Notes under the pieces: model-generated
The model's input: the letters and a program-made list of their open reading frames with translations, nothing else
Databases searched by the model: none
Told to the model about the DNA's origin: nothing
Origin: an uncultured Desulfovibrio sp.
GTDB lineage: Bacteria > Desulfobacterota > Desulfovibrionia > Desulfovibrionales > Desulfovibrionaceae
Assembly (NCBI RefSeq): GCF_944324505.1
Contig: NZ_CALUWO010000001.1
Span: 124,001 to 188,000, forward strand
DNA: 64,000 nucleotides
Direction: 5' to 3'
In this document: positions 1-64,000 of the stretch, one piece after another
How the letters are laid out: every line of letters begins with the position of its first letter
How positions within the stretch are numbered: position 1 is the first letter of the stretch
Made by a program: the position numbers and the translations under genes

Positions 1-687
1 CTTGCCGTCCATGAGGGCCGCAAAGGCCGAGGACGCCATGTCCGGCGTCAGGTCCTCGCGCCGGGCCAGACGCTCGAGGATGCGGTCCATGTGCAGCGCG
101 CTTTCCTCGGCCGGCAGGATGGCCTGCGGGAAATTGCCCAGCAGACGCATCCCTTCCGGCGTCAGAATGGATTCGGGATGAAACTGCACGCCCACCCACG
201 GCCGGTCATCATAACGCAGGGCCATGACCTCGCCTTCCGGCGCACGGGCCGTCACGGTGAAGGGAATGGCAACGGGGCCGTCATCCCGCACCACAAGGGA
301 ATGGTAGCGCGCCACCCGCAGGGGATTGGGCAGCCCTTCAAAAAGGCCGCTGCCGTCATGCACGATTTCCGACTGCTTGCCGTGCATGATGCAGGGGCCT
401 ACCTCCACCCGAGCCCCGGCATGCAGGCCCAGCAGCTGATGCCCCAGGCAGACGCCGAGTACCGGAACATGGGGAGACAGCAGCTCCAGAAAACGCGGGC
501 AGAGGCCGGCATTTTCCGGCCGCCCCGGTCCGGGCGAAATGCAGACCTGCCGCAGGTCAGGGTCACGCGCCAGTTCCAGAATGCGCGGATCGTCGTTGGT
601 CAGCACCAGCGGCTTTTGCCCCAGGGCATAAAAGGCCTGGACCAGATTGTAGGTAAAGGAATCGTAATTATCGATGAGCAGAAACAT
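1..687 (-). CDS. trpGD: Anthranilate synthase glutaminase fused to anthranilate phosphoribosyltransferase (TrpG-TrpD), 3' end outside window
   Basis: The first part supplies ammonia from glutamine to TrpE; the second would transfer phosphoribose to anthranilate in tryptophan synthesis. The class I amidotransferase triad is visible: Cys80 in GVCLGHQ, His170 and Glu172 in FHPES. After about residue 195 the frame runs on without a stop into a sequence typical of a TrpD N-terminus (ILERLARREDL, then AFAALMDG), and it leaves the window in frame at position 1. A fused TrpGD, as in enteric bacteria, is therefore likely, but the catalytic part of TrpD is not visible. The ATG at 687 lies inside the end of trpE (20-bp overlap), indicating translational coupling. 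Confidence 0.9.
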   Translation of the reverse strand, partial: MFLLIDNYDSFTYNLVQAFYALGQKPLVLTNDDPRILELARDPDLRQVCISPGPGRPENAGLCPRFLELLSPHVPVLGVCLGHQLLGLHAGARVEVGPCIMHGKQSEIVHDGSGLFEGLPNPLRVARYHSLVVRDDGPVAIPFTVTARAPEGEVMALRYDDRPWVGVQFHPESILTPEGMRLLGNFPQAILPAEESALHMDRILERLARREDLTPDMASSAFAALMDGK

Positions 688-2122
688 GGTATTCTTCCTC
701 GTTACGCAGGGCAAGGCGCATGATGGCCGACTTGTTGCAGACTTCCTTCCATTCCAGTTCCGGGTCAGAATCGTGAACGATGCCGCCCCCGGCCTGCCAG
801 CTGAGTTCCCCATTCCTGAGCCACATGCTGCGGATGGTGATGCCCATGTCCAGATGCACGGCATCCTTGTCCAGCCCCAGCCAGCCGATGCAGCCCGCAT
901 AGGGACCACGGCCGCGGCCTTCCACCTCGCGGATGATCTGCATGGCCCGCACCTTGGGCGCACCGCTTACCGTTCCCGCCGGGAAGGTGGCCGCCAGCAC
1001 GTCCAGCGCGTCCTTTCCCTCGTCCAGCTGGGCCGTAACACGGCTGGTCAGGTGCATGACGTGGGAGAAGCGCTCCACCTCCATGCAGCGTTCCAGCGTG
1101 ACGCTGCCCGGCCGGGCCACGCGACCCAGGTCGTTGCGGCCCAGGTCCACCAGCATGACATGCTCGGCGCGTTCCTTGGGATCATCCCGCAGCTCCTGCG
1201 CCAGCCGGGCATCTTCCGCATCATCGCGGCCCCGCCGCCGCGTGCCGGCAATGGGCGAAAGCTGCAACTTGCCGCGCGTGCAGCGCACCATCACTTCCGG
1301 CGAGGAGCCGAAAAGCGTCATGTCCCCGATCTTCATATAAAACATGTAGGGAGAGGCATTGTAGCGCCGCATGCGGCGGTAGAGCGTAAAGACATCTCCC
1401 GTAAAGGGCGTGGAAAAATGCACCGACGGCACCACCTGAATGGCTTCGCCCGCATGCAGCATGGCGCGGATGCGCTCCACCACGGCCTTGTAGCCTGCCT
1501 CGTCGGGGCAGGCGGTGACAGGTGCATCATGCGCCGGCATGGCTTCCGGCGCACGCCGGCTGCCGCTGACTTCCCGGTGCTCGCCCAGGCTGATCTGACA
1601 AAGGCGATTATACAGATGGTCAAACAGCAGCACCGTGCCCGGCAGTACCAGAACGGCCTCGGCCTCGTTTTCCGGCATGCAGGATTCCAGACCGGGCTGC
1701 AGGAGACGCGCCATGCCAAAGCCCAGCCAGCCGTAGAGCGCCCGGGTAATGGGCGGCGTTTCCAGGCTGTCCGGCGCCACAACCTGCAGGCGGCGCATGA
1801 CCGCGCGCACGCCCTCCACAAAGGGCTGGCCGTCATGACAGGACAGCGACGCCAGGCGCGGGTCCCGCACATCCACACGCAGTCGGCCGTCATGGCAGGA
1901 CAGCCGCAGGGCCAGATCGCAGGCCAGCACGCTGTAGCGGCCCCAGCGTCCGTCCACCTCGGCACTTTCCAGCAGGATGCCGTCGCCCTGCCCGACCATG
2001 CCCAGAAAAAGACTGATGGGGGTCTCCGTATCCGCAGGCAGCCAGCGTGCCCGCTGTTGCAGCACCAGCGGTGCCAGATCGGATGCGGCAGAAGGATCAT
2101 GATGTTGTGAAGAGGTGGTCAT
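668..2122 (-). CDS. trpE: Anthranilate synthase component I
   Basis: Makes anthranilate from chorismate with ammonia from the TrpG domain; first committed step to tryptophan. The 484-residue length is normal. The N-terminal region (about residues 20-55) contains LLESAE, the place where feedback tryptophan binds in the family. The chorismate-binding half has GTRRRG (about 295), a DLGRNDLGRV stretch (about 325-335), FPAGTVSGAPK (about 385) and the C-terminal GGGIVHDSDPE. The ATG at 2122 follows GAGG at suitable spacing. It is the first structural gene after the attenuator and overlaps trpG by 20 bp. The LLES motif favours anthranilate synthase over aminodeoxychorismate synthase, as does the trp leader upstream. 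Confidence 0.95.
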   Translation of the reverse strand: MTTSSQHHDPSAASDLAPLVLQQRARWLPADTETPISLFLGMVGQGDGILLESAEVDGRWGRYSVLACDLALRLSCHDGRLRVDVRDPRLASLSCHDGQPFVEGVRAVMRRLQVVAPDSLETPPITRALYGWLGFGMARLLQPGLESCMPENEAEAVLVLPGTVLLFDHLYNRLCQISLGEHREVSGSRRAPEAMPAHDAPVTACPDEAGYKAVVERIRAMLHAGEAIQVVPSVHFSTPFTGDVFTLYRRMRRYNASPYMFYMKIGDMTLFGSSPEVMVRCTRGKLQLSPIAGTRRRGRDDAEDARLAQELRDDPKERAEHVMLVDLGRNDLGRVARPGSVTLERCMEVERFSHVMHLTSRVTAQLDEGKDALDVLAATFPAGTVSGAPKVRAMQIIREVEGRGRGPYAGCIGWLGLDKDAVHLDMGITIRSMWLRNGELSWQAGGGIVHDSDPELEWKEVCNKSAIMRLALRNEEEYHVSAHR

Positions 2123-2148
2123 GAAAAAGCCTCGCTGTGAAAAGATAC

Positions 2149-2180
2149 AAAAAAAGGCGCCGTCCCGGGGGACGACGCCT
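2149..2180 (-). terminator. trp attenuator terminator hairpin
   Basis: Read on the minus strand, an 11-bp GC-rich stem with one G-T pair (GGCGTCGTCCC against GGGACGGCGCC) is followed directly by seven T. It sits between the leader peptide stop and trpE, where an intrinsic attenuator belongs. Its 5' arm (2167-2174) is perfectly complementary over 8 nt to 2224-2231 inside the leader peptide gene, giving the alternative antiterminator pairing. Confidence 0.85.
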
Positions 2181-2212
2181 TGGTGTGACCATGAATACCA
2201 AAAAGTGACAGG

Positions 2213-2296
2213 CTAGACCTGCACGTCCCCCTTGCGTACTTCACAAAGCCACCACCACGCGGCAAAGATGAACTGGGTGCACGGGGAATACGACAT
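2213..2296 (-). CDS. trpL: trp operon leader peptide
   Basis: A 27-codon frame (ATG at 2296, TAG at 2213-2215) encodes three consecutive tryptophans at residues 14-16, followed closely by the antiterminator and terminator arms and then trpE. This is the arrangement known for ribosome-mediated attenuation in the trp operons of enterobacteria: ribosomes stalling at the Trp codons would free segment 2 (2224-2231) to pair with segment 3 (2167-2174) and prevent the terminator. The ribosome binding site is weak (ACAGG). Too short for ordinary gene calling; the assignment rests on Trp codons plus RNA geometry. Confidence 0.85.
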   Translation of the reverse strand: MSYSPCTQFIFAAWWWLCEVRKGDVQV

Positions 2297-2328
2297 GATA
2301 CGAACCTGTTCTGTTTGTTTCTAGAAAA

Positions 2329-2357
2329 GAGATAGACAAGGCCCGGACGACTGTCAA
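2329..2357 (-). promoter_or_regulatory. trp operon promoter
   Basis: On the minus strand there is a perfect -35 TTGACA (2352-2357), a 17-nt spacer and TATCTC as -10 (2329-2334), about 33 nt before the leader peptide ATG. Consensus-like spacing and position just upstream of the leader make it the probable sigma-70-type promoter. No operator for a TrpR-like repressor was recognised. Confidence 0.75.
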
Positions 2358-2437
2358 GACTTTTTTGTGCGAATCTGCTTACCTGTGCAGGCTACCCACA
2401 GATAGCCCGCCGATGCGCCCTTGCGGTACCGGACGGC

Positions 2438-2851
2438 TCATGCCGGATGCTGCGGCGGGCAAGCCGTGCCGGCACGGGCTTCCTCCTGTTGCAGACGGGC
2501 AAGATACGCACTGCCCCAGACGCCCATGGCCTCCAGTACCGGCCGGATGCTTCGTCCGAAATCCGTCAGGGAATATTCCACCCTGGGCGGAACGACCGGA
2601 TAGACCTTCCGGCTGAGCAGGCCGTCCGCTTCCAGTTCCCGCAGCTGCTGGGTGAGCATCTTGGGGGTGGCGCAGGGAACCTCCCGGCGCAGATCGGAAA
2701 AGCGGAGCGAATGCTCCATGAGCTTCCAGAGAATGAGCGCCTTGTACTTGCCGCCCATGAGCCGGAGCGTGGCCGCCACCGGGCAATGCCGTTCCAGCGG
2801 CAGGAGGTCTGCCGGCGAAGCGCCTGTCACAGGAGGCGTGCATGGTTTCAT
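2438..2851 (-). CDS. HxlR-family winged-helix transcriptional regulator
   Basis: A 137-residue protein with the HxlR signature: conserved Cys23 in RHCPVAATLRL, then GGKYKALIL and the wing/recognition segment around RFSDLRREV and TPKMLTQQLREL. HxlR proteins bind DNA as dimers and several sense electrophiles or thiol oxidation through the N-terminal Cys; the signal here is unknown. The start at 2851 is chosen because GGAGG lies 8 nt upstream; an open frame extends further 5' without a good site. It is divergent from the MBL-fold hydrolase at 3039, its likely target, with a 187-bp shared control region. Confidence 0.88.
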   Translation of the reverse strand: MKPCTPPVTGASPADLLPLERHCPVAATLRLMGGKYKALILWKLMEHSLRFSDLRREVPCATPKMLTQQLRELEADGLLSRKVYPVVPPRVEYSLTDFGRSIRPVLEAMGVWGSAYLARLQQEEARAGTACPPQHPA

Positions 2852-2893
2852 GGCAGTATCCTCCAGGGTACTTGCTATATTCGGGGTGCGTTC

Positions 2894-2921
2894 TTGCATC
2901 AGCCCGTCACTGCGTTACACT
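2894..2921 (+). promoter_or_regulatory. Candidate promoter for the MBL-fold hydrolase gene
   Basis: TTGCAT (2894-2899), 16-nt spacer and TACACT (2916-2921) lie in the region between the divergent hxlR-type regulator and the hydrolase. The match to sigma-70 consensus is moderate. The leader to the ATG at 3039 would be about 110 nt. Confidence 0.45.
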
Positions 2922-3038
2922 AGCCCAAAACCATCCCCTGCCCCGTTCCGGCATGGCGGCCTGCGCAGTGCCCGCAGAAAAAGCTGTTCTGCCCGCCCGC
3001 CAGACGCCTGCCCGGGGCAAGGCACAAGGAGAAAACCC

Positions 3039-3821
3039 ATGCAGTTCCAGCAGATTCGCGGCGCTACCAGCATTGTCACCTTCGGGGGCAGGCGCTTTCT
3101 TATTGATCCCTTCTTTGCCCCGCGCGGCTCCTGCCCGCCCGTACCCTCTCCGTACAACAATCTGGCCAATCCCCTGGTGGACCTGCCGCTGCCCGTGGAC
3201 AGCCTCATTGCCGTGGATGCGGTCATTGTGACGCACATGCACCATTTTGACCACTTTGACGAGGCCGCCGCCCGGGCTCTGCCCAAGGACCTGCCCGTCT
3301 TTGTACAGTCCGAAAAGGAAGCCGCAGACATGCGGGCACTGGGCTTTCAGCAGGTCACGCCCCTTGTGGCCGCGGGGGTTCGCTTTGCCTCCGTGACCCT
3401 GCACCGGACAGACGCCCTGCACGGCGACGGCGTGACGGCCGCCTATTACTACCGGAAGTTCAACCTGCCTGCCGAAGCCTGCGGCGTGGTTTTTCGGGCG
3501 GAAAACCACAAGGTTTTCTATCTGGCGGGCGACACGCTCTGGTTCCCCGGCGTGCAGCAGGCCATCCAGACCTACCGGCCGCAGGTCATTGCCCTCAATG
3601 CGGCCAATGCCCAGATGTACGACGGTACCCCCATCCTCATGGGCGTTGACGGCGTACGGGAGGTGGCCCTTGCCGCCCCTGATGCCACGCTCATTGCCAC
3701 GCATATGGATGCGGTCAACCATGCCTGCCTTGATCGTGCCGGCCTGCGGGCCTTTGCCATGGCCGAAGGTCTGATGCCGCGCCTGCATATCCCGGAAGAC
3801 GGGGAAATTCTCTGCTGCTGA
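3039..3821 (+). CDS. Metallo-beta-lactamase-fold hydrolase (UlaG-like)
   Basis: 260 residues with the metal-binding core HMHHFDHFDE at about residues 65-75 (HxHxxDH-type) and a second His segment ATHMDAVNHA at about 224-233. Proteins of this type hydrolyse ester, lactone or phosphodiester bonds with bound metals; the substrate cannot be told. No signal peptide is seen, so it is probably cytoplasmic. The ATG at 3039 follows AAGGAGA at about 7 nt. Divergence from an HxlR-family regulator suggests that its expression responds to a small-molecule stress or detoxification signal (inference). Confidence 0.82.
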   Translation: MQFQQIRGATSIVTFGGRRFLIDPFFAPRGSCPPVPSPYNNLANPLVDLPLPVDSLIAVDAVIVTHMHHFDHFDEAAARALPKDLPVFVQSEKEAADMRALGFQQVTPLVAAGVRFASVTLHRTDALHGDGVTAAYYYRKFNLPAEACGVVFRAENHKVFYLAGDTLWFPGVQQAIQTYRPQVIALNAANAQMYDGTPILMGVDGVREVALAAPDATLIATHMDAVNHACLDRAGLRAFAMAEGLMPRLHIPEDGEILCC

Positions 3822-3864
3822 TGGCACGGGCCGGCACCGCGCAAGGGTACCGGCCCGCCACAGC

Positions 3865-3893
3865 CCGCCGGGGGCAGCAGACTCCCCCGGCGG
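3865..3893. terminator. Convergent-gene hairpin between MBL hydrolase and GSIII
   Basis: A perfect 10-bp inverted repeat (CCGCCGGGGG and CCCCCGGCGG) with a 9-nt loop lies between two genes transcribed toward each other. There is no T-run on either side, so it may end transcription inefficiently or only stabilise 3' ends. Confidence 0.45.
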
Positions 3894-3914
3894 CAGCACA
3901 GTACGGGCAGCGCC

Positions 3915-6104
3915 CTACTTGCCGAAAAGAATTTCCTGATAGCTGGGCAAGGCCCACAGATCGTCAGCCACGCGGGTTTCCAGCAGATCGGCAAAGTGGC
4001 GCACCCGGTTCATGGCCGGCAGGATGATTTCGCAGTAGCCCTTTGCGCGACGGGCCAGGTCTTCCTCCGCATCCATGCCGGACAGCAGCTTGTCCAGCTG
4101 TGCCACGGCATCCTGCATGCCGCGCAGCTGTTCGGTGATGTCGCGCAGCATGTCCACCCGGAAGTCCATGCCGATGGCCTGCATGCGGGCCGCCGTTTCG
4201 GCCAGCTCACCCTGATAGCGCATGCCCGCCGGAAAGATGATGGTGCGGGCCATGCGGACAACGAGGGTAGCCTCGGTGCGCAGGGTCTTGCAGTACTGCT
4301 CCAGATAGATGTCATGGCGAGCCTTGAGTTCCGCCCGGTTGAGAATGCCGTTACTCTCGTAAAGTTCGATAACGTCGGGACGGATCAGCTCGGTGAGGGC
4401 CTCCACCGTATTGCGCAGATTGGGCAGACCGCGGCGCACGGCCTCGCGATGCCAGACATCCGAATAGCCGTCCCCATTGAAGATGATGGCGCTGTGCTCC
4501 TCAATGACATGCTGCACATAGCGCTGGATGGCCTCGTTCATGTCCTTGCCTTCGGCCAGCTGCTGCTCCAGGAAGTCGGCGGCATGGTTGAGGGACTCGC
4601 TCATCATGGCATTGAGGGCCGTGATGGAGCCGGCGGCGGACTGGCTGGACCCCAGGGCGCGGAATTCAAAGCGGTTGCCCGTGAAGGCCACGGGGCTGGT
4701 ACGGTTGCGATCGCCGGGATCCGTGGGCAGGGGCGGCAGGGTATCCACGCCCACGTTCATGACGCGCACGGGCTTGCCGTTGTCCGCATCTTCCACGCGC
4801 CCGGCACGGAAGGCCTCGAAAACCTCGGTCAGCTGATCGCCCAGGAAAATGGACATGATGGCCGGCGGGGCCTCGTGAGCGCCCAGGCGGTGATCGTTGC
4901 TGGCGCTGGCCACGGTGGCCCGCAGCAGGCCGCCGTACCTGTGGACGGCGCGAATCATGGCCGAACAGAACACCAGGAACTTGGCATTGGCATGCGGCGT
5001 GGCGCCGGGATCAAAGAGACTGCCCAGTTCGCGGTTGCCGATGGAATAGTTGACGTGCTTGCCCGAACCATTGACCCCGTAGAAGGGCTTTTCGTGCAGC
5101 AGGCACTTGAGGCCGTAGCGCTTGGCCACGTTGCGCAGGGTGGACATGATGATGTGGTTATGGTCCACCGCCAGATTGCTGACCTCGTAAAGCGGCGCGA
5201 TCTCGTACTGGCTGGGCGCGGCCTCGTTATGCCGGGTGCGCACGGGCACGCCCAGCTTGTAGAGTTCATACTCCACTTCCATCATATAGGAGAGCACGCG
5301 CTGCGGGATGACGCCGAAATACTGGTCGCTGAATTCCTGCCCCTTGGCCGGACGTGCCCCGAAGAGCGAACGCCCCGCCACCTGGAGGTCGGGACGGGCA
5401 AAGTTGAAATTGTGGTCAATGCAGAAATATTCCTGCTCCAGACCGGCAAAGGACACGATGGGCAGCTCCGGCTCGATGCCGAACAGGCGGAGCACCCGCC
5501 GGGCCGCCCGGTTGAGGGCCTGGCCGGAACGCAGCAGGGGCGTCTTCTTGTCCAGGGCCACGCCCGTCCAGGACAGAAAGAGCGTGGGAATGCACAGGAA
5601 GGTGCCATTGGGATTTTCCATGATATAGGCCGGGCTGGTCACATCCCAGGCCGTATAGCCGCGCGCCTCGAAGGTGGAGCGCAGGCCGCCGGACGGGAAG
5701 GAGGAGGCATCCGGCTCGCCACGGATGAGCATGGTGCCGGAAAATTCGGCAATGACGCCGCCGTAGCCGTCGGGCATGAGGAAGCTGTCGTGCTTTTCCG
5801 CCGTCTGTCCGGTGAGCGGGTAGAAGATGTGGGCAAAATGGGTGGCGCCCTTTTCAATGGCCCAGTCCTTCATGACCGCCGCCACCGTATCGGCAATGGA
5901 CGGATCCATGCGCTCACCCAGCGTGATGGCCTTGCGCAGGGACTTGTACACGTCCTTGGGCAGGCGGGCGCGCATGACCTTGTCGTCAAAGACATTGCAG
6001 CCGAAAAAGTCCATGGGTCTGTTTTCGGCAAAATTGATGCTGGCCTCTGCCTTGTAGGTGGTAATGGCCTGAATGGCATTCTGCCGGGCGGAATTGCTGC
6101 GCAT
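3915..6104 (-). CDS. glnN: Glutamine synthetase, type III
   Basis: Assimilates ammonia: glutamate + NH3 + ATP to glutamine. The 729-residue length fits the large GSIII class rather than the ~470-residue GSI. Visible signatures are [12 protein letters not shown] (about 300), the ATP-site GSGKHVNYS (about 345) and [16 protein letters not shown] (about 465-480). The ATG at 6104 is preferred because GAGGAG lies just before it; a GTG four codons upstream is in frame but would destroy that site. It stands alone, with the FKBP gene ending upstream at 6233, and no GSI adenylylation motif is expected. Nitrogen control sites were not recognised. Confidence 0.95.
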
Positions 6105-6232
6105 AACACTCCTCACGCATCCGTTGCGGCACGCCGGGCGCCTGCGCCTTCCGACCTGCCGTTCGTTGAGAAACAGCCAGAGGCCGCCGTCAGCCCCTGC
6201 ACGGAGGCAGGGACCGGCGGAAGCCGCGGCGC

Positions 6233-6655
6233 CTAGGCAACGCTCACGATCTCGATGGCAAAGGTGAGTTCCTTGCCCGCCAGCGGGTGATTGGCGTCAA
6301 GCGTGATGTGGGTATCGGTCACCTCGGTGACCGTCACATCCATCCGGCCCTGCTCGCTGGAAAGTTGCAGGGGCGTGCCCACCTCGGCGGGAATGTGGTC
6401 CGGCAGCTGGGAACGCTCGATGGTGAACACGAGGTCGTCGTCCTTTTCGCCGTAGGCGTCTCCGGGGGCAATGGTCACGGTAACGCTGTCGCCCACGTCG
6501 CGGCCCTGCACGGCCTTTTCAAAGCCGGGAATAAGCATGCCCCTGCCCATGACGAATTCGAGGGGTTCACGCCCGCGCGAGGAATCGAAAACCGTTCCGT
6601 CAGCCAGAGTTCCGGTATAGTGCACACGCACGGTATCGCCGTTCTTGATGGCCAT
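6233..6655 (-). CDS. FKBP-type peptidyl-prolyl cis-trans isomerase, SlyD-like
   Basis: 140 residues. The FKBP core is split by an inserted flap as in SlyD: N-terminal [21 protein letters not shown], then [17 protein letters not shown], an inserted segment with [10 protein letters not shown] to about residue 120, and a final strand [12 protein letters not shown]. SlyD-type proteins catalyse proline isomerisation and act as chaperones. The metal-binding His/Cys-rich tail of enterobacterial SlyD is absent. The ATG at 6655 follows GGGAGA at 9 nt; the longer upstream frame has no comparable site. Cytoplasmic, since no signal peptide is present. Confidence 0.9.
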
Positions 6656-6843
6656 AAGCAATCTTCTCCCGAAGCTGTAGAAAGATGGGCCGCGGCGGAC
6701 ACGGCGCACACCAGCGCGCCGCCGGACGCGGTAACGGCACACCAAAGCATTATTATGTACGCCTGTCAATGTCGCATTTCCGGCGCAGAGACCGCTTTTC
6801 CTTGAATGACGCGGCCTGCCGCCTATTGAGACGCATTCTTATC

Positions 6844-6872
6844 TTGACAAGGTGGCCGCAGCGACGCATAGT
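6844..6872 (+). promoter_or_regulatory. Candidate lysA promoter
   Basis: TTGACA (6844-6849), a 17-nt spacer and CATAGT (6867-6872) lie 58 nt before the lysA ATG. The -35 is perfect and the -10 fair. It is the best candidate in the 274-bp divergent region between the FKBP gene and lysA. Confidence 0.6.
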
Positions 6873-6929
6873 TTTCTGCCTGTATCACGGGACGCACCGC
6901 GCCCGCAGTCCTTTTGAGGTATACCAATA

Positions 6930-8204
6930 ATGTCCGACATCCGCTCCCGTTACACCGATTCGCTCCACTTCTTCGGCAAGCACAGCCCGGCCGAGCTGGT
7001 GGAAAAATGGGGCTTTCCCCTGTATGTCTATAATGAAAACGTGCTGCGTGCACGCTGCCGCGAGCTGAAGGCCCTGTCGTCCCATGCCGGCTACATGGTG
7101 AACTATTCGGTCAAGGCCAATGCCAATCCCGTTCTGCTGGGCATCATCCGCGAAGAGGGCCTGGTGGTGGATGCCATGAGTCCCGGCGAGCTGTACCTGG
7201 ACAGGATGGCCGGCTTTGCCCCCAGCGAGATTCTGTATATTGCCAACAATATTTCCCAGCAGGAAATGCGCCATGCCCTGGACGCCGGCCTGCTCATCAG
7301 CGTGGACTCGCTCTCGCAGCTGGAAACCCTGGGCCGCATCAACAAGGGTGGCCGCGTCATGGTGCGCTTCAATCCCGGCATCGGGGCAGGCCATCATCAA
7401 AAGGTCATCACCGCCGGCAAGGAAACCAAGTTCGGCGTTACCCCCGATCTGCTGGACGACGTGCTGGCCATCTGCCGCGCCCATGACATGCAGCTGGCCG
7501 GCATCAATCATCATATCGGTTCGCTCTTCATGGAGGCGGACGGCTACATCGCCGCGGCCGAAGTGCTGCTGCACCTGGCCGAACGCCTGCCCGCCGCGGT
7601 GCTGCACGGCATGAGCGTCATCGACTTCGGGGGCGGCTTCGGCATTCCCTACCACAAGTATGAGAACCAGCCCCGCCTGGACATGGACGACCTGGGCCGC
7701 AAGCTGCATGCCCTCATCAGCGGCTGGGCGGAAAAAACCGGCTATACCGGCCGCTTTCTGGTGGAACCGGGCCGCTATGTGGTGGCCGAATGCGGCATCA
7801 TCCTCTCGCCGGTCAATAATGTGAAGTACAACGGGGATACCTGCTATGTGGGTACCGACGTGGGCTTCAATGTGCTGGCCCGGCCGGCCATGTACGATTC
7901 CTTCCACGATGTGGAAATCTATGCCGGTCCCGCAGGCGCCAGCCACCGCGAGGACAAGGAACAGACCATCGTGGGCAATATCTGTGAAAGCGGCGACATT
8001 CTTGCCAAAAAGCGTCTGCTGCCCGCCATGCACGAGGGAGACATCCTGGGCATTCTGGATGCCGGCGCCTACGGCTTTTCCATGTCCTCGTCCTATACCC
8101 AGCGCTGCCGCTGCGCCGAAGTGCTCATCGCTGCGGACGGGCAGGCCCGCCTCATCCGCCGCCGGGAAACCCCCGAGGACCTGGCCCGCTGCTACGCCGT
8201 TTAG
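6930..8204 (+). CDS. lysA: Diaminopimelate decarboxylase
   Basis: PLP enzyme that decarboxylates meso-diaminopimelate to L-lysine. The 424-residue length is typical. Lys62 in NYSVKANANP is the expected PLP lysine; HHIGS (about 194), GGGFGIPY (about 233), EPGRY (about 283) and the catalytic Cys segment ICESGDI (about 350) follow in the expected order. The start is backed by GAGGT upstream. It has its own promoter candidate at 6844. Related carboxynorspermidine or ornithine decarboxylases share the fold, but the motif set favours LysA. Confidence 0.93.
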   Translation: MSDIRSRYTDSLHFFGKHSPAELVEKWGFPLYVYNENVLRARCRELKALSSHAGYMVNYSVKANANPVLLGIIREEGLVVDAMSPGELYLDRMAGFAPSEILYIANNISQQEMRHALDAGLLISVDSLSQLETLGRINKGGRVMVRFNPGIGAGHHQKVITAGKETKFGVTPDLLDDVLAICRAHDMQLAGINHHIGSLFMEADGYIAAAEVLLHLAERLPAAVLHGMSVIDFGGGFGIPYHKYENQPRLDMDDLGRKLHALISGWAEKTGYTGRFLVEPGRYVVAECGIILSPVNNVKYNGDTCYVGTDVGFNVLARPAMYDSFHDVEIYAGPAGASHREDKEQTIVGNICESGDILAKKRLLPAMHEGDILGILDAGAYGFSMSSSYTQRCRCAEVLIAADGQARLIRRRETPEDLARCYAV

Positions 8205-8289
8205 CGCCACCGCGCCGCCGCTGCCGCGGCACACCGGGGCGCCCCGGCATGCCGCCCGCGCGGAGGCATGTTTTCCTTTGTTACAGACC

Positions 8290-8312
8290 GGCCTGCAGGC
8301 TTCCTGCAGGCC
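8290..8312. other. Perfect hairpin downstream of lysA
   Basis: GGCCTGCAGG, 3-nt loop, CCTGCAGGCC. It follows lysA by 85 nt and precedes the MATE gene. Only a short T-stretch (GCTTTC) follows, so terminator function is doubtful. Confidence 0.35.
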
Positions 8313-8370
8313 GCTTTCATCCCACCGCACGTGACGGGCCAAACCGCGTGCCAGCCCCGTTTTTTCGCCC

Positions 8371-9789
8371 ATGACCAAACCCGACCTCAGCACCTCACCC
8401 CGCGCCATCTGGCATCTGGCCTGGCCGCAGCTGCTCATGATGTATCTTGTCTTCATCATGGGCTTCATCACCGTGTGGGTTGCCGGGCACATCAGCGCCG
8501 ATGTTCAGGCCGCCCTGGGTATGGTCACGCAGTGCACCATGCTGCTCATGGTCATTGTCATGGCCATGAGCAGCGGCGCGCTGGCTGCCGTCAGCCAGTC
8601 CATGGGCGCGGGACACATGGACAGGGCGCGGCGCTATGTCACCACCACCGTGCTGGGCAGCTGCGTGCTGGGACTGCTCATGGCCCTGCCGGGCTGGCTG
8701 CTGGCTGATCCCATTCTGGCCCTGCTGCGCGTGCCGGAACGCATCCTGCCCCTGAGCCGCGAATTCTGGAACGTGGTCATGCTGACCCTGCCGGCCCAGT
8801 ACATCTATGCGGCCACAGGGGTCATGTTCCGGGCCACGCGGCAGGTCATGCCGCCGCTCTGGGTGGCGGCCCTGCTCTGTCTGCTGACCCTGGTGGGCAG
8901 CCTGGGCTTCGGCCTGGGCAGCTTCGGCCTGCCGGCCTTTGGTGCGGACGGCATCCTCTGGACCAACTTCGCAGCCCAGAGCCTGGGCGCCCTCTGCAAC
9001 TGCCTGCTGCTGCGCCGTTCCCGCTATCTGCACCGGCGGGCCATCCCCGACCGGCGCTGGCTGCGCGTGGGCCTGCCCTATCTGCTGCGGGTGGCCATTC
9101 CTGCCGGTGCGGCCCAGATTGTCTGGCAGACAGGCTACCTCATGCTCTTTGTGCTGGTGGCCGCCCTGCCTCGCGACAGCATTGCCGCCCTGGCCGGCCT
9201 CACCGCAGGGCTGCGGGTGGAGGCCATCCTCTTCATGCCGGGCATGGCCTTCAATATGACGGCCGGGGTGCTGGTGGGCAACTGTCTGGGCGCCGGCCAG
9301 CCGCAACGCGCCCGGCGCATTGCCTGGCAGCTCATGCTCATTGCCTCGGTGGCCATGAGCCTGGTGGCGCTGGCGCTCTGGCCCTTCCGCCAGAACATTG
9401 CCTGCCTCATGACCGATGATCCGGGCACGCAGGCCCAGATTGTGAACTATCTGGTCTTCAACCTCATCTCCACCCCCTTTTCCATCGCCAGCACGGTCAT
9501 GGGCGGCGTCATGAACGGCGCGGGCGCCACGCGCTACAATCTCATGATTTTCGGCGGCGGCCTGTGGCTCATCCGCCTGCCTCTGGGCTGGCTGCTGGGG
9601 CATCAGCTCTGGGGCACGGCCACGGGCGTCTTTGCCGCCATGCTCTGCTCGCAGTGCGTGCAGGCCCTGACCATGCTGTATATCCTGCTGTGCCGCGACT
9701 GGACGCGTTTTGCCATGCAGGCCCACAAGTTTCATCACGATCATGCCGTTTCCGCCGCACAACAGGCAACGGCAAAGGAAGAGTCATGA
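8371..9789 (+). CDS. MATE-family multidrug/cation antiporter
   Basis: Integral inner-membrane exporter of 472 residues with about 12 hydrophobic segments in two similar halves, starting directly after a short cytoplasmic tail (IWHLAWPQLLMMYLVFIMGF). MATE proteins expel organic cations or metabolites using a Na+ or H+ gradient; substrate unknown. It begins a compact row with the DUF2156 and NlpC/P60 genes: its TGA overlaps the next ATG by 4 nt or less. No strong ribosome binding site was seen at the ATG, so the exact start is slightly uncertain. Confidence 0.88.
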   Translation: MTKPDLSTSPRAIWHLAWPQLLMMYLVFIMGFITVWVAGHISADVQAALGMVTQCTMLLMVIVMAMSSGALAAVSQSMGAGHMDRARRYVTTTVLGSCVLGLLMALPGWLLADPILALLRVPERILPLSREFWNVVMLTLPAQYIYAATGVMFRATRQVMPPLWVAALLCLLTLVGSLGFGLGSFGLPAFGADGILWTNFAAQSLGALCNCLLLRRSRYLHRRAIPDRRWLRVGLPYLLRVAIPAGAAQIVWQTGYLMLFVLVAALPRDSIAALAGLTAGLRVEAILFMPGMAFNMTAGVLVGNCLGAGQPQRARRIAWQLMLIASVAMSLVALALWPFRQNIACLMTDDPGTQAQIVNYLVFNLISTPFSIASTVMGGVMNGAGATRYNLMIFGGGLWLIRLPLGWLLGHQLWGTATGVFAAMLCSQCVQALTMLYILLCRDWTRFAMQAHKFHHDHAVSAAQQATAKEES

Positions 9790-10679
9790 TGCACTCCTTT
9801 ACTCCCGTTTCACTGGAGCAGCGCGCCGACTATTATGCCCTGTGGCAGCAGACGCCGCGCCATTCCCTGGACTACAGCCTGGCCAACCTCTGGGGCTGGC
9901 AGGGGCATTACGGCCTGCAATGGCATTTTGCCCATGGCCTGTGCTGGATATGCCAGACCCTGCCCGTGCGGCAGTACTGGGCACCCGTGGGCGACTGGCA
10001 GCACGCCGACTGGCCCGCCCTGCTCCCCCAGCTGGCCGATGCGCCCGTCATCCGTGTGCCGGACGAACTGGCAGCCCTCTGGCAGGAAGCCCTGCCGGGG
10101 CGGGTGCAGATCAGCGAGGACCGCGGCCAGTGGGAATACCTCTATGACCGCGAAGCCCTGGCCACCCTGCCCGGCAACCGCTATCACAAGAAAAAGAATC
10201 ACGTAAACAGCTATATCAAGACCTACGGCGAGCCGGACTACCGCCCGCTGGACGACGCCATGGTGGAAGATGTGCTGGCCCTGCAAGACACCTGGTGCCA
10301 GTGGCACGAATGCGAGAACTCCCCCTCCCTGCGGGCGGAGAACGAGGCCATCAACCGCGTGCTGTCCCACTGGGAACTGTTTGAGGGACTGACGGGCGCC
10401 TCGCTCTACGTCAATGACCAGATGGTGGCCTTCAGCGTGGGGGAAAAACTGGATGACAATACCCTGGGCGTCCACTTTGAAAAAGGTCTCAACGGCTTCA
10501 AGGGCGTTTACCAGACCATGAACTGCCTGTTTGCCCGCTACGCCGGTGCGGATTTCCAGCGGCTCAACCGTGCCCAGGACCTGGATGAAGAAGGTCTGCG
10601 CCAGGCCAAGATGACCTATCTGCCCGCGGACTTTGTGCGCAAGAGCCGCGTCCGCATCCTGGAGGCGGCATCATGCTGA
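9786..10679 (+). CDS. DUF2156-family (GNAT-like, phosphatidylglycerol lysyltransferase-related) protein
   Basis: 297 residues resembling the C-terminal domain of MprF-type aminoacyl-lipid transferases and the DUF2156 proteins built from two GNAT-like folds. Seen in sequence: SLANLWGW near the N-terminus, RYHKKKNHVNSY at about 135-147, SLYVNDQMVAFSVGE at about 205-220 and KGLNGFKGVYQTMN at about 235-250. No membrane segment is present, so it is a soluble protein. The ATG overlaps the MATE stop (ATGA), implying co-expression; it overlaps the next gene by 7 nt. Whether it transfers an amino acid to a lipid or peptide is not known. Confidence 0.8.
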   Translation: MMHSFTPVSLEQRADYYALWQQTPRHSLDYSLANLWGWQGHYGLQWHFAHGLCWICQTLPVRQYWAPVGDWQHADWPALLPQLADAPVIRVPDELAALWQEALPGRVQISEDRGQWEYLYDREALATLPGNRYHKKKNHVNSYIKTYGEPDYRPLDDAMVEDVLALQDTWCQWHECENSPSLRAENEAINRVLSHWELFEGLTGASLYVNDQMVAFSVGEKLDDNTLGVHFEKGLNGFKGVYQTMNCLFARYAGADFQRLNRAQDLDEEGLRQAKMTYLPADFVRKSRVRILEAASC

Positions 10680-12049
10680 GGTTTCTCCCTGCGTCGGGCC
10701 GCCTGCCCTACCTGCTGCTCTGCCTTGCGCTGGTGCTGGCGCTGTCCGCCTGCGGGGGCGGCAAGCCCGTTCCCCCGCGCGACGGCAGCATGCCGCCCTG
10801 GATGGGCACCCTGCGCGACATGCGCACCTTTCCCCAGGACCTGCTGCCCTTTGCCCATGCGGCCGGCGCCGACAGCCCCCTGCTCACGGCAGGGGAGCAG
10901 GCCAGTCAGGACGCGCGCTTCAACCGCATGTTCTTCAAACCGTGGGACATGGCGCGAACCTCCATTTCGCGCAAGGCGGCTTCGGCCATCTTCGGCAAAG
11001 CGCGCGGCTACCGGGGCAGCGTTCGCTGGACGCAGGAGGAATGGGACCTCATGGCCCGCAATGCAGCCATGAAGACCTTTCCCAATACGGCGGACAAGGC
11101 CATTACCATCCGCCAGACGGACCTGCGCGAAATGCCCACCCACAGCCCGCGCTTCAGCGAGCCGACCACGAATCCCCGCGCCAATCCCTTTGACTATTTC
11201 CAGTATTCCCTGCTGCCCGTGGGCACGCCGCTTTTCATTGCCCATGTGAGCCGCGACCGCCAGTGGTACTATGTGGAAAGCTCCGTGGCCGCCGGCTGGG
11301 TGGATGCCAACGACGTGGCGCTGGCGGACGCCACCTTCCGCGCCCGCTATGAAAACGGAAACTACGCCGCCATTCTGCGCGACAATGTGCCCCTGCCCGG
11401 CAGCCAGAACGCCCGGGGCGACATCGGCACCATCCTGCCCCTGGCCGGCACGGCCTCGCAGCCCGGTATGGTGGACCTGCTGGTCCCGATCAGAAAGGGG
11501 AGCCTGGCCGACACGGCGCGCGTTACCGTGCCGCTTTCGCTGGCAGCCCGCAAGCCGCTGCCCATGACGCCTGCCGCCGTGGCCCAGCTGGGCAACGAGA
11601 TGATGGGGCAGCGCTACGGCTGGGGCGGCATGTTCGGCGACCGGGACTGCTCCGCCCTCACCCGCGACCTCATGGCGCCCTTTGGCATCTGGCTCGGCCG
11701 CAATTCCTCCAGCCAGGGACGCGCCGGCGTCATCATTCCCCTGGATGGCCTGTCCACCCGCGAAAAGGAACGCCGCCTGCTGCAAGACGGTGTGCCCTTC
11801 CTCAGCCTGGTCTGGATGCGCGGGCACATCATGCTCTATGTGGGCGAATACAAAGGAAGACCGGCCATTTTCCACAATCTGTGGGGCCTGCGCGTCATCA
11901 ATGGTGATGACGACAATGACCGCTTTGTGGTGGGGCGGGCCGTGGTTACTTCCATTGCGCCGGGGCAGGAACTGCGCAATCTCTACCGCAAGAGCACCTT
12001 TGCGGACCGGCTGCGCAGCCTGACCATCCTGCCGCCCGGCCGGCAGTAG
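10673..12049 (+). CDS. SH3-type and NlpC/P60 domain lipoprotein, probable cell-wall peptidase
   Basis: 458 residues. The N-terminus is a lipoprotein signal (hydrophobic run to LVLALSACGGG, lipobox Cys about residue 24). A central SH3b-like region (about 180-285) precedes an NlpC/P60 domain with the nucleophile Cys in GDRDCSALTRD (about 326) and His in GHIMLYVGEY (about 385). Such proteins cut gamma-D-Glu to diaminopimelate bonds in peptidoglycan stems. The ATG at 10673 follows GGAGG at 8 nt and overlaps the DUF2156 gene by 7 nt. It probably acts in the periplasm attached to a membrane. Confidence 0.88.
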   Translation: MLRFLPASGRLPYLLLCLALVLALSACGGGKPVPPRDGSMPPWMGTLRDMRTFPQDLLPFAHAAGADSPLLTAGEQASQDARFNRMFFKPWDMARTSISRKAASAIFGKARGYRGSVRWTQEEWDLMARNAAMKTFPNTADKAITIRQTDLREMPTHSPRFSEPTTNPRANPFDYFQYSLLPVGTPLFIAHVSRDRQWYYVESSVAAGWVDANDVALADATFRARYENGNYAAILRDNVPLPGSQNARGDIGTILPLAGTASQPGMVDLLVPIRKGSLADTARVTVPLSLAARKPLPMTPAAVAQLGNEMMGQRYGWGGMFGDRDCSALTRDLMAPFGIWLGRNSSSQGRAGVIIPLDGLSTREKERRLLQDGVPFLSLVWMRGHIMLYVGEYKGRPAIFHNLWGLRVINGDDDNDRFVVGRAVVTSIAPGQELRNLYRKSTFADRLRSLTILPPGRQ

Positions 12050-12055
12050 TCTTCT

Positions 12056-12082
12056 GGCGGGCCGGCAGCCGTCCGGCCCGCC
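12056..12082. other. GC-rich hairpin between NlpC/P60 gene and RluA-CoaE gene
   Basis: GGCGGGCCGG and CCGGCCCGCC form a perfect 10-bp stem with a 7-nt loop, starting 7 nt after the stop codon. No T-run follows. Similar to the hairpin at 3865 in composition and placement. Confidence 0.4.
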
Positions 12083-12108
12083 GTCACCTCTCTTCCCGTC
12101 TTGCGCAC

Positions 12109-13743
12109 ATGACAGCCACACTGCATTTTCAGGTAATGAACGAGGCCGGCCAGCGGCTTGACCGCGTGCTCAGTCTTCGCCTTGCGGAGCTTTCGCGCGG
12201 CGCCATACAAAAGGCCATTGCCGCCGGGCACTGCCACATTGATGGCCTGGCCGTCACGGCAGCCGCCTACAAGCTGCGCGCAGGGCAGGAGGTACGCCTG
12301 GAGCTGCCCCCTGCCGGCAATCCCTTACAGGCAGAAGCGGCAGAGCTGGACGTGCTCTGGCACGATGAGCGCCTGCTGGTCTGCAACAAGCCCGCGGGGC
12401 TGACGGTGCATCCCTGTCCTTCCTGTCCAGAAGGAACGCTGGTGCACCGCCTGCTCTTTCACTTTCCGCAACTGGCCAGGCTGGACGGGCTGCGCCCGGG
12501 CATCGTGCACCGGCTGGACAAGGATACCAGCGGCCTGCTGCTGGTGGCCCTGGACGAGGCCACCCGCCTGCGCCTGTCCCAGGCCTTTGCCCGGCGCGAG
12601 GTGCACAAGACCTATCTGGCCCTTGTGCAGGGGGTTCCCCCTGACAGCGGCCAATGCCGCGAAGCCATCGGACGTCACCCCACAGCGAAAATCAAGATGG
12701 CCGTGGTGCCGGAAGCCCGCGGGGGCAAGGCGGCCCTCAGCCAGTGGCGCGTACTGTGGGCTGCCCCCGACAGGAGCTTTGCCCTGCTGGCCGTGCGCAT
12801 CCACACGGGGCGCACGCATCAGATACGGGTGCACATGCAGCACGTGGGGCATCCCCTGCTGGGCGATGCCCTCTATGCCCCCGAGGCCGTGCGCCGCCGT
12901 GCGCCGCGCCAGATGCTGCATGCCTGGGACATGGCCCTGGCCCATCCCTGGAGCGGCCGGCCCATGCACTTTTCCTGCCCGCTGCCGCAGGACATGCTGG
13001 ACACGGCCGTCATCCAGGCCAGCCGCATGCAGCGCCTGGTGGTCACGGGCAATCCGGGCTGCGGCAAGTCCAGCGTCTGTGCCGCGCTGGACGCTGCCGG
13101 CATTCCCGTGATCAGCGCCGATGCCATTGTGCATGAACTCTATGCCCCACGCGGCGCCATGAGTCAGTGGCTGGCGCACCGCCGGGACGATCTGCTGGCA
13201 AAAGACGGCAGCGTGGACCGCGCCCTGCTGCGCCCGGCCATGCGCCAGGATGCCGTCCTGCGCAAGGACGTGGAGCACATGGCCCATGCGCTGGTGCGCG
13301 ATCGCGTGGCCGCCTTCTGGGAGGAGGCCGAAGCGCAGGGGCATGCCGTGGCCGCCGCAGAAATTCCCCTGTATTACGAATGCGGCTGGCACGTGAAAAC
13401 CTTTGTGCCGCAGCCGCTCTGCCTTTGCATCACCTGCCCGCAGACCATGCGCCGTCAGCGTGTCATGATGTCCCGCGGCTGGAGCGCCGCCCATTTTGAT
13501 GAACTGGAAAGCTGGCAGTGGCCGGAACAGCGCAAGGCTGCGGCCAGCGCCCTCTGTCTAGAAAATACCGGCAGTCCGGAACAGATGCAGGAGGCCGTGC
13601 AGGCCCTGCTCACTGACCTGCACCAGCGGCAGGACGCGGCGCGCGCGGCCCTGCGTCACGAGCTGCGGGCAATCTCCTGCGCGCCCTGTCCCCCCATGCC
13701 GCCCTGCTCCTCCATCCCGTGCCCCTGCACAGAACACCCATGA
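12109..13743 (+). CDS. coaE: Fusion of RluA-type pseudouridine synthase and dephospho-CoA kinase
   Basis: 544 residues. An S4 RNA-binding domain (1-70) leads an RluA-type synthase with catalytic Asp137 in HRLDKDTSG and RTHQIRVHM at about 240. From about residue 310 a P-loop GNPGCGKSS begins a CoaE domain with SADAIVHEL and RQRVMMSRGW near the lid, which phosphorylates dephospho-CoA in the last step of CoA synthesis. The frame is continuous through the junction. The gene ends in a Cys/Pro-rich tail of unclear meaning. It overlaps ybaK by 4 nt. Why the two activities are joined is unknown; the pairing is conserved in some relatives to my knowledge. Confidence 0.9.
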   Translation: MTATLHFQVMNEAGQRLDRVLSLRLAELSRGAIQKAIAAGHCHIDGLAVTAAAYKLRAGQEVRLELPPAGNPLQAEAAELDVLWHDERLLVCNKPAGLTVHPCPSCPEGTLVHRLLFHFPQLARLDGLRPGIVHRLDKDTSGLLLVALDEATRLRLSQAFARREVHKTYLALVQGVPPDSGQCREAIGRHPTAKIKMAVVPEARGGKAALSQWRVLWAAPDRSFALLAVRIHTGRTHQIRVHMQHVGHPLLGDALYAPEAVRRRAPRQMLHAWDMALAHPWSGRPMHFSCPLPQDMLDTAVIQASRMQRLVVTGNPGCGKSSVCAALDAAGIPVISADAIVHELYAPRGAMSQWLAHRRDDLLAKDGSVDRALLRPAMRQDAVLRKDVEHMAHALVRDRVAAFWEEAEAQGHAVAAAEIPLYYECGWHVKTFVPQPLCLCITCPQTMRRQRVMMSRGWSAAHFDELESWQWPEQRKAAASALCLENTGSPEQMQEAVQALLTDLHQRQDAARAALRHELRAISCAPCPPMPPCSSIPCPCTEHP

Positions 13744-14240
13744 GCCATAGCACACCGCACATCGCCAAGACCAATGCCGCCCGCCTGCTGGACACGCTGC
13801 ACATCCCCTACCGCATGGCCAGCGCCCCCGTGGATGCCAGCGACCTTTCCGCCGTGACCATGGCCGCCCGCCTGGGAGTGGACCCGGCCACGGTCTTCAA
13901 GACCCTGGTGGCCCGCGGCGATCGCACGGGCGTCATCATGGCCTGCATTCCCGCTGCGGCCGAACTGGACCTCAAGGCACTGGCCGTGGCCTCCGGCAAC
14001 AAGCATGTGGACATGGTCCACCTCAAGGAAGTGCTGCCTCTCACCGGCTATGTGCGCGGCGGCTGCTCGCCCCTGGCCGCCCGCAAGGACTACCCGGTTT
14101 TTGTGGACGAAAGCGCCATCCTCTGTGAAGAAATCTACATCAGCGCAGGCCAGCGCGGCGTCCAGCTCTGCCTGGCGCCCGATGACCTGCTGACGGCCGC
14201 CCATGCGGTCTATGCCCGCCTCACCCGCGACGACAACTGA
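13740..14240 (+). CDS. ybaK: YbaK/EbsC-family aminoacyl-tRNA deacylase (Cys-tRNA(Pro) type)
   Basis: 166 residues of the INS/YbaK fold that hydrolyses mischarged Cys-tRNA(Pro). The lysine in FKTLVARGD (about residue 60) corresponds to the conserved catalytic-site Lys, followed by GYVRGGCSPLA and FVDESAI. The ATGA overlap with the preceding gene fixes the start at 13740 better than an ATG seven codons upstream. It follows a gene acting on RNA, but the functional link is only by operon. Related proteins act on other tRNAs, so the substrate is inferred. Confidence 0.9.
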   Translation: MSHSTPHIAKTNAARLLDTLHIPYRMASAPVDASDLSAVTMAARLGVDPATVFKTLVARGDRTGVIMACIPAAAELDLKALAVASGNKHVDMVHLKEVLPLTGYVRGGCSPLAARKDYPVFVDESAILCEEIYISAGQRGVQLCLAPDDLLTAAHAVYARLTRDDN

Positions 14241-14568
14241 TACGGCCACCCGCCAGCCTCCGGCAACAAGGCGGCACCATGGCGACCGGGAGGGCAACTG
14301 CCGCTGACATGGCCCGGTCCCGTGGTGGTACGGGGACATCCTCAATGGCCCGAAAGCCCCCATAACCAGAAGCCCCAAGAACCGAATACCCAGAACCGCC
14401 GTGCCTTCCTGACCTGTGGCGGCGGCTGCTCCGCCTGACGCTCCTCTGACCGGAACCGTCTGTACGAAAAAAAAGGATTTCCACATGGCTGCGGAAATCC
14501 TTTTTTTCCTGTCCGCCCCGTCGGGAACAGACGGTGCGGCATCACATGCGGCCTTGCCACAGGCCAGG
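14241..14568. other. Gene-free region between ybaK and rubredoxin
   Basis: 328 bp between two convergent genes. Apart from the bidirectional terminator at 14467-14507 nothing was recognised. No frame with a credible start and family resemblance was seen. Confidence 0.6.
14467..14507. terminator. Bidirectional intrinsic terminator (ybaK / rubredoxin)
   Basis: A run of eight A, the arm GGATTTCC, a 10-nt loop, the arm GGAAATCC and seven T. It reads as a terminator on both strands, serving ybaK from the left and the perR-rubredoxin unit from the right. Confidence 0.85.
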
Positions 14569-14757
14569 CTAGCTTTCGTCACTCACACGGCGGAAGTTCT
14601 TCTTGCTGGCGCCGCACACCGGGCAGCACCAGTCATCGGGCAGGTCCTCAAAACGCGTTCCCGCCGGAATCTTGCGGCGGCGATCTCCGCGATCCGGGTC
14701 ATACACATAGCCGCAATTGGCCACAGGGCACCGCCACATATCATGGGGATCAGCCAT
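14569..14757 (-). CDS. Type-2 rubredoxin with a C-x4-C first iron-binding pair
   Basis: 62-residue electron carrier. One Fe would be held by Cys10, Cys15, Cys45 and Cys48. The first pair is spaced by four residues (CPVANCG) instead of the usual two; the second is the normal CPVCG. This wider loop is known for Desulfovibrio type-2 rubredoxins (Rd-2). An additional Cys44 replaces the usual hydrophobic residue. AAGGAGA lies just before the ATG at 14757. It is transcribed after perR with a 34-nt gap, which suggests a role in the reductive defence against oxygen or peroxide. Confidence 0.92.
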
Positions 14758-14791
14758 ACAGTTCTCCTTCTGCTGCAATCCGTTCCACGGA

Positions 14792-15199
14792 CTACTGTTT
14801 CTCCGCCGCAGCTGCGGCGCATTGCTCGCACAGTCCGTCAAATTCGATACGGGCCGTATAGATCGTGTCAAAACCGGGCACGGACAAGCCCTCCACGGCA
14901 GGTTCCGGCAGGGGCGGCATGATGTCGCCAATCTTTCCGCAGACCACGCAGCGGATATGCTGATGGGCCGAAATATCACCATCAAAGCGCTTGGTGGTGC
15001 CGCAGGCTTCCAGCCGGCGGATGGTGCCGCTGTCAGCCAGGAAGTCCAGATTCCGGTATACTGTGCCCAGACTTATGCGCGGCAGGCGCTGCCGGACCAT
15101 GCCGTACAGCTCGTCCGCCGTGGGATGGGTTTTGGTTTTGCGCAGTTCTTCAAGAATGACGGCTCGCTGCCGTGTCATACGTGTTTGTGGTTGCGCCAT
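14792..15199 (-). CDS. perR: Fur-family peroxide-sensing repressor, PerR type
   Basis: 135 residues. The spacing of metal ligands matches Bacillus PerR exactly: His25, Asp73, His79, His81 and Asp92 correspond to His37, Asp85, His91, His93 and Asp104; the structural zinc cysteines Cys84/87 and Cys124/127 also fit. PerR represses peroxide-defence genes until its metal-ligating His is oxidised. The ATG at 15199 follows GGAGG; a TTG six codons upstream is in frame but less likely. The downstream rubredoxin is its probable partner in an operon. A rubrerythrin gene, found with perR and rubredoxin in D. vulgaris, is not adjacent here. Confidence 0.93.
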
Positions 15200-15219
15200 G
15201 TCAGCCTCCAGTTTCAATA

Positions 15220-15248
15220 ACTATTCCTGATAGGCCGGGTTTTGTCAA
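15220..15248 (-). promoter_or_regulatory. perR promoter with possible PerR box
   Basis: On the minus strand TTGACA (15243-15248), a 17-nt spacer and AATAGT (15220-15225). The -10 lies in an interrupted dyad TCA..AA.A.TT..TGA (15214-15230, minus strand TCAGGAATAGTTATTGA), an A/T-rich arrangement where a self-repressing PerR could bind. The promoter is well supported; the operator only weakly. Confidence 0.6.
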
Positions 15249-15271
15249 GCCCCTGACGCACAAATACCATA

Positions 15272-16579
15272 TCATACCACACAGATAAGTGCCATATCCA
15301 TGGCGTTGGTCCGTGTGGGTCCGGTCCGGAAAAGATCGCCGCTGCGCCGCAGTGCCGTATGGCTGTCATGCGCATCCAGCAAGGCCCGTGCGCGCTCCCG
15401 GCCCCCCAGCGCAGCCACGGTTTCCGCATGGGCAAAGCCGCCGGCAGCATCCGTGGGACCATCTGTTCCGTCCGTTCCCGCAAACAGCGCCACAAGAGAA
15501 TGATCGCCTTCCAGCTCCAGGGCCGCTGCCAGCGCCATTTCCTGATTCCGTCCCCCCAGGCCCGCCCTGCCGTGCAGGCACACCGTGGTCTCGCCACCGG
15601 CCAGCAGGCAGAACGGGCGCCTGTGCGTGGACGCTGCCGCCTGTCTGGCCTGCTGCACAAGTTGCACCGCCACCTGGCGGGCCTCTCCCTGCATGGGAAC
15701 AGGACTGATCTGCACGGCCATGCCCAGGGCGCGCGCGCTGGCGGCTGCCGCATCCAGGGCCTGCCGGTTGCTGGCCGCCACCACATTGCTCACCTGCGCA
15801 AACAGCGCATCGCCGGGCTTGGGCGTTTCCGCCATACGGCCGGCAGCGCCCTCCTGCACATGCCGCATGACAGCCGGCGGCAGCGTGGCTGCCAGACCAT
15901 AACGCGCCACAATGTCCAGACAGTCCACAAAGGTCGATTTGTCCGGCGCCGTGGGGCCGGAGCCGATGACGCCGGGATCATCCCCGATGACATCGGAAAT
16001 CATGATGGTCAGCACAGGTGCCGGCGCCGCCGCACGGGCCAGCTGCCCGCCGCCCAGCCGGGAAAGGTGCTTGCGCAGGGCATTGATCTCATGAATGGAG
16101 GCCCCGCAGGCCAGCAGCTGTTCCGTCAGGTCCTGCAAATGGGCCAGCGTCAGCCCCGGCGCCGGGGCCGGCATCAGGGCACTGGCGCCGCCGGTGAGCA
16201 GACAGATGACCAGATCGTGCGCGCCGACCTGCTCCAGCTCCGCCAGCAGATGCGCCGCGGCAGCCTCGCCAGCGGCATCCGGTACGGGGTGCCCCGCCTC
16301 CAGCAGACGTATGCGCCGCAGGGGCAGGCCGTGCCCGTATTTGGTAATGACCAGCCCCCCGTCCAGGCGGTCTTCCAGCACGTTTTCCAGCGCCAGCGCC
16401 AGAGGTGCCACCCCCTTGCCGGCTCCCACCGCCAGCACCCGCCCGGCGCGCGGCAGCGGCCACACCCGCCCGCCGGCCAGCAGGCAGTCCCCCTCGCGGC
16501 GCACATGCCGCAACAGGGCCGCATCCGGCGCCACCGCCGCCAGACCGGCCATAAAAACCTGTTCCAGCACCTGCTTCAT
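15272..16579 (-). CDS. Glycerate 2-kinase, DUF4147/MOFRL type
   Basis: 435 residues. The N-terminal domain has GAGKGVAPLA (about 50-60), TKYGHG, LEAGHPVPD and LLTGGASALMP (about 110-125), and the C-terminal MOFRL part has LLAGGETTV, GGRNQEMAL and AGTDGTDGPTDAAGG (about 380-395). This family phosphorylates D-glycerate, usually at C2, feeding glycolysis. AGGAGA precedes the ATG at 16579. An open frame continues further upstream but is not supported by a binding site. It stands alone between perR and the glycan operon; the physiological glycerate source is not evident here. Confidence 0.9.
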   Translation of the reverse strand: MKQVLEQVFMAGLAAVAPDAALLRHVRREGDCLLAGGRVWPLPRAGRVLAVGAGKGVAPLALALENVLEDRLDGGLVITKYGHGLPLRRIRLLEAGHPVPDAAGEAAAAHLLAELEQVGAHDLVICLLTGGASALMPAPAPGLTLAHLQDLTEQLLACGASIHEINALRKHLSRLGGGQLARAAAPAPVLTIMISDVIGDDPGVIGSGPTAPDKSTFVDCLDIVARYGLAATLPPAVMRHVQEGAAGRMAETPKPGDALFAQVSNVVAASNRQALDAAAASARALGMAVQISPVPMQGEARQVAVQLVQQARQAAASTHRRPFCLLAGGETTVCLHGRAGLGGRNQEMALAAALELEGDHSLVALFAGTDGTDGPTDAAGGFAHAETVAALGGRERARALLDAHDSHTALRRSGDLFRTGPTRTNAMDMALICVV

Positions 16580-17011
16580 GGCATCCGTCTCCTGCTGCGC
16601 ATCTGCTCCAGAGCCTGCCTGCATGACCACCTTGCCCGGCCTCACGACCGCGTGCCGGCGCCTTGCCTGGGGGAAACCGGGACCATCTGCCGGGAGACGA
16701 CGGACGTGAAGCCCGCACAGCCGTTTTCTACGGAAGGAAGCATGCGCTCCGGCGAAAGCCGCAGCGGCGCGGCACCATGGACATCGCCGCACACAGGCAA
16801 GGTCGCTCCCTGCCCGTGGGAGTGCCGTGCTGCCCGACAGGCAGCATGTCCGCGTCAGGAAGCGGACGAACGGCACACCAGCCAGCAGCGCGGCCCGGCG
16901 ATTCACCTGCGGCCAGCCCGGGAGCCGCTCCTGTCCTGCACTCCGGCAGCGCCGGAAGGGAATGTGCCATGGCAATGACCCAAAGCCTGCGTCCCGCGTC
17001 CCGACAGTGCC
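16580..17011. other. 432-bp region without a supported gene
   Basis: Lies between the ABC-glycosyltransferase fusion and the glycerate kinase on the minus strand. Two small hairpins are visible: TGCTGCC/GGCAGCA at 16828-16846 and CCGGC/GCCGG near 16943-16955. A 95-codon minus-strand frame (16728-17015) lacks a family match, ribosome site and plausible composition. No promoter of quality was found. Confidence 0.5.
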
Positions 17012-19006
17012 TCATCCATGCAGGGAAAGGGGAGCCTCCGCCGTTGCCGGCGGCCTGCTGTCCCGGACAGCATGGGTAAACAGCTCCAGCAGGCGCTCTT
17101 CCGTGGCGGATTCGTCCAGCAGCGCGCGGATGCGCTTCCAGGCATTCCGACCCAGGCGCTTGCGCTCCTCGGGACGTGCCGCCAGTTCCAGCAGGGCCTG
17201 CGCCAGCGCGTCCACATCGTCAGGCGGAACCAGCAGACCGCTCTGCCCCGTTTCCACGGCCTCGTCAATGCCCGGCAGCTGGGAGGCCACCACCGCGCAG
17301 CCAAAGGCCATGGCCTCGGTAAGGGCCGAAGGCATGCCGTCCCTGTCGCCATCGGCAGCCACGCGCGACGGCAGGACCACCACATCGGCACGCTGGTACA
17401 GATCAGACATGTTTTCGTGCGGAATGTGCCCCGTAAACACCACCCTGCGACGCAGCCCCAGACGGAAGGCCAGCCACTTGAGGCGCCGCCGCAACGGCCC
17501 GTTGCCCACCACGCGCAGTTCGAAGTCCACATTCTGCTGCACCAGGCGGGTGCAGGCCCGCAGCAGCACATCCACCCCCTTGCGGGGACAGAGGGTCCCC
17601 ACCGTCAGCAGCCGCAGGGGCTGCGGGGTCGAGGTGGGCGGCAGGCTGATGTCCTCATCCGGCGGGCTGAGGGTCAGGGGATCGCGCAGCAGCACAAGGC
17701 GATTCAGGGGAATGGCCGGCAGCAGCTCATGCAGGGCGCGCCGCGTGGCCTCGGTATCACAGGCCAGAAAGGCGGCATCGGCCAGCTTCACCGCCCAGTC
17801 CCTGCCGGGGCGCACCATGTCGGCGGTGCGCACCCCCACGGCAAAGGGAATGCGCAGCAGGCGCGAGGCAATCCAGGCGGCCGTGGCCGGACCGTGTGCG
17901 CCGGAGGCGTAGAAGAATTCTATGTCATCCTCCTCGCCCCAGCGGGCCAGCATGGCCCCGCAATCCATGGCCCAGAGATGGCGAAAGCGCTGCCCCGGGG
18001 TGCGGCTCAGGGTACGGCGCAGCTCTTCCCACGGGGGGTCATTGCGCCGGCGGTAGTGCTGCACGGCCGCCATGACGGACGGCAGACGCCAGCGCCCCAC
18101 ACGCCGCACCGGCAACGGCAGGGCATATCCCTGATCCTCGCTGCCCAGCAGGCTGCCGCCGCGCAGGGCATAGATGCGGGACAGCAGCCCCGCCGCGTGC
18201 ATAGTGTGCGCGCTTTCCATGAGGCTGCGGCCCGACGGCTCGGGAAAGGTCTCGGCCAGCAGCGCGCCCCGCACCACCGGCGCCACGCCGGCCAGCAGAT
18301 TGCCGCCCAGGTTGACCTCGTCGGGCGAAAAATCGCGTCGGCGGCAGTTGAGAATGCCGTCATCCAGGGTATACACGCTGTCGCAGAATTCGGCCATGGC
18401 CGGGTCATGGGTAACCATGATCATGGCAACGCCGCCAGAATGGCAGAGCGTGCGGAAGTTGTTCATGATGACGCGGCTGGTCTTGGCATCCAGGGCGCCG
18501 GTGGGTTCGTCGGCCAGCAGAATGCGAGGATTGTTGACCATGGCCCGGGCAATGGCCACGCGCTGCTGCTCCCCGCCGGACAGACGATTGCTGCGGTAGT
18601 GAACGCGCGCGGACAGGCGCACCAGGTCCAGCGCGCGGATGACCCGCGCCCAGCGCTCCGACGGCGGCACCTTTTCGTAGATGAGGGGAAATTCCACGTT
18701 TTCAAAAACCGTGGAATGCTCAAAAAGGTTGCTGGCCTGCATGACAAAGCCCATATTGCCCCGGCGGAAGGCCGCTGTCTGCTCCCGGTCAAAGGCAAGG
18801 ACATTCTGCCCCAGGATTTCCAGCGTGCCCGCGTCCGGCGCATGGAGCATGCCCAGCACGTGCAGCATGGTGGACTTGCCGCAGCCGGACGGCCCCATGA
18901 TGGCCACCAGCTCTCCCGGCTCCACCTCGATGTTCACCCCGCGCAGGACCGGCGAAAACCCTGCGTAACACTTGTACAAACCCTTGGCGATAATGACCGG
19001 AGGCAT
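17012..19006 (-). CDS. Fusion of a MacB/LolD-type ABC ATPase with a GT4 glycosyltransferase
   Basis: 664 residues in one uninterrupted frame. Residues 1-225 form a complete ABC ATPase: Walker A GPSGCGKST (38-46), signature LSGGEQQ (142-148), Walker B ILLADEP (162-168) and the switch His in VTHDP. From about 240 a full GT-B family 4 enzyme follows: LLAETFPEPSGRSLMES as the usual N-terminal strand and helix, LLRIPFAVGVRTADMV, LLTVGTLCPRKGVDVL and GMPSALTEAMAFG. The expected partner permease lies 6 nt upstream. ATG 19006 is preferred over GTG 19012. The product would energise transport and also add a sugar; such a joined protein is unusual. Frame integrity is clear from the sequence, function is inferred. 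Confidence 0.85.
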   Translation of the reverse strand: MPPVIIAKGLYKCYAGFSPVLRGVNIEVEPGELVAIMGPSGCGKSTMLHVLGMLHAPDAGTLEILGQNVLAFDREQTAAFRRGNMGFVMQASNLFEHSTVFENVEFPLIYEKVPPSERWARVIRALDLVRLSARVHYRSNRLSGGEQQRVAIARAMVNNPRILLADEPTGALDAKTSRVIMNNFRTLCHSGGVAMIMVTHDPAMAEFCDSVYTLDDGILNCRRRDFSPDEVNLGGNLLAGVAPVVRGALLAETFPEPSGRSLMESAHTMHAAGLLSRIYALRGGSLLGSEDQGYALPLPVRRVGRWRLPSVMAAVQHYRRRNDPPWEELRRTLSRTPGQRFRHLWAMDCGAMLARWGEEDDIEFFYASGAHGPATAAWIASRLLRIPFAVGVRTADMVRPGRDWAVKLADAAFLACDTEATRRALHELLPAIPLNRLVLLRDPLTLSPPDEDISLPPTSTPQPLRLLTVGTLCPRKGVDVLLRACTRLVQQNVDFELRVVGNGPLRRRLKWLAFRLGLRRRVVFTGHIPHENMSDLYQRADVVVLPSRVAADGDRDGMPSALTEAMAFGCAVVASQLPGIDEAVETGQSGLLVPPDDVDALAQALLELAARPEERKRLGRNAWKRIRALLDESATEERLLELFTHAVRDSRPPATAEAPLSLHG

Positions 19007-19012
19007 ACGCAC

Positions 19013-20203
19013 CTACTCGAAACGCAGCGCCGTGACCACATCCATGCGACTGGCCTGGATGGCGGGATACAGACCGCCGGCCACGCCGATGACGGCGGAA
19101 AAGAAGATACTGCCCAGACTGCTGGCCAGCAGCAGCGGATAGGAAATGGCGGTGTCCAGCGCCCACGCGCCCAGCTCCACGCAAATGGTCCCCACGATGA
19201 TACCCAGCAGGCCCCCTGCCACGGACTTGACCAGGGCCTCGGCCAGGAACTGGGCCAGAATGTCCACATCGGAACCGCCCATGGCCTTTTTCAGGCCCAC
19301 TTCACGGGTGCGGGCGCGCACGGCGGCAAAGGTGCCGTACCAGATGCCGAAGCCCCCCAGCATGAGCGAAGCCGCAATACCCAGCCAGAGCAGGGCTTCC
19401 ACCCACATGAAGGTGATCTTGATGCGGTCCAGCTGGTCATCCTGGGTGGCGCAGACAAGATAGGGCGCATCCTGGTGCGCCCGTACCACACCGGGCAGCT
19501 TGCGCACCACGCCAGCCACGTCTTCCCAGCCGATGCAGCGCACAAACAGGCGGGTCACGCCATCGCCGCCCCAGTTGCGGTCCACCATGACCGTATAGGG
19601 CATGAAGCCGCCTTCGCTCCAGCTGCCCAGCATGACGCCGGTGACCACGCCCACCACCTCGAAAACATCGCGGCCCAGCACCAGCAGCTTGCCCACGGCC
19701 TTGGCCGGATCCCCGTAGAGGGCCTCGGCCCCCTCGCGGCCCAGCATGCACACGCGGTTGCGCTGCTTCACGTCATCCACGGTAAGCAGGCGCCCGGCCA
19801 GCAGCTCCAGCGAGTAGGCCGGCGCAAAGTATTCGTCCACGCCGATAAAGGACGTGCGGATGGTGCGTTCCTGCATGCCCCGCAGGCTAAAGACAATGTT
19901 GCCGCGCACATTCTGGCTGACCAGGCCCACGCCGGGAATGTTGCGTATGGCCTCCACCGTTTCGGGATAGAAGGTCCGCAGGGGCTGGCCGGGATACTGG
20001 TCATCATCCATATAGACGCGGACAATATTGACCCCGCCCATGAGCACCATGTCCTGCCCCACCTTATAGCGAATCTCCTGGCCGAGCACGGAAAGGGCAA
20101 TGAAGGCCGTTATGCCCAGCGCAATGGACAGAATGACACCAAAGCCGCGCTGGCGCACGACCTGGCGCACACTGATGCGGCAGAGATCGGACATGGCTAT
20201 CAT
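19013..20203 (-). CDS. MacB/FtsX-type ABC transporter permease
   Basis: 396 residues. One membrane helix near residues 22-42, a large periplasmic domain (about 45-275, MacB core-like, with ETVEAIRNIPGVGLVS and LLAGRLLTVDDV) and three C-terminal helices; TREVGLKKAMGGSDVDI before the second helix is typical of the FtsX family. These permeases do mechanotransmission or lipoprotein/peptide export rather than classical polysaccharide flipping. It is directly upstream of its ATPase. GGGAGG precedes the start at a rather long distance; ATG 20194 is an alternative. It has its own promoter candidate at 20240. Confidence 0.9.
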   Translation of the reverse strand: MIAMSDLCRISVRQVVRQRGFGVILSIALGITAFIALSVLGQEIRYKVGQDMVLMGGVNIVRVYMDDDQYPGQPLRTFYPETVEAIRNIPGVGLVSQNVRGNIVFSLRGMQERTIRTSFIGVDEYFAPAYSLELLAGRLLTVDDVKQRNRVCMLGREGAEALYGDPAKAVGKLLVLGRDVFEVVGVVTGVMLGSWSEGGFMPYTVMVDRNWGGDGVTRLFVRCIGWEDVAGVVRKLPGVVRAHQDAPYLVCATQDDQLDRIKITFMWVEALLWLGIAASLMLGGFGIWYGTFAAVRARTREVGLKKAMGGSDVDILAQFLAEALVKSVAGGLLGIIVGTICVELGAWALDTAISYPLLLASSLGSIFFSAVIGVAGGLYPAIQASRMDVVTALRFE

Positions 20204-20239
20204 GAATTTGCCTGTACCTCCCGGAAAAACGTCCTGCGA

Positions 20240-20268
20240 TACTTAGCTTGCGCACCAAAAACTGTCAA
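20240..20268 (-). promoter_or_regulatory. Internal promoter before the permease gene
   Basis: On the minus strand TTGACA (20263-20268), 17-nt spacer, TAAGTA (20240-20245), in the 84-bp gap between the GT2 gene and the permease. It could express the permease and fusion separately from the upstream glycosyltransferases. Confidence 0.6.
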
Positions 20269-20287
20269 AGGGGAACGCCGTCCGCCG

Positions 20288-21454
20288 CTAGCGCCGCATG
20301 CCCCGCACGCTGCCGCCCGGCCCCACCTCATACCAGATGCCATGCCACAGAATGCCGCTGGCCCGCAGGCTGTTCACGTACACGCGGGCAAACATGGCGG
20401 CGCTGACGCCAAAGGCCAGCATCCAGCGCCACAGGGCAAAGCTGTTGCCCAGCAGGCCGCGCCACTGGCCCATGGCCGCCGCCAGGGTAATGAGGTAGAG
20501 AAAGGACACGGTGGTCCAGCCCAGGCCCCCCCCGCCCAGCAGCAGGGCCAGCAGCGAAAGCACGGTCAGCAGCGGCGGCAGGGCCATGACGGCGCACAGC
20601 CCGCCCAGCAGATACCACTGCTGACGCACGCAGAACTTGAGAAAAAGCACCTGCCTGTCCATCCAGGCCTGCCAGACGGCCAGGGGATGCTGCTCCGCCT
20701 CCGTGCGCAGCAGGGCGCCGGGGCACAGACGCACGCTCACGCCCTCGCGCAGCAGCACGCCGGCCAGCGAACAGTCGTCCACCACATTGGCTTCCCACAG
20801 TTCGCGCACCTTGTAGCGGGCAAAACTTTCCCGGCTCATGCACATGGCACCGCCCCAGGGCTGGGTAAAGCGGGACAGGCCCTGCAGATAGCGCATGAGC
20901 TGCACGCACAGGGCATAGGCCATGGTCACAAGCCCCTGATCATACGGGCGGACCTCATGATAGCCCGTGGTCACCGATGCCACGCCCACGGCCACCGGCC
21001 CCACCAGCTGCCGCACAAAGTCGGGGCGGGCAATGTGGGTGCTGTCACAAAAAACATAGACATCGGCCGCATCGCCCACCGCTTCCACCGCCTTCAGGCT
21101 GTTGTGGTTCTTCTGGCCGCAGCCCCTGGCCTCCCCTGCCACCACGTGGCGCAGGGAGGGATGGGTCTTTTGCAGGCGCTGCACCAGCTCTGCCGCCGGT
21201 TCCGTCTCCGTGGCCGTCACCACCACGGGCAGCAGGGCGGGATAGTCCTGTTCCAGCAGGGAAGTCAGCGCCTCTTCCATGCGCGGATGACTGCCCGCCG
21301 CCGGAATGATCAGCGCCGCGCGCGGCCAGTCCGCCTCGGTGGCAGGTCCGATGAGTTCTTCCTTTTCCTCACGGGCAAGGCGTTCACCAACCCGGCCGAG
21401 CCACCAGAGCAGCACCCCCTGGGCAATGGCCAGAAGCAGAAAAAGTCCCCACAT
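20288..21454 (-). CDS. Membrane glycosyltransferase family 2/21 (ceramide glucosyltransferase- or HpnI-like)
   Basis: 388 residues: an N-terminal membrane helix, a GT-A domain with AALIIPAAGSHPRMEEAL, FCDSTHIARPDFV (the D-x-D equivalent region), NVVDDCSLAGVLL (general base Asp) and several C-terminal helices (about 270-365). The architecture is that of processive or lipid-linked family 2/21 enzymes that sit in the inner membrane and glycosylate a lipid. GAGGAA lies before ATG 21454; the gene follows the secreted protein by a single nucleotide. Donor and acceptor are unknown. Confidence 0.85.
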   Translation of the reverse strand: MWGLFLLLAIAQGVLLWWLGRVGERLAREEKEELIGPATEADWPRAALIIPAAGSHPRMEEALTSLLEQDYPALLPVVVTATETEPAAELVQRLQKTHPSLRHVVAGEARGCGQKNHNSLKAVEAVGDAADVYVFCDSTHIARPDFVRQLVGPVAVGVASVTTGYHEVRPYDQGLVTMAYALCVQLMRYLQGLSRFTQPWGGAMCMSRESFARYKVRELWEANVVDDCSLAGVLLREGVSVRLCPGALLRTEAEQHPLAVWQAWMDRQVLFLKFCVRQQWYLLGGLCAVMALPPLLTVLSLLALLLGGGGLGWTTVSFLYLITLAAAMGQWRGLLGNSFALWRWMLAFGVSAAMFARVYVNSLRASGILWHGIWYEVGPGGSVRGMRR

Positions 21455-21455
21455 A

Positions 21456-21911
21456 TCATTCCTCGCTCAGGCGCCAGCCGTCCTCAGGGACCGGGGCGCA
21501 GTCTTCTGTCACGGGCACGTTGCGCGTGCGCCGTGAGGTAATGTTGAATGTCATGCCATTATGCAGGCGCAGCGATCCCTCTACCCTGTCGCCCCGCAGC
21601 TGCCCGGCAAAGCGGTGGCCGGAAGTATGCGTTGCCTCAAGGTAGCCGTCTTTCACCGTTCCGTTGAGGTGATAGACATCCACCTGGCCGCTGCGGGTGC
21701 GCAGCAGGCTTGCGCCGCGGACTCCGCCCCGGCTGTTGATGCAGAAGGTCACCCGGAAACGGGACCCCAGCACCGCGCCTTCCCACATTTCCGTTACCTC
21801 GCCGGGTCTGGGAGGCACAGCCACCTTGCCGGTGGTGCCCGCCATGACGACTCCGGGCAGGGCAAGCAGCCCGCCCAGCAGGCAGACGCCCGCGACCTGC
21901 CGCAGGTTCAT
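21456..21911 (-). CDS. Small secreted protein of unknown function in the glycan operon
   Basis: 151 residues with a clear signal peptide (LLGGLLALPGVVMAG, cleavage around residue 24). The mature part has repeated beta-strand-like segments (LGSRFRVTFCINSRGG, GTVKDGYLEATHTSG, QLRGDRVEGSLRLHNG) and two Cys. I recognise no family. It is squeezed between two glycosyltransferase genes: overlap of 4 nt with the upstream GT4 (ATGA) and a 1-nt gap to the GT2. It may be a periplasmic partner of the MacB-like permease or a glycan-binding protein (inference). Confidence 0.8.
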   Translation of the reverse strand: MNLRQVAGVCLLGGLLALPGVVMAGTTGKVAVPPRPGEVTEMWEGAVLGSRFRVTFCINSRGGVRGASLLRTRSGQVDVYHLNGTVKDGYLEATHTSGHRFAGQLRGDRVEGSLRLHNGMTFNITSRRTRNVPVTEDCAPVPEDGWRLSEE

Positions 21912-22990
21912 GGCCGCCTCCGGGCCGCCACGGCCGACAAGACGGCCTCATGGGCGTCCACCATGGCGGCAAAGGAAAAGTCCGCCTCGGCCCGGCGGCG
22001 CCCCGCCTGCCCCATGCCATCGCCCAGGGCAGGATCGTCCAGCAGGCGCAGGATATGCGCCGCCAGCGCGGCATCATCCCCGGCCGGGCACAGCAGCCCG
22101 CTCTCGCCGTCGCGCACCAGACGGGGAATGCCTCCCACCGCCGTAGCGCAGACGGGCAGGCCGCTGGACATGGCTTCCAGCAGCACATTGGGCTGCCCCT
22201 CCCGCACCGAGGAAAGCACAAAGATACGGGCCTGGGCATAGAAATGCCGCACGTCCGGTCGGCCGGGGAAAAAGTCTATCCCGGCCCCTTCGGGATGACG
22301 CGCGGCCCAGTCCTTGAGGCGGGCCTCCTCGGGACCGTCCCCCACCAGACACAGGCGCACCTCGGGATGGCGGGCGCGCACCCGGGCAAATGCCCGAAAC
22401 AGGGTGAGGTGATCCTTGTCTCCCGCAAGGCGGGACACGCAAAGCAGCTGCGGCGGCCGGGACGAGACGGGCGCCTGCGGCGGCGCATACAGGGCCGTAT
22501 CCACCCCGTTGGCAATATAGGTCAAATGGCCGGCGGGCACGCCAAGCCCCGTCAGCACCTGATACAGGGCTTCCGAATTGCAGATCATATGCTCCGTCAG
22601 ACGCCAGAGCCATCGCTCATGCTGCCGCCGGGGGCCGCCCCCGCCGCGCACCGTGCCCACCACGGGCAATCCCAGCCAGCGCCCCCAGATGCGCCCCCAG
22701 ATATTGGGCAGCGCCGTGCACGGCACCAGCACCTGGGGCCTCAGCCGCAGCAGCGCCGCACGCAGACGCCAGAAAAAGAAGGGCGCCAGGCGGCGGTCAC
22801 GGCCCAGATGCTGCACCTCGATGCCGGCCTCGCGGGCCAGCCCGTCCAGGTCCGTGGGCCCGGTCAGGGTAAGCATGACCGGCGCAAAGCGGCTGCGGTC
22901 AAGCCGTCTGGCCAGTTCCAGCATCTGGCGCTGCGTACCGCCATAGCAAAGGTCTTCCATAAGAAAGAGAACGCGCAGAATTGTGGACAT
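21908..22990 (-). CDS. Glycosyltransferase family 4
   Basis: 360 residues of the GT-B fold: VLFLMEDLCYGGTQRQMLEL at the N-terminus (acceptor side), HMICNSEAL, LLCVSRLAGDKDHLTLFRAF (about 195-215) and the sugar-nucleotide site REGQPNVLLEAMSSGLPV (about 285-303) with the E-x7-E motif. First gene of the minus-strand glycan operon. ATG 22990 is chosen over an in-frame TTG at 23026; the ribosome site is weak (TGGAAAA). Cytoplasmic enzyme adding a sugar to a lipid-linked or soluble acceptor, exact specificity unknown. Confidence 0.88.
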   Translation of the reverse strand: MSTILRVLFLMEDLCYGGTQRQMLELARRLDRSRFAPVMLTLTGPTDLDGLAREAGIEVQHLGRDRRLAPFFFWRLRAALLRLRPQVLVPCTALPNIWGRIWGRWLGLPVVGTVRGGGGPRRQHERWLWRLTEHMICNSEALYQVLTGLGVPAGHLTYIANGVDTALYAPPQAPVSSRPPQLLCVSRLAGDKDHLTLFRAFARVRARHPEVRLCLVGDGPEEARLKDWAARHPEGAGIDFFPGRPDVRHFYAQARIFVLSSVREGQPNVLLEAMSSGLPVCATAVGGIPRLVRDGESGLLCPAGDDAALAAHILRLLDDPALGDGMGQAGRRRAEADFSFAAMVDAHEAVLSAVAARRRP

Positions 22991-23070
22991 GGGGAGTATT
23001 TTCCAGCATTCCGCGCCGTTTGGCAAGAGGGCGCATTGCCAGCCGGCGGGAAAGGCGCTATGGTGCCGGC

Positions 23071-24081
23071 ATGTCCGTATCTGTCCCTTCCTCCGGTCCT
23101 GAGGCCCCCCTGCGCGTCATCGTCAGTCTGGATGTTGAAGAAGAGGGCCTGTTTTCCGGCCACTATGCCCGCAGCGGCTGCGGGGTGCGCAATATCTCCC
23201 TGCTGCCGCGCCTTGCGCCCCTGTCTCATGAGCTGGGCTTTCCGCTGACGCTTTTCTGCGCCCACAGCGTCTTTGCCGACGGCGCCGCCCGGCGGACGCT
23301 GGAAGTCATGCGCGACCGCCACGGGGCAGAAATTGGCGCCCACCTGCATCACTGGAGCACGCCGCCCCTGGATGACGAGGGGGACAGCACCGGACAGCCC
23401 GCACGCACGGACACCCTGCCGCGGGACCTGCTGCGCCGCCGCCTGCTGACGCTGCTGCGCGAAGGCGAGGATTTCAACAGCGCGCCGCTGACCAGCTTTC
23501 GCATGGGGCGCTGGGACCTCAAGAACAGCGTGCGCCCCCTGCTGGCCGAAGCGGGTATTACGCTGGACAGCTCCGTCTGCCCCCTGCGGGCCTTTGCCGG
23601 CGGCGCCGACCACTTCCTGGCCCCGGCCGATCCCTACTGGGTGGAAGGCAGCGGGCAGACGCCTCTGCTGGAGGTACCCATTACGCAGGTGCCCCTGTGG
23701 CCCTTCCTGGCCCGGCAGTGGTACGGGCATGCCCCCCGGACCTGGCTGGACAGCTTTCACTTTTTCGGCGCGCTGAGTGCCAATCCCTTCTGGCACGGGC
23801 CGCGCGCCATGCGCATGGCCGTACGCCTGCACCGTGCCCGCGGCGGCCGGGTGCTCAGCCTGTTCTGGCATTCCTCGGAAATGCTGCCCGGCGGCTCGCC
23901 CCATGTGCCCGACCAGGCCGCCGCCGATGCCGTGCTGCGCCGCATCCGCCAGTTTCTCACCTGGCTGCGCGACACCTTCCCGGTACAGGGCTGCACGGCA
24001 TCGCAGCTCCGGGCCGAGGCCCCGGCGCTGGCCTTTCCCCGCCGCCCGGAACACGGTCCGGCGGCCCGGGGAGACTGGTAG
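23071..24081 (+). CDS. Polysaccharide deacetylase-like protein (WalW/WbmS type)
   Basis: 336 residues. SLDVEEEG (about 19-26) takes the place of the metal-binding Asp motif of NodB-fold deacetylases, and EIGAHLHHW (about 90-98) gives the His pair; FRMGRWDLKN and DSSVCPL follow as in WalW-like proteins tied to O-antigen loci. No signal peptide, so it probably acts on a cytoplasmic or lipid-linked intermediate. It is divergent from the glycan operon, sharing an 80-bp control region, so common control is likely. No good ribosome site precedes the ATG at 23071. Confidence 0.75.
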   Translation: MSVSVPSSGPEAPLRVIVSLDVEEEGLFSGHYARSGCGVRNISLLPRLAPLSHELGFPLTLFCAHSVFADGAARRTLEVMRDRHGAEIGAHLHHWSTPPLDDEGDSTGQPARTDTLPRDLLRRRLLTLLREGEDFNSAPLTSFRMGRWDLKNSVRPLLAEAGITLDSSVCPLRAFAGGADHFLAPADPYWVEGSGQTPLLEVPITQVPLWPFLARQWYGHAPRTWLDSFHFFGALSANPFWHGPRAMRMAVRLHRARGGRVLSLFWHSSEMLPGGSPHVPDQAAADAVLRRIRQFLTWLRDTFPVQGCTASQLRAEAPALAFPRRPEHGPAARGDW

Positions 24082-24126
24082 GCCCCTTTTCCGCTCACGC
24101 TCTTTTATACCCCCTGTTTCCTGCCC

Positions 24127-25011
24127 ATGAATACCCCCGCTGCCCCGCTTGTTCAGAAAAGCGGCTATTTCTGGATTCTGCTCACGGCCTTCTTCTGGTC
24201 CCTGGTGGGCGTTATCTCCAAGGAGTGCATGGCCGAAGGCATGCAGCCGCTGGAGGTGGCCTTCTGGCGCGCCGCCTTCGGACTGGTCCTTTTTCTGCTG
24301 CATACCCTGCTGCATCACGAGCTGCTGGTCCCGCCCAGGGCGGCAGGTTCCTTCTTTCTTTTCGGCATCTGGGGCATCGGCGTCTTCTATTCCGTCACGC
24401 AGTATGCCATCAAGCTCAGCGGCGCGGCCATGTCGGTCATTCTCATGTATACGGCCCCCATCTGGGTTGCCCTCTTTTCACACCTGCTCTTTCGCGAGCA
24501 CATCACGACGCGCAAGATGCTGGCCATCGGTGTGGCCCTGGGCGGCACGGTGCTGGTCTGCCTGTCCGGCGGCAGCCTGCCGGGGCAACGCTCCTGGGTG
24601 GGCATAGCCTGCGGCATCATCATCGGCCTGACCTATGCCTCGCACTATCCCTTCTATCGCTGGTGGCAGCAGCGCTACAGTGCCGCCACCATCTACTTCT
24701 ATTCCCTTCTGGGTGGCCTGCTGGCCCTGGGCATGGTCTCGCCCGTGCATCTGAACCACTCCCCGCGCATCTGGTTCTGCCTGCTCATTCTCGGGGCATG
24801 CACCAGCTATTTTGCCTATCTCTGCTACGGACTGGCCCTGAAGCGCATCGGCCTTGTCCGGGCCGCCGTCACCTGCTATCTGGAGCCTGTGCTCAGCACC
24901 CTGTGGGTCTGGCTGTTCTGGCAGGAGCAGTTCACACCCATGGGCTGGCTGGGCAGTGCCCTGGTGCTGGGCGCCGTTCTGCTGCTTTCTCTGGACAAAT
25001 CCACCGAATAA
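24127..25011 (+). CDS. EamA/DMT-family metabolite transporter
   Basis: 294 residues, ten predicted membrane helices in two EamA repeats (N-terminal GYFWILLTAFFWSLVGVISK, C-terminal repeat starting about residue 155). DMT carriers export or import amino acids, nucleotides or other metabolites; substrate unknown. The Arg/Lys-rich LALKRIGLVRAA loop and YLEPVLSTLWVWLFWQE near the end are typical. It follows the deacetylase gene by 45 nt and could be co-transcribed with it. No strong ribosome site was seen. Confidence 0.88.
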   Translation: MNTPAAPLVQKSGYFWILLTAFFWSLVGVISKECMAEGMQPLEVAFWRAAFGLVLFLLHTLLHHELLVPPRAAGSFFLFGIWGIGVFYSVTQYAIKLSGAAMSVILMYTAPIWVALFSHLLFREHITTRKMLAIGVALGGTVLVCLSGGSLPGQRSWVGIACGIIIGLTYASHYPFYRWWQQRYSAATIYFYSLLGGLLALGMVSPVHLNHSPRIWFCLLILGACTSYFAYLCYGLALKRIGLVRAAVTCYLEPVLSTLWVWLFWQEQFTPMGWLGSALVLGAVLLLSLDKSTE

Positions 25012-25023
25012 CCGGTCCCCGGC

Positions 25024-25053
25024 TTGACGCTCACCGCAGGTTTGGCGTAAGAA
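25024..25053 (+). promoter_or_regulatory. tRNA-Leu promoter candidate
   Basis: TTGACG (25024-25029), 18-nt spacer and TAAGAA (25048-25053), 28 nt before the tRNA. Good -35, moderate -10. Confidence 0.55.
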
Positions 25054-25081
25054 AAAAAGGCTCTGTCTGAACAGGAAACGC

Positions 25082-25168
25082 GCCGGGATGGTGGAATTGG
25101 TAAACGCAGCGGACTCAAAATCCGCCGGTGGCAACACCTTGCGAGTTCAAGTCTCGCTCCCGGTACCA
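25082..25168 (+). tRNA. tRNA-Leu(CAA)
   Basis: 87-nt class II tRNA. Acceptor arm GCCGGGA pairs with TCCCGGT (G-T at the first pair), anticodon stem GCGGA/TCCGC encloses loop CTCAAAA with anticodon CAA reading TTG, a variable arm follows, the T arm is GCGAG-TTCAAGT-CTCGC, and the CCA end is encoded. Confidence 0.96.
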
Positions 25169-25176
25169 GAAAGAAC

Positions 25177-25209
25177 GGGTCTGTGGCATACCACAGACCC
25201 TTCTTTTTT
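25177..25209 (+). terminator. tRNA-Leu terminator
   Basis: GGGTCTGTGG, 4-nt loop, CCACAGACCC, then TTCTTTTTT. A perfect 10-bp stem 8 nt after the tRNA. Confidence 0.9.
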
Positions 25210-25680
25210 CTCCGGGCAGCCACGTTTCCCCTCTCCCGCAAAAAAACGGACATTACCCGTGCGTTGCTGCCCATGGCTGCCCCGCTTGCCCGCATGCCGC
25301 TGCTGCCTGCGTCACCCACGGAACATCCGGCCGTGCGGCGCAGCCAGACACGCCGGCCCCCCTGTACGCCAAAAGGCCGGGAGTATGACTCCCGGCCTTT
25401 TCTCATTCGCCTTTCCTCTCATCCATCTATGCGTCACGACAGTCCAAGGGCCCCTGTCTGCGTCCCGCCGCCGGACGGCACCCGTGCCCGTTCTCCGTGT
25501 TTCGCGCTGCCTGCCGCATCCCGCGCCTCCCCAGGACAAAGCACGCGGGAAGACACCCGCGCAAGGCCCCGGCGTATCTCGTGAACGCTACGCACTCGGA
25601 GCACGGAAAAGCCGGAAAAACCAGCCTTCCCGCACGGCAGCACGTGTTTGTGAGCAGCTTGTGCATGCGCTCTGCGTCTA
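25210..25680. other. 471-bp region without a supported gene
   Basis: Between the tRNA-Leu terminator and the end of the convergent LuxR-type gene. Several GC-rich open frames exist on both strands but none has a start site, domain or normal composition. The only structure recognised is the hairpin at 25371-25401. No att-type repeat of the tRNA 3' end was seen. Confidence 0.5.
25371..25401. terminator. Bidirectional hairpin downstream of the LuxR-type gene
   Basis: AAAA, GGCCGGGAGT, 3-nt loop, ACTCCCGGCC, TTTT. The symmetrical A/T flanks allow function on both strands. It is 280 nt after the LuxR-type stop, which would leave a long 3' untranslated end, or it may end an unrecognised small RNA. 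Confidence 0.65.
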
Positions 25681-27138
25681 TCAGACATCCCGTCCCCGGC
25701 AAAGACGGCCTGGTAGAGCGCCGGTCCCCTGCTCGTCGGCAGAATGTTGAGCAGAACGCACGGAAAGGAGCAGCCAGGGCAGTTCATGCCGGCTGTTAAT
25801 ACCGGTGCGCCGCAGAATATTGCGAATGTGCGTTTTCAGCGTGGCAGGCGAAATGCTGAGATGCAGGCAGATGTCCGCATCACTGCGTTTATGGGCCAGC
25901 ATGGCGGCAATGAGGGCCTGTTGCGGCGTCAGGCCCAGCTGACGAAAAATCTGCCGGCAGGCTTCCAGGTCCTGCGGCACGGCATGTTCCCTGTCCTCTC
26001 CCTCCGCTTCCTTTTCCGGCATGTCCTGCCGGGCAGCGGCTGGCGTCTGCCACAGATATCCCCAAAGCACCACGCAGACCAGGGCCAGGACAGCCAGCAG
26101 CAGAAAAAGAACATTCACCTCCGTTCCCTGCATAAGACACTGCTCCACCAGCGGCTGCATCAGCTTGCCCAGCATGCCCCCCGTCAGGGCCGCTGCCGCG
26201 CCGAGCAGGGCAGGACGCGGCCAGCCGGGCAGGCGCCTTCCCAGGGGGGCCAGCAGCGAAAGCATCCAGATAAGCAGCAGGAAATAGGAGACATGCAGAC
26301 TTTGCAGCGACAGGGCTGGCGATTCCCTGTGGAACAGGGGCCAGGCCGTATAGGCCACCACGGCAAAGGGCAGCGTGGTAAGCAGCAGCGGGCCATTGCG
26401 CCATGCGGGCAGCAGCGCCAGCACCGGGGCCGCGGCCACCAGCAGGGAAACCGCGCACTCTCCCGCCGTCAGCTCCAGAAGGGGAGCAAAGGTTTCCCAC
26501 AGGGCGGCATATATCCCCATGCCCAGCCCGCTGATCACGCAGCAGAACAGGGCCAGCGCCAGCCAGCCATACCCCGCCGTGCCAGACGGGGGAGGGGCGC
26601 TTTCCGGCGGACAACCGACGGTGATGCCGGCCACCAGTGCCGCAGCGGCCCAGAGGCACAGCAGCGTCCCCGGCGCCACCTGCGGGATGCTGTTGACGAG
26701 CAGCCAGGCTCCCAGCATTCCCCCGCCCACAACGGCAGCACACAGCGGGGGCGACAGCTCCTTCAGCTCCCGTATCCGTCCCGCCAGGGCCAGCCCGCTT
26801 CCCGCCCCGGCCAGCAGACAACAGGGCCATATGCCGGCAGCGGCCACCGCCCCCGGCCACAGCAGAGGCACCAGCCCGGCCAGCATGCCCAGCGCCGGCA
26901 GCACACACATCAGCCCCGGAGCACACAGCCTGCCATACAGACGCCGGCAGCTTCCCAGCAGCACCAGCATGCCCGCTGCAAACGGCAACAGCCCCGCCAT
27001 CTGGCCGGCCGGTCTGTCCCGCATGTAGTCGGCAAAGCAGGTTTCTGCGCCAATCATGAGCCAGAACCAGACCGCCAGCGCCCCCCAGCGTACCATTACG
27101 GGCAGAATGCGAGGAAAAACGGATAGAGTACGTTGCAT
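25681..27138 (-). CDS. Membrane-embedded LuxR-type transcriptional regulator
   Basis: 485 residues. The N-terminal about 370 residues form roughly ten to twelve hydrophobic helices resembling a transporter-like sensor; a charged linker follows, and residues 401-460 are a LuxR HTH (LGLTPQQALIAAMLAHK, DADICLHLSISPATLKTHIRNIL). No receiver or autoinducer-binding domain is seen. Proteins of this design in anaerobes are thought to sense a ligand in the membrane domain and control a neighbouring gene. It is divergent from the TRAP transporter at 27396, its likely target. ATG 27138 is chosen; an in-frame TTG at 27186 is possible, and neither has a clear ribosome site. Confidence 0.85.
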   Translation of the reverse strand: MQRTLSVFPRILPVMVRWGALAVWFWLMIGAETCFADYMRDRPAGQMAGLLPFAAGMLVLLGSCRRLYGRLCAPGLMCVLPALGMLAGLVPLLWPGAVAAAGIWPCCLLAGAGSGLALAGRIRELKELSPPLCAAVVGGGMLGAWLLVNSIPQVAPGTLLCLWAAAALVAGITVGCPPESAPPPSGTAGYGWLALALFCCVISGLGMGIYAALWETFAPLLELTAGECAVSLLVAAAPVLALLPAWRNGPLLLTTLPFAVVAYTAWPLFHRESPALSLQSLHVSYFLLLIWMLSLLAPLGRRLPGWPRPALLGAAAALTGGMLGKLMQPLVEQCLMQGTEVNVLFLLLAVLALVCVVLWGYLWQTPAAARQDMPEKEAEGEDREHAVPQDLEACRQIFRQLGLTPQQALIAAMLAHKRSDADICLHLSISPATLKTHIRNILRRTGINSRHELPWLLLSVRSAQHSADEQGTGALPGRLCRGRDV

Positions 27139-27211
27139 GACGAAAATAATTTTTTTCAGGGTACGCGGACTTCCTTCCTTTTTCAAGCCGCACCGGCCGA
27201 ACGATATGAAG

Positions 27212-27242
27212 ACATATTATGTATTATTTCAAATTGTTACAA
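27212..27242. promoter_or_regulatory. Possible operator region between LuxR-type gene and TRAP operon
   Basis: An unusually A/T-rich stretch in a GC-rich genome with two short near-perfect palindromes: ACATATTATGT (27212-27222) and TTGTTACAA (27234-27242). It lies in the 257-bp divergent region and could hold the regulator's binding sites. No confident -35/-10 pair was identified. Confidence 0.35.
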
Positions 27243-27395
27243 ACAAATACCTCTTTGAGGTACGCCATACGAGGGCATCAGGCAGCCAGAAGAAACGCAA
27301 AATACTTCCCGGAGTGATGGCCTTTCCCCGGAAATTGTGCATATTTGAACAAACGTTTCCCTTCTTCCCGCAACAGGAAACCCCGGAGGAACATT

Positions 27396-28418
27396 ATGAA
27401 GAGGATTTTTGTTCTGACCATGGCGCTGGCCCTGCTCGGTCTGTGCACATTGGGGCATGCCAGCCCCGCACAGGCGGCTTATGACGGCCCCAAGCTGAAG
27501 TTCCGGGTGGCACATACCACGCCGCCCGGCAACCACATCACCCTGGCCTTTGAGAAGTTCAAGGAACTGGTGGAACAGAAGAGCGACGGCAAGATCAAGG
27601 TGCAGATCTTCCCCAATGCCATCCTGGGCAGCGACCGGGTGCTCATGGAAGGCGCCCAGAAGGGCAGCCTGGAAATGGCCGTCAGCTCCACGCCCAATAT
27701 GGCCAATTTTTCTCCGCTCTATCAGGTGTTTGACCTGCCCTACATCACCAGCCCCGACAAGCAGCAGCAGTTCTATGCCGCCATCGACAAGGGACCGCTG
27801 GCGGACTACTTCCACAAGGTGGCCAATGATATCGGCCTGGAACCCATCATGTATGCCGAATACGGCTACCGCAACTTTGTGAGCATCAAGCGCCCCATCC
27901 GCGGGGTTGCCGACCTGGCCGGCCTGAAGATGCGCACCACCGACTCCACGGTGGAAGTGGAAGTGGCCAAGATCCTCAAGATGAACCCCACCCCCGTGGC
28001 CTGGGGCGAAACCTACACCGCCCTGCAGCAGGGCACCGTGGACGGCGAGGGCAATACCTTCCCGCACATGTACGGCGCCAAGCATCACGAAGTGCTCAAG
28101 TATGCGGCCACCACCTATCATAACTACTGCATGCAGGTCATGATGGCCAACAAGAAGTGGTGGGACAAGCAGCCCGCTTCCGTGCAGAAGGTCATCCGTG
28201 AAGCGGCCGCCGAGGCTCTGCAGTATCAGCGCGATGTGCTCTATCCCAAGAACGAACGCGAAGCCCGCGAAGGCTTCCTCAAGGCAGGGATCACCATCGT
28301 TGACCTGACGGATGAACAGCTTGACGAGTTCCGCAAGGCCACGCGCCCCGTCTGGGACAAGTTCAAGAACGTTCTTCCTGACGACCTCGTGCAGATGGTG
28401 CTTGATACCCAGAAGTAG
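27396..28418 (+). CDS. TRAP transporter solute-binding protein (DctP family)
   Basis: 340 residues with a signal peptide (cleaved after ASPAQAA, about residue 28). The DctP core shows LKFRVAHTTPPGNHITLAF, then DLAGLKMRTTDS containing the conserved Arg that binds a carboxylate or sulfonate group (about 175), and ALQQGTVDGEGN (about 213-224). It delivers the solute to the membrane part encoded next. GGAGGA lies 5 nt before the ATG. Relatives carry C4-dicarboxylates, sugar acids, isethionate or similar; specificity cannot be read here. Confidence 0.93.
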   Translation: MKRIFVLTMALALLGLCTLGHASPAQAAYDGPKLKFRVAHTTPPGNHITLAFEKFKELVEQKSDGKIKVQIFPNAILGSDRVLMEGAQKGSLEMAVSSTPNMANFSPLYQVFDLPYITSPDKQQQFYAAIDKGPLADYFHKVANDIGLEPIMYAEYGYRNFVSIKRPIRGVADLAGLKMRTTDSTVEVEVAKILKMNPTPVAWGETYTALQQGTVDGEGNTFPHMYGAKHHEVLKYAATTYHNYCMQVMMANKKWWDKQPASVQKVIREAAAEALQYQRDVLYPKNEREAREGFLKAGITIVDLTDEQLDEFRKATRPVWDKFKNVLPDDLVQMVLDTQK

Positions 28419-28478
28419 TCTTCCCGGGTGCCGTCCGTTCCGGCGGACGGCACCCCGTGCTTGCAGAAGGATGTCGGT

Positions 28479-30404
28479 ATGTCCAGTGAAAAGCCCGGCC
28501 TGCTGCGCCGTCTTGACCAGAATCTCGAAAAGCCCTTTCTTGTCATCGGCCTTCTGCTGATGATCTTCATCATCTCCTATCAGACCATCTATCGCTACAG
28601 CGTTACCCACATCATCGCCGCGCTGGAAAATCCCGGCTTCTTCATGGGGCTGCTCGGCAACATTGTTGACCTTTCTTCCCTGCGGGAACATGCCGGTACC
28701 CTGATCGGGCGGGCCGTCTGGACCGAGGAAAGCGCCCGCTACATCTTCATCTGGATTTCCTATCTGGCCATACCGCTGGCCATCCGCCAGCGCAACAATA
28801 TCCGGGTGGACGTGCTGGTGGATCACCTGAACGACCGCCTGAAGGCCGCAAGCTGGATTGTGGTGGACCTGTGCCTGCTGCTGCTCAGCCTGTTCATGCT
28901 GCGCGAAGGCGCTTCCTATGTGCAGATGCAGATAGAGATGCCGCAGATAACGGCAGCCCTGCACCTGCCCTATTACATTCCCTATCTCATCCTGCCGGTG
29001 GGCTTCGGCCTTATGGCCCTGCGCGCCGTGCAGAACCTTGTACAGCAGATGCGCCTCTGCGGCCTGCTGGACAGTCTCTGCGCCGTGGGGCTGACCGTCC
29101 TGCTCTTTCTGCCGCCCATGCTCATGGAAGACGGCAATGCCATTGTGCTGCTGTTCGGCTATTTCATCATCCTGCTGGCCATCGGCGTGCCCATTGCCTT
29201 CAGCCTCGGTCTGGCCGGCCTCATGACCGTCGTGGGGGCCGATACCCTGCCGGCAGACTATCTGGCCTCCGTGGCCTTTACCTCCATCGACAATTTCCCC
29301 ATCATGGCCATCCCCTTCTTCATTGCGGCCGGGGTCTTCATGGGGGCTGGCGGCCTTTCGGAACGCCTGCTCAAGCTGGCGGATGCCCTGGTGGGCGGTC
29401 TTCCCGGCGGCATGGCTCTGGCCGCCATTGCCACGTGCATGTTCTTTGCCGCCATCAGCGGTTCCGGTCCGGCCACGGTGGCGGCCATCGGCACCCTGAC
29501 CATCCCGGCCATGGTGGCACGCGGCTATGACCGCCTCTTTGCCGCGGCCGTGGTGGCCGCAGCCGGTGCCATCGGCGTCATGATTCCGCCCAGCAATCCC
29601 TTTGTGGTCTATGGCATCGCCGGACAGGCCTCGGTGGGCAAGCTCTTTCTGGCGGGCATCGTTCCCGGCATCCTGACGGGTCTGGTGCTCATGCTGACCA
29701 CCTACTTCATCGCCCGCCGCCACGGCTGGCGCGGCGAGCGCAAGGAGCACTGGCTCCAGAATGTCCTGGCGGCCACCTGGCAGGCAAAGTGGGCACTGCT
29801 GGTACCTGTCATCGTGCTTGGCGGCATCTACGGCGGCATCATGACGCCCACGGAAGCAGCGGCCATTGCCGCCCTGTACGGGCTGCTCGTGGGCATCTTC
29901 GTCTACCGGGAACTGACCTTCAGCAGCATCTGCTCCTGCTGCCGCGAATCTGCCTCCACATCAGCGGTCATCATCGTGCTTATGGCCATGGCCAGCATTT
30001 TCGGCAACGTCATGACCCTGGAAAATGTTCCGGAGCGCATTGCCACGGCCATCATGGCCCTTACGCAGAACAAGCTGGCCATCCTGCTGCTGGTGAACCT
30101 GCTGCTGCTCTGGGTGGGCACCTTCATGGAAGCCCTGGCGGCCATTGTCATCCTGACGCCCATTCTGCTGCCGCTGGCACTCAAGGTGGGGGTGGATCCC
30201 ATTCACTTCGGCGTCATCATGGTGGTGAATCTGGCCATCGGCTTCGTGACGCCGCCTGTGGGCGTCAACCTCTTTGTGGCCTGCGGCATCACCGGGGAAA
30301 AGATTTCCCGGGTATCCCGTGCCGCCATTCCCTTCCTTGTGGCCATGCTGCTTGTCCTGCTGGCCATCACCTACATCCCGCAGATATCCCTCTGCCTGCT
30401 CTAG
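28479..30404 (+). CDS. TRAP transporter permease, DctQ-DctM fusion
   Basis: 641 residues. The small Q subunit (about 1-190, four helices, with RQRNNIRVDVLVDHL) is joined to the large M subunit (about 200-641) with NFPIMAIPFFIAAGVFMGAGG, ISGSGPATVAAIG, AAGAIGVMIPPSNPFVVYG and GFVTPPVGVNLFV. These are secondary transporters driven by Na+ gradients using the periplasmic protein. Fusions of Q and M are common. The start ATG at 28479 follows AAGGA; it lies 60 nt after dctP. The GlcG-like gene starts 9 nt downstream, so the three genes are one unit. Confidence 0.93.
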   Translation: MSSEKPGLLRRLDQNLEKPFLVIGLLLMIFIISYQTIYRYSVTHIIAALENPGFFMGLLGNIVDLSSLREHAGTLIGRAVWTEESARYIFIWISYLAIPLAIRQRNNIRVDVLVDHLNDRLKAASWIVVDLCLLLLSLFMLREGASYVQMQIEMPQITAALHLPYYIPYLILPVGFGLMALRAVQNLVQQMRLCGLLDSLCAVGLTVLLFLPPMLMEDGNAIVLLFGYFIILLAIGVPIAFSLGLAGLMTVVGADTLPADYLASVAFTSIDNFPIMAIPFFIAAGVFMGAGGLSERLLKLADALVGGLPGGMALAAIATCMFFAAISGSGPATVAAIGTLTIPAMVARGYDRLFAAAVVAAAGAIGVMIPPSNPFVVYGIAGQASVGKLFLAGIVPGILTGLVLMLTTYFIARRHGWRGERKEHWLQNVLAATWQAKWALLVPVIVLGGIYGGIMTPTEAAAIAALYGLLVGIFVYRELTFSSICSCCRESASTSAVIIVLMAMASIFGNVMTLENVPERIATAIMALTQNKLAILLLVNLLLLWVGTFMEALAAIVILTPILLPLALKVGVDPIHFGVIMVVNLAIGFVTPPVGVNLFVACGITGEKISRVSRAAIPFLVAMLLVLLAITYIPQISLCLL

Positions 30405-30413
30405 GATGCTGTC

Positions 30414-30857
30414 ATGCCTGCCCAATGCCCCTTCACCATGTCGGTCATTTTCCGCGCAATCTCCCGGCTTGAGGCAGAAGCCCGGCAGGATGGCCTGCCC
30501 CCTGTCTGCCTGGCTGTCTGCAATGCGCACGGGGAGCTGCTGCACTTCTCGCGCATGGACGGAGCGCCTGCGCGCGTCATTGCCATTGCCCAGGGCAAGG
30601 CCTATACGGCCGCACGCATGGGGACTCCCACGGCAGCCCTGGCCCGACGCCTGAAAGACGAGGAGCTGACGCTGGCGGACTTCTGCGATCCGGGCCTTAC
30701 GGCCATGCGCGGCGGGCTGCCCCTGTGCTGTGAGACGGGCGTGCAGCTGGCCGTGGGCGTCAGCGGACGCCGCACGGAAGATGACGAACGCCTGGCAGCA
30801 CGGCTTCTGGACATCCTGCGGGAAGAAGCGGCCCGCCACACAAACGCGAAAACATAG
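30414..30857 (+). CDS. GlcG/HbpS-family (DUF336) protein
   Basis: 147 residues of the GlcG/HbpS/PduO C-terminal fold: VCLAVCNAHGELLHFSRMDGA (shortened here to its central LAVCNAHGELLHFSRMDG), IAIAQGKAYTAARMG, and GGLPLCCETGVQLAVGVSG. Members bind haem or corrinoid or occur beside pathways for glycolate and diols; none of these is proven for this one. It follows the TRAP permease by 9 nt, so it probably helps use the transported compound. No signal peptide. Confidence 0.82.
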   Translation: MPAQCPFTMSVIFRAISRLEAEARQDGLPPVCLAVCNAHGELLHFSRMDGAPARVIAIAQGKAYTAARMGTPTAALARRLKDEELTLADFCDPGLTAMRGGLPLCCETGVQLAVGVSGRRTEDDERLAARLLDILREEAARHTNAKT

Positions 30858-30860
30858 CAA

Positions 30861-30895
30861 AACCGGCAGCAGGCCATGACGACCTGCTGCCGGTT
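30861..30895 (+). terminator. Hairpin ending the TRAP operon
   Basis: AACCGGCAGCAGG, 9-nt loop, CCTGCTGCCGGTT: a perfect 13-bp stem starting just after the stop codon. Only two T end the stem, so the release signal is weak. Confidence 0.65.
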
Positions 30896-31251
30896 CTGCC
30901 ATTGTGAAAAACCTGTTTCGTCCCGGCGCTGTTGGGCGGCCGCGACAGGAGGACAGCGCACGCAAGCCAGCCTCCCCGCACGCGGCAGCAGCGTCCCTCC
31001 CTTGCCGGACACCACACCCAGGTCCCGCACAACCGTCTTCTCCCGGCGAACTGCGCCGGGAACGGAAAAAGGCCGCGGCCTTCCCCCTGAAACGAGCTGT
31101 TATCCGCGCATCCCAAGGGCAGACGCACAGATGCGCGCCCTTCGCGAATCGCGGCATTTCTTCGCCGGCAACGTCGGCATGTCGCACCGTCGCTGCCCTG
31201 CCGGCACGCTGTACAAAAGCCCCGCCCTGCCGCAGGCAGACAAGCCTCCTT
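30896..31251. other. 356-bp region without a supported gene
   Basis: Between the TRAP operon and the convergent GGDEF-TPR gene. A 7-bp hairpin CCCGGCG/CGCCGGG at 31042-31060 is the only structure seen. Open frames on both strands lack starts and family resemblance. Confidence 0.5.
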
Positions 31252-33828
31252 TTAGGAACGCAAGGCGCGTGCTTCGGCCAGCCGGGCCTCATTTTCCCGC
31301 TTCTGGGCACGCAGGGCACGGGCCAGTACACACCAGCCCTCGGCCGTATCCCGCAGGCGCACGCTCTTGCGGGCCAGCAGTTCGGCCACGGCGGGGTCTT
31401 CATTGCCATCCAGATAGAGCTTGGCCATGAGCAGCATGGAGGAGGCATCCTCGGGATCGCGCAACAGGGCCTCGTGCAGCAGTTCCCGCGCCTCGCCGCC
31501 CCGCCGCTGGCGCACGGCAACGCGGGCCAGATAGCGCCGGGCCACGCTGGGACTGCCCGCACTGCTGCCGGCCGCCTGGCGGGCATCCTCGATGCGGGTG
31601 GCTTCTTCGTAGTGGCGGCGGGCCTCGGCGCGTCGCCCGCCCTCTTCGCACAGCTGCCCCAGGCGCAAATGGGCATACAGATGGTCCGGCACCGCAGCAA
31701 GGCACTGCCGATAATAGCGCGCAGCAGCCCGGCGCTCGCCCAGATGCTGGCAGACCGTTCCCAGATTGTAGCGCGTCTGGGCGGTCTGGGCCGCATCACG
31801 GCAGCGGCGCAAGGCTTCCAGAAAATGGCGCCGGGCCTCGTGGTGCCGCCCCATGGCGGCCATGCAGACCCCCAGGGAATTGCGGGCCAGCACGTTATTG
31901 TCATCGGCCAGCAGGGCCAGCTTGTACTCGTCCACAGCTCCGAACACATCCCCCAGGCTGTAGCGCCGATCGGCACTGATATTGAGGGCCAGGGAATTGC
32001 ACAGGCCCGCATGCGGGGACGGCAGCAGCAGCGAATAGTCCAGCGCCTTGAGGGCGCATTCCAGCATTTCCCCCTTGCGGAACTGGAGAAAAGGATAGGC
32101 CGCCAGACCGCAGGCCGCTCCCTGCCCGCCCTGCTCCAGCTCCTGACACAGGGCAGCGTAGGCCGGCAGCAGGGCAGCGGCCTCTGCCGCGGGATGGAAA
32201 AAGATGAGACTGTTACCCCCGTACAGGCCGGCCAGCACGGACGACGCCGCAACCTCGCCGAAGCGCGCCCTCCAGAGCTGCGCCGCATGCCCAAGATCAT
32301 TGCGCTGCCGGGCCGGATCCGCCATGTCGCCCACATCCAGCCGCAGCAGCGCCAGGGCAAACTGGGCACAGGCCTCCCGCTGCTGCGCAAACAGACGCAC
32401 AAAGTCCCCGTGCCCGTGGAAGCCGCGCAACGGCCCCCGTTCCAGCGGGACCGGTCTGTCGGCGCTGACCGCATCCCGTTCACCCGCTGGCGCAGGGCCG
32501 GAGATTTCCCCCGTCACAATCTGCCCAGAGGCTTCGCGGCCCTCTGCCGGGGCACCGTCGTCCCTGCCGGCCGGGGTATCCGTCTTCCCTGCCGGGGCAG
32601 TCACCTCCGCTGCCGCCGGTTCCTCAGGCGCCGCCAGCAGGGCATCGGTCATGGCCTCTTCGTCTCCCCAGTCCCGGCTGGCATCATCTCCCAGCAGCGA
32701 CAGGCGCTGCCCCGGCACAAGGGGGGAGGCGGCGTCAGCCAGATGCAGGGTTTCGGCCACAGCATCATGCTCCCGCACCTGCAACAGCACAATTTCGCCC
32801 CGGTAGCGGCTGCCGTCTGCCAGGCGTTCCCAGACGGCAAAACGCTGCCCTTCCCTGGCCTTGGCCCGTCTGCCCAGGCTGATGCGCACCCGGCCCTGAC
32901 GCTGCCCTTCCAGAATGACGCCCCCGTCCTGCAGGATGCGGGCAAAGGGCATGACCAGCGAGGCCTCACCGCTGCGCGCCGCCTCGCGGGAGGCCAGGCG
33001 GGCGCGTTCCATGAGACGCCGCGACTGTTCATACATGCTCAGGGAAAATTCCGGCCCCTCCATATCCTGCGGATAGATGGCATGCCCGGCGCACAGGCGC
33101 GGCCGCACCACCTGCCGCGACACACGATAGACCTGCTCCACCTGCTCCATGCGGTGCAGGGCGCTTTCCGCCACCTTCTGGCAGGCCTTGCGCCCGCTGA
33201 TGGCCGGCAGCAGCAGGGCCATGCCAAAACGGCCCACGCGGGCAGCCAGAACGTCGGAGGCCATGTCCTTCCGCAGCGCCTGCGCCACCCGGCACAGCAG
33301 GCGGTCCGTAAAGGTGAAGCCGTACAGATCGGCCAGTTCCCGGCCGTTGGTCATGCGCAGCATCACCAGCCCCATGCACAGGCGGTGCAGAGGGGCATTG
33401 CGGCTCTCCTCCGGCGCGGGATGGGTCAGCTGTTCCCGCACGCGGGCGGCCTCGCTCTCCATGCGGGCGTACAGGATGTCCTCCGTGGCCAGACCGGTCA
33501 CGGCATCGGTGCGCTGGGCCTTGATGCGCGCCAGCATGTCCAGGGTCAGCGCGGCCACGGCAGGCAGCAGCGGCAGAGCGCGCCGCGCCTCCCGCACCCG
33601 GACGCCATGCAGCATGGCCACGGCCAGCGCCTCCCCGTCCCGGAACAGGGGCAGCAGCAGACGATGCTCGCGGGCCAGCAGCTCCGGTTCCGGCGCCACC
33701 TCGCCGGTGGGAAAATACAGCGCATAGCCCGTGCAGGGCACAAAACGCCGCAACTCGGCAAAAAGCTGCGCATCCATTTCCACAAGGTCACTGCGGTGCA
33801 GTCTGGGCAGGGAGGAATCTTCGTTCAT
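31252..33828 (-). CDS. Large protein with two degenerate GGDEF-like domains and C-terminal TPRs
   Basis: 858 residues, no membrane segment. After an N-terminal GAF-like region (about 25-95), a first diguanylate-cyclase-like domain (about 105-280) begins with DAVTGLATEDIL but has GRFGM (199-203) at the GGDEF signature. A middle beta-rich part (285-380) and an acidic Ala/Pro-rich linker (400-460) lead to a second such domain (about 470-610) with YGGNS (536-540) instead of GGDEF. Residues 615-855 are TPR repeats. Both active sites are degenerate, so synthesis of cyclic di-GMP is unlikely; a signal-receiving scaffold is more probable. Single gene, convergent with the TRAP operon. Confidence 0.75.
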   Translation of the reverse strand: MNEDSSLPRLHRSDLVEMDAQLFAELRRFVPCTGYALYFPTGEVAPEPELLAREHRLLLPLFRDGEALAVAMLHGVRVREARRALPLLPAVAALTLDMLARIKAQRTDAVTGLATEDILYARMESEAARVREQLTHPAPEESRNAPLHRLCMGLVMLRMTNGRELADLYGFTFTDRLLCRVAQALRKDMASDVLAARVGRFGMALLLPAISGRKACQKVAESALHRMEQVEQVYRVSRQVVRPRLCAGHAIYPQDMEGPEFSLSMYEQSRRLMERARLASREAARSGEASLVMPFARILQDGGVILEGQRQGRVRISLGRRAKAREGQRFAVWERLADGSRYRGEIVLLQVREHDAVAETLHLADAASPLVPGQRLSLLGDDASRDWGDEEAMTDALLAAPEEPAAAEVTAPAGKTDTPAGRDDGAPAEGREASGQIVTGEISGPAPAGERDAVSADRPVPLERGPLRGFHGHGDFVRLFAQQREACAQFALALLRLDVGDMADPARQRNDLGHAAQLWRARFGEVAASSVLAGLYGGNSLIFFHPAAEAAALLPAYAALCQELEQGGQGAACGLAAYPFLQFRKGEMLECALKALDYSLLLPSPHAGLCNSLALNISADRRYSLGDVFGAVDEYKLALLADDNNVLARNSLGVCMAAMGRHHEARRHFLEALRRCRDAAQTAQTRYNLGTVCQHLGERRAAARYYRQCLAAVPDHLYAHLRLGQLCEEGGRRAEARRHYEEATRIEDARQAAGSSAGSPSVARRYLARVAVRQRRGGEARELLHEALLRDPEDASSMLLMAKLYLDGNEDPAVAELLARKSVRLRDTAEGWCVLARALRAQKRENEARLAEARALRS

Positions 33829-33943
33829 CCTTCCTCTATATTCTCCGCGCCGCCGGCTTGTCTAGAAAAAATCTACAAAAAAGCCTGCTTGCCCTCGAGG
33901 CGCAGGCAACGTATCGTGCGAAAAAAAAAGGAATGCCAGCGCT

Positions 33944-34567
33944 ATGCCCATCACTCGCTTTGCTCTCGGCCCTCTGGAAACGAACTGCTATATCGTGCAT
34001 GCCGGCAATCAGGCCATTGCCATCGACGTGGGCGGTGATCCCGCGCCCATGCTGGCGCACCTCACGGAACATCGGCTTACCCTGGCAGCCATCTGCCTGA
34101 CCCACCGGCACTTCGACCATGCCTACGGAGTGGCCCAGCTGGCACGTGTCACGGGCGCGCCGGTCTATGCCTCCCGTCACGAGGCCTGCCTGGAAAATAC
34201 GGAAGCCGTCAAGGGCGGTATCTGGGGCTTTCCTCCGGTACCGGACTACAGCTGCACCGACCTTCCCCCCGGACCGCAGACCCTGGGCGGCATGGATTTC
34301 GACATCCGCGAAACCCCGGGCCATACCCCCGGCGGCATTTCCCTCTACTACCCGGCGGAACATGCGGTCTTCACCGGTGATGCCCTGTTCTACCGCTCCA
34401 TCGGCCGGACGGACTTTCCCGGCGGGGATCAGGCCGCCCTGCTGCGCGGAATCCGCGAGCAGCTCTTCACCCTGCCTGACGAGACAAGCGTCTATCCGGG
34501 GCACGGGCCATCCACGACCATTGGCGACGAACGCCGGGAAAATCCCTTCTGCGGGGACCTGTGCTGA
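33944..34567 (+). CDS. Metallo-beta-lactamase-fold hydrolase (glyoxalase II-like)
   Basis: 207 residues. LTHRHFDHAYG (about 50-60) is the THxHxDH zinc motif; further ligands appear in TPGHTPGG (about 124), FTGDALF (about 144) and YPGHGP (about 185). Small proteins of this type hydrolyse thioesters such as S-lactoylglutathione analogues. The ATG at 33944 has AAGGA 11 nt upstream. First of three overlapping or nearly touching genes (next starts 7 nt before its stop). Substrate unknown. Confidence 0.87.
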   Translation: MPITRFALGPLETNCYIVHAGNQAIAIDVGGDPAPMLAHLTEHRLTLAAICLTHRHFDHAYGVAQLARVTGAPVYASRHEACLENTEAVKGGIWGFPPVPDYSCTDLPPGPQTLGGMDFDIRETPGHTPGGISLYYPAEHAVFTGDALFYRSIGRTDFPGGDQAALLRGIREQLFTLPDETSVYPGHGPSTTIGDERRENPFCGDLC

Positions 34568-35169
34568 CAGCGCCGGCCCTGGCCGTTCTGGGCAGCCCGC
34601 GTGCCGGCGGCACATCCGACACGCTGGCCCGCCTCTTTGCCGAAGGCGCTGCCCGCGAGGGGCTGCCCGTGCAGCTGCTGGCCCTGCGCCAGAAGCGCAT
34701 CCGGCCCTGCTGCCACTGCGGCGCCTGCGACCGGCCGCCCCATGCCTGCCGCCTCGCCCCGGACGACGAGGCGGAGGGCATTCTGGAGGCGCTGGAACGT
34801 GCGCCGCTGGTGCTTTTTTGCGGGCCTGTCTATTTCTATGGCCTGCCTGCCCTGGCCAAGGCGCTGGTGGATCGCGCCCAGAGCCGCTGGCAGCGCCCCC
34901 GTGCCGCGGATGACCGGTCCCGGCCGCCGGCCCTTTCGGCCATGGTCGCCGGGCGCCCCCGTGGCGAGCAGCTCTTTTCGGGCAGTGAACTGGGCCTCAG
35001 ATACTTCTTTGCCGCCCTAGGCCGCCGTCTTGTGGAATCCCGCCACTGGCGCGGCATGGACCGGCCGGAAGACCTGCTGCGCAGCCCCGCTGCCGAAGAG
35101 CTGCGCCAGTGGGGCGCCCTGTGGGCCGCGCGCCTGCTCCAGCCGCAGCCGCTCCCTGTGCACGCCTGA
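34561..35169 (+). CDS. Iron-sulfur flavoprotein-like NADPH-dependent FMN reductase family protein
   Basis: 202 residues with a flavodoxin-like FMN fold: VLGSPRAGGTSDTLA (9-23) binds the phosphate, and CGPVYFYGLPALAKALVDR lies near the flavin ring. Cys50, Cys53, Cys56 and Cys63 give C-x2-C-x2-C-x6-C, which agrees with the compact 4Fe-4S motif of archaeal and bacterial iron-sulfur flavoproteins, involved in peroxide and oxygen reduction. The start codon is GTG at 34561, overlapping the preceding gene by 7 nt. Cluster binding is inferred from spacing only. Confidence 0.8.
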   Translation: MLTAPALAVLGSPRAGGTSDTLARLFAEGAAREGLPVQLLALRQKRIRPCCHCGACDRPPHACRLAPDDEAEGILEALERAPLVLFCGPVYFYGLPALAKALVDRAQSRWQRPRAADDRSRPPALSAMVAGRPRGEQLFSGSELGLRYFFAALGRRLVESRHWRGMDRPEDLLRSPAAEELRQWGALWAARLLQPQPLPVHA

Positions 35170-35170
35170 C

Positions 35171-36052
35171 ATGCCCAGTCCTTTCACCCCGCTGCTCCCT
35201 GCTCATCCGGCACCAGCCCGGACCAGCCGTGCGGTAACGCCCGCACGTGCTCCGCTGCGCCGTCTCCTGCGTCAGGTCGTCGGCCTGCTGGGTCTGGACG
35301 AGCAGCGCTGCGCCCATTGCCTGCGTCCCTTCCGCCCTGACCCGGGGCAGGAGAATGCCTTCTTCTGTCCAGACTGCGCCCCCCTGCTGGCCCCGCCGCA
35401 CAGTCCCTTCTGCCCGCGCTGCGGCCTGCCCTCTGCCCTGCCGCCGGACGAGGCGCTCAGTGCCGTGCCCTGCGGACAGTGCCTGACCAGTCCGCCCCCG
35501 TGGCAGCACCTTGTGTTCTGCGGTCCCTATGCGGGAGCGCTACGCGATCTGGTGCTGCGCTTCAAGTTCGGCGGCGAGCTGGCCCTGGCCGGAGTGCTGG
35601 CCGGCCTGCTGCGAGAGCAGCTCCGCCGCCAGCCTTCCCCCCTGCCTGTCCCGGACCTGGTGCTGCCCATGCCACAGCATGCTGCCCATCTGCGCCGGCG
35701 CGGCTACAATCAGGCCCACGAGCTGGCCGCGGCCCTGTGCCGCATGTGCGCTCTGCCCCTGGAAGGTTTTCTGCTTTACCGAACCCGGCCCACACCCTCG
35801 CAGGCCGGCCTGAATGCCCGGCAGCGTCAGGCCAATGTGCACAAGTCCTTTGCGCTGCGCCCCTGCCGCCTGGAAGGCCGGCGCTGCTGGCTGGTGGACG
35901 ATGTCATGACCACGGGCAGCACGGCCCGGGAAGCCTGCACCGCCCTGCTGGACGCCGGCGCTGCCGCCGTGGACCTGCTGGTGGCGGCCAGAACGCCGCC
36001 CCATGTCGCCGCGGATGCGGCAACGCCGGGAAGCGGCACCACATCAAGATGA
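35171..36052 (+). CDS. comF: ComF-family amidophosphoribosyltransferase-like protein
   Basis: 293 residues. An N-terminal zinc-ribbon region (CAHCLRPF, FCPDC, FCPRCG, CGQC, about 48-110) is followed by a phosphoribosyltransferase domain with the PRPP loop WLVDDVMTTGST (about 240). In naturally competent bacteria ComF supports DNA uptake; in others its role is unclear. The ATG at 35171 lies 1 nt after the previous stop. An N-terminal extension of about 45 residues precedes the zinc ribbon. No competence genes are nearby. Confidence 0.9.
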   Translation: MPSPFTPLLPAHPAPARTSRAVTPARAPLRRLLRQVVGLLGLDEQRCAHCLRPFRPDPGQENAFFCPDCAPLLAPPHSPFCPRCGLPSALPPDEALSAVPCGQCLTSPPPWQHLVFCGPYAGALRDLVLRFKFGGELALAGVLAGLLREQLRRQPSPLPVPDLVLPMPQHAAHLRRRGYNQAHELAAALCRMCALPLEGFLLYRTRPTPSQAGLNARQRQANVHKSFALRPCRLEGRRCWLVDDVMTTGSTAREACTALLDAGAAAVDLLVAARTPPHVAADAATPGSGTTSR

Positions 36053-36099
36053 CAATATCCCGCTTTTATACTACCTTGGCTGCGCTTCAGGAGGAAATC

Positions 36100-37068
36100 A
36101 TGTCGCGCTGTACGTCTCTGCTGGCCCTTGCCGCCCTTGGCGCCACGCTGTTTGCGGCCACGCCCGCCCTGGCCGATGTCACCCTGCTGGTCCCGGAAAA
36201 AATCAGCATCGAAGCCCCGGCCACGCCACAGGCCGATGCCGGCAAGGCCCCGGCGGCCCCGAAGAACGCATCGGACACGGCGGCCGGCACAGCAAAAAAG
36301 GACGCCCCCCAGCCGGCGGAAACGCCCGCCGCTCCGGCCATTGACGAGGAAGTGGACCTGCTCATCACCCGCATGGATCCCTTTCATCAGCAGGGACAGG
36401 CCATGAGCATGCCGCAGCTGTTTGCCGTACTGCGCTTTGACGCCCAGACGCCGCGCAAGAACGATGTGCCGCAGCCCGAACGCATGGATCTGCTTGGCGA
36501 TGTGGAGGAGATCACCTATCTGGACAAGCAGGCCTGGGCCGCCAATGTGGCCCTGAACAAGCCCGGCCTGTATCAGTTCATCATCGAAACGCGCCCGTGG
36601 TGGGATGCTGCGGCGCAGCGCTACGAACAGCACTATATCAAGAGTTTTCTGCCCGTCTATGATGTGGAGGACGGCTGGTATGAAGCCGCCGGGCTGCCGG
36701 TGGAAATCCTGCCCCTGAGCCGTCCCTTCGGCCTGACGGCGCCCTGCTACTTCAGCGGGCGGGTGGTGGAGCACGGGCAGCCCCGCCCCGGCGTGATAGT
36801 ACGGGCCAGCCGCATCAATACGGACGGCCAGAAGGTGCCCACCCGCTGGCACGAGGAACTGGTGGTGCGCACCGATGAGCGGGGACAGTTCGGACTGGTG
36901 CTGCCGCGCCCCGGCTGGTGGTGCTGCATGGCCGAAATGCCGGGCACGCCCCTCAAGGGGCCTGACGGCACGGCCTGCCCCCTGCGCCTGGGCAGCGGCC
37001 TGTGGTTCTATGTGGATGCCGCCGACCAGCCCCGCCCCGACAAAAAGGTCAGGAAGGCCGGCAAATAA
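36100..37068 (+). CDS. DUF4198 periplasmic protein
   Basis: 322 residues. Signal peptide to about residue 26 (ATPALAD), then an Ala/Pro/Lys-rich spacer (about 40-85). The body has the pattern of DUF4198 proteins: NKPGLYQFIIETRPWW, HYIKSFLPVYDVE, GLPVEILPLSRPFGL, then an Ig-like end with DERGQFGLVLPRPGWW. Such proteins often accompany nickel or cobalt uptake, but no such transporter is near. CAGGAGG precedes the ATG at 36100. It follows comF by 47 nt and may be read through. Confidence 0.75.
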   Translation: MSRCTSLLALAALGATLFAATPALADVTLLVPEKISIEAPATPQADAGKAPAAPKNASDTAAGTAKKDAPQPAETPAAPAIDEEVDLLITRMDPFHQQGQAMSMPQLFAVLRFDAQTPRKNDVPQPERMDLLGDVEEITYLDKQAWAANVALNKPGLYQFIIETRPWWDAAAQRYEQHYIKSFLPVYDVEDGWYEAAGLPVEILPLSRPFGLTAPCYFSGRVVEHGQPRPGVIVRASRINTDGQKVPTRWHEELVVRTDERGQFGLVLPRPGWWCCMAEMPGTPLKGPDGTACPLRLGSGLWFYVDAADQPRPDKKVRKAGK

Positions 37069-37123
37069 GCCCGCAAAGCCGCGCCCCCTTTCCCAGGCCA
37101 CGGGACTTCTGTGGCGCATGGCC

Positions 37124-37744
37124 TCAGCAGGGCGGCAGGGCCGACAGCGGCAGCCAGACCAACGCGGCATAGGGCACGGACAGACGCAGCACCTGTTCCA
37201 GCGGCAGCGCCATGGCCCCGGCCAGCAGCGCGCGGATAACGCCCGCATGACACAGCAGCAGGGGGACGTCAGCGGTCGTTGTCCCCGCCTGCACCAGATG
37301 CCGCACCACCGCCAGCGCTCGCTGCTGCACTGCGGCAAAACTTTCGCCCCCCGGCGGGGCCTGCCGGGCAGGGTCCCGGCCCCGGGCAGCCCACTGCCGG
37401 GGATACCGCTGCCGTATCTCGGCGGCAGGCAGACCATCCCACGCCCCCAGGGCAATTTCCGTCAATCCCTCTTCCACGCGCACAGGCAGCATCCGTGCCG
37501 CCAGCGGCTCCAGCATCTCCCGCAGCACCTCGGCACTGCGCCGGCAGCGCCACAGGGGAGACACCACCAGCAGCGAAGGCTGCCGTGCGCACGGCGCGTC
37601 CTGCCACAGGGCACGGGCCGCCCGGCGCACCTGCCGTTCCCCCGCCGCACTCAGGGGCACATCCAGGCGTCCCAGCAGGCGACGCTGCCAATGATCGTCC
37701 ACGGCCCCGTGCCGCATGAGCCAGATGCCCGCGTCTTCCGGCAT
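37124..37744 (-). CDS. Histidine phosphatase (alpha-ribazole phosphatase/phosphoglycerate mutase type)
   Basis: 206 residues with the phospho-His motif LMRHG (9-13), the LDVPLSAAGERQ segment, a Glu region TEIALGAWDGLP (about 95-106) and the second His in LLCHAGVIRALL (about 165). Family members dephosphorylate alpha-ribazole phosphate (cobalamin synthesis) or sugar phosphates. Its start codon touches the stop of the upstream nucleotidyltransferase-HD gene (1-nt overlap), so both belong to one message. The substrate is presumably related to that protein's product. Confidence 0.85.
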   Translation of the reverse strand: MPEDAGIWLMRHGAVDDHWQRRLLGRLDVPLSAAGERQVRRAARALWQDAPCARQPSLLVVSPLWRCRRSAEVLREMLEPLAARMLPVRVEEGLTEIALGAWDGLPAAEIRQRYPRQWAARGRDPARQAPPGGESFAAVQQRALAVVRHLVQAGTTTADVPLLLCHAGVIRALLAGAMALPLEQVLRLSVPYAALVWLPLSALPPC

Positions 37745-39030
37745 CAGGCATCTCCCCCTGCCCGGCCGTCACCGCAGGCCGCCCATCCTCCGGCCGCCGC
37801 CAGGGCAGCCGCTTCTGCCACAGCCTGCCGGGCCAGCTCCGCCGGGGGAGTCATTTCCCCGCCTTCTGCCAGACCGGCCGCCAGCAGGGCTTCCATGCGC
37901 AAAGCTCTGCTCTTGCGCCCTACAATGGCCGCACAGGTCACCGCATCCGCCGCATAGGCCTCCAGCTTGTCCTCAAAACGCTGCGCCACACTGACCCACA
38001 TGCTGCCCCGGCAGTACTTGTCCGCCAGAAACACCAGTTCCCGCTCCGTCATGCAGCGGGCCGGCACGGGCGCCATATCCCGATGCGTGGCAATGATCCT
38101 TCCCATGCGCGGCAAAAAAAGCTCCCGCAGCAGGCGTCCGCCGGCCCTTTCGTGCTCCGGCTGGCTCTTGCAGATGTCATGCACCATGCCGCACACCAGG
38201 GCCAGTTCCTCGTCCAGCACCGGCAGATCTGCCCCCGGCAGGCGGGACCGCGCCCGGTTCAGCGCCGCGCACAAGGCCCGGGCCACGCAGCCCACAGCCA
38301 AGCCATGGCGCATCCCCCGGTCCGGAACGGCATGCAGACGCAGCAGCTCCTGCGCCTCCCCGGGCAGCAGGCAGTCGGCCCGCCGGGCCAGCGCGCTCAG
38401 TCGCTCATGGTCCTGCGGCGTATCCATGTCATGCAGCATAAGGGCATCCGCCACCGGCACATGCCGCAGCGGAAAGGGCCGCAGTGCGGCACGCAGCCCC
38501 CCATCGCCCGCAAAGGTCAGCACCTGACGGGCCACGCTGGCGGGCAGAAAAACGGGGTGCCCCTCCCGGCCCGCAAAAACAGGCACCAGCACGGCCTCGT
38601 CCTGCGCCTGCGCAGCCTCCAGCACGGCCCGCACCGTCAGCGGGCGCACCAGCGGCACGTCCACGGGATGCACCAGAATGCCCACCACCCGGGGCGCCTG
38701 GCGCAGGATGGCCTCCAGCCCGGTCCGCACAGAGGAAAACATGCCCTGTTCCGGCGCGGCATTGCGCACCGTTCCCAGTCCGCTGGCGGCACAGGCCGCC
38801 TCCACCAGCGGCGCATGAAAGCCCGTGACCACCAGCCTGTACGGTCCCCCGGCCCAGAGGCGGGCCAGGCGGTCCAGCGCTGACCCGGCATTCTGCCCGC
38901 TGCCCAGCGGCAGGACAGCCTTGCAGCGCCCCATGCGCCGGGCTTCGCCCGCAGCCGGGATGAGCACGGCCAGGTCCGTTCTGCCGGCGGCAGGACAGAG
39001 CATGCCGGCATCAGGTCCTAGGCCTGCCAC
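37744..39030 (-). CDS. MobA/MocA-like nucleotidyltransferase fused to an HD-domain phosphohydrolase
   Basis: 428 residues. The N-terminal half is a nucleotidyltransferase with [21 protein letters not shown] (core [12 protein letters not shown], about 26-37), [10 protein letters not shown] (about 118-127) and [10 protein letters not shown], closest to MocA/MobA enzymes that add CMP or GMP to molybdopterin. The C-terminal half (about 240-400) is an HD hydrolase with [12 protein letters not shown] and later ATHRD. The start at GTG 39030 has GGAGG 4 nt before it and overlaps the macrodomain gene by 13 nt; ATG 39003 is the alternative. Together with the phosphatase it may act on a nucleotide cofactor. 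Confidence 0.85.
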
Positions 39031-39575
39031 GGTCCCTCCTGCCGCGCCAGGGCGTGCAGGGCCTCTTCCAGCACCTGGCGGGAAGAGGCGGAAAAGGCCA
39101 CCAGGCGAACCTCCTGCGGGAAGCCGTCGTCGGGCTGTTCGGCCAGAAAGGTAGCAATGGTCTTGACGGCAATCTGGGCCGCCATGTCCGCCGGATAGCC
39201 GTAGACCCCCGTGGAAATGGCCGGAAAGGCCACCGTGCGGCAGGCATTGTCCCCGGCCGTCAGCAGCGAGGAGCGATAGGCGGAAGCCAGCAGGCCGGGT
39301 TCTCCCTGAAAACCGCCATGCCAGACAGGCCCCACCGTATGGATGACATAGCGGGCCGGCAGCCGGAAGCCCGGCGTGATGCAGGCGCCGCCCGTGGGGC
39401 AGCCGCCCAGCAGACGGCAGGCTGCCAGCAGCTCAGGCCCCGCAGCCCGGTGGATGGCGCCGTCCACGCCGCCGCCTCCCAGCAGGCCTTCATTGGCAGC
39501 ATTGACAATGGCGTCCACCTGCTCCCTGGTAATATCCCCTTCCACCACGTGGATACGTTGCAGCACGTTGCGCAT
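39018..39575 (-). CDS. Macrodomain protein (O-acetyl-ADP-ribose deacetylase type)
   Basis: 185 residues. The ADP-ribose site is visible: [18 protein letters not shown] (13-30), [14 protein letters not shown] (33-46) and [11 protein letters not shown] (about 115-125). YmdB-like enzymes remove acetyl from O-acetyl-ADP-ribose and ADP-ribose from proteins. AAGGAGG precedes the ATG at 39575. First gene of the three-gene minus-strand unit with the NTP-transferase/HD and phosphatase genes. Cytoplasmic. Confidence 0.92.
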
Positions 39576-39738
39576 GGCTTCCTCCTTGGCTGCGCGCCCT
39601 CTCCCGGCGCTGCCCAGAGCATAGTCCACGCCCATGGTCCCTTCAAGCCCTGCCCGCGCCGGCCGCCTTGACGCCCCCGCCCCCGCCATTTTATATAAGC
39701 GCTATCGTCTCTCCCCCTGCGCACGCAAAGGAGTCTGC

Positions 39739-40026
39739 ATGATTTCGCCCAAAACCATCTTCGCCAATTCCAACGGCATGCACGAAGGCACCGTGGTTCT
39801 TGACAACGAATATTTCGAGCTGGACGGCATGATTCACGGTGATGTGCATCTGCGCAACGACACCACCTTCATCGTCAAGGGCATGGTGGCGGGCAACGTC
39901 TATGTGGATGCCACCTCGCGCATGTATGTGGCAGGCACCGTCATGGGCACCATCTACAACAAGGCCAGCAAGGAAGATGTGGAAATCGCCGGCGTGCTGG
40001 ACGGAGAAATCCAGCAGCAGGGCTGA
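39739..40026 (+). CDS. Small bactofilin-like beta-helical protein
   Basis: 95 residues composed almost completely of short beta-helix turns: FELDGMIHGDVHLRND, TFIVKGMVAGNVYVD, MYVAGTVMGTIYN, VEIAGVLDGEIQQ. This pattern of G-x-V/I steps is that of bactofilins, polymerising cytoskeletal proteins, but the protein is shorter than most. AAGGAG precedes the ATG. It is followed by the PLD-like gene after 53 nt, likely in one transcript. Confidence 0.7.
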   Translation: MISPKTIFANSNGMHEGTVVLDNEYFELDGMIHGDVHLRNDTTFIVKGMVAGNVYVDATSRMYVAGTVMGTIYNKASKEDVEIAGVLDGEIQQQG

Positions 40027-40079
40027 TTCTCCTTCCGATACCCTGCGGCGGGCCGCCTTTCTTGCCGCCGGAGACTGCC

Positions 40080-40931
40080 ATGGGATTTTTGGGACTGTTT
40101 GAAAAAGCGGGCAGCGGCCCGGAACTGGTCACCACCGAAGGCATCAACTTTCGCCTGGAAACCATGTTCAAGCAGGCGCGGCAATGGATCTGCATCATCT
40201 CGCCCTACATCCGGCTGGGCATGCGCCTGCGTGACCTGCTGGAAGAAAAGAAGGCCGCGGGCGTCACCATTACGGTGGTGCACCGCGAGTACTTTGCGGA
40301 ATACCGCCTGCCCACGGCCGTCTTCCGGCGGCAGAACCTGCACGCCAAGTGCTTTCTGACCGAACAGGCCGCCCTGCTGGGCAGCATGAATCTCTACGAC
40401 TACAGCCAGACCAATAACGACGAACTGGGCCTCTATTTTACGCAGCAGGACTGTCCCGATCTCTATGAGCAGCTGACCACCGAGGCCCGGCGCCTGTGCC
40501 GGGACCTGCCCGAACGCCGGCCGGAGCGGCATTTCAGCCTTTTTGGCCGGAGTACGGCAGAAACGGACATTCCCCTGCAAAAGGGGCAGGTCTGCAACGA
40601 CCGGCAGAAACGGGCCGTCTTTCCCTTCGTGAATGAGCGCATCTACGGCATCAACGAGCTGCGGGACGGCAACGTGGTGCTCTGCCTGCGCAGTTCCGGT
40701 CCCTATCACAACGAGGAGCGGCGCGGCATCCTGTACTATCAGGGGCAGAATACCGGTGAAGGCCCCCAGCGGCTCATCTATGGCAACAGGACCCTGTACA
40801 CCTGCTACGAAAACCGGAAACGGCGCATCTTTCTCTTCCGGGACAATGCCTACGACGGCGAATACGTCTTTGCCGCCCAGCCCTTTCAGAAGGACGGCCG
40901 CTGGTTCTTCCCGCTGCGGCCCAAAGGCTAG
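40080..40931 (+). CDS. PLD-like protein with one H-x-K motif and a C-terminal beta-rich domain
   Basis: 283 residues. The N-terminal half is a phospholipase D-like domain with one catalytic motif, NLHAKCFLTE, then LLGSMNLYDYS (about 95-115). The usual Asp of HxKxxxxD is Glu. One motif per chain implies a dimer, as in Nuc-type nucleases. The C-terminal part (about 190-283) has NVVLCLRSSGPY, GNRTLYTCYENRKRRIFLFRD and GRWFFPLRP, reminding me of SRA-like or DUF3427 domains of restriction proteins; this is tentative. GGAG precedes the ATG at 40080. A DNA- or lipid-acting role cannot be told apart. Confidence 0.75.
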   Translation: MGFLGLFEKAGSGPELVTTEGINFRLETMFKQARQWICIISPYIRLGMRLRDLLEEKKAAGVTITVVHREYFAEYRLPTAVFRRQNLHAKCFLTEQAALLGSMNLYDYSQTNNDELGLYFTQQDCPDLYEQLTTEARRLCRDLPERRPERHFSLFGRSTAETDIPLQKGQVCNDRQKRAVFPFVNERIYGINELRDGNVVLCLRSSGPYHNEERRGILYYQGQNTGEGPQRLIYGNRTLYTCYENRKRRIFLFRDNAYDGEYVFAAQPFQKDGRWFFPLRPKG

Positions 40932-41015
40932 GCAGCAGGCCGTCCCCGCCCCCCGCACCACCGGCAGCCGGGAATCTTCCCGCCCTGTCCCCATCTTCAG
41001 CCATGCCACAACAAA

Positions 41016-41046
41016 GGGGACAGAAGGCCATCGGCCCCCTGTCCCC
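41016..41046. terminator. Convergent hairpin between PLD-like gene and yeiH
   Basis: GGGGACAG and CTGTCCCC, an 8-bp stem with a nested GGCC/GGCC inner stem. It lies between two genes pointing at each other; no T-run. Confidence 0.45.
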
Positions 41047-41067
41047 TGACGGCGTGCTGCCGCTCCT

Positions 41068-42117
41068 CTACCCCATGAAGAAGCCGGCCGCAAAGTAGCC
41101 GCCCACCCCAAGCCAGACGGCCAGAATGCCGGCCAGCAGGAAGGGCCGGGGACCCACCTTGCGCACTTTTTCCAGACTGGTTTCCATGCCCAGGGCACAC
41201 ATGGCCATGGTCAGCAGAAAGACATCAAAGGCGTTGATGGCATTGACCACTGCCGCAGGAATGATGCCCAGGGAATTGATGCCGATGGTCACCACAAAGA
41301 GCACGGCAAACCAGGGAAAGCTCTTCATGGGAGTGCTGCTGTCGCCGGTGCGGGCAGCGGCACCGGCAGCCCGGCGCAGCCAGAAGCCCAGCACCACCAG
41401 CAGGGGCGCCAGCATGATGACCCGCATCATCTTCACGATGACGGCCGTATTGCCCGCATCGGCGGAAACGGCCTGCCCGGCGGCCACGGCATGGGCCACT
41501 TCATGCAGGGTGGCTCCGGCAAAGGCACCATAGACCTCGGCAGACATGGGCAGCAGCCCGTGGCTGAACAGCAGCGGATACAGCAGCATGGCCAGCGTAC
41601 CGTAGACCACCACAGTGCCCACGGCGATGCTGCTTTCGTGATTTTCGGCCTTGACCACGGGTTCCACGGCCAGCACGGCGGCCGCCCCGCAGATGGAGCT
41701 GCCGGCAGCCGTCAGCAGGGCCAGACGGCGGGGCAGGCGAAACACGCGAATGCCCAGCCAGGACCCCAGCAGAAAGGTGGAACAGAGCATGCAGGCCGCC
41801 AGGGCCGCACCCCGCAGGCCCACCTGCGCCAGGTCCTGGAAGGTGAGGCGAAAGCCGTAAAGGATGATGGCCAGCCGCAGCAGCGATTTGGAGGAAAAGA
41901 GAATGCCGGGCTTGAGATAGGCCGGCATATGCACATGCAGGGTATTGCCGTAGCACATGCCCACCACAATACCCACGATGAGCGGACTGATGCCCAGGGC
42001 AGTCAGAAAGGGAAGCTCCACCAGATGAAAGGCCACACTGGCAAAAAGGGCAACAAAGACAAGGCCGTTGAGCAGCTGCACATTGCGTTCGTTACGAAGG
42101 GCCTGAATGGAAAACAT
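41068..42117 (-). CDS. yeiH: YeiH/UPF0324-family membrane protein, putative sulfite/sulfate exporter
   Basis: 349 residues with about ten membrane helices. Family marks include SPLIVGIVVGMCYGN, LLRLAIILYGFRLTFQDL, AGSSICGAAAVLA (about 140-152) and GATLHEVAHAVAAG (about 200). In enterobacteria YeiH lies beside the LysR regulator YeiE, which is connected to sulfite stress, and the same divergent pair occurs here. In a sulfate reducer export of sulfite or a related anion would be plausible. The start codon ATG is at 42117. Substrate is inferred from context. Confidence 0.88.
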   Translation of the reverse strand: MFSIQALRNERNVQLLNGLVFVALFASVAFHLVELPFLTALGISPLIVGIVVGMCYGNTLHVHMPAYLKPGILFSSKSLLRLAIILYGFRLTFQDLAQVGLRGAALAACMLCSTFLLGSWLGIRVFRLPRRLALLTAAGSSICGAAAVLAVEPVVKAENHESSIAVGTVVVYGTLAMLLYPLLFSHGLLPMSAEVYGAFAGATLHEVAHAVAAGQAVSADAGNTAVIVKMMRVIMLAPLLVVLGFWLRRAAGAAARTGDSSTPMKSFPWFAVLFVVTIGINSLGIIPAAVVNAINAFDVFLLTMAMCALGMETSLEKVRKVGPRPFLLAGILAVWLGVGGYFAAGFFMG

Positions 42118-42239
42118 GGTGAACTCCCCTTGCTAAAAATGCTGAACTTCGTGATTCTGGGGTAGCACCGTGCGCACAGGCGTACAAACGGAAATCCTTT
42201 TTGGCATCAACAACTTTTTCTTATCGGTGAGGGGGCGGC

Positions 42240-43151
42240 ATGACGCTGCGGCATATGGAAGTCTTCCTGGCACTGGCCCGCAATCCCAACATGCGGGAGG
42301 TGGCCGAGCTGCTCTGTGTGTCCCAGGCGGCGGTCTCTTCCGCCCTGCGGGGCTTCGAGGACGAGCTGGGCAGCCAGCTCTTCGTGCGGGCCGGGCGCGG
42401 CCTGCTGCTCAACGAAAAGGGGCGCCTGCTGGAAAAACGCCTGGCGCCCATCTATGCCGAACTCAGAAACGTGCTGGACCTCACCACCTATGCCACGCTG
42501 GCAGGCAGGCTGACCATCGGCGCCTCCACCACCCTGGCAGACTTTGTGCTGCCCGTCATTCTCTACGACTTTCACAGCACGCATCCCAATGTGCGCATAC
42601 GCTGCGAATCGGGCAATACGCACGACATTCTGCGCGATGTGGAAAACGGCCTGCTGGATGTGGGCTTTGTGGAAGGGCAGGTACGCAGCCTGGCCCTCAA
42701 TGTGCGCCCCCTGGCCCAGGAGCGCCTGCTGGTGGTTTCCGGCGACAGGGAAAGCGCGGCGGCCGGGCCGGTATCCATCCGCGAACTCATGCAGCGGCGC
42801 TGGCTGCTGCGCGAGCAGGGGTCCGGCGCGCGGGAGGCCTTTCTGGCCGCCATTACGCCACTGGGCATCCGGCCCAGGGACTTTCTGGAATTCAATCACT
42901 ATGATCCCATCAAGATTCTGCTGCACAAGCCGGGCACGCTGGCCTGCGTTTCCCGCTTCATCGTGCAGCGGGAACTGGAAGCCCAGGAGCTGTGGGAAGT
43001 GCCCCTGTCGGACATACGCATCGGCAGAACCTTCTATCGCGTGGAGCATCGCGGCCGTCAGCCCTCGCCGCTGGTGGAGGTCATTTCCGATCTTATCCAG
43101 AACTATCTGGAGCATGACGCCCCGGACACGCAGAAGCCACAGGACAGCTGA
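42240..43151 (+). CDS. yeiE: LysR-family regulator, YeiE-like
   Basis: 303 residues. The N-terminal winged helix (1-60) has MTLRHMEVFLALARNPNMREV and VSQAAVSSALRGFEDELG; the effector domain (about 88-295) is of the CysB/YeiE type with IGASTTLADFVLP, which usually binds small anions or acids. It is divergent from yeiH with a 122-bp control region, the ordinary layout for a LysR regulator and its target. No clear T-N11-A operator was fixed. GAGG lies close to the ATG. Confidence 0.9.
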   Translation: MTLRHMEVFLALARNPNMREVAELLCVSQAAVSSALRGFEDELGSQLFVRAGRGLLLNEKGRLLEKRLAPIYAELRNVLDLTTYATLAGRLTIGASTTLADFVLPVILYDFHSTHPNVRIRCESGNTHDILRDVENGLLDVGFVEGQVRSLALNVRPLAQERLLVVSGDRESAAAGPVSIRELMQRRWLLREQGSGAREAFLAAITPLGIRPRDFLEFNHYDPIKILLHKPGTLACVSRFIVQRELEAQELWEVPLSDIRIGRTFYRVEHRGRQPSPLVEVISDLIQNYLEHDAPDTQKPQDS

Positions 43152-43274
43152 GCGGCCAGGATTGCCCGCAGGGCCGCACCGGCACCACCCGCCGGGCCGG
43201 TATCCGGGACTGCCGCCGGGCCTGACGCCGCACCTGTATCCGGGCCTGTATCCGGGACTTTTCCGGCGTGGCGT

Positions 43275-44510
43275 TCAGTCAAAGTCAGCCAGCAGGGCAT
43301 CCAGATGCAGGCAGCCCAGGGGACTCTGGCTCAGGTCTGTCCTGAGGCGGGCCTGCGCCTCCTGGAGGTGCGGCGAGGACACCCCGTTGCGGATGGAGCT
43401 GTGGGCCTCCATGAAGGCGGCCAGTTTGTCGCATTCCTTGATGAGGCGGCCGTCCTTGGGCTGGAGCGCATCGGCGTTGCAGCGGCTGTGCAGGGCGTCA
43501 AAATCTGCGATTCGGCGGGCATGCCCGTTTTCCCGCACGGTCTCATGGAATTCCGAGCCGGTTTCCATGCCCAGATAATAGGACAGCAGCCCCACCAGGT
43601 CTTCCAGGCCATCGCTGCGCAGCGGGGCAAAGATGCGGCGCTCCAGCTCCTGTTCCTCGTATTCGCGGAGAATTTCGGGCAGGCATTCCACGGACTGCTT
43701 TACCGGCGAGATGATGTCCCGCGTGAGCAGCTCCGGCAGATCGTGCAGCAGCCCGCAGAAAAAGTTGTTGATGGCCCGCGCCCGGCAGGCTCCGATGGTC
43801 TGACTGAAGAAATAGGCATAGGTGGCCACGATGAACATATGCCCCAGCACCGAAGTGGCCGGAATGCGCGGGGCCTGCGTCCAGCGGATCTGAAAGCGCA
43901 GCTGCCCGCAGATATTGGCCAAACGGGCCAGCGCCGTATGGCCGGCCACGATGTCGCGCATGCCCTTCACATCCTGAAAGCTGTTCAGGCGGTCCCGGAA
44001 GGACTGCGCAATGTCCTCCATCTCCTCGTCAAAGCCGTTGAGGGGTCGGATAAGGCGGAATTCCCACTGCGAGGCATACAAATGCGCCGCATTGAGGATA
44101 CGCCGGGCCAGGCTGTCCGTATCGCTGGCATGCCATGCCCGCATGCGCTGCCAGAAGTCCCCCAGCGGGGCAAGGGCCGGCTCCAGGCGCTTCATGACAT
44201 GCTCGGTAAGCTGCCGGTAATGCTCGCGGTTTTCCTTGATGCGATAAAAGACCGGCGGCTTGATGTCCGTAATGATCAGGCGGTAGTAATAGTCGAACAG
44301 GCCGCCCTCGATGATCTCCTGGCCCAGGGCCAGCCGTTGTTCCTCGGGAAGGCGGCGGCTGTTTTCGTGCCAGAGCACGCAGGCCACCAGCATCTTGTGG
44401 GCCTGCTTGTCGATTTCCACCAGTTCGGCGGGCCGCAGCTTGTCGTTCCAGCGCAGCAGATAGGCGCCGGAAAAGGTGAGTTGCAGAAGACTCTTGCGGA
44501 TGGATGGCAT
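43275..44510 (-). CDS. HD-domain protein, YfbR-like
   Basis: 411 residues. The C-terminal half has a complete HD core: VLGHMFIVATYAYF (metal His, about 210), CGLLHDLPELLTRDIISPVK (about 245-265) and a distal Asp near CDKLAAFMEAH (about 372-382). YfbR-like enzymes dephosphorylate deoxynucleotides; this protein is about twice their size with an N-terminal helical part of unknown role. GGGAG precedes the ATG at 44510; the frame upstream is not supported. Single gene on the minus strand. Confidence 0.8.
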   Translation of the reverse strand: MPSIRKSLLQLTFSGAYLLRWNDKLRPAELVEIDKQAHKMLVACVLWHENSRRLPEEQRLALGQEIIEGGLFDYYYRLIITDIKPPVFYRIKENREHYRQLTEHVMKRLEPALAPLGDFWQRMRAWHASDTDSLARRILNAAHLYASQWEFRLIRPLNGFDEEMEDIAQSFRDRLNSFQDVKGMRDIVAGHTALARLANICGQLRFQIRWTQAPRIPATSVLGHMFIVATYAYFFSQTIGACRARAINNFFCGLLHDLPELLTRDIISPVKQSVECLPEILREYEEQELERRIFAPLRSDGLEDLVGLLSYYLGMETGSEFHETVRENGHARRIADFDALHSRCNADALQPKDGRLIKECDKLAAFMEAHSSIRNGVSSPHLQEAQARLRTDLSQSPLGCLHLDALLADFD

Positions 44511-44827
44511 ACAGCTCCCACGCTGCGCCGGGCACCCTGCGCAGCAAAGACGCCGCCCCGCCCGGTCGCGCCCCCGCGGCACGCCGCTGCATGAGACGGA
44601 ATGAACAAAAAAGTGCTGGCATTATATGGCGAGCTGGGGTAAAGCTCAAGGCGCGCGGAGCGCCGGCGTGTTTTCCTCCCGGAAGGCTCGCTTGACATGT
44701 TGCGCGCCATAGGCTAGAAAACCTTCTCTTTACAGCGATACTGTCGTCATCCCCGTTAGGCGGCACGTCGCATGACGGATTTTCCGCCGCATTATGGCAT
44801 CTGATATTTGCAGAGGAGTTCATCCCC
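44511..44827. other. Divergent control region of the HD-domain gene and rplM
   Basis: 317 bp. It holds the rplM promoter (44692-44720) and an about 100-nt rplM leader. In the leader, CGTCAT/ATGACG (44747-44780 region) and GGCGG/CCGCC could pair, a possible autoregulatory fold. TATAAT on the minus strand (44631-44636) is a good -10 for the HD gene but lacks a clear -35. Confidence 0.5.
44692..44720 (+). promoter_or_regulatory. rplM-rpsI promoter
   Basis: TTGACA (44692-44697), 17-nt spacer, TAGAAA (44715-44720). Perfect -35 and ideal spacing, as expected of a strongly expressed ribosomal operon. Confidence 0.8.
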
Positions 44828-45262
<435 letters not shown>

Positions 45263-45274
45263 GGAGTGCACGCT

Positions 45275-45667
45275 ATGAGCGAGAAATTTGATTACGGTAC
45301 CGGCCGCCGCAAGACGGCTACCGCTCGTACCCGCATTTATGCCGGTTCCGGCAACATCACGGTCAACGGTCGCTCCTTTGAGGAGTATTTTCCCCGCAAG
45401 ACCCTCCAGATGATCATCCGTCAGCCCCTGGTGTTGGCCAAGCTGGCCGAAAAGCTGGACGTGCGCGTCAACGTGGCCGGCGGCGGCGTGAGCGGCCAGG
45501 CCGAAGCCGTGCGTCACGGCATTTCCCGTGCCCTGCTGGTGGTGGATCCCGCCCTGCGCCCGGTGCTGAAGAAGGCCGGTTTCCTCACCCGCGATGCCCG
45601 CAAGAAGGAACGCAAAAAGTACGGTCTGCGTGCCGCTCGTGCCCGCTACCAGTACTCCAAGCGTTAA
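45275..45667 (+). CDS. rpsI: 30S ribosomal protein S9
   Basis: 130 residues with [19 protein letters not shown] at the N-terminus, [19 protein letters not shown] in the middle and the highly basic C-terminal tail ending in YSKR, which reaches the decoding site. AAGGAG lies before ATG 45275; an in-frame GTG three codons earlier overlaps that site. Co-transcribed with rplM and closed by the terminator at 45690. Confidence 0.98.
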
Positions 45668-45689
45668 TATCCTTGGGGATGTCTGTTCA

Positions 45690-45717
45690 GGGGCAGGCCT
45701 TCGGGCCTGCCCCTTTT
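45690..45717 (+). terminator. rplM-rpsI terminator
   Basis: GGGGCAGGCC, TTCG tetraloop, GGCCTGCCCC, TTTT. Perfect 10-bp stem with a stable UUCG loop, 23 nt after rpsI. Confidence 0.92.
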
Positions 45718-45751
45718 CGTATCTGCCCCGCCACACCGTTCCCCTGACAGC

Positions 45752-47503
45752 ATGGATCACGCCATGGAGTATACCTATACCCACAGCCAGACACAGGCCA
45801 CCACCGGCTACTTTTCCTGCGAACCGCCTGCCTCCCTTACGCTGGAAGCGGCCCTGCATCAGCTGGAAGCCTGTCCGCTGGACGATTTTCTGCATCTGCA
45901 CTGTCTGCGTGCCCTGGGCCGCCTCTCGCCGGCAGCCCTGCGCCAGCTGGCCGATCAGGCCTATGATGCCGCTGCCGACCGTTTTCCCCGCCCTGCCCTG
46001 GCTGCCCTGCTGCTGGAAGGCGCCCTGCTCCAGCCCGGTGCAGCGGCAGTCACCGCGGCCTTTCCGCCCGATGCGCCGGCGCGCCTGGATGCGGCCTCGC
46101 CCCTGGTCTACCTGCGGGCGGCCATGCTGCCCGATCACGCCCTGGCCCGGCAGTGGAGCGAGATCTTCCGGGAAAACATCACGGAGCATCACATGCTGCC
46201 CTGCCCGGAAGACGTGGACCTGCCCCCGCTGTATGATGCGGCGGCCCTGCACCGGGAACAGGAGGCCATGCAGGCCGGGGCCGGCATGCTGCCGCGGCTG
46301 CGGGAGGCCGTGGCTGCGGAAAACCTTCCTGCCTGGCAGCGCCCCCCGGCGGAGGAAACCTATGACACGGCCGTGCAGGCCCTTGGCCGGGCCGGCGTGC
46401 TGGCCGGACAGGAAATGCGCCACCAGGCATCGCTCTCGCCCATTGCCCTGCTGCGGGCCTGGCATGTGGACATGCACGTGGAAAGCGGCACCGACGACGC
46501 CCTGCTGCGCTATACCCTGCGCGGTCAGGCCACGGCCTACGGACGCGGCCTGTCCCTGCCCCAGGCCAGAGCCTCCTACAGCATGGAAATCGTGGAGCGT
46601 TGCAGCGCCTATGTGAGCATCAGCCGGCAGGGGGGCGCCTTTGGTCAGGGCGAGGTCAGCAACCGCCTGCGTCCCCTGCCCCTGCTGCGGCGCTCCTGTC
46701 AGGAACTTCAGGCCGAAGGCCGGCCCTTTCTTGCGCCGGAACGCCTGCCCCTGGAGGCCCCCCTGTGCCCCGGCACACCCCTGCACTGGGTTCCGGCCCG
46801 CGATGCCCAGGGGAACGAAGTGCTGGTACCTGCCCAGGCGGTCTTTCTGTTCTGCAATCTGGCGGAACCCTCCCTCTTTCTGGCGGCCGGCTCCACGGGC
46901 CTGGCATCAGGCAATACCCTGGACGAGGCCAAGCTGGCCGCCCTCACCGAAATTCTGGAACGTGACGCCGAAGCCACCACACCTTTCCGGCGGCAGGGCT
47001 GCTTTACCCTGTATTCCCGCGACGCCCGCCTGCAGGCCCTGCTGGACGATTACGCGGCACGCGGCATCCGCCTGCAATTCCAGGACATGACCACCGAAGC
47101 CGGCCTGCCGGTGTATCAGGCCTTTGTCATGAGCCGCCGCGGCGCCGTGGTGCGGGCCACCGGGGCCGGTCTGTGCGGTGCCCGGGCGGCGCTGGCCGCC
47201 CTGACGGAAACCCCCTGGCCCTATCCCTACGGCGAGCCGACCGGTCCGGCGCTGGCCGCTCTGCCCCAGCGCTGCCTGGAAGAGCTGCCGGACTACAGCC
47301 TGCCCTCGCCGGCAGCCAATGTGCGCCTGCTGGAATCCCTGCTCCAGGCCCAGGGGCACGCGCCCCTCTACGTGGAACTGACCCGTGCCGATCTGGGCAT
47401 TCCCGTGGTGCGGGCCATCATTCCCGATCTGGAACTGACTGCCGAACTGGACGCCTTTTCGCGGCCATCGCGCCGCCTCATGGCCCGCTATCTGGGGGGC
47501 TAA
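45752..47503 (+). CDS. YcaO-domain protein with long N-terminal helical extension
   Basis: 583 residues. The N-terminal part (about 20-225) is Ala/Leu-rich and helical. The YcaO domain shows ASYSMEIVERCSAY (about 272-285) and TLDEAKLAALTEILERDA (about 388-405), which hold the S-x3-E-x2-ER and E-x2-A-x2-E-x2-ER-type ATP/Mg ligands. YcaO enzymes use ATP to activate amide oxygens for azoline, thioamide or macroamidine formation, or assist RimO-dependent ribosomal modification. The azoline-type PxPxP C-terminus is absent (ends LMARYLGG). No precursor peptide, TfuA or dehydrogenase gene is adjacent. ATG 45764 is an alternative start. Confidence 0.82.
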   Translation: MDHAMEYTYTHSQTQATTGYFSCEPPASLTLEAALHQLEACPLDDFLHLHCLRALGRLSPAALRQLADQAYDAAADRFPRPALAALLLEGALLQPGAAAVTAAFPPDAPARLDAASPLVYLRAAMLPDHALARQWSEIFRENITEHHMLPCPEDVDLPPLYDAAALHREQEAMQAGAGMLPRLREAVAAENLPAWQRPPAEETYDTAVQALGRAGVLAGQEMRHQASLSPIALLRAWHVDMHVESGTDDALLRYTLRGQATAYGRGLSLPQARASYSMEIVERCSAYVSISRQGGAFGQGEVSNRLRPLPLLRRSCQELQAEGRPFLAPERLPLEAPLCPGTPLHWVPARDAQGNEVLVPAQAVFLFCNLAEPSLFLAAGSTGLASGNTLDEAKLAALTEILERDAEATTPFRRQGCFTLYSRDARLQALLDDYAARGIRLQFQDMTTEAGLPVYQAFVMSRRGAVVRATGAGLCGARAALAALTETPWPYPYGEPTGPALAALPQRCLEELPDYSLPSPAANVRLLESLLQAQGHAPLYVELTRADLGIPVVRAIIPDLELTAELDAFSRPSRRLMARYLGG

Positions 47504-47585
47504 GAGGCCCACCCCACGGCGCACCCGCCGCCCGCCCCATGCCCCTGCGGCAGAATGCCCCGCCGCCAGGGGAAGAACGCATGCA

Positions 47586-47617
47586 AAAACGGCACGTTCC
47601 GCAGAACGTGCCGTTTT
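47586..47617. terminator. Bidirectional terminator between YcaO gene and polA
   Basis: AAAACGGCACGTTC, 4-nt loop, GAACGTGCCGTTTT. Perfect stem flanked by A and T on both sides; serves both convergent genes. Confidence 0.88.
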
Positions 47618-47657
47618 CTGTTCCTGTGGCGCATGGCGCCTTATCGACGGGCAGGGC

Positions 47658-50354
47658 CTAATGGGCCGTTCCCCAGTCATGCCCCACGCCGGCATCCACC
47701 ACCAGCGGGATGGACAGGGGCGTGCCGCCGGGCGCCACCGAGGCCATGAGTCGGGTCACCTGCCGGGCAGCATCCTGCGCAGCCTCCTGCGGCACTTCCA
47801 GCAGCAGTTCGTCATGCACCTGCAACAACAGGCGGGCATCCATGCGCGCCAGCTCCGGGTCCGCATCCACGGCAAGCATGGCCAGCTTGATGATGTCCGC
47901 GGCGGACCCCTGAATCACCGTATTGATGGCCTGACGGCGGGCCAGTGCCGCGGCCTGGCCGTTGGCGGAATGAATGTCCGGCAGCAGGCGGCGGCGTCCG
48001 CCCAGAGTTGTCACAAAGCCCTGGCGACGGGCTGCGGCCTCCACAGCCTCGTAAAAGGCCTTGAGGCCGGTGAGGTGCTCAAAGTAGCGGGCAATGAAGT
48101 CCTTGGCCTCAGCAAGGCTGATCTTCAGTTCCTGGGCCAGTTTCTGCGCCCCCATGCCGTAGATGAGGCCGAAATTGATGGTCTTGGCGTTGCGCCGCTG
48201 GTCCGGGCTGACCGCTTCGGGCGCGCAGTCATAGATCAGGGCCGCCGTGCGGGCATGAATGTCCGCGCCGTGGCGAAAGGCCTCCAGCAGGACGGCATCC
48301 TGCGACATGTGGGCCAGCACGCGCAGCTCCACCTGCGAATAGTCGGCAGAGACCAGGGCATTGCCCGGTCCGGCGATGAAGCAGGCCCGCATGCGCTTGC
48401 CCAGCGGACCGCGCACCGGAATGTTCTGGAGGTTGGGATTGCTGGACGAAAGGCGCCCCGTGGCCGTGGCCTTCTGATTGAAGGTGGTGTGCAGGCGCCC
48501 GTTGGCGTCCACCAGCCGCGGCAGCGGGTCCAGATAGGTGGAGCGCATCTTTTCCAGCTTGCGGTACTGCAGAATGCTGTCCACCACGGGATGCCGGCCG
48601 GCCAGCTTTTCCAGCGTGGCCTGGCTGGTGGAGGCCTGACCGCCGCGCGTCTTGCGGGGGGACGGCAGCGCCAGCGTACCGAACAGCACCTCGCCCAGCT
48701 GCTGCGCCGAACGGATATTGAACTGCCGGCCGGCCGCGGCATATACCGTGGCCGTCAGCGCATCCAGCTCCTTCTGCACATCTGCCAGAAAACTCTGAAA
48801 GGCTGCCGCATCAATGGCAATGCCCCGGGCTTCCATGCGGGCCAACACCGGAACCAGCGGCATTTCCAGATGCCGGTACAGGTCCAGCAGGCCGTCACGG
48901 GCCAGCCGGTTTTCCAGCAGGCCGGCCATGCCCAGCGCCAGACCAGCCGCCCCCTGCTCCTGCCCGCCGGGCAGCGCCGCGCCCCAGCGCACGACCAGCT
49001 TGGGCCAGCCGTGGTCATTCTCTTCCGGGTCCAGCAAGTAGGAGGCCAGGCTCAGATCAAAGAGACGCGGCAGCACCTCGGGCGGCAGGGCATGGCTCCG
49101 TCCCAGCAGGGGCTTGGCATCTTCGGTCACAATGGCGTCCGCGGCCTGCAACCAGCGCAGCAGCACGGCCTGGCTGCCGCTCCAGCGGGCAGACCAGCAC
49201 GTGCCCCCGCCGCTGTCCAGGGCCAGATGAGGCGGCATGTCCGGCCCCTGCGCCCAGATGATGGCCACGCGCGCGCCGCGGCTGTCCGGCAGGTCCTCTG
49301 CCTGGCAGCGGATGGGCGGCAGCACCGGTTCCAGAGACGGGGCAGCCATGTCCAGCAGGCTGAGCTGGGTACCGGCACTGCGCACGGGGGCAGGATCGCC
49401 CTGCTCGCCCGTCTGCGTGCCGCCGGCTGCCGGTACGGGCACAGGCGCCGCCGTCGCCGCACTGCGGCGCTTCAGGTAGGCTTCCAGATCACGGCGCAGG
49501 GCAAACAGCTCGAATTCCGCTGCCAGCTCACGGCAGGCCGCCACATCGGGCGGCCGCACGGCCAGGTCATCCAGGGTCAGCTCCGTGCAGAAGTCCCGGC
49601 GCAGGGTGGTCAGGTCTCTCCAGACAAACATGGCCTCCAGATGCTCCCGCAACTTGTCCTGCAACTTGGCCGGCACCTTGTCAAAATGATCGCGGATATC
49701 CTCCAGCGAGGAACAGTGCTCGAAAATCTGCTGCGCCTTCTTGGGACCGATGCCCGGCACGCCGGGGATATTGTCACTGCTGTCGCCGATGAGCGCCTGC
49801 ACATCGGGCCACTGCTCGGGCCTGACGCCGCTCTCGTTCACAAAATCATCCAGCGTCAGCAGCTTTTCCTCGCGGGATCCGGGGTCCCACAAGCTCACAC
49901 GGGGGCTGAGGCACTGCTTGAGGTCCTTGTCGCCGCTGACAATGACCACGGGGCGCTGCGGCGAAAGGCGCGCCGCCAGCGAAGCAATGCAGTCGTCGGC
50001 CTCGCAACCCTGCGAAACCACCAGCGGCAGCCCCAGTGCCCGCACCATGCGCTGAATGGGATCAATCTGCCGCACCAGGTCTTCGGGGGTGGCATCCCGG
50101 TTGGCCTTGTAGAGGGGGTAGCGCTCATGCCGGAAGTTCTTGCCCCGGCCGTCCTGCACAAAAACAAAATGGCTGGGCGCCTCGTCGCGCAAAATGCGCA
50201 GCAGCACCCGGCTGACCACCACCAGGGCATTGGTGGGAAAGCCGTCGGAACGCTGCATGTTGCGATTGGCAAAAAAGCCCCGGAAGATGAAGGCTGAACC
50301 GTCCATCAGCAAAAGGGGCGCCGTATCAAGACCAAGACGTTCTTGCAGTGACAT
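47658..50354 (-). CDS. polA: DNA polymerase I
   Basis: 898 residues. Domains: 5'-3' exonuclease (1-290, SGDKDLKQCL and GDSSDNIPGVPGIGPKKA), a 3'-5' exonuclease-like domain (about 320-540) and the polymerase (about 545-898) with motif A DYSQVELRVLAHM, motif B RRNAKTINFGLIYGMG and motif C LQVHDELLLEVP. The second domain lacks the DxE motif expected of an active proofreader (ALDSGGGTCW occupies the place), so proofreading is likely lost, as in Taq polymerase. ATG 50354 gives the normal start MSLQERLG; no good ribosome site was seen. Divergent from mlaE. Confidence 0.97.
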   Translation of the reverse strand: MSLQERLGLDTAPLLLMDGSAFIFRGFFANRNMQRSDGFPTNALVVVSRVLLRILRDEAPSHFVFVQDGRGKNFRHERYPLYKANRDATPEDLVRQIDPIQRMVRALGLPLVVSQGCEADDCIASLAARLSPQRPVVIVSGDKDLKQCLSPRVSLWDPGSREEKLLTLDDFVNESGVRPEQWPDVQALIGDSSDNIPGVPGIGPKKAQQIFEHCSSLEDIRDHFDKVPAKLQDKLREHLEAMFVWRDLTTLRRDFCTELTLDDLAVRPPDVAACRELAAEFELFALRRDLEAYLKRRSAATAAPVPVPAAGGTQTGEQGDPAPVRSAGTQLSLLDMAAPSLEPVLPPIRCQAEDLPDSRGARVAIIWAQGPDMPPHLALDSGGGTCWSARWSGSQAVLLRWLQAADAIVTEDAKPLLGRSHALPPEVLPRLFDLSLASYLLDPEENDHGWPKLVVRWGAALPGGQEQGAAGLALGMAGLLENRLARDGLLDLYRHLEMPLVPVLARMEARGIAIDAAAFQSFLADVQKELDALTATVYAAAGRQFNIRSAQQLGEVLFGTLALPSPRKTRGGQASTSQATLEKLAGRHPVVDSILQYRKLEKMRSTYLDPLPRLVDANGRLHTTFNQKATATGRLSSSNPNLQNIPVRGPLGKRMRACFIAGPGNALVSADYSQVELRVLAHMSQDAVLLEAFRHGADIHARTAALIYDCAPEAVSPDQRRNAKTINFGLIYGMGAQKLAQELKISLAEAKDFIARYFEHLTGLKAFYEAVEAAARRQGFVTTLGGRRRLLPDIHSANGQAAALARRQAINTVIQGSAADIIKLAMLAVDADPELARMDARLLLQVHDELLLEVPQEAAQDAARQVTRLMASVAPGGTPLSIPLVVDAGVGHDWGTAH

Positions 50355-50397
50355 GGCATGACGGGGTTGAGGTGCACGAAAAACGGCCGGCCGATGC

Positions 50398-50426
50398 TTG
50401 CAGGGCAGGCCGGCAAGCGGTATGAT
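50398..50426 (+). promoter_or_regulatory. mla operon promoter candidate
   Basis: TTGCAG (50398-50403), 17-nt spacer and TATGAT (50421-50426). The expected start of transcription, about 7 nt further, falls on the A of the mlaE ATG at 50433, so the message may be leaderless. Confidence 0.6.
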
Positions 50427-50432
50427 AAAAGG

Positions 50433-51560
50433 ATGGAAGCAAGTCCGCAAGTCAGCTTTGCCAGGACGCAGGACCGCCTGACCATCAGCGTGGGCGGCTG
50501 CTGGAAGATGGGCGCCCCATGGCCCCCGTCGGCTGACGCTTCCCTGCGGGCCATGGCCCAGCCGCATACGACCGGCCTGACCCTGCGCTGCGAGGACCTG
50601 AAACACTGGGATTCCAGTCTGCTGGTTTTTTTGGTGCGGTGCATCCGGGCTGCCCAGGAGCACGGCCTGCCTGTGCAGCGCGACCTGCCCCACGGCCTGG
50701 AACGCCTGGTCCATCTGGCCTTTGCCGTGCCGGCCAAGCAGGGCGCCTCCCGCAGCAAGGAGCAGGAAGGCCCAGTGGCCCGCCTGGGCGGGGCAGTGCT
50801 GGCCCTGCCCGGCAAGCTCCGCGAATTCACCGCCTTTGTGGGCGATGCCACCCTGGCCATCCTGCGCTTCTGCACCGGACGCTCGCACATGCGCATGCAG
50901 GACCTCATGGCCGCCATGTACGAATGCGGCGTGCTGGCCCTGCCCATCATTTCCCTGACCAGTCTGCTGTTCGGCCTTATCCTGGCCTTTGTGGGCGCGG
51001 TGCAGCTCACGCAGTTCGGCGCCCAGATCTATGTGGCGGGGCTGGTGGGCATCGGCATGCTGCGCGTCATGGGCGCCATCATGGTGGGTGTGGTCATGGC
51101 CGGCCGGGTGGGGGCCTCCTTTGCGGCCCTCATCGGCACCATGCAGGTCAATGAAGAGGTGGATGCCCTGGTCACCCTGGGAATCTCGCCCATGGACTTT
51201 CTGGTGCTGCCGCGCATGCTGGCCCTCACGGCCATGATTCCCCTGCTCACCCTCTATGCCGATCTCATGGGCATTCTGGGCGGCTTTGTGGTGGGCGTGG
51301 GCATGCTGGACCTCAACCCGCTGGAATACCTCAGCGCCACCGTCACCATGGTATCTTTCCGCCACGGCATCATCGGCCTGGTCTATGCGGCCGTCTTCGG
51401 GGTCATCATTGCCCTGACGGGCTGCTATCAGGGCATGCGCTGCGGCCGCAGCGCCCAGGCCGTGGGCCAGGCCACCACCACGGCGGTGGTGCACGGCATT
51501 GTGGGCATCATTGTGGCCACCTCTGTCATTACCGTTCTCTGCAACGTGCTGGGGGTCTAG
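50433..51560 (+). CDS. mlaE: STAS-MlaE fusion, phospholipid ABC transporter permease
   Basis: 375 residues. About the first 95 form a STAS-like domain (LTISVGGCWKM, LTLRCEDLKHWDSSLLVFLV), the function of separate MlaB in E. coli. The rest is an MlaE permease with MAAMYECGVLALPIISLTS, VMAGRVGASFAALIGTM and VNEEVDALVTLGISPMDFLVLPR. Part of a system moving phospholipids between inner and outer membranes. The start is uncertain: no ribosome site lies before ATG 50433, but a promoter ends exactly there. Followed by mlaF after 3 nt. Confidence 0.88.
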   Translation: MEASPQVSFARTQDRLTISVGGCWKMGAPWPPSADASLRAMAQPHTTGLTLRCEDLKHWDSSLLVFLVRCIRAAQEHGLPVQRDLPHGLERLVHLAFAVPAKQGASRSKEQEGPVARLGGAVLALPGKLREFTAFVGDATLAILRFCTGRSHMRMQDLMAAMYECGVLALPIISLTSLLFGLILAFVGAVQLTQFGAQIYVAGLVGIGMLRVMGAIMVGVVMAGRVGASFAALIGTMQVNEEVDALVTLGISPMDFLVLPRMLALTAMIPLLTLYADLMGILGGFVVGVGMLDLNPLEYLSATVTMVSFRHGIIGLVYAAVFGVIIALTGCYQGMRCGRSAQAVGQATTTAVVHGIVGIIVATSVITVLCNVLGV

Positions 51561-51563
51561 ATC

Positions 51564-52412
51564 ATGGACAGCGCACCGGCCGCCTCCCCGCAGACCCCCC
51601 CGGCACAGCACAGGCCGCCGCGCCTGCGCGTGCGTGACCTCACCGTGGGCTACGGCTCCTTTGTGCTCATGCAGGACGTGAATTTCGACGTGGCCGAAGA
51701 CGACGTCTTTCTCATCATGGGCGGATCGGGCTGCGGCAAAAGCTCGCTGCTGCGCGTGCTCATGGGTCTCAAGGCCCCGCAGTCCGGACACGTCTTCTAC
51801 GGCGAAACGGACCTCTGGGCCTGTACGGAACAGGAGCGCCGCCGCCTGCTGCAACGCACGGGCGTGCTCTTTCAGGGCGGGGCGCTGTGGAGTTCCATGA
51901 CGCTGGCCGAGAACGTGGGCCTGCCCCTGCAACAGTATACCACGCTCTCTCCCGCTGAAATCCGGGATCAGGCCGCCCTCAAGCTGGCGCTGGCGGGTCT
52001 GGCGGGCTTCGAGGATTACTATCCCTCGGAAATCAGCGGCGGCATGCGCAAGCGTGCCGGCCTGGCCCGTGCCCTGGCCCTGGACCCGGAAATCCTTTTT
52101 CTGGATGAGCCTTCCGCCGGGCTGGACCCGGTCAGCTCGCGCCTGCTGGATGATCTCATCCTCGAGCTGCGCGACTCGCTGGGCACCACCTTTGTCATCG
52201 TTTCCCACGAGCTGGCCAGCATCTTCACCGTGGCCAGCAACAGCATCTTTCTGGATGCGCAGACGCGCCGGGTCACGGCGTCGGGCAATCCAAGCCTGCT
52301 GGTACGCGACCCCCACACGGAAGAACAAGCCATGCGCTTTCTTACCCGCGGCGCGTCAGGCCAAGCCCCGTCACCGGACAGAACCGGCGGGACCACAAGG
52401 ACTACCGCATGA
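51564..52412 (+). CDS. mlaF: Phospholipid ABC transporter ATPase
   Basis: 282 residues. Walker A GGSGCGKSS (about 52-60), Q-loop LFQGGALWSSMTLAENV, signature SEISGGMRKRAGLARAL (about 150-166), Walker B ILFLDEP and switch His in VSHEL. The MRKRAG signature variant is typical of MlaF/TTG2A-type ATPases. An N-terminal Pro/Ala tail of about 20 residues precedes the domain. It overlaps the MCE gene by 4 nt. Confidence 0.95.
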   Translation: MDSAPAASPQTPPAQHRPPRLRVRDLTVGYGSFVLMQDVNFDVAEDDVFLIMGGSGCGKSSLLRVLMGLKAPQSGHVFYGETDLWACTEQERRRLLQRTGVLFQGGALWSSMTLAENVGLPLQQYTTLSPAEIRDQAALKLALAGLAGFEDYYPSEISGGMRKRAGLARALALDPEILFLDEPSAGLDPVSSRLLDDLILELRDSLGTTFVIVSHELASIFTVASNSIFLDAQTRRVTASGNPSLLVRDPHTEEQAMRFLTRGASGQAPSPDRTGGTTRTTA

Positions 52413-53362
52413 GTCAATCCCGTTCCAAAGTGGCCGTAGGCAGCTTTGTTCTCGGTGCCCTGGCCCTGCTTGTGCTGGGCATTGCCCTTCTGGGGGGCGG
52501 CAATCTTCTGAGCGACGATCTGGAATACCGGCTGTATTTCGACGGCTCGGTAAGCGGCCTTTCCGTGGGCGCGCCCGTGGTCTTTCGCGGGGTGCCCCTG
52601 GGCAGCGTGACGCATATCAGTCTGGAAGCCAATCCCCGCGATGGCAGCGTCACCATTCCCGTACACATCCGCATCAACGAACGTGCCATCGGCACTTCCC
52701 GCCCGCGGGAGCACTTTACGGACGAGGAGCGCATCGCAGTGCTGGGCAAGCTGGTGCAGCGCGGCCTGCGGGCGCGCCTGCAACTCCAGAGCCTCATCAC
52801 CGGCCAGTATCGCGTGGAGCTGGATTTCTACCCCAATGCCCCGGCCAAGTACCGTTCCAATGACCCGCGGACGGAAATCCCCACCATGACCTCGCCCATC
52901 GACCAGCTGCAACGCAGCCTGGCCTCGCTGCCGCTCAAGGAGATGACCCTTTCGCTCCAGGATGTGCTGACGCGCCTGTCCGACATCCTGGCGTCCAGCG
53001 ATATCGAACGCGGCCTCAAAAACTTTGCCGACACCTTCGGCGAAGCGCACCACCTGCTGCTGGCCAGCCGGGAAACTCAGCAGGCCATCACCATGGCAGC
53101 CACCGATCTTTCCCGGCTTTCCGCCCAGGCCGCCGGCAGCCTGCCCGCCAGCCTCACCAGCCTTTCCCAGACCTTGGAAGCCTACCGGCAGGTGGCCCTC
53201 TCCACCCAGGCACTGGTGGGACGCAATGCGCCGGCCGTCAATGAGCTGCAAAGCCTGCTGCGCGAAGCCAATGCCGCCATGCGCGCCCTGCGCGCCCTGG
53301 CCGAAACCCTGCAACGCAATCCCGAATCCCTGCTTCTGGGCCGACACGGAGGCCGCCGATGA
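52409..53362 (+). CDS. mlaD: MlaD-family MCE-domain protein
   Basis: 317 residues: one N-terminal membrane helix (about 8-28, VGSFVLGALALLVLGIALLGGG shortened to its core FVLGALALLVLGIALL), one MCE domain (about 38-130, FDGSVSGLSVGAPVVFRGVPLG core SGLSVGAPVVFRGVPLG) and a long helical C-terminus (about 150-310). MCE proteins form periplasmic hexameric rings or tubes that carry lipids. Longer than E. coli MlaD, resembling PqiB/LetB-linked forms with one domain. Overlaps mlaF and the lipoprotein gene by 4 nt each. Confidence 0.93.
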   Translation: MSQSRSKVAVGSFVLGALALLVLGIALLGGGNLLSDDLEYRLYFDGSVSGLSVGAPVVFRGVPLGSVTHISLEANPRDGSVTIPVHIRINERAIGTSRPREHFTDEERIAVLGKLVQRGLRARLQLQSLITGQYRVELDFYPNAPAKYRSNDPRTEIPTMTSPIDQLQRSLASLPLKEMTLSLQDVLTRLSDILASSDIERGLKNFADTFGEAHHLLLASRETQQAITMAATDLSRLSAQAAGSLPASLTSLSQTLEAYRQVALSTQALVGRNAPAVNELQSLLREANAAMRALRALAETLQRNPESLLLGRHGGRR

Positions 53363-54009
53363 CCCCTTGCTTCACCCGTCTGATGCCCCTGCTGACCATG
53401 TGTGCCCTGCTGGGGCTGCTGCCGCTGTGCACGGCCTGCGGGCCGAGCGCCCCCACCCACTACTACATGCTGGACAGCGGCGAAACGCCCCTTGCCGCCG
53501 ACAGCCTGCCCCCCACCGTGCTGCGCATCGCCCAGGTGGGCATTCCCGGCTATCTTGACCGCCAGGGCATTGTCAGCCGCCGCCCGGACAGCCCCCGCCT
53601 GCGGGTGGACAATTTCGATATCTGGGCCGAACCCCTGGATCAGGGTATCCGCCGTGTCCTGCGCGAAGTGCTCTGGCCGCGCCTGCTGCCCTGCGGCATC
53701 ACCGTGGACTGCGGCAACGGCAATGACGGCTGGGACAGCGTGCTTGTGCTGAACATTCTGCGGCTGGACGGCGCACCGGGCCAGACCGCCCACCTGGAGG
53801 CCCGCTGGAGCGTGCAGGATACTGCCGGCCGCATCCTGGCCGGGGGCAACTACGCGGACAGCCTGGACTGCCCCGCCCAAAGCGGCGGAGACGGCAGCCC
53901 GTCCGCCCTGGTAAACACCCAGAGCCAGCTGCTGCAACGCATGGGCCGCGCCCTGGCGCCGCAGATCGCCCGGGCGGCTGCCCCGGCCCGGGGCGTGGCC
54001 GCCCGCTGA
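53359..54009 (+). CDS. ABC-type transport auxiliary lipoprotein (PqiC-like)
   Basis: 216 residues. Signal sequence with a lipobox ending LPLCTACG (acylated Cys about residue 24-27), then HYYMLDSGE and VLRIAQVGIPGYLDRQGIVSR, the usual N-terminal pattern of the ABC_trans_aux/PqiC family in the outer membrane. It stands where mlaC and a separate mlaB would be in E. coli; neither is present. ATGA overlap with mlaD. Last gene of the operon before the terminator at 54026. Confidence 0.88.
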   Translation: MTPCFTRLMPLLTMCALLGLLPLCTACGPSAPTHYYMLDSGETPLAADSLPPTVLRIAQVGIPGYLDRQGIVSRRPDSPRLRVDNFDIWAEPLDQGIRRVLREVLWPRLLPCGITVDCGNGNDGWDSVLVLNILRLDGAPGQTAHLEARWSVQDTAGRILAGGNYADSLDCPAQSGGDGSPSALVNTQSQLLQRMGRALAPQIARAAAPARGVAAR

Positions 54010-54025
54010 ACCGGTCCCTTTGCAC

Positions 54026-54062
54026 AAAAAGCCCCCGTCACGCTGGTGACGGGGGCTTTTTT
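54026..54062. terminator. Bidirectional terminator (mla operon / grpE)
   Basis: AAAAAGCCCCCGTCAC, 4-nt loop, GTGACGGGGGCTTTTTT. An 11-bp perfect GC stem with A and T tracts on both sides, between convergent operons. Confidence 0.93.
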
Positions 54063-54116
54063 CGGATCAGGGCACTGCCCTGTCCGCGAGAGGGGATATT
54101 GACAACAACGGGAAAA

Positions 54117-54737
54117 CTACCCCTGGCTGACCATGACCCTGGCCGGCCGCAGCAGACGGTCGCCCAGCTTGTAGCCACGTTGCAGCACCTGGGCCACGGT
54201 ATTGGCCTCCAGGTCCGGGCGATCGGCAAAGCCGACGGCCTCGTGCAGTTCCGGGGTAAAGGGTTCGCCTTCGGCGCCCACAGAGGTCAGCCCGTGACGG
54301 GCCAGGGCCTCCATCATAAGTTTGTGCGTCATGGTCACGCCCGTGAGCATGTCGCGGCAGGCCTCGTCACGGCTGCCGTACTGCATGGCCAGTTCAAGAT
54401 TGTCCAGCCCGGGCAGAATGTCCCGCAGAATCTTTTCCGCGGCGTAGCGAACCTGCTCCTCGTGCTCACGGGTCAGGCGCTTCTTGAAATTGTCCATTTC
54501 CGCAGCGGCACGCAGGCGGGCCTCCTCGGCGGCGGCCTTTTCCGCACACTGCGGACAGATGTGCTCCCGGCAGAGGGTCTCCAGATTTTCCGGCAGGGGC
54601 TGCTCTTCGGGAAGCCCCTGTTCTTCCACGGCGCCTTCGTTTCCCGCGCCATCTTCCGGCAGGGTGGTGTCAGCGGCCCGGTTCTGCGCATGTGCGGCGT
54701 TCCGCTGATACATATCATTTTCATTGGTGTGTTGCAT
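54117..54737 (-). CDS. grpE: Nucleotide exchange factor GrpE
   Basis: 206 residues. After an acidic, Gln/Glu-rich N-terminus (1-55) comes the long helix (about 65-110, AAEEARLRAAAEMDNFKKR) and the beta domain with FTPELHEAVGFA and VLQRGYKLGDRLLRPARVMVS at the end. It releases ADP from DnaK. An unusual Cys/His group, LCREHICPQC (about 55-64), lies before the helix. GGGAGG precedes ATG 54737. Stands apart from dnaK and hrcA in this window, divergent from hisD. Confidence 0.95.
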   Translation of the reverse strand: MQHTNENDMYQRNAAHAQNRAADTTLPEDGAGNEGAVEEQGLPEEQPLPENLETLCREHICPQCAEKAAAEEARLRAAAEMDNFKKRLTREHEEQVRYAAEKILRDILPGLDNLELAMQYGSRDEACRDMLTGVTMTHKLMMEALARHGLTSVGAEGEPFTPELHEAVGFADRPDLEANTVAQVLQRGYKLGDRLLRPARVMVSQG

Positions 54738-54781
54738 GGTGTCCTCCCGGCAAGCTGCCGATTTGGCATCGGCTGCCATAT

Positions 54782-54810
54782 TGGGTAAGGTCAGCCCCGG
54801 CACCTGTCAA
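54782..54810 (-). promoter_or_regulatory. grpE promoter candidate
   Basis: Minus strand TTGACA (54805-54810), 17-nt spacer, TACCCA (54782-54787). Good -35, weak -10. No CIRCE repeat or sigma-32-like pair with fitting spacing was found. Confidence 0.5.
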
Positions 54811-54834
54811 GGGAGGAGAGCGCATTTCCATGCC

Positions 54835-54863
54835 TCGACATTCGCGGCGACCTTGGCTATATT
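54835..54863 (+). promoter_or_regulatory. hisD-purC promoter candidate
   Basis: TCGACA (54835-54840), 17-nt spacer, TATATT (54858-54863), 24 nt before the hisD start. Confidence 0.65.
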
Positions 54864-54887
54864 ACCCGTTTCAAAGGGAGGATGAGC

Positions 54888-56192
54888 ATGACCTGCCGTT
54901 CCATTTCGCTGCAGAATGCACAGGACTGGCCCAAGGCCGCCAAATGGCTTGAAGAACGCCGCAACCCCGGCAATAACGTGGAAAGCGCCGTGCGCGACAT
55001 CATCGCCGAGGTGCGCCAGCGCGGCGACGCGGCCCTGCTGGACTATACCCGCCGTTTTGACTGCCCGGACTTTGCCCCGCCGCTGCGTGTGCCCGAGGCG
55101 GACATTGCCCGCGGTGCGGCCACCGTTTCTCCCGAAAATCGCGAACACATGGTGGATGCTGCCCACAATATCCGCCTTTTTCACGAAGCCCAGAAGGAAA
55201 AATCCTGGTTTGAAACCCGCCCCGACGGCAGCATCCTCGGCCAGCGCGTGCTGCCCGTGGAATGCGTGGGCCTGTACGTGCCCGGCGGCCAGGGCGGCAA
55301 TACGCCCCTGCTCTCCAGCCTGCTCATGAATGCCATTCCCGCCCAGGTGGCCGGTGTGCAGCGCATCGCCATCTGCACGCCGCCCCGCAAGGACGGCAGC
55401 ATCGATCCGCACATTCTGGCCGCGGCCCATCTGCTGGACATTGACGAAATCTACCGCGTGGGCAGCGCCTGGGCCATTGCGGCGCTGGCCTACGGCACGC
55501 AGAGCATCGCCCCGGTGGATGTCATCGCCGGGCCGGGCAATATCTTTGTGGCCACGGCCAAGCGCCTGGTACAGGGCACGGTGGGCATCGACATGATTGC
55601 CGGCCCCAGCGAGGTGCTGGTCATTGCCGACAGCTCGGCCCGTGTGGACTGGCTGGCGGCCGACCTGCTGTCGCAGGCCGAGCACGATGCCCTGGCCTCG
55701 GCCATCTGCATCACGGACAATGACGAACTGGCCGAACGCCTGCGCGAAGAGCTGGACAAGCAGTGCGCCGCCCTGCCCAAGGCCCAGACGGCGGGCAAGT
55801 CCCTGCTGGACTGGGGGGCGGTGGTCACGGTTCCCAATATGACCGTTGCCACGGCCGTGGCCAATATGGTGGCGCCCGAGCATCTGGAACTGTGCGTCCG
55901 GGATCCGTGGGCGCTGCTGCCCGCCATCCGCAACGCCGGCGCCATCTTCATGGGGCATTACTGCCCCGAACCCGTGGGCGACTATTATGCCGGCCCCAAC
56001 CACGTCCTGCCCACGTTGGGCACGGCGCGCTTTTCTTCCGCCCTTTCGGTGCAGACATTCTGCAAGAAAACCAGTATTGTGGCCACATCGGCCACCTTCC
56101 TGCAACAGAGCATCGATGCCATTGCCGCCCTGGCCCGACTGGAGGGCCTGGAGGCACATGCCCGCTCTGTGGAAATCCGCCGTCAGGGCTAG
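54888..56192 (+). CDS. hisD: Histidinol dehydrogenase
   Basis: 434 residues. Oxidises L-histidinol to histidine in two NAD-dependent steps. Signatures: GLYVPGGQGGNTPLLSSLLM, AGPGNIFVATAKRLVQG, GPSEVLVIAD, LSQAEHDALASA (Zn-ligand Gln/His region), and NHVLPTLGTARFSSALSV. ATG 54888 is preferred to ATG 54882, because GGGAGG directly abuts the latter and gives a 6-nt spacing for the former. Separated from other his genes and followed after 23 nt by purC, a purine gene; the histidine and purine routes are linked by AICAR. Confidence 0.96.
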   Translation: MTCRSISLQNAQDWPKAAKWLEERRNPGNNVESAVRDIIAEVRQRGDAALLDYTRRFDCPDFAPPLRVPEADIARGAATVSPENREHMVDAAHNIRLFHEAQKEKSWFETRPDGSILGQRVLPVECVGLYVPGGQGGNTPLLSSLLMNAIPAQVAGVQRIAICTPPRKDGSIDPHILAAAHLLDIDEIYRVGSAWAIAALAYGTQSIAPVDVIAGPGNIFVATAKRLVQGTVGIDMIAGPSEVLVIADSSARVDWLAADLLSQAEHDALASAICITDNDELAERLREELDKQCAALPKAQTAGKSLLDWGAVVTVPNMTVATAVANMVAPEHLELCVRDPWALLPAIRNAGAIFMGHYCPEPVGDYYAGPNHVLPTLGTARFSSALSVQTFCKKTSIVATSATFLQQSIDAIAALARLEGLEAHARSVEIRRQG

Positions 56193-56215
56193 CCCGCTTC
56201 AGAGGATTCACACTC

Positions 56216-57112
56216 ATGCGTATCGTTACCCAGACCAATATCACCTGCTGCCCGCTGCATTCCCGCGGCAAGGTCCGCGACATCTACGACCTGGACGAGA
56301 ACACCCTGCTCATCGTCACCACTGACCGCATGTCGGCCTTTGATGTCATCATGGGCGAACCCATTCCCTACAAGGGGGTCATCCTCAATCAAATCACCCT
56401 GTTCTGGATGGACATGTTCCGCGACATCATCCCCAACCATCTGGTGGAAAGCGATGTGAACCGCTTCCCCCAGCAGCTGGCGCCCTGGGCCGATGAGCTG
56501 GAAGGCCGCGCCGTCATGGTGCGCAAGGCGGCCGCCCTGCCGGTGGAGTGCATTGTCCGCGGCTATCTCAGCGGTTCCGGCTGGAAGGACTACAAGGCCA
56601 CAGGCCGCCTCTGCGGCTATGACCTGCCGGCCGGCCTGCGCGAATCGGACAAGCTGGAACCGGCCATCTTCACCCCGTCCACCAAGGCAGCCCTGGGCCA
56701 GCATGACGAAAACATCAGCCGGGATGCTGCCGCCAAACTGCTGGGAGCTGACATGGCCCGCCAGCTGGAGGACGTGGCCCTGCGCCTCTACAATGCCGGC
56801 AGCCGCCATGCCGCCGGGCGGGGTATCATTGTGGCGGACACCAAGTTTGAATTCGGTCTCATTGACGGCCGCCTGCACCTCATCGACGAGGTGCTGACGC
56901 CCGACTCCTCCCGTTTCTGGCCCGCTGACCGCTACGTTCCGGGGCAGAGCCAGCCCAGTTACGACAAGCAGTTCCTGCGTGACTGGCTGGCCCGGCAGTC
57001 GTGGAACATGCAGCCCCCGGCTCCGGCCCTGCCGCAGGAAATCATCGATGCCACGGCGGCCCGCTATCGGGAAGCCTACGAAACCCTGACCGGCAAGACC
57101 CTTGCCATCTAA
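56216..57112 (+). CDS. purC: Phosphoribosylaminoimidazole-succinocarboxamide synthase
   Basis: 298 residues. Joins CAIR and aspartate with ATP in purine synthesis. SRGKVRDIYDLDENTLLIV, TDRMSAFDVIMGEPIPYKG, VECIVRGYLSGSGWKDY, IFTPSTKAALGQHDENIS and IVADTKFEFGL are in the expected order. It is the longer yeast-like form. AGAGGA lies 10 nt before the ATG. Co-transcribed with hisD. Confidence 0.97.
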   Translation: MRIVTQTNITCCPLHSRGKVRDIYDLDENTLLIVTTDRMSAFDVIMGEPIPYKGVILNQITLFWMDMFRDIIPNHLVESDVNRFPQQLAPWADELEGRAVMVRKAAALPVECIVRGYLSGSGWKDYKATGRLCGYDLPAGLRESDKLEPAIFTPSTKAALGQHDENISRDAAAKLLGADMARQLEDVALRLYNAGSRHAAGRGIIVADTKFEFGLIDGRLHLIDEVLTPDSSRFWPADRYVPGQSQPSYDKQFLRDWLARQSWNMQPPAPALPQEIIDATAARYREAYETLTGKTLAI

Positions 57113-57119
57113 TTTCATG

Positions 57120-57153
57120 GGCCGGAATATCTCCGTGCACCGCTCTTCCGGCC
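57120..57153 (+). other. Hairpin between purC and fabI
   Basis: GGCCGGAA and TTCCGGCC form an 8-bp stem with an 18-nt loop, starting 7 nt after purC. No T-run; may stabilise the 3' end or separate expression of fabI. Confidence 0.35.
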
Positions 57154-57203
57154 ACATTCCCGCCGGGCAGCCCCGCGCCGCCCTGATGTAAGGAGAGTTA
57201 CAC

Positions 57204-57968
57204 ATGCTCTTGCAAGGTAAAAAGGCACTTATTCTTGGTCTGGCCAATAACAAAAGCATTGCCTACGGCATTTCCTCCTGTTTCAAGGAACAGGGCGCCC
57301 GGCTGGCCTTCAACTATGTCGGCGATGCCATCAAGAAGCGGGTGGAACCGCTCAGCGAAGAACTGGGCGGCGAATTCACCTTTCAGTGCGATGTGACGGA
57401 CGACGCCCAGATCGCCGCCGCCGCCGAACTGGTCAAGGAAAAGTGGGGCCAGGTGGACGTGCTGGTGCATTCCATTGCCTTTGCCAACCGCGAAGACCTC
57501 AGCGGGCGCTTTCTGGACACCAGCCGCGACGGCTTCAAGCTGGCGCTGGACATTTCCGCCTATTCTCTCACGGGCATCTGCCGGGCCTTTGAACCCCTGC
57601 TGCATGACGGCTCTTCCATCATCAGCATGACCTATTACGGCTCCACCAAGGTCATTCCCGGTTACAACGTCATGGGCGTGGCCAAGGCCGCCCTGGAAGC
57701 CTCGGTACGCTATCTGGCCTATGAACTGGGGGAAAAGGGCGTGCGCATCAATGCCATCAGCGCCGGCCCCATCAAGACCCTGGCCGCTTCGGCCGTTTCG
57801 GGCATGAAGAACATCTTTGCCCATGTGGAAGAGCACTCCCCCCTGCGCCGCAATGTGACCACCCTCGATGTGGGCGGCGTAGCCAGCTTCCTGGCTTCCG
57901 ATCTGGCCCATGGCGTCACCGGTCAGGTGATCTACACCGACAGCGGCTTCAGCCAGATGGGCATCTAA
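57204..57968 (+). CDS. fabI: Enoyl-[acyl-carrier-protein] reductase (NADH), FabI
   Basis: 254 residues of the short-chain dehydrogenase fold. LILGLANNKSIAYGI binds NAD, FQCDVTDD and LVHSIAFANRED follow, and the catalytic pair is Tyr in YGSTKVIPGYNVMGVAKAAL (Y-x6-K, about 155-162). It reduces the trans-2 double bond at the last step of fatty acid elongation. AAGGAGAG lies 9 nt before the ATG. A strong hairpin follows at 58123. Confidence 0.96.
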   Translation: MLLQGKKALILGLANNKSIAYGISSCFKEQGARLAFNYVGDAIKKRVEPLSEELGGEFTFQCDVTDDAQIAAAAELVKEKWGQVDVLVHSIAFANREDLSGRFLDTSRDGFKLALDISAYSLTGICRAFEPLLHDGSSIISMTYYGSTKVIPGYNVMGVAKAALEASVRYLAYELGEKGVRINAISAGPIKTLAASAVSGMKNIFAHVEEHSPLRRNVTTLDVGGVASFLASDLAHGVTGQVIYTDSGFSQMGI

Positions 57969-58122
57969 GACAGGCGGGAGGGCCTGCCTCCTGCACCGGA
58001 ACAGACGGCAAGCACCTGCCATCCGCTGCGCCCGTTGCCCGCAGCCCTGCGGGAAAAACGCCACACCGCGCAATGACAGAGGATTTCCGCCTGCTCTGCA
58101 TCCCTGCCTTCGTTCCGCCGGT

Positions 58123-58167
58123 CCGGGGAAGGAACCCTGTTGTTCCTTCCCCGGCAGGCAGTTTTTT
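58123..58167 (+). terminator. Probable terminator downstream of fabI
   Basis: CCGGGGAAGGAAC, 6-nt loop, GTTCCTTCCCCGG (13-bp perfect stem), seven nucleotides, then six T. The displaced T-run makes efficiency uncertain. Confidence 0.65.
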
Positions 58168-58198
58168 CTGACCAGCGGTCCCGCCCGCGGAGCCTCCT

Positions 58199-58435
58199 GT
58201 GGATACCATTGCGCTTCTTAACCTGCTTGGCATGGGCATGGCGGCCCTGGCCTTCCTCTGGTTTCTGCGCCGCAGCGCCCTGCGGCAACAGCAGCGGGAC
58301 GAGGCGGACGCCCCGCCGGCCTGTTCCCCGCCGCCTGACACCGCCAATCATCCCCCGTCAGACCCTGCGGCCGCCAGCGTGAACACCGCCGACACACCAG
58401 CCGCCGCCCCTGCCGCGCCACCGCAGGAAAAATAA
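58199..58435 (+). CDS. Small single-pass membrane protein of unknown function
   Basis: 78 residues from a GTG start. One hydrophobic helix (about 5-23, LLNLLGMGMAALAFLWFL), a basic stretch RRSALRQQQR and a Pro/Ala-rich soluble tail. GGAG lies shortly upstream. No family recognised. Coding is supported by the membrane-plus-basic-anchor pattern only; it could be a chance frame. Confidence 0.5.
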   Translation: MDTIALLNLLGMGMAALAFLWFLRRSALRQQQRDEADAPPACSPPPDTANHPPSDPAAASVNTADTPAAAPAAPPQEK

Positions 58436-58476
58436 CGGCCGCTGCGGAAAAATCTGCCCGAACCGGCATTTTTTCC

Positions 58477-58505
58477 TTGCCAGCGGGCAGAAGAACGGAT
58501 ATAAA
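58477..58505 (+). promoter_or_regulatory. tRNA-Ser promoter
   Basis: TTGCCA (58477-58482), 17-nt spacer, TATAAA (58500-58505), 17 nt before the tRNA. Confidence 0.65.
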
Positions 58506-58522
58506 AATTTTCGCTTCGACAC

Positions 58523-58614
58523 GGAGAGGTGTCCGAGTTGGTCGAAGGAGCACGATTGGAAATCGTGTGTACGTTAACAGCGTACCAAGAGTTCGAATCT
58601 CTTCCTCTCCGCCA
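58523..58614 (+). tRNA. tRNA-Ser(GGA)
   Basis: 92-nt class II tRNA with acceptor GGAGAGG/CCTCTCC, anticodon stem CACGA/TCGTG with loop TTGGAAA (anticodon GGA, reading TCC/TCT), a long variable arm and T arm containing GTTCGAATC; CCA is encoded. Confidence 0.97.
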
Positions 58615-58625
58615 CAAAAACATGA

Positions 58626-58650
58626 CCCGCCGGTTTCCCGGCGGGTTTTT
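58626..58650 (+). terminator. tRNA-Ser terminator
   Basis: CCCGCCGG, TTTC loop, CCGGCGGG, TTTTT; 11 nt after the tRNA. Confidence 0.9.
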
Positions 58651-58809
58651 CTTTTTGTGCAGAAAAAACGCCCCTGGCGCTGCCGGTGCTCTCTGCCGGC
58701 CTGCTCTGTCTTGTGACCAGTCCGGCAGTGCCGGCGGCCTTCCCGCCGCCGCCCTGGGCGACGCAACTGACGACTGCCGGCATCGGCCTGCCCGGCACAG
58801 CGCCGCGCG

Positions 58810-58845
58810 GCCTGCCGCCCGTGCCGTGCGGAACGGGCGGCAGGC
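58810..58845. other. Long GC hairpin beside the alpha-hydroxy-acid oxidase gene
   Basis: GCCTGCCGCCCG and CGGGCGGCAGGC pair over 12 bp around a 12-nt loop, 12 nt beyond the 3' end of the minus-strand gene. On the plus strand it is followed by ATTTT; on the minus strand no T-run follows. Confidence 0.4.
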
Positions 58846-58857
58846 ATTTTCCGCCGG

Positions 58858-59880
58858 CTAACCGCGATACAGGATGCGCTCGCTGATGTCGCTCAGCGTG
58901 GCGCAGCCGGTGAGCAGCATGGCCTGCTCAAGCTGGCTTTTGATTTCCGTAAAGTAAGCCGTCACGCCTTCGCGCCCGCCGCCAATGGCGGCAATGGACA
59001 CCGGCCGGCCGATGAGCACGGCCTCCGCGCCCAGGGCCAGCATCTTGAGCACATCCACCCCGGTGCGCACGCCGCCGTCCACCAGAATATGAATCTGTCC
59101 GCGCACGGCTTCCGCAATGGCCGGCAGCACTTCGGCCGTACCGGGGCAGTGATCCAGCACGCGCCCGCCATGGTTGGAAACCACAATGGCGTCAACGCCG
59201 GCATCCACCGCGCGCCGGGCGGCTTCAGGCGTCATGATGCCCTTGATCATGAGCTTGCGCCCGGCATCGTGCACAAAGGCCACCAGATCTTCCAGCGCCT
59301 TCTGGGACATGGGCGCCACGGGGCGGCCCATCTTGCGCAGGGTAATCAGGCCGGCGGCATCCACATCCACCCCCAGCACAGGGCAGCCCGGCGCCAGCAG
59401 GCGCTCGGCCTTGTCGTACAGTTCCGCGCCTTCCCAGGGTTTCACAAAAGGAATGCCGTAGCCCTTCTCCGCCTTCAGGGCCGCCTCGGCACCGTCAATG
59501 ATGAACGGCGGCACACCATCGCCCGTGCAGCCCAGCGCACCAGCGGCACGGCTGCCCGAAACAACGGCGTGGATGTAGTCCGCCTCGCTCATGCTTTCGC
59601 CCATATTGAAGGAAACCCCGCCAATGGGGGCCGCCAGCACGGGCAGAGCCAGATCAAAGCCCAGCAGCGAACAGGCGGTCCTGGGTTCCCGCGCATCGTG
59701 CAGCGCCGTCATGTTCAGGCGCTGGGCAGCCAGGGCCGTTACATTGTTGCGGAAGGACGCCCCGGTCACCAGGCCGCCCATACCGGGCACCTCGCCGGCA
59801 CAGGCACGGCCGTCACAAACGGGACAAACACGGCAAAAGCCCTTCATGCGCTCACGCGCAAGCGTGCGTACGTCATTCAT
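58858..59880 (-). CDS. FMN-dependent alpha-hydroxy-acid oxidising protein with N-terminal Cys cluster
   Basis: 340 residues. The TIM-barrel flavoprotein shows VLAAPIGGVSFN, GVDVDAAGLITL, LMIKGIMTPEAARRAVDAG (FMN-phosphate Lys), catalytic His in VSNHGGRVLDH and GGVRTGVDVLKMLALGA. Relatives oxidise lactate, glycolate or similar. Residues 15-27 carry Cys in the order C-x2-C-x2-C-x4-C (CRVCPVCDGRAC), absent from classical lactate oxidase and able to bind zinc or iron-sulfur. AAGGAG precedes ATG 59880. Single gene. Confidence 0.88.
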   Translation of the reverse strand: MNDVRTLARERMKGFCRVCPVCDGRACAGEVPGMGGLVTGASFRNNVTALAAQRLNMTALHDAREPRTACSLLGFDLALPVLAAPIGGVSFNMGESMSEADYIHAVVSGSRAAGALGCTGDGVPPFIIDGAEAALKAEKGYGIPFVKPWEGAELYDKAERLLAPGCPVLGVDVDAAGLITLRKMGRPVAPMSQKALEDLVAFVHDAGRKLMIKGIMTPEAARRAVDAGVDAIVVSNHGGRVLDHCPGTAEVLPAIAEAVRGQIHILVDGGVRTGVDVLKMLALGAEAVLIGRPVSIAAIGGGREGVTAYFTEIKSQLEQAMLLTGCATLSDISERILYRG

Positions 59881-60224
59881 GCTACTGCTCCTTGCATGGC
59901 GGCTGCTGGCCGCCCCCTGAAACTGCAAAAAAAACTGCGGCCCGGCGCTGCACCGGCGCACGGCACATGCCGGGCCATGCCTGTCAGCAAAAAAACGGAC
60001 GAACCTGTCCCGCAGCCGGCCACGTGCCTGCGGCGTCACCGCTTCGTCTCCGGCTCCCGTTCTGCCACGCCTTGCCATGAGCCGCAAGAGCTGTGCCCGC
60101 CCTGCCGGTCGTTCCCGGCAAAAAAACCGGCGCCCCCATGCCCGTGCTGCCGGCCATGCCAGCACGCTGCTGTGCTGTTGCTTCTCCCGCTGACAACGCT
60201 GTGGCTTTCTGCTACCGTCAGGGC

Positions 60225-61508
60225 ATGAATGCCGCCTTCTCCTCCTTTTCCCGGATTGTGGAACAGCTTGATCGCCGAGGTTTTTTCCACATGGATCTCA
60301 GCCTCGACCGCATGCACCGGGCGCTGACGGCCCTGCACCTGCAACGCGCCCCCTTTGTGGTGGTGCAGGTGCTGGGCACCAACGGCAAAGGATCCACCGC
60401 CTCCTTTCTGGACTCCCTGGCCCGTGCCCACGGGCTGCACACGGGGCTGTATACCTCCCCGCATTTTGTCTCGCCCGCCGAGCGCATCCGCATCGACGGA
60501 CGTCCCCTGCACGCGGACCTCTGGCCGGACCTGGCCTGCCAGGTGGACGCGGCCTGCCCGGACCTGACCTATTTTGAGTTTCTGACCGTGCTGGCCCTGC
60601 TGGCCTTTCGCCAGCTGGGCGTGCAGCTGGCCATTCTGGAAGCCGGCCTGGGCGGCCGCCACGACGCCACCACCGCCACGGCGGCGGATGCGCTCTGCTA
60701 CGCGCCCGTGGCGCTGGACCATGCCGCCATTCTCGGCCCTCGCCTGGAAGACATTGCCCGCGACAAGGCCGATGCCATCCGGGCCGCCGTACCGGTCATC
60801 AGCGCCCCGCAATTCCCCGTGGTGCAGCGCATACTGGCCCAGGCAGCCGCCCGGCAGGGCGCTCCCCTGAGCCTGACGACGCCGCTGCCCGCATCCGTAC
60901 CACTGGGCCTGGCCGGCGAACATCAGCACATCAATGCCGCCGTGGCCCTGCGGGCCTGGCAGAGCGTGGCTCCGCGCTGCGGGGTCAGCGCCCAGGACAG
61001 CACGCGGCAGGCCCTGGGTCTGCAAACGGCCTTTATTCCCGGACGCCTGCAATACCTGCCCGCCTGCCCGGACCATCCGGCGCTGCTGCTGGACGGCGCC
61101 CACAATCCCCACGGCATGCAGGCCCTGACGCACTACCTGGCGCATCACGACCACAGGCCGCCCTGTGCCATCTTTTCCTGCCTCAAGGACAAGGACTGGC
61201 AGCCCGCGGCCATGCTGCTGCGCCGGACCCTTGCCGGTGCGCCCATATTCATTCCCCAGCTGCATAACGAACGGGCCGCCGACGCTGCCGAGGTGGCCGC
61301 CGTCCTGAACCGGGGCGCCACGGCCCCCGTGGCCAGCGCCCTGCCCCATGTGCAGGCGGCCCTGCAGGCTGCCGCCAACTGCGCCGGTGCGGGGTCCTCG
61401 CCGGTGATCATGAGCGGTTCCTTGTATTTGCTGTCGGAATTCTTTACTCTTTTTCCCCGCTATCTGGACAGGCCCTGCCCTGCCCCCACGCGGACGGAGA
61501 CCGCATGA
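60225..61508 (+). CDS. folC: Folylpolyglutamate synthase/dihydrofolate synthase
   Basis: 427 residues. Adds glutamate to folates with ATP. P-loop VLGTNGKGSTASFLDSLA (core GTNGKGS, about 48-54), TGLYTSPHFVSPAERIR, LEAGLGGRHDATTAT and LLLDGAHNPHGMQAL are the Mur-ligase-family marks. The ATG at 60225 has only a weak site (AGGGC); a longer upstream frame lacks homology. The stop overlaps selA by 4 nt (ATGA). Confidence 0.94.
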   Translation: MNAAFSSFSRIVEQLDRRGFFHMDLSLDRMHRALTALHLQRAPFVVVQVLGTNGKGSTASFLDSLARAHGLHTGLYTSPHFVSPAERIRIDGRPLHADLWPDLACQVDAACPDLTYFEFLTVLALLAFRQLGVQLAILEAGLGGRHDATTATAADALCYAPVALDHAAILGPRLEDIARDKADAIRAAVPVISAPQFPVVQRILAQAAARQGAPLSLTTPLPASVPLGLAGEHQHINAAVALRAWQSVAPRCGVSAQDSTRQALGLQTAFIPGRLQYLPACPDHPALLLDGAHNPHGMQALTHYLAHHDHRPPCAIFSCLKDKDWQPAAMLLRRTLAGAPIFIPQLHNERAADAAEVAAVLNRGATAPVASALPHVQAALQAAANCAGAGSSPVIMSGSLYLLSEFFTLFPRYLDRPCPAPTRTETA

Positions 61509-62917
61509 AGCATCTTTTTCGCGCCATTCCCTCGGTGGACAACAGCCTGACGGCCCTGCTGCACGAGGCTCCCCAGCTGGCCCGCGAGCCGCGCCCCCTT
61601 CTTCGCGAGGCTGTGGTGGCCTACTGGGACGGCTGCCGCGACCGGATACGCTCCGGCCAGATACAGGAGACGTCCCAGCTGGACATGCAGGCCCATCTGC
61701 CTCATCTGCTGGCCCATGTGCGGGCAGCCCTGCGGCCCCGCCTGCGGGAAGCCATCAATGCCACGGGCGTGGTGGTGCATACCAATATGGGGCGGTCCGT
61801 CCTGGCGCCGGAAGCCTGCGAGGCCGTGCTGCGGGCGGCACGGGGCTACTCCACCCTGGAGCTGGACATGCGCACGGGCGGACGCGGCAGCCGTCACAAG
61901 GTGGTGGAAGACCTCATCTGCCGCCTGACGGGCGCCGAAGCGGGCATGGTGGTCAACAACAATGCCGCGGCGGTACTGCTGCTGCTGGACACCTTCTGCC
62001 GGGACGGCGAGGTCATTGTCTCCCGCGGGGAACTGGTGGAAATCGGCGGCAGCTTCCGCATCCCCGAAGTCATGCGCCGGAGCGGCGCCATCCTGCGCGA
62101 GGTGGGAGCCACCAACCGCACCCACCTGCGTGACTATGAAGCGGCCATTACTGAAAATACGCGCGCGCTCATGCGCGTGCATACCTCCAATTACCGCATT
62201 GTGGGCTTTCACAGCGCCGTGGCCCTGCCGGAGCTGGCAGCCCTGGCCAGCCGGCACGGTCTGCCCGTTTTCGAGGACCTGGGCAGCGGCAGCCTCACGG
62301 ACTTCAGCCCCTGCGGTCTGCCCAACGAGCCCACAGTCCCCTCTGTTCTGGCCGCCGGCGCCGATGTGGTGACATTTTCCGGCGACAAGGTCCTGGGCGG
62401 CCCGCAGGCGGGCATCCTGGCCGGAAAGCGGTCCTACATCGAGGCCCTCAAGGCCAATCAGCTCACCCGCGCCCTGCGCTGCGACAAGCTGACGCTGGCC
62501 GCGCTGGAAGCCACCCTGCGCCTGTACTGCGACCCGGAAAGCGCCCGCCAGCGCATTCCCACCCTGCGCATGATCCATCTTTCCGCCGCAGAGCTGGAAC
62601 GCCAGGCACGGCGCCTGGCCACCCGGCTGCGCCGCGCCCTCGGCCCGCTCTGCCGGGTGCATCTGCGCCCTGACGTTTCCCGCGTGGGAGGCGGCGCCTT
62701 TCCGCAATATGACCTGCCCACCACGCTTGTTTGTCTGGAGCCTGCCCATGGCAGCGCCACGGCGCTGAAGCAGGCCCTTCTCGAGACTGACCCCCCGCTG
62801 CTGGGGCGGCTGGAAGACAGCTGCTTCTGTCTGGATACCCGCACCCTGCAGGAGGCCGATTACAGCCGGATTCCGGCCCTTGTGCGGGCCGCGCTTCCGG
62901 AAAGGAATGCTGAATGA
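61505..62917 (+). CDS. selA: L-seryl-tRNA(Sec) selenium transferase
   Basis: 470 residues. Converts Ser-tRNA(Sec) to Sec-tRNA(Sec) with selenophosphate. Typical parts: the N-terminal helical domain starting FRAIPSVDNSL, INATGVVVHTNMGRSVL, VNNNAAAVLLLLDTF, RGELVEIGGSFRIPEVM, and the PLP lysine in FSGDKVLGGPQAG (about 300). Its presence implies that the organism makes selenoproteins, such as formate dehydrogenase or hydrogenase, though none is in the window. ATGA overlaps on both sides. Confidence 0.97.
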   Translation: MKHLFRAIPSVDNSLTALLHEAPQLAREPRPLLREAVVAYWDGCRDRIRSGQIQETSQLDMQAHLPHLLAHVRAALRPRLREAINATGVVVHTNMGRSVLAPEACEAVLRAARGYSTLELDMRTGGRGSRHKVVEDLICRLTGAEAGMVVNNNAAAVLLLLDTFCRDGEVIVSRGELVEIGGSFRIPEVMRRSGAILREVGATNRTHLRDYEAAITENTRALMRVHTSNYRIVGFHSAVALPELAALASRHGLPVFEDLGSGSLTDFSPCGLPNEPTVPSVLAAGADVVTFSGDKVLGGPQAGILAGKRSYIEALKANQLTRALRCDKLTLAALEATLRLYCDPESARQRIPTLRMIHLSAAELERQARRLATRLRRALGPLCRVHLRPDVSRVGGGAFPQYDLPTTLVCLEPAHGSATALKQALLETDPPLLGRLEDSCFCLDTRTLQEADYSRIPALVRAALPERNAE

Positions 62918-64000
62918 AAACCAAAACCTGCGAAATTGCCTATTCGCCGCAAAGCGCCTGGAAGGACTATGCCGCCACGGCCACCCGCCGCAAGGAGCTG
63001 GAAAGCCTGGCCAAGCGCTATATCGACTTTCTTTCCGCCTGCAAGACCGAACGCGAAACCATTGCCTACGTGCAGCGCCGCCTTGCGGAAAAGGGCTTTA
63101 CCGAAAATCCCCGTGACGGCCTGTTCATGCGGCCCCTGCGGGGCAAGGCCCTGTTTGCGGCCAGACGGGGCAAGGCGCCCCTGGCCCAGGGACTGCGCCT
63201 CATTGCCGCCCATGCGGACACGCCGCGCCTGGACTTCAAGCAGCGCCCCTTCATCGAACAGCCCGGCGTCACCCAGGCCAAGACCCATTATTACGGGGGC
63301 ATCCGCAAGTACCAGTGGCTGGCCCGCCCCCTTTCCCTGCGCGGCGTGGTGGCCCTGGAAAACGGCAAGAATCTTGCCATTGCCATTGGCGACCGCCCCG
63401 GCGATCCGGTCTTTACCATTGCCGACCTGCTGCCCCATCTGGCGCAGAAGCAGGCCGGCCAGCCCGTCAGTGAAGCCTTTGAAGCCGAAAAGCTCAATAT
63501 CATCCTTTCCCATGCGCCGGCTCCCGGCAGCGCCCGCAGCCGCCAGGACGAGGAAAAGGAACCCCTGAAAGCCTATCTGCTCCAGCTGCTCAACGAAAAA
63601 TACGGCGTGCGCGAAGAAGACTTCATTTCGGCGGACATGCAGGCCGTTCCCGCCGGTCCGGCCCGCTTTGTGGGTCTGGACCGTGCCCTCATCGGCGGAT
63701 ACGGGCAGGATGACCGCATCTGCGTCTTCACAGCGCTGGAAGCCTTCCTGACGGCCAAGACCGGCCGCAATGCCCCCAATACGGCCATCATGTTCTGGGA
63801 CAAGGAAGAAATCGGCTCCGACGGCGCCACCGGTGCGTCTTCCCGCTTCCTGCAATTCTGCGTGGAGGACATTACCCGCGCCTGGGCCGGCACCCTGCCC
63901 GTTTCGCAGGTGTTTCTGAACAGCCGTGCCATCTCTGCCGATGTGACCGGCGCCTTTGACCCGGATTTTCCCGAAGTGCACGAAAAGCAGAATGCCGCCC
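62914..64000 (+). CDS. M18-family aminopeptidase, 3' end outside window
   Basis: 362 codons to the window edge. It begins in an ATGA overlap with selA. Zinc-site segments are visible: AAHADTPRLDFK (about 90-101), GGYGQDDRICVF (Asp, about 262), WDKEEIGSDGA (two Glu, about 298-304) and ISADVTGAFDPDFPEVHEK near the end. This pattern fits the M18 aminopeptidase 1 (ApeA) branch, which removes N-terminal acidic residues. No stop or frameshift occurs before the edge. The last His ligand is outside. Confidence 0.92.
   Translation, partial: MKTKTCEIAYSPQSAWKDYAATATRRKELESLAKRYIDFLSACKTERETIAYVQRRLAEKGFTENPRDGLFMRPLRGKALFAARRGKAPLAQGLRLIAAHADTPRLDFKQRPFIEQPGVTQAKTHYYGGIRKYQWLARPLSLRGVVALENGKNLAIAIGDRPGDPVFTIADLLPHLAQKQAGQPVSEAFEAEKLNIILSHAPAPGSARSRQDEEKEPLKAYLLQLLNEKYGVREEDFISADMQAVPAGPARFVGLDRALIGGYGQDDRICVFTALEAFLTAKTGRNAPNTAIMFWDKEEIGSDGATGASSRFLQFCVEDITRAWAGTLPVSQVFLNSRAISADVTGAFDPDFPEVHEKQNAA

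Follow-up and report, generated by a model that had tools for sequence, protein, structure and literature searches.

In Anabaena, the PKS-made heterocyst glycolipids are exported by DevBCA-TolC(HgdD), which combines a MacB-type permease and a separate, unfused ATPase with an HlyD-like adaptor and a TolC-like channel (PMC5985334, PMC8064123). The first-pass annotation of the locus described here had taken MacB-type pumps to be normally separate from sugar transfer, a generalization that this glycolipid exporter contradicts (PMC5985334). The wider MacAB-TolC/MacB (type VII) superfamily shares a permease with MacB_PCD and FtsX domains and a LolD/MacB-type ATPase, which in MacB proper is joined to the permease. 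A PKS and an oxoamine synthase together yield sphinganines in Pseudomonas, and the PfSgaAB system of Pseudomonas fluorescens has a PKS-type ACP encoded beside an SPT-like oxoamine synthase (PMC12134224); Desulfovibrio is absent from the main text of that paper. Two groups of glycosyltransferases (GT) also bear comparison: WcaL/EpsE-type GT4s, with a GT-B fold and a Glycos_transf_1 domain, and HpnI/GT21 ceramide-type enzymes, which are membrane GT2s with a Glyco_transf_21 match.

The locus lies in a contig of an uncultured Desulfovibrio sp., and the window refers to the whole stretch of 64,000 nucleotides that was analysed (Table 1). One reading frame runs without a stop for 666 codons from its GTG start, with an equally possible start at ATG 19006 (664 codons), and carries two Pfam domains: ABC_tran (121 bits, residues 23–171) and Glycos_transf_1 (134 bits against a cut-off of 26.4, residues 465–626), the latter assigning it to GT family 4. 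The ATPase motif set is complete (Walker A GPSGCGKST, Q-loop, LSGGEQQR, ADEP, GALDA and VTHD), and Walker A, the signature and the switch His are invariant across all 31 aligned fused proteins. In an AlphaFold2 model, the ATPase domain matches LolD, MacB and FtsE (TM about 0.8, with low pLDDT there) and the GT-B domain matches MshA, BshA and PimB' (TM by target about 0.75). These data confirm the initial observation of a complete ATPase and a glycosyltransferase in one frame: the protein is a MacB/LolD/FtsE-kind ATPase to which a short linker connects an entire GT-B/GT4 glycosyltransferase. The GT half might also be translated on its own. No start codon in the linker has a Shine-Dalgarno-like sequence ahead of it, and one GGAAAG precedes ATG 271, which falls within the GT fold.

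Table 1 Features of the fusion locus and of the AT+ACP gene at the second locus (contig C8)
Feature	Position	Strand	Remarks
Fused ABC ATPase-GT4 glycosyltransferase	17012-19012	-	666 aa from GTG 19012
ATPase domain	18347-19012	-	Residues 1-222; Pfam and alignment; closest solved relatives 5xu1, MacB, LolD
Walker A	18869-18895	-	ATPase-domain motif
Signature	18560-18583	-	ATPase-domain motif
Walker B	18503-18523	-	ATPase-domain motif
Switch His	18404-18415	-	ATPase-domain motif
Linker	18272-18346	-	Residues about 223-247; low pLDDT
GT-B N-terminal (acceptor) domain	17648-18271	-	Residues 248-455; Arg395 invariant; retained in truncated relatives
GT-B C-terminal (donor) domain	17048-17647	-	Residues 456-655; Lys478 kept; Arg of 'GR' is Thr473
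DX7E of donor domain	17315-17341	-	Asp558...Glu566
MacB-type permease	19013-20203	-	Pfam MacB_PCD and FtsX; sole copy in genome
Membrane GT2, HpnI/ceramide-glucosyltransferase type (GT21-like)	20288-21454	-	Glyco_transf_21 match
Small exported protein	21456-21911	-	Predicted 8-stranded beta-barrel, calycin/avidin-like fold
GT4 glycosyltransferase	21908-23026	-	Best model TIGR03088, below cut-off; likely start 22990
'SLDVEEEGLF'-kind gene	23071-24081	+	Polysaccharide deacetylase-like in look; divergent from cluster
EamA transporter	24127-25011	+	Often adjoins cluster; role in system uncertain
AT+ACP protein	L128:14208-17945 (own contig C8:19208-22945)		1245 aa; Pfam acyltransferase and ACP domains

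The adjoining permease, correctly recognized as MacB-type from the outset, is the upstream gene, and its stop codon abuts the GTG start of the fusion. Its scores for MacB_PCD (88.4 bits) and FtsX (45.5 bits) are both above cut-off and, with the complete ATPase motif set, place the pair in the MacB-type (type VII) group. It is set apart from MacB proper by an ATPase that is separate from the permease and joined to a GT4 instead, and the MacB model PRK10535, with a cut-off of 966 bits, gives 181.6 and 94. DevBCA models likewise stay below their cut-offs (DevA on the ATPase, 176.6 of 295.8; DevB on the adaptor, 29.1 of 129); unlike the Anabaena exporter, the Desulfovibrio system has a GT fusion, an oxoamine synthase and partners spread over two loci. 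The family models place it outside DevBCA, which it resembles in general plan. The GT half reaches neither equivalog cut-off (WcaL, 112 of 538; EpsE, 126 of 400) and differs from these enzymes in being fused to an ATPase and in its replaced diphosphate Arg. The neighbouring GT2 resembles HpnI/GT21 enzymes in type, although its HpnI score (64.9 bits) is below the cut-off of 310.

The small exported protein matches no Pfam family; its model (pLDDT 87) resembles avidin-like folds (Z about 10), and the protein is conserved with the cluster. Calycin/avidin-like barrels often bind small or lipid ligands, although the fold alone proves no function. No Pfam or NCBIfam model reaches E 0.001 for the 'SLDVEEEGLF' protein or for a second protein of this kind on contig C8 (C8:26124-27143); each locus has one such deacetylase-like protein. 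A promoter and terminator scan revealed no clear operon ends, and Rfam found one tRNA and nothing else. Elsewhere in the window, one 544-aa ORF (12109-13743, plus strand) unites an S4/RluD-type pseudouridine synthase and a dephospho-CoA kinase (CoaE), both by Pfam, with matches also in L036 and L016, and a cell-wall hydrolase-type protein with NlpC/P60 and SH3 domains is encoded near the cluster (10673-12049, plus strand).

In the source genome, the adaptor (MFP), the TolC-like channel (OEP) and an oxoamine synthase are encoded on contig C8 and not at the fusion. This second locus also encodes a Wzx-like flippase, the AT+ACP protein, two WcaL-type GT4s, an AsnB of XrtA type and the second deacetylase-like protein, in an arrangement that recurs in one other genome (G040) and partly in another (G137). 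In contrast to PfSgaAB, the AT+ACP protein is without a ketosynthase by Pfam, and glycosyltransferases and an exporter are linked to the system. No Pfam family matches the last 600 residues of the AT+ACP protein, which share only 35% identity with the G040 counterpart. The oxoamine synthase reaches no equivalog cut-off of NCBIfam (highest with bioF, 353 of 426; SPT, 287.4 of 640); it appears SPT-like, with a probably sphingoid-type product that falls below assignment by family models.

Other genera of the family encode the ATPase (about 50% identity) and permease (34–46%) separately, in neighbourhoods with an SPT-like alpha-oxoamine synthase, a TolC-type channel, an HlyD-type adaptor and glycosyltransferases. 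In one 20-kb cluster (L112), the oxoamine synthase (429 of 640 with the NCBIfam SPT model, below cut-off), permease, ATPase, OEP and MFP are separate genes, accompanied by a small protein, a deacetylase-like protein, GT4b and a free WcaL-type GT4. No other free match listed comes as near to the whole fused GT half as this last GT4 does (39% identity). The simplest reading is that the fusion would have united two proteins of one cluster. Adaptor and channel stand beside the unfused pair in relatives; here they are on another contig, and the adaptor is co-retained. Of the 149 family genomes compared, 42 have permease (counted at E below 1e-60) and adaptor together, four the permease alone and two the adaptor alone, with kinship ignored. 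None of the 55 good genomes of the genus, two of them just 1.4 Mb in size (98% complete), lacks the ATPase, the adaptor, the oxoamine synthase or GT2; this count, too, ignores kinship. G137 has, besides a fused copy elsewhere, a second, unfused permease-ATPase pair (L104:9605-11473, C2; 46% and 55%), which comes with an adaptor gene and outer-membrane protein-like genes of its own.

We scanned one genome per GTDB species with short-peptide patterns, which would miss distant fusions, and the full-length relatives found were all Desulfovibrionaceae (48–81% identity), with the junction in frame in every case. Within the genus, 73 of 79 genomes have a match, including 55/55 of good quality, and about 60 carry the full-length form; the fusion is also present in two genomes of a second genus. 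No fusion was found at E below 1e-64 in 395 genomes of the phylum outside the family. With about 60 other genomes sharing the in-frame junction, neither chance nor a missed stop can account for it, which disposes of the concern that a sequencing error or a peculiarity of this strain had joined the two genes. Fused proteins form a single group in the ATPase-domain tree (support 100/98), and the fusion has one origin in that tree. Both halves are under purifying selection, far stricter on the ATPase half (dN/dS 0.02–0.06) than on the GT half (about 0.10–0.32), where the ratio is similar to that of the operon's free GT2 and GT4b. Searches of the open-access literature returned no ABC-GT fusion and no description of this system.

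We propose, with confidence only slightly above even, that the pump is a MacB/DevBCA-type tripartite exporter whose cargo is a glycosylated, probably sphingoid-type lipid, and that the fusion joins its ATPase subunit to a GT4 from the biosynthesis of that lipid. Direct support comes from the fusion itself, its conservation, its gene partners, their co-retention and purifying selection. The oxoamine synthase, PKS-like AT/ACP protein, lipid-type GT2, pump, adaptor, channel and calycin-like protein together point to lipid synthesis, glycosylation and export, with precedents in the sphinganines of Pseudomonas (PMC12134224) and the heterocyst glycolipids (PMC5985334, PMC8064123). The lipid cargo, the direction of transport, the activity of the GT and the joining of the pump with the adaptor and channel from C8 are inferences. 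The alpha-oxoamine synthase and the AT/ACP protein would make a sphingoid-like amino lipid, to which the HpnI-like GT2 and GT4s would attach sugars at the cytoplasmic face. The permease and ATPase would then drive the glycolipid through the C8 adaptor and TolC-like channel towards the outer membrane, and the fused GT4 may either add one sugar at the pump or tether the pathway to it.

The nucleotide-sugar site of the first-pass annotation holds for the acidic motif and Lys478, but the site is a variant, with DX7E instead of EX7E, as in free relatives and same-genome free paralogs, and Thr in place of the diphosphate Arg. In an alignment of 34 rows, three free relatives included, Lys478 is kept in 30, the first acid (D or E) in 31, and the last Glu and Arg395 in all 34. 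In PimA and MshA, the corresponding Arg binds the diphosphate of the donor; it is T, S or A in most fused proteins and R in free paralogs. These replacements would suit a catalytically dead GT half, persisting as a leftover or scaffold on an ordinary exporter ATPase, as would several natural losses. Seven genomes (L133-L139) encode a protein that stops after the acceptor domain, the donor domain being deleted; two (L140, L141) retain the ATPase alone; and one full-length protein (G193, L143) has lost the Arg, the Lys and the first acid. Two proteins that stop at the edge of a contig (G184, L034) were left out of this tally. The N-domain remnant of the truncated forms is drifting under weaker constraint (dN/dS 0.28–0.49). 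Arg loss is nevertheless no proof of inactivity, because active ManT also lacks that Arg and has its Lys and Glu as essential residues (PMC9883506). Lys478, the D/E-X7-E acids and Arg395 are retained in nearly all full-length fusions, and dN/dS is no higher than in free GTs. We consider a dead GT half possible but unlikely. Loss of the N-domain His was rejected as a sign of inactivity because Arg at that position occurs in free paralogs.

The shortened forms cluster together in the ATPase tree (100/98), with their placement among full-length fusions unsettled, and they derive from full-length proteins because a GT remnant persists. ATPase and permease are intact in all of the altered genomes (L133-L141 and G193), and GT2 is present in most. 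As ATPase, permease and unlinked partners persist after GT loss, the pump is retained without the attached sugar step, and the fused GT appears to be an accessory, not an obligatory, part of it. The coupling of lipid export to glycosylation that was first suggested thus fares unevenly: the partners suggest export of a glycosylated lipid, but the pump outlives the GT in seven plus two genomes. Coupling is possible in full-length lineages. Its strictest form, in which the GT4 would glycosylate the PKS/oxoamine-synthase lipid at the cytoplasmic gate, a two-locus machine would export solely glycosylated lipid and some lineages would later have lost the step, strikes us as unlikely.

The same genes could instead build or secrete a surface polysaccharide or lipid-linked oligosaccharide, the oxoamine synthase serving something else. 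The Wzx-like flippase and XrtA-type AsnB on C8 suit a polysaccharide too, deacetylase-like proteins occur at both loci, and the GT half best fits EPS-type models (EpsE, then WcaL), albeit far below cut-off. However, no Wzy, Wza or Wzc was recognized among the annotated C8 genes, and a MacB-type permease with an adaptor and a TolC-like channel would be an unusual route for a polymer. The GT2 is of the lipid-acting HpnI/ceramide type, and the oxoamine synthase gene lies next to the others in relatives and is kept with them in every good genome of the genus. We regard the polysaccharide route as possible but unlikely. Far less probable is a LolCDE-like lipoprotein extractor or an FtsEX-like mechanical machine to which sugar transfer would be unrelated. 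The ATPase is like LolD and FtsE in sequence and fold, but it falls under both cut-offs (LolD TIGR02211, 184.5 of 307.75; FtsE, 179.5 of 264.85), and we found no support for the lipoprotein substrate once envisaged. An adaptor and a TolC-type channel lie beside the pair in relatives, in a setting of lipid and sugar genes, and to our knowledge neither Lol nor FtsEX uses such components.

Export of a glycosylated lipid, as we propose it, would make this an apparently undescribed glycolipid-type export system, present in every good Desulfovibrio genome examined, gut species included. By tying an exporter ATPase to a glycosyltransferase, two parts of one pathway, the natural fusion offers a testable case of synthesis-coupled lipid export, for which the lineages without the GT half are a ready natural control.
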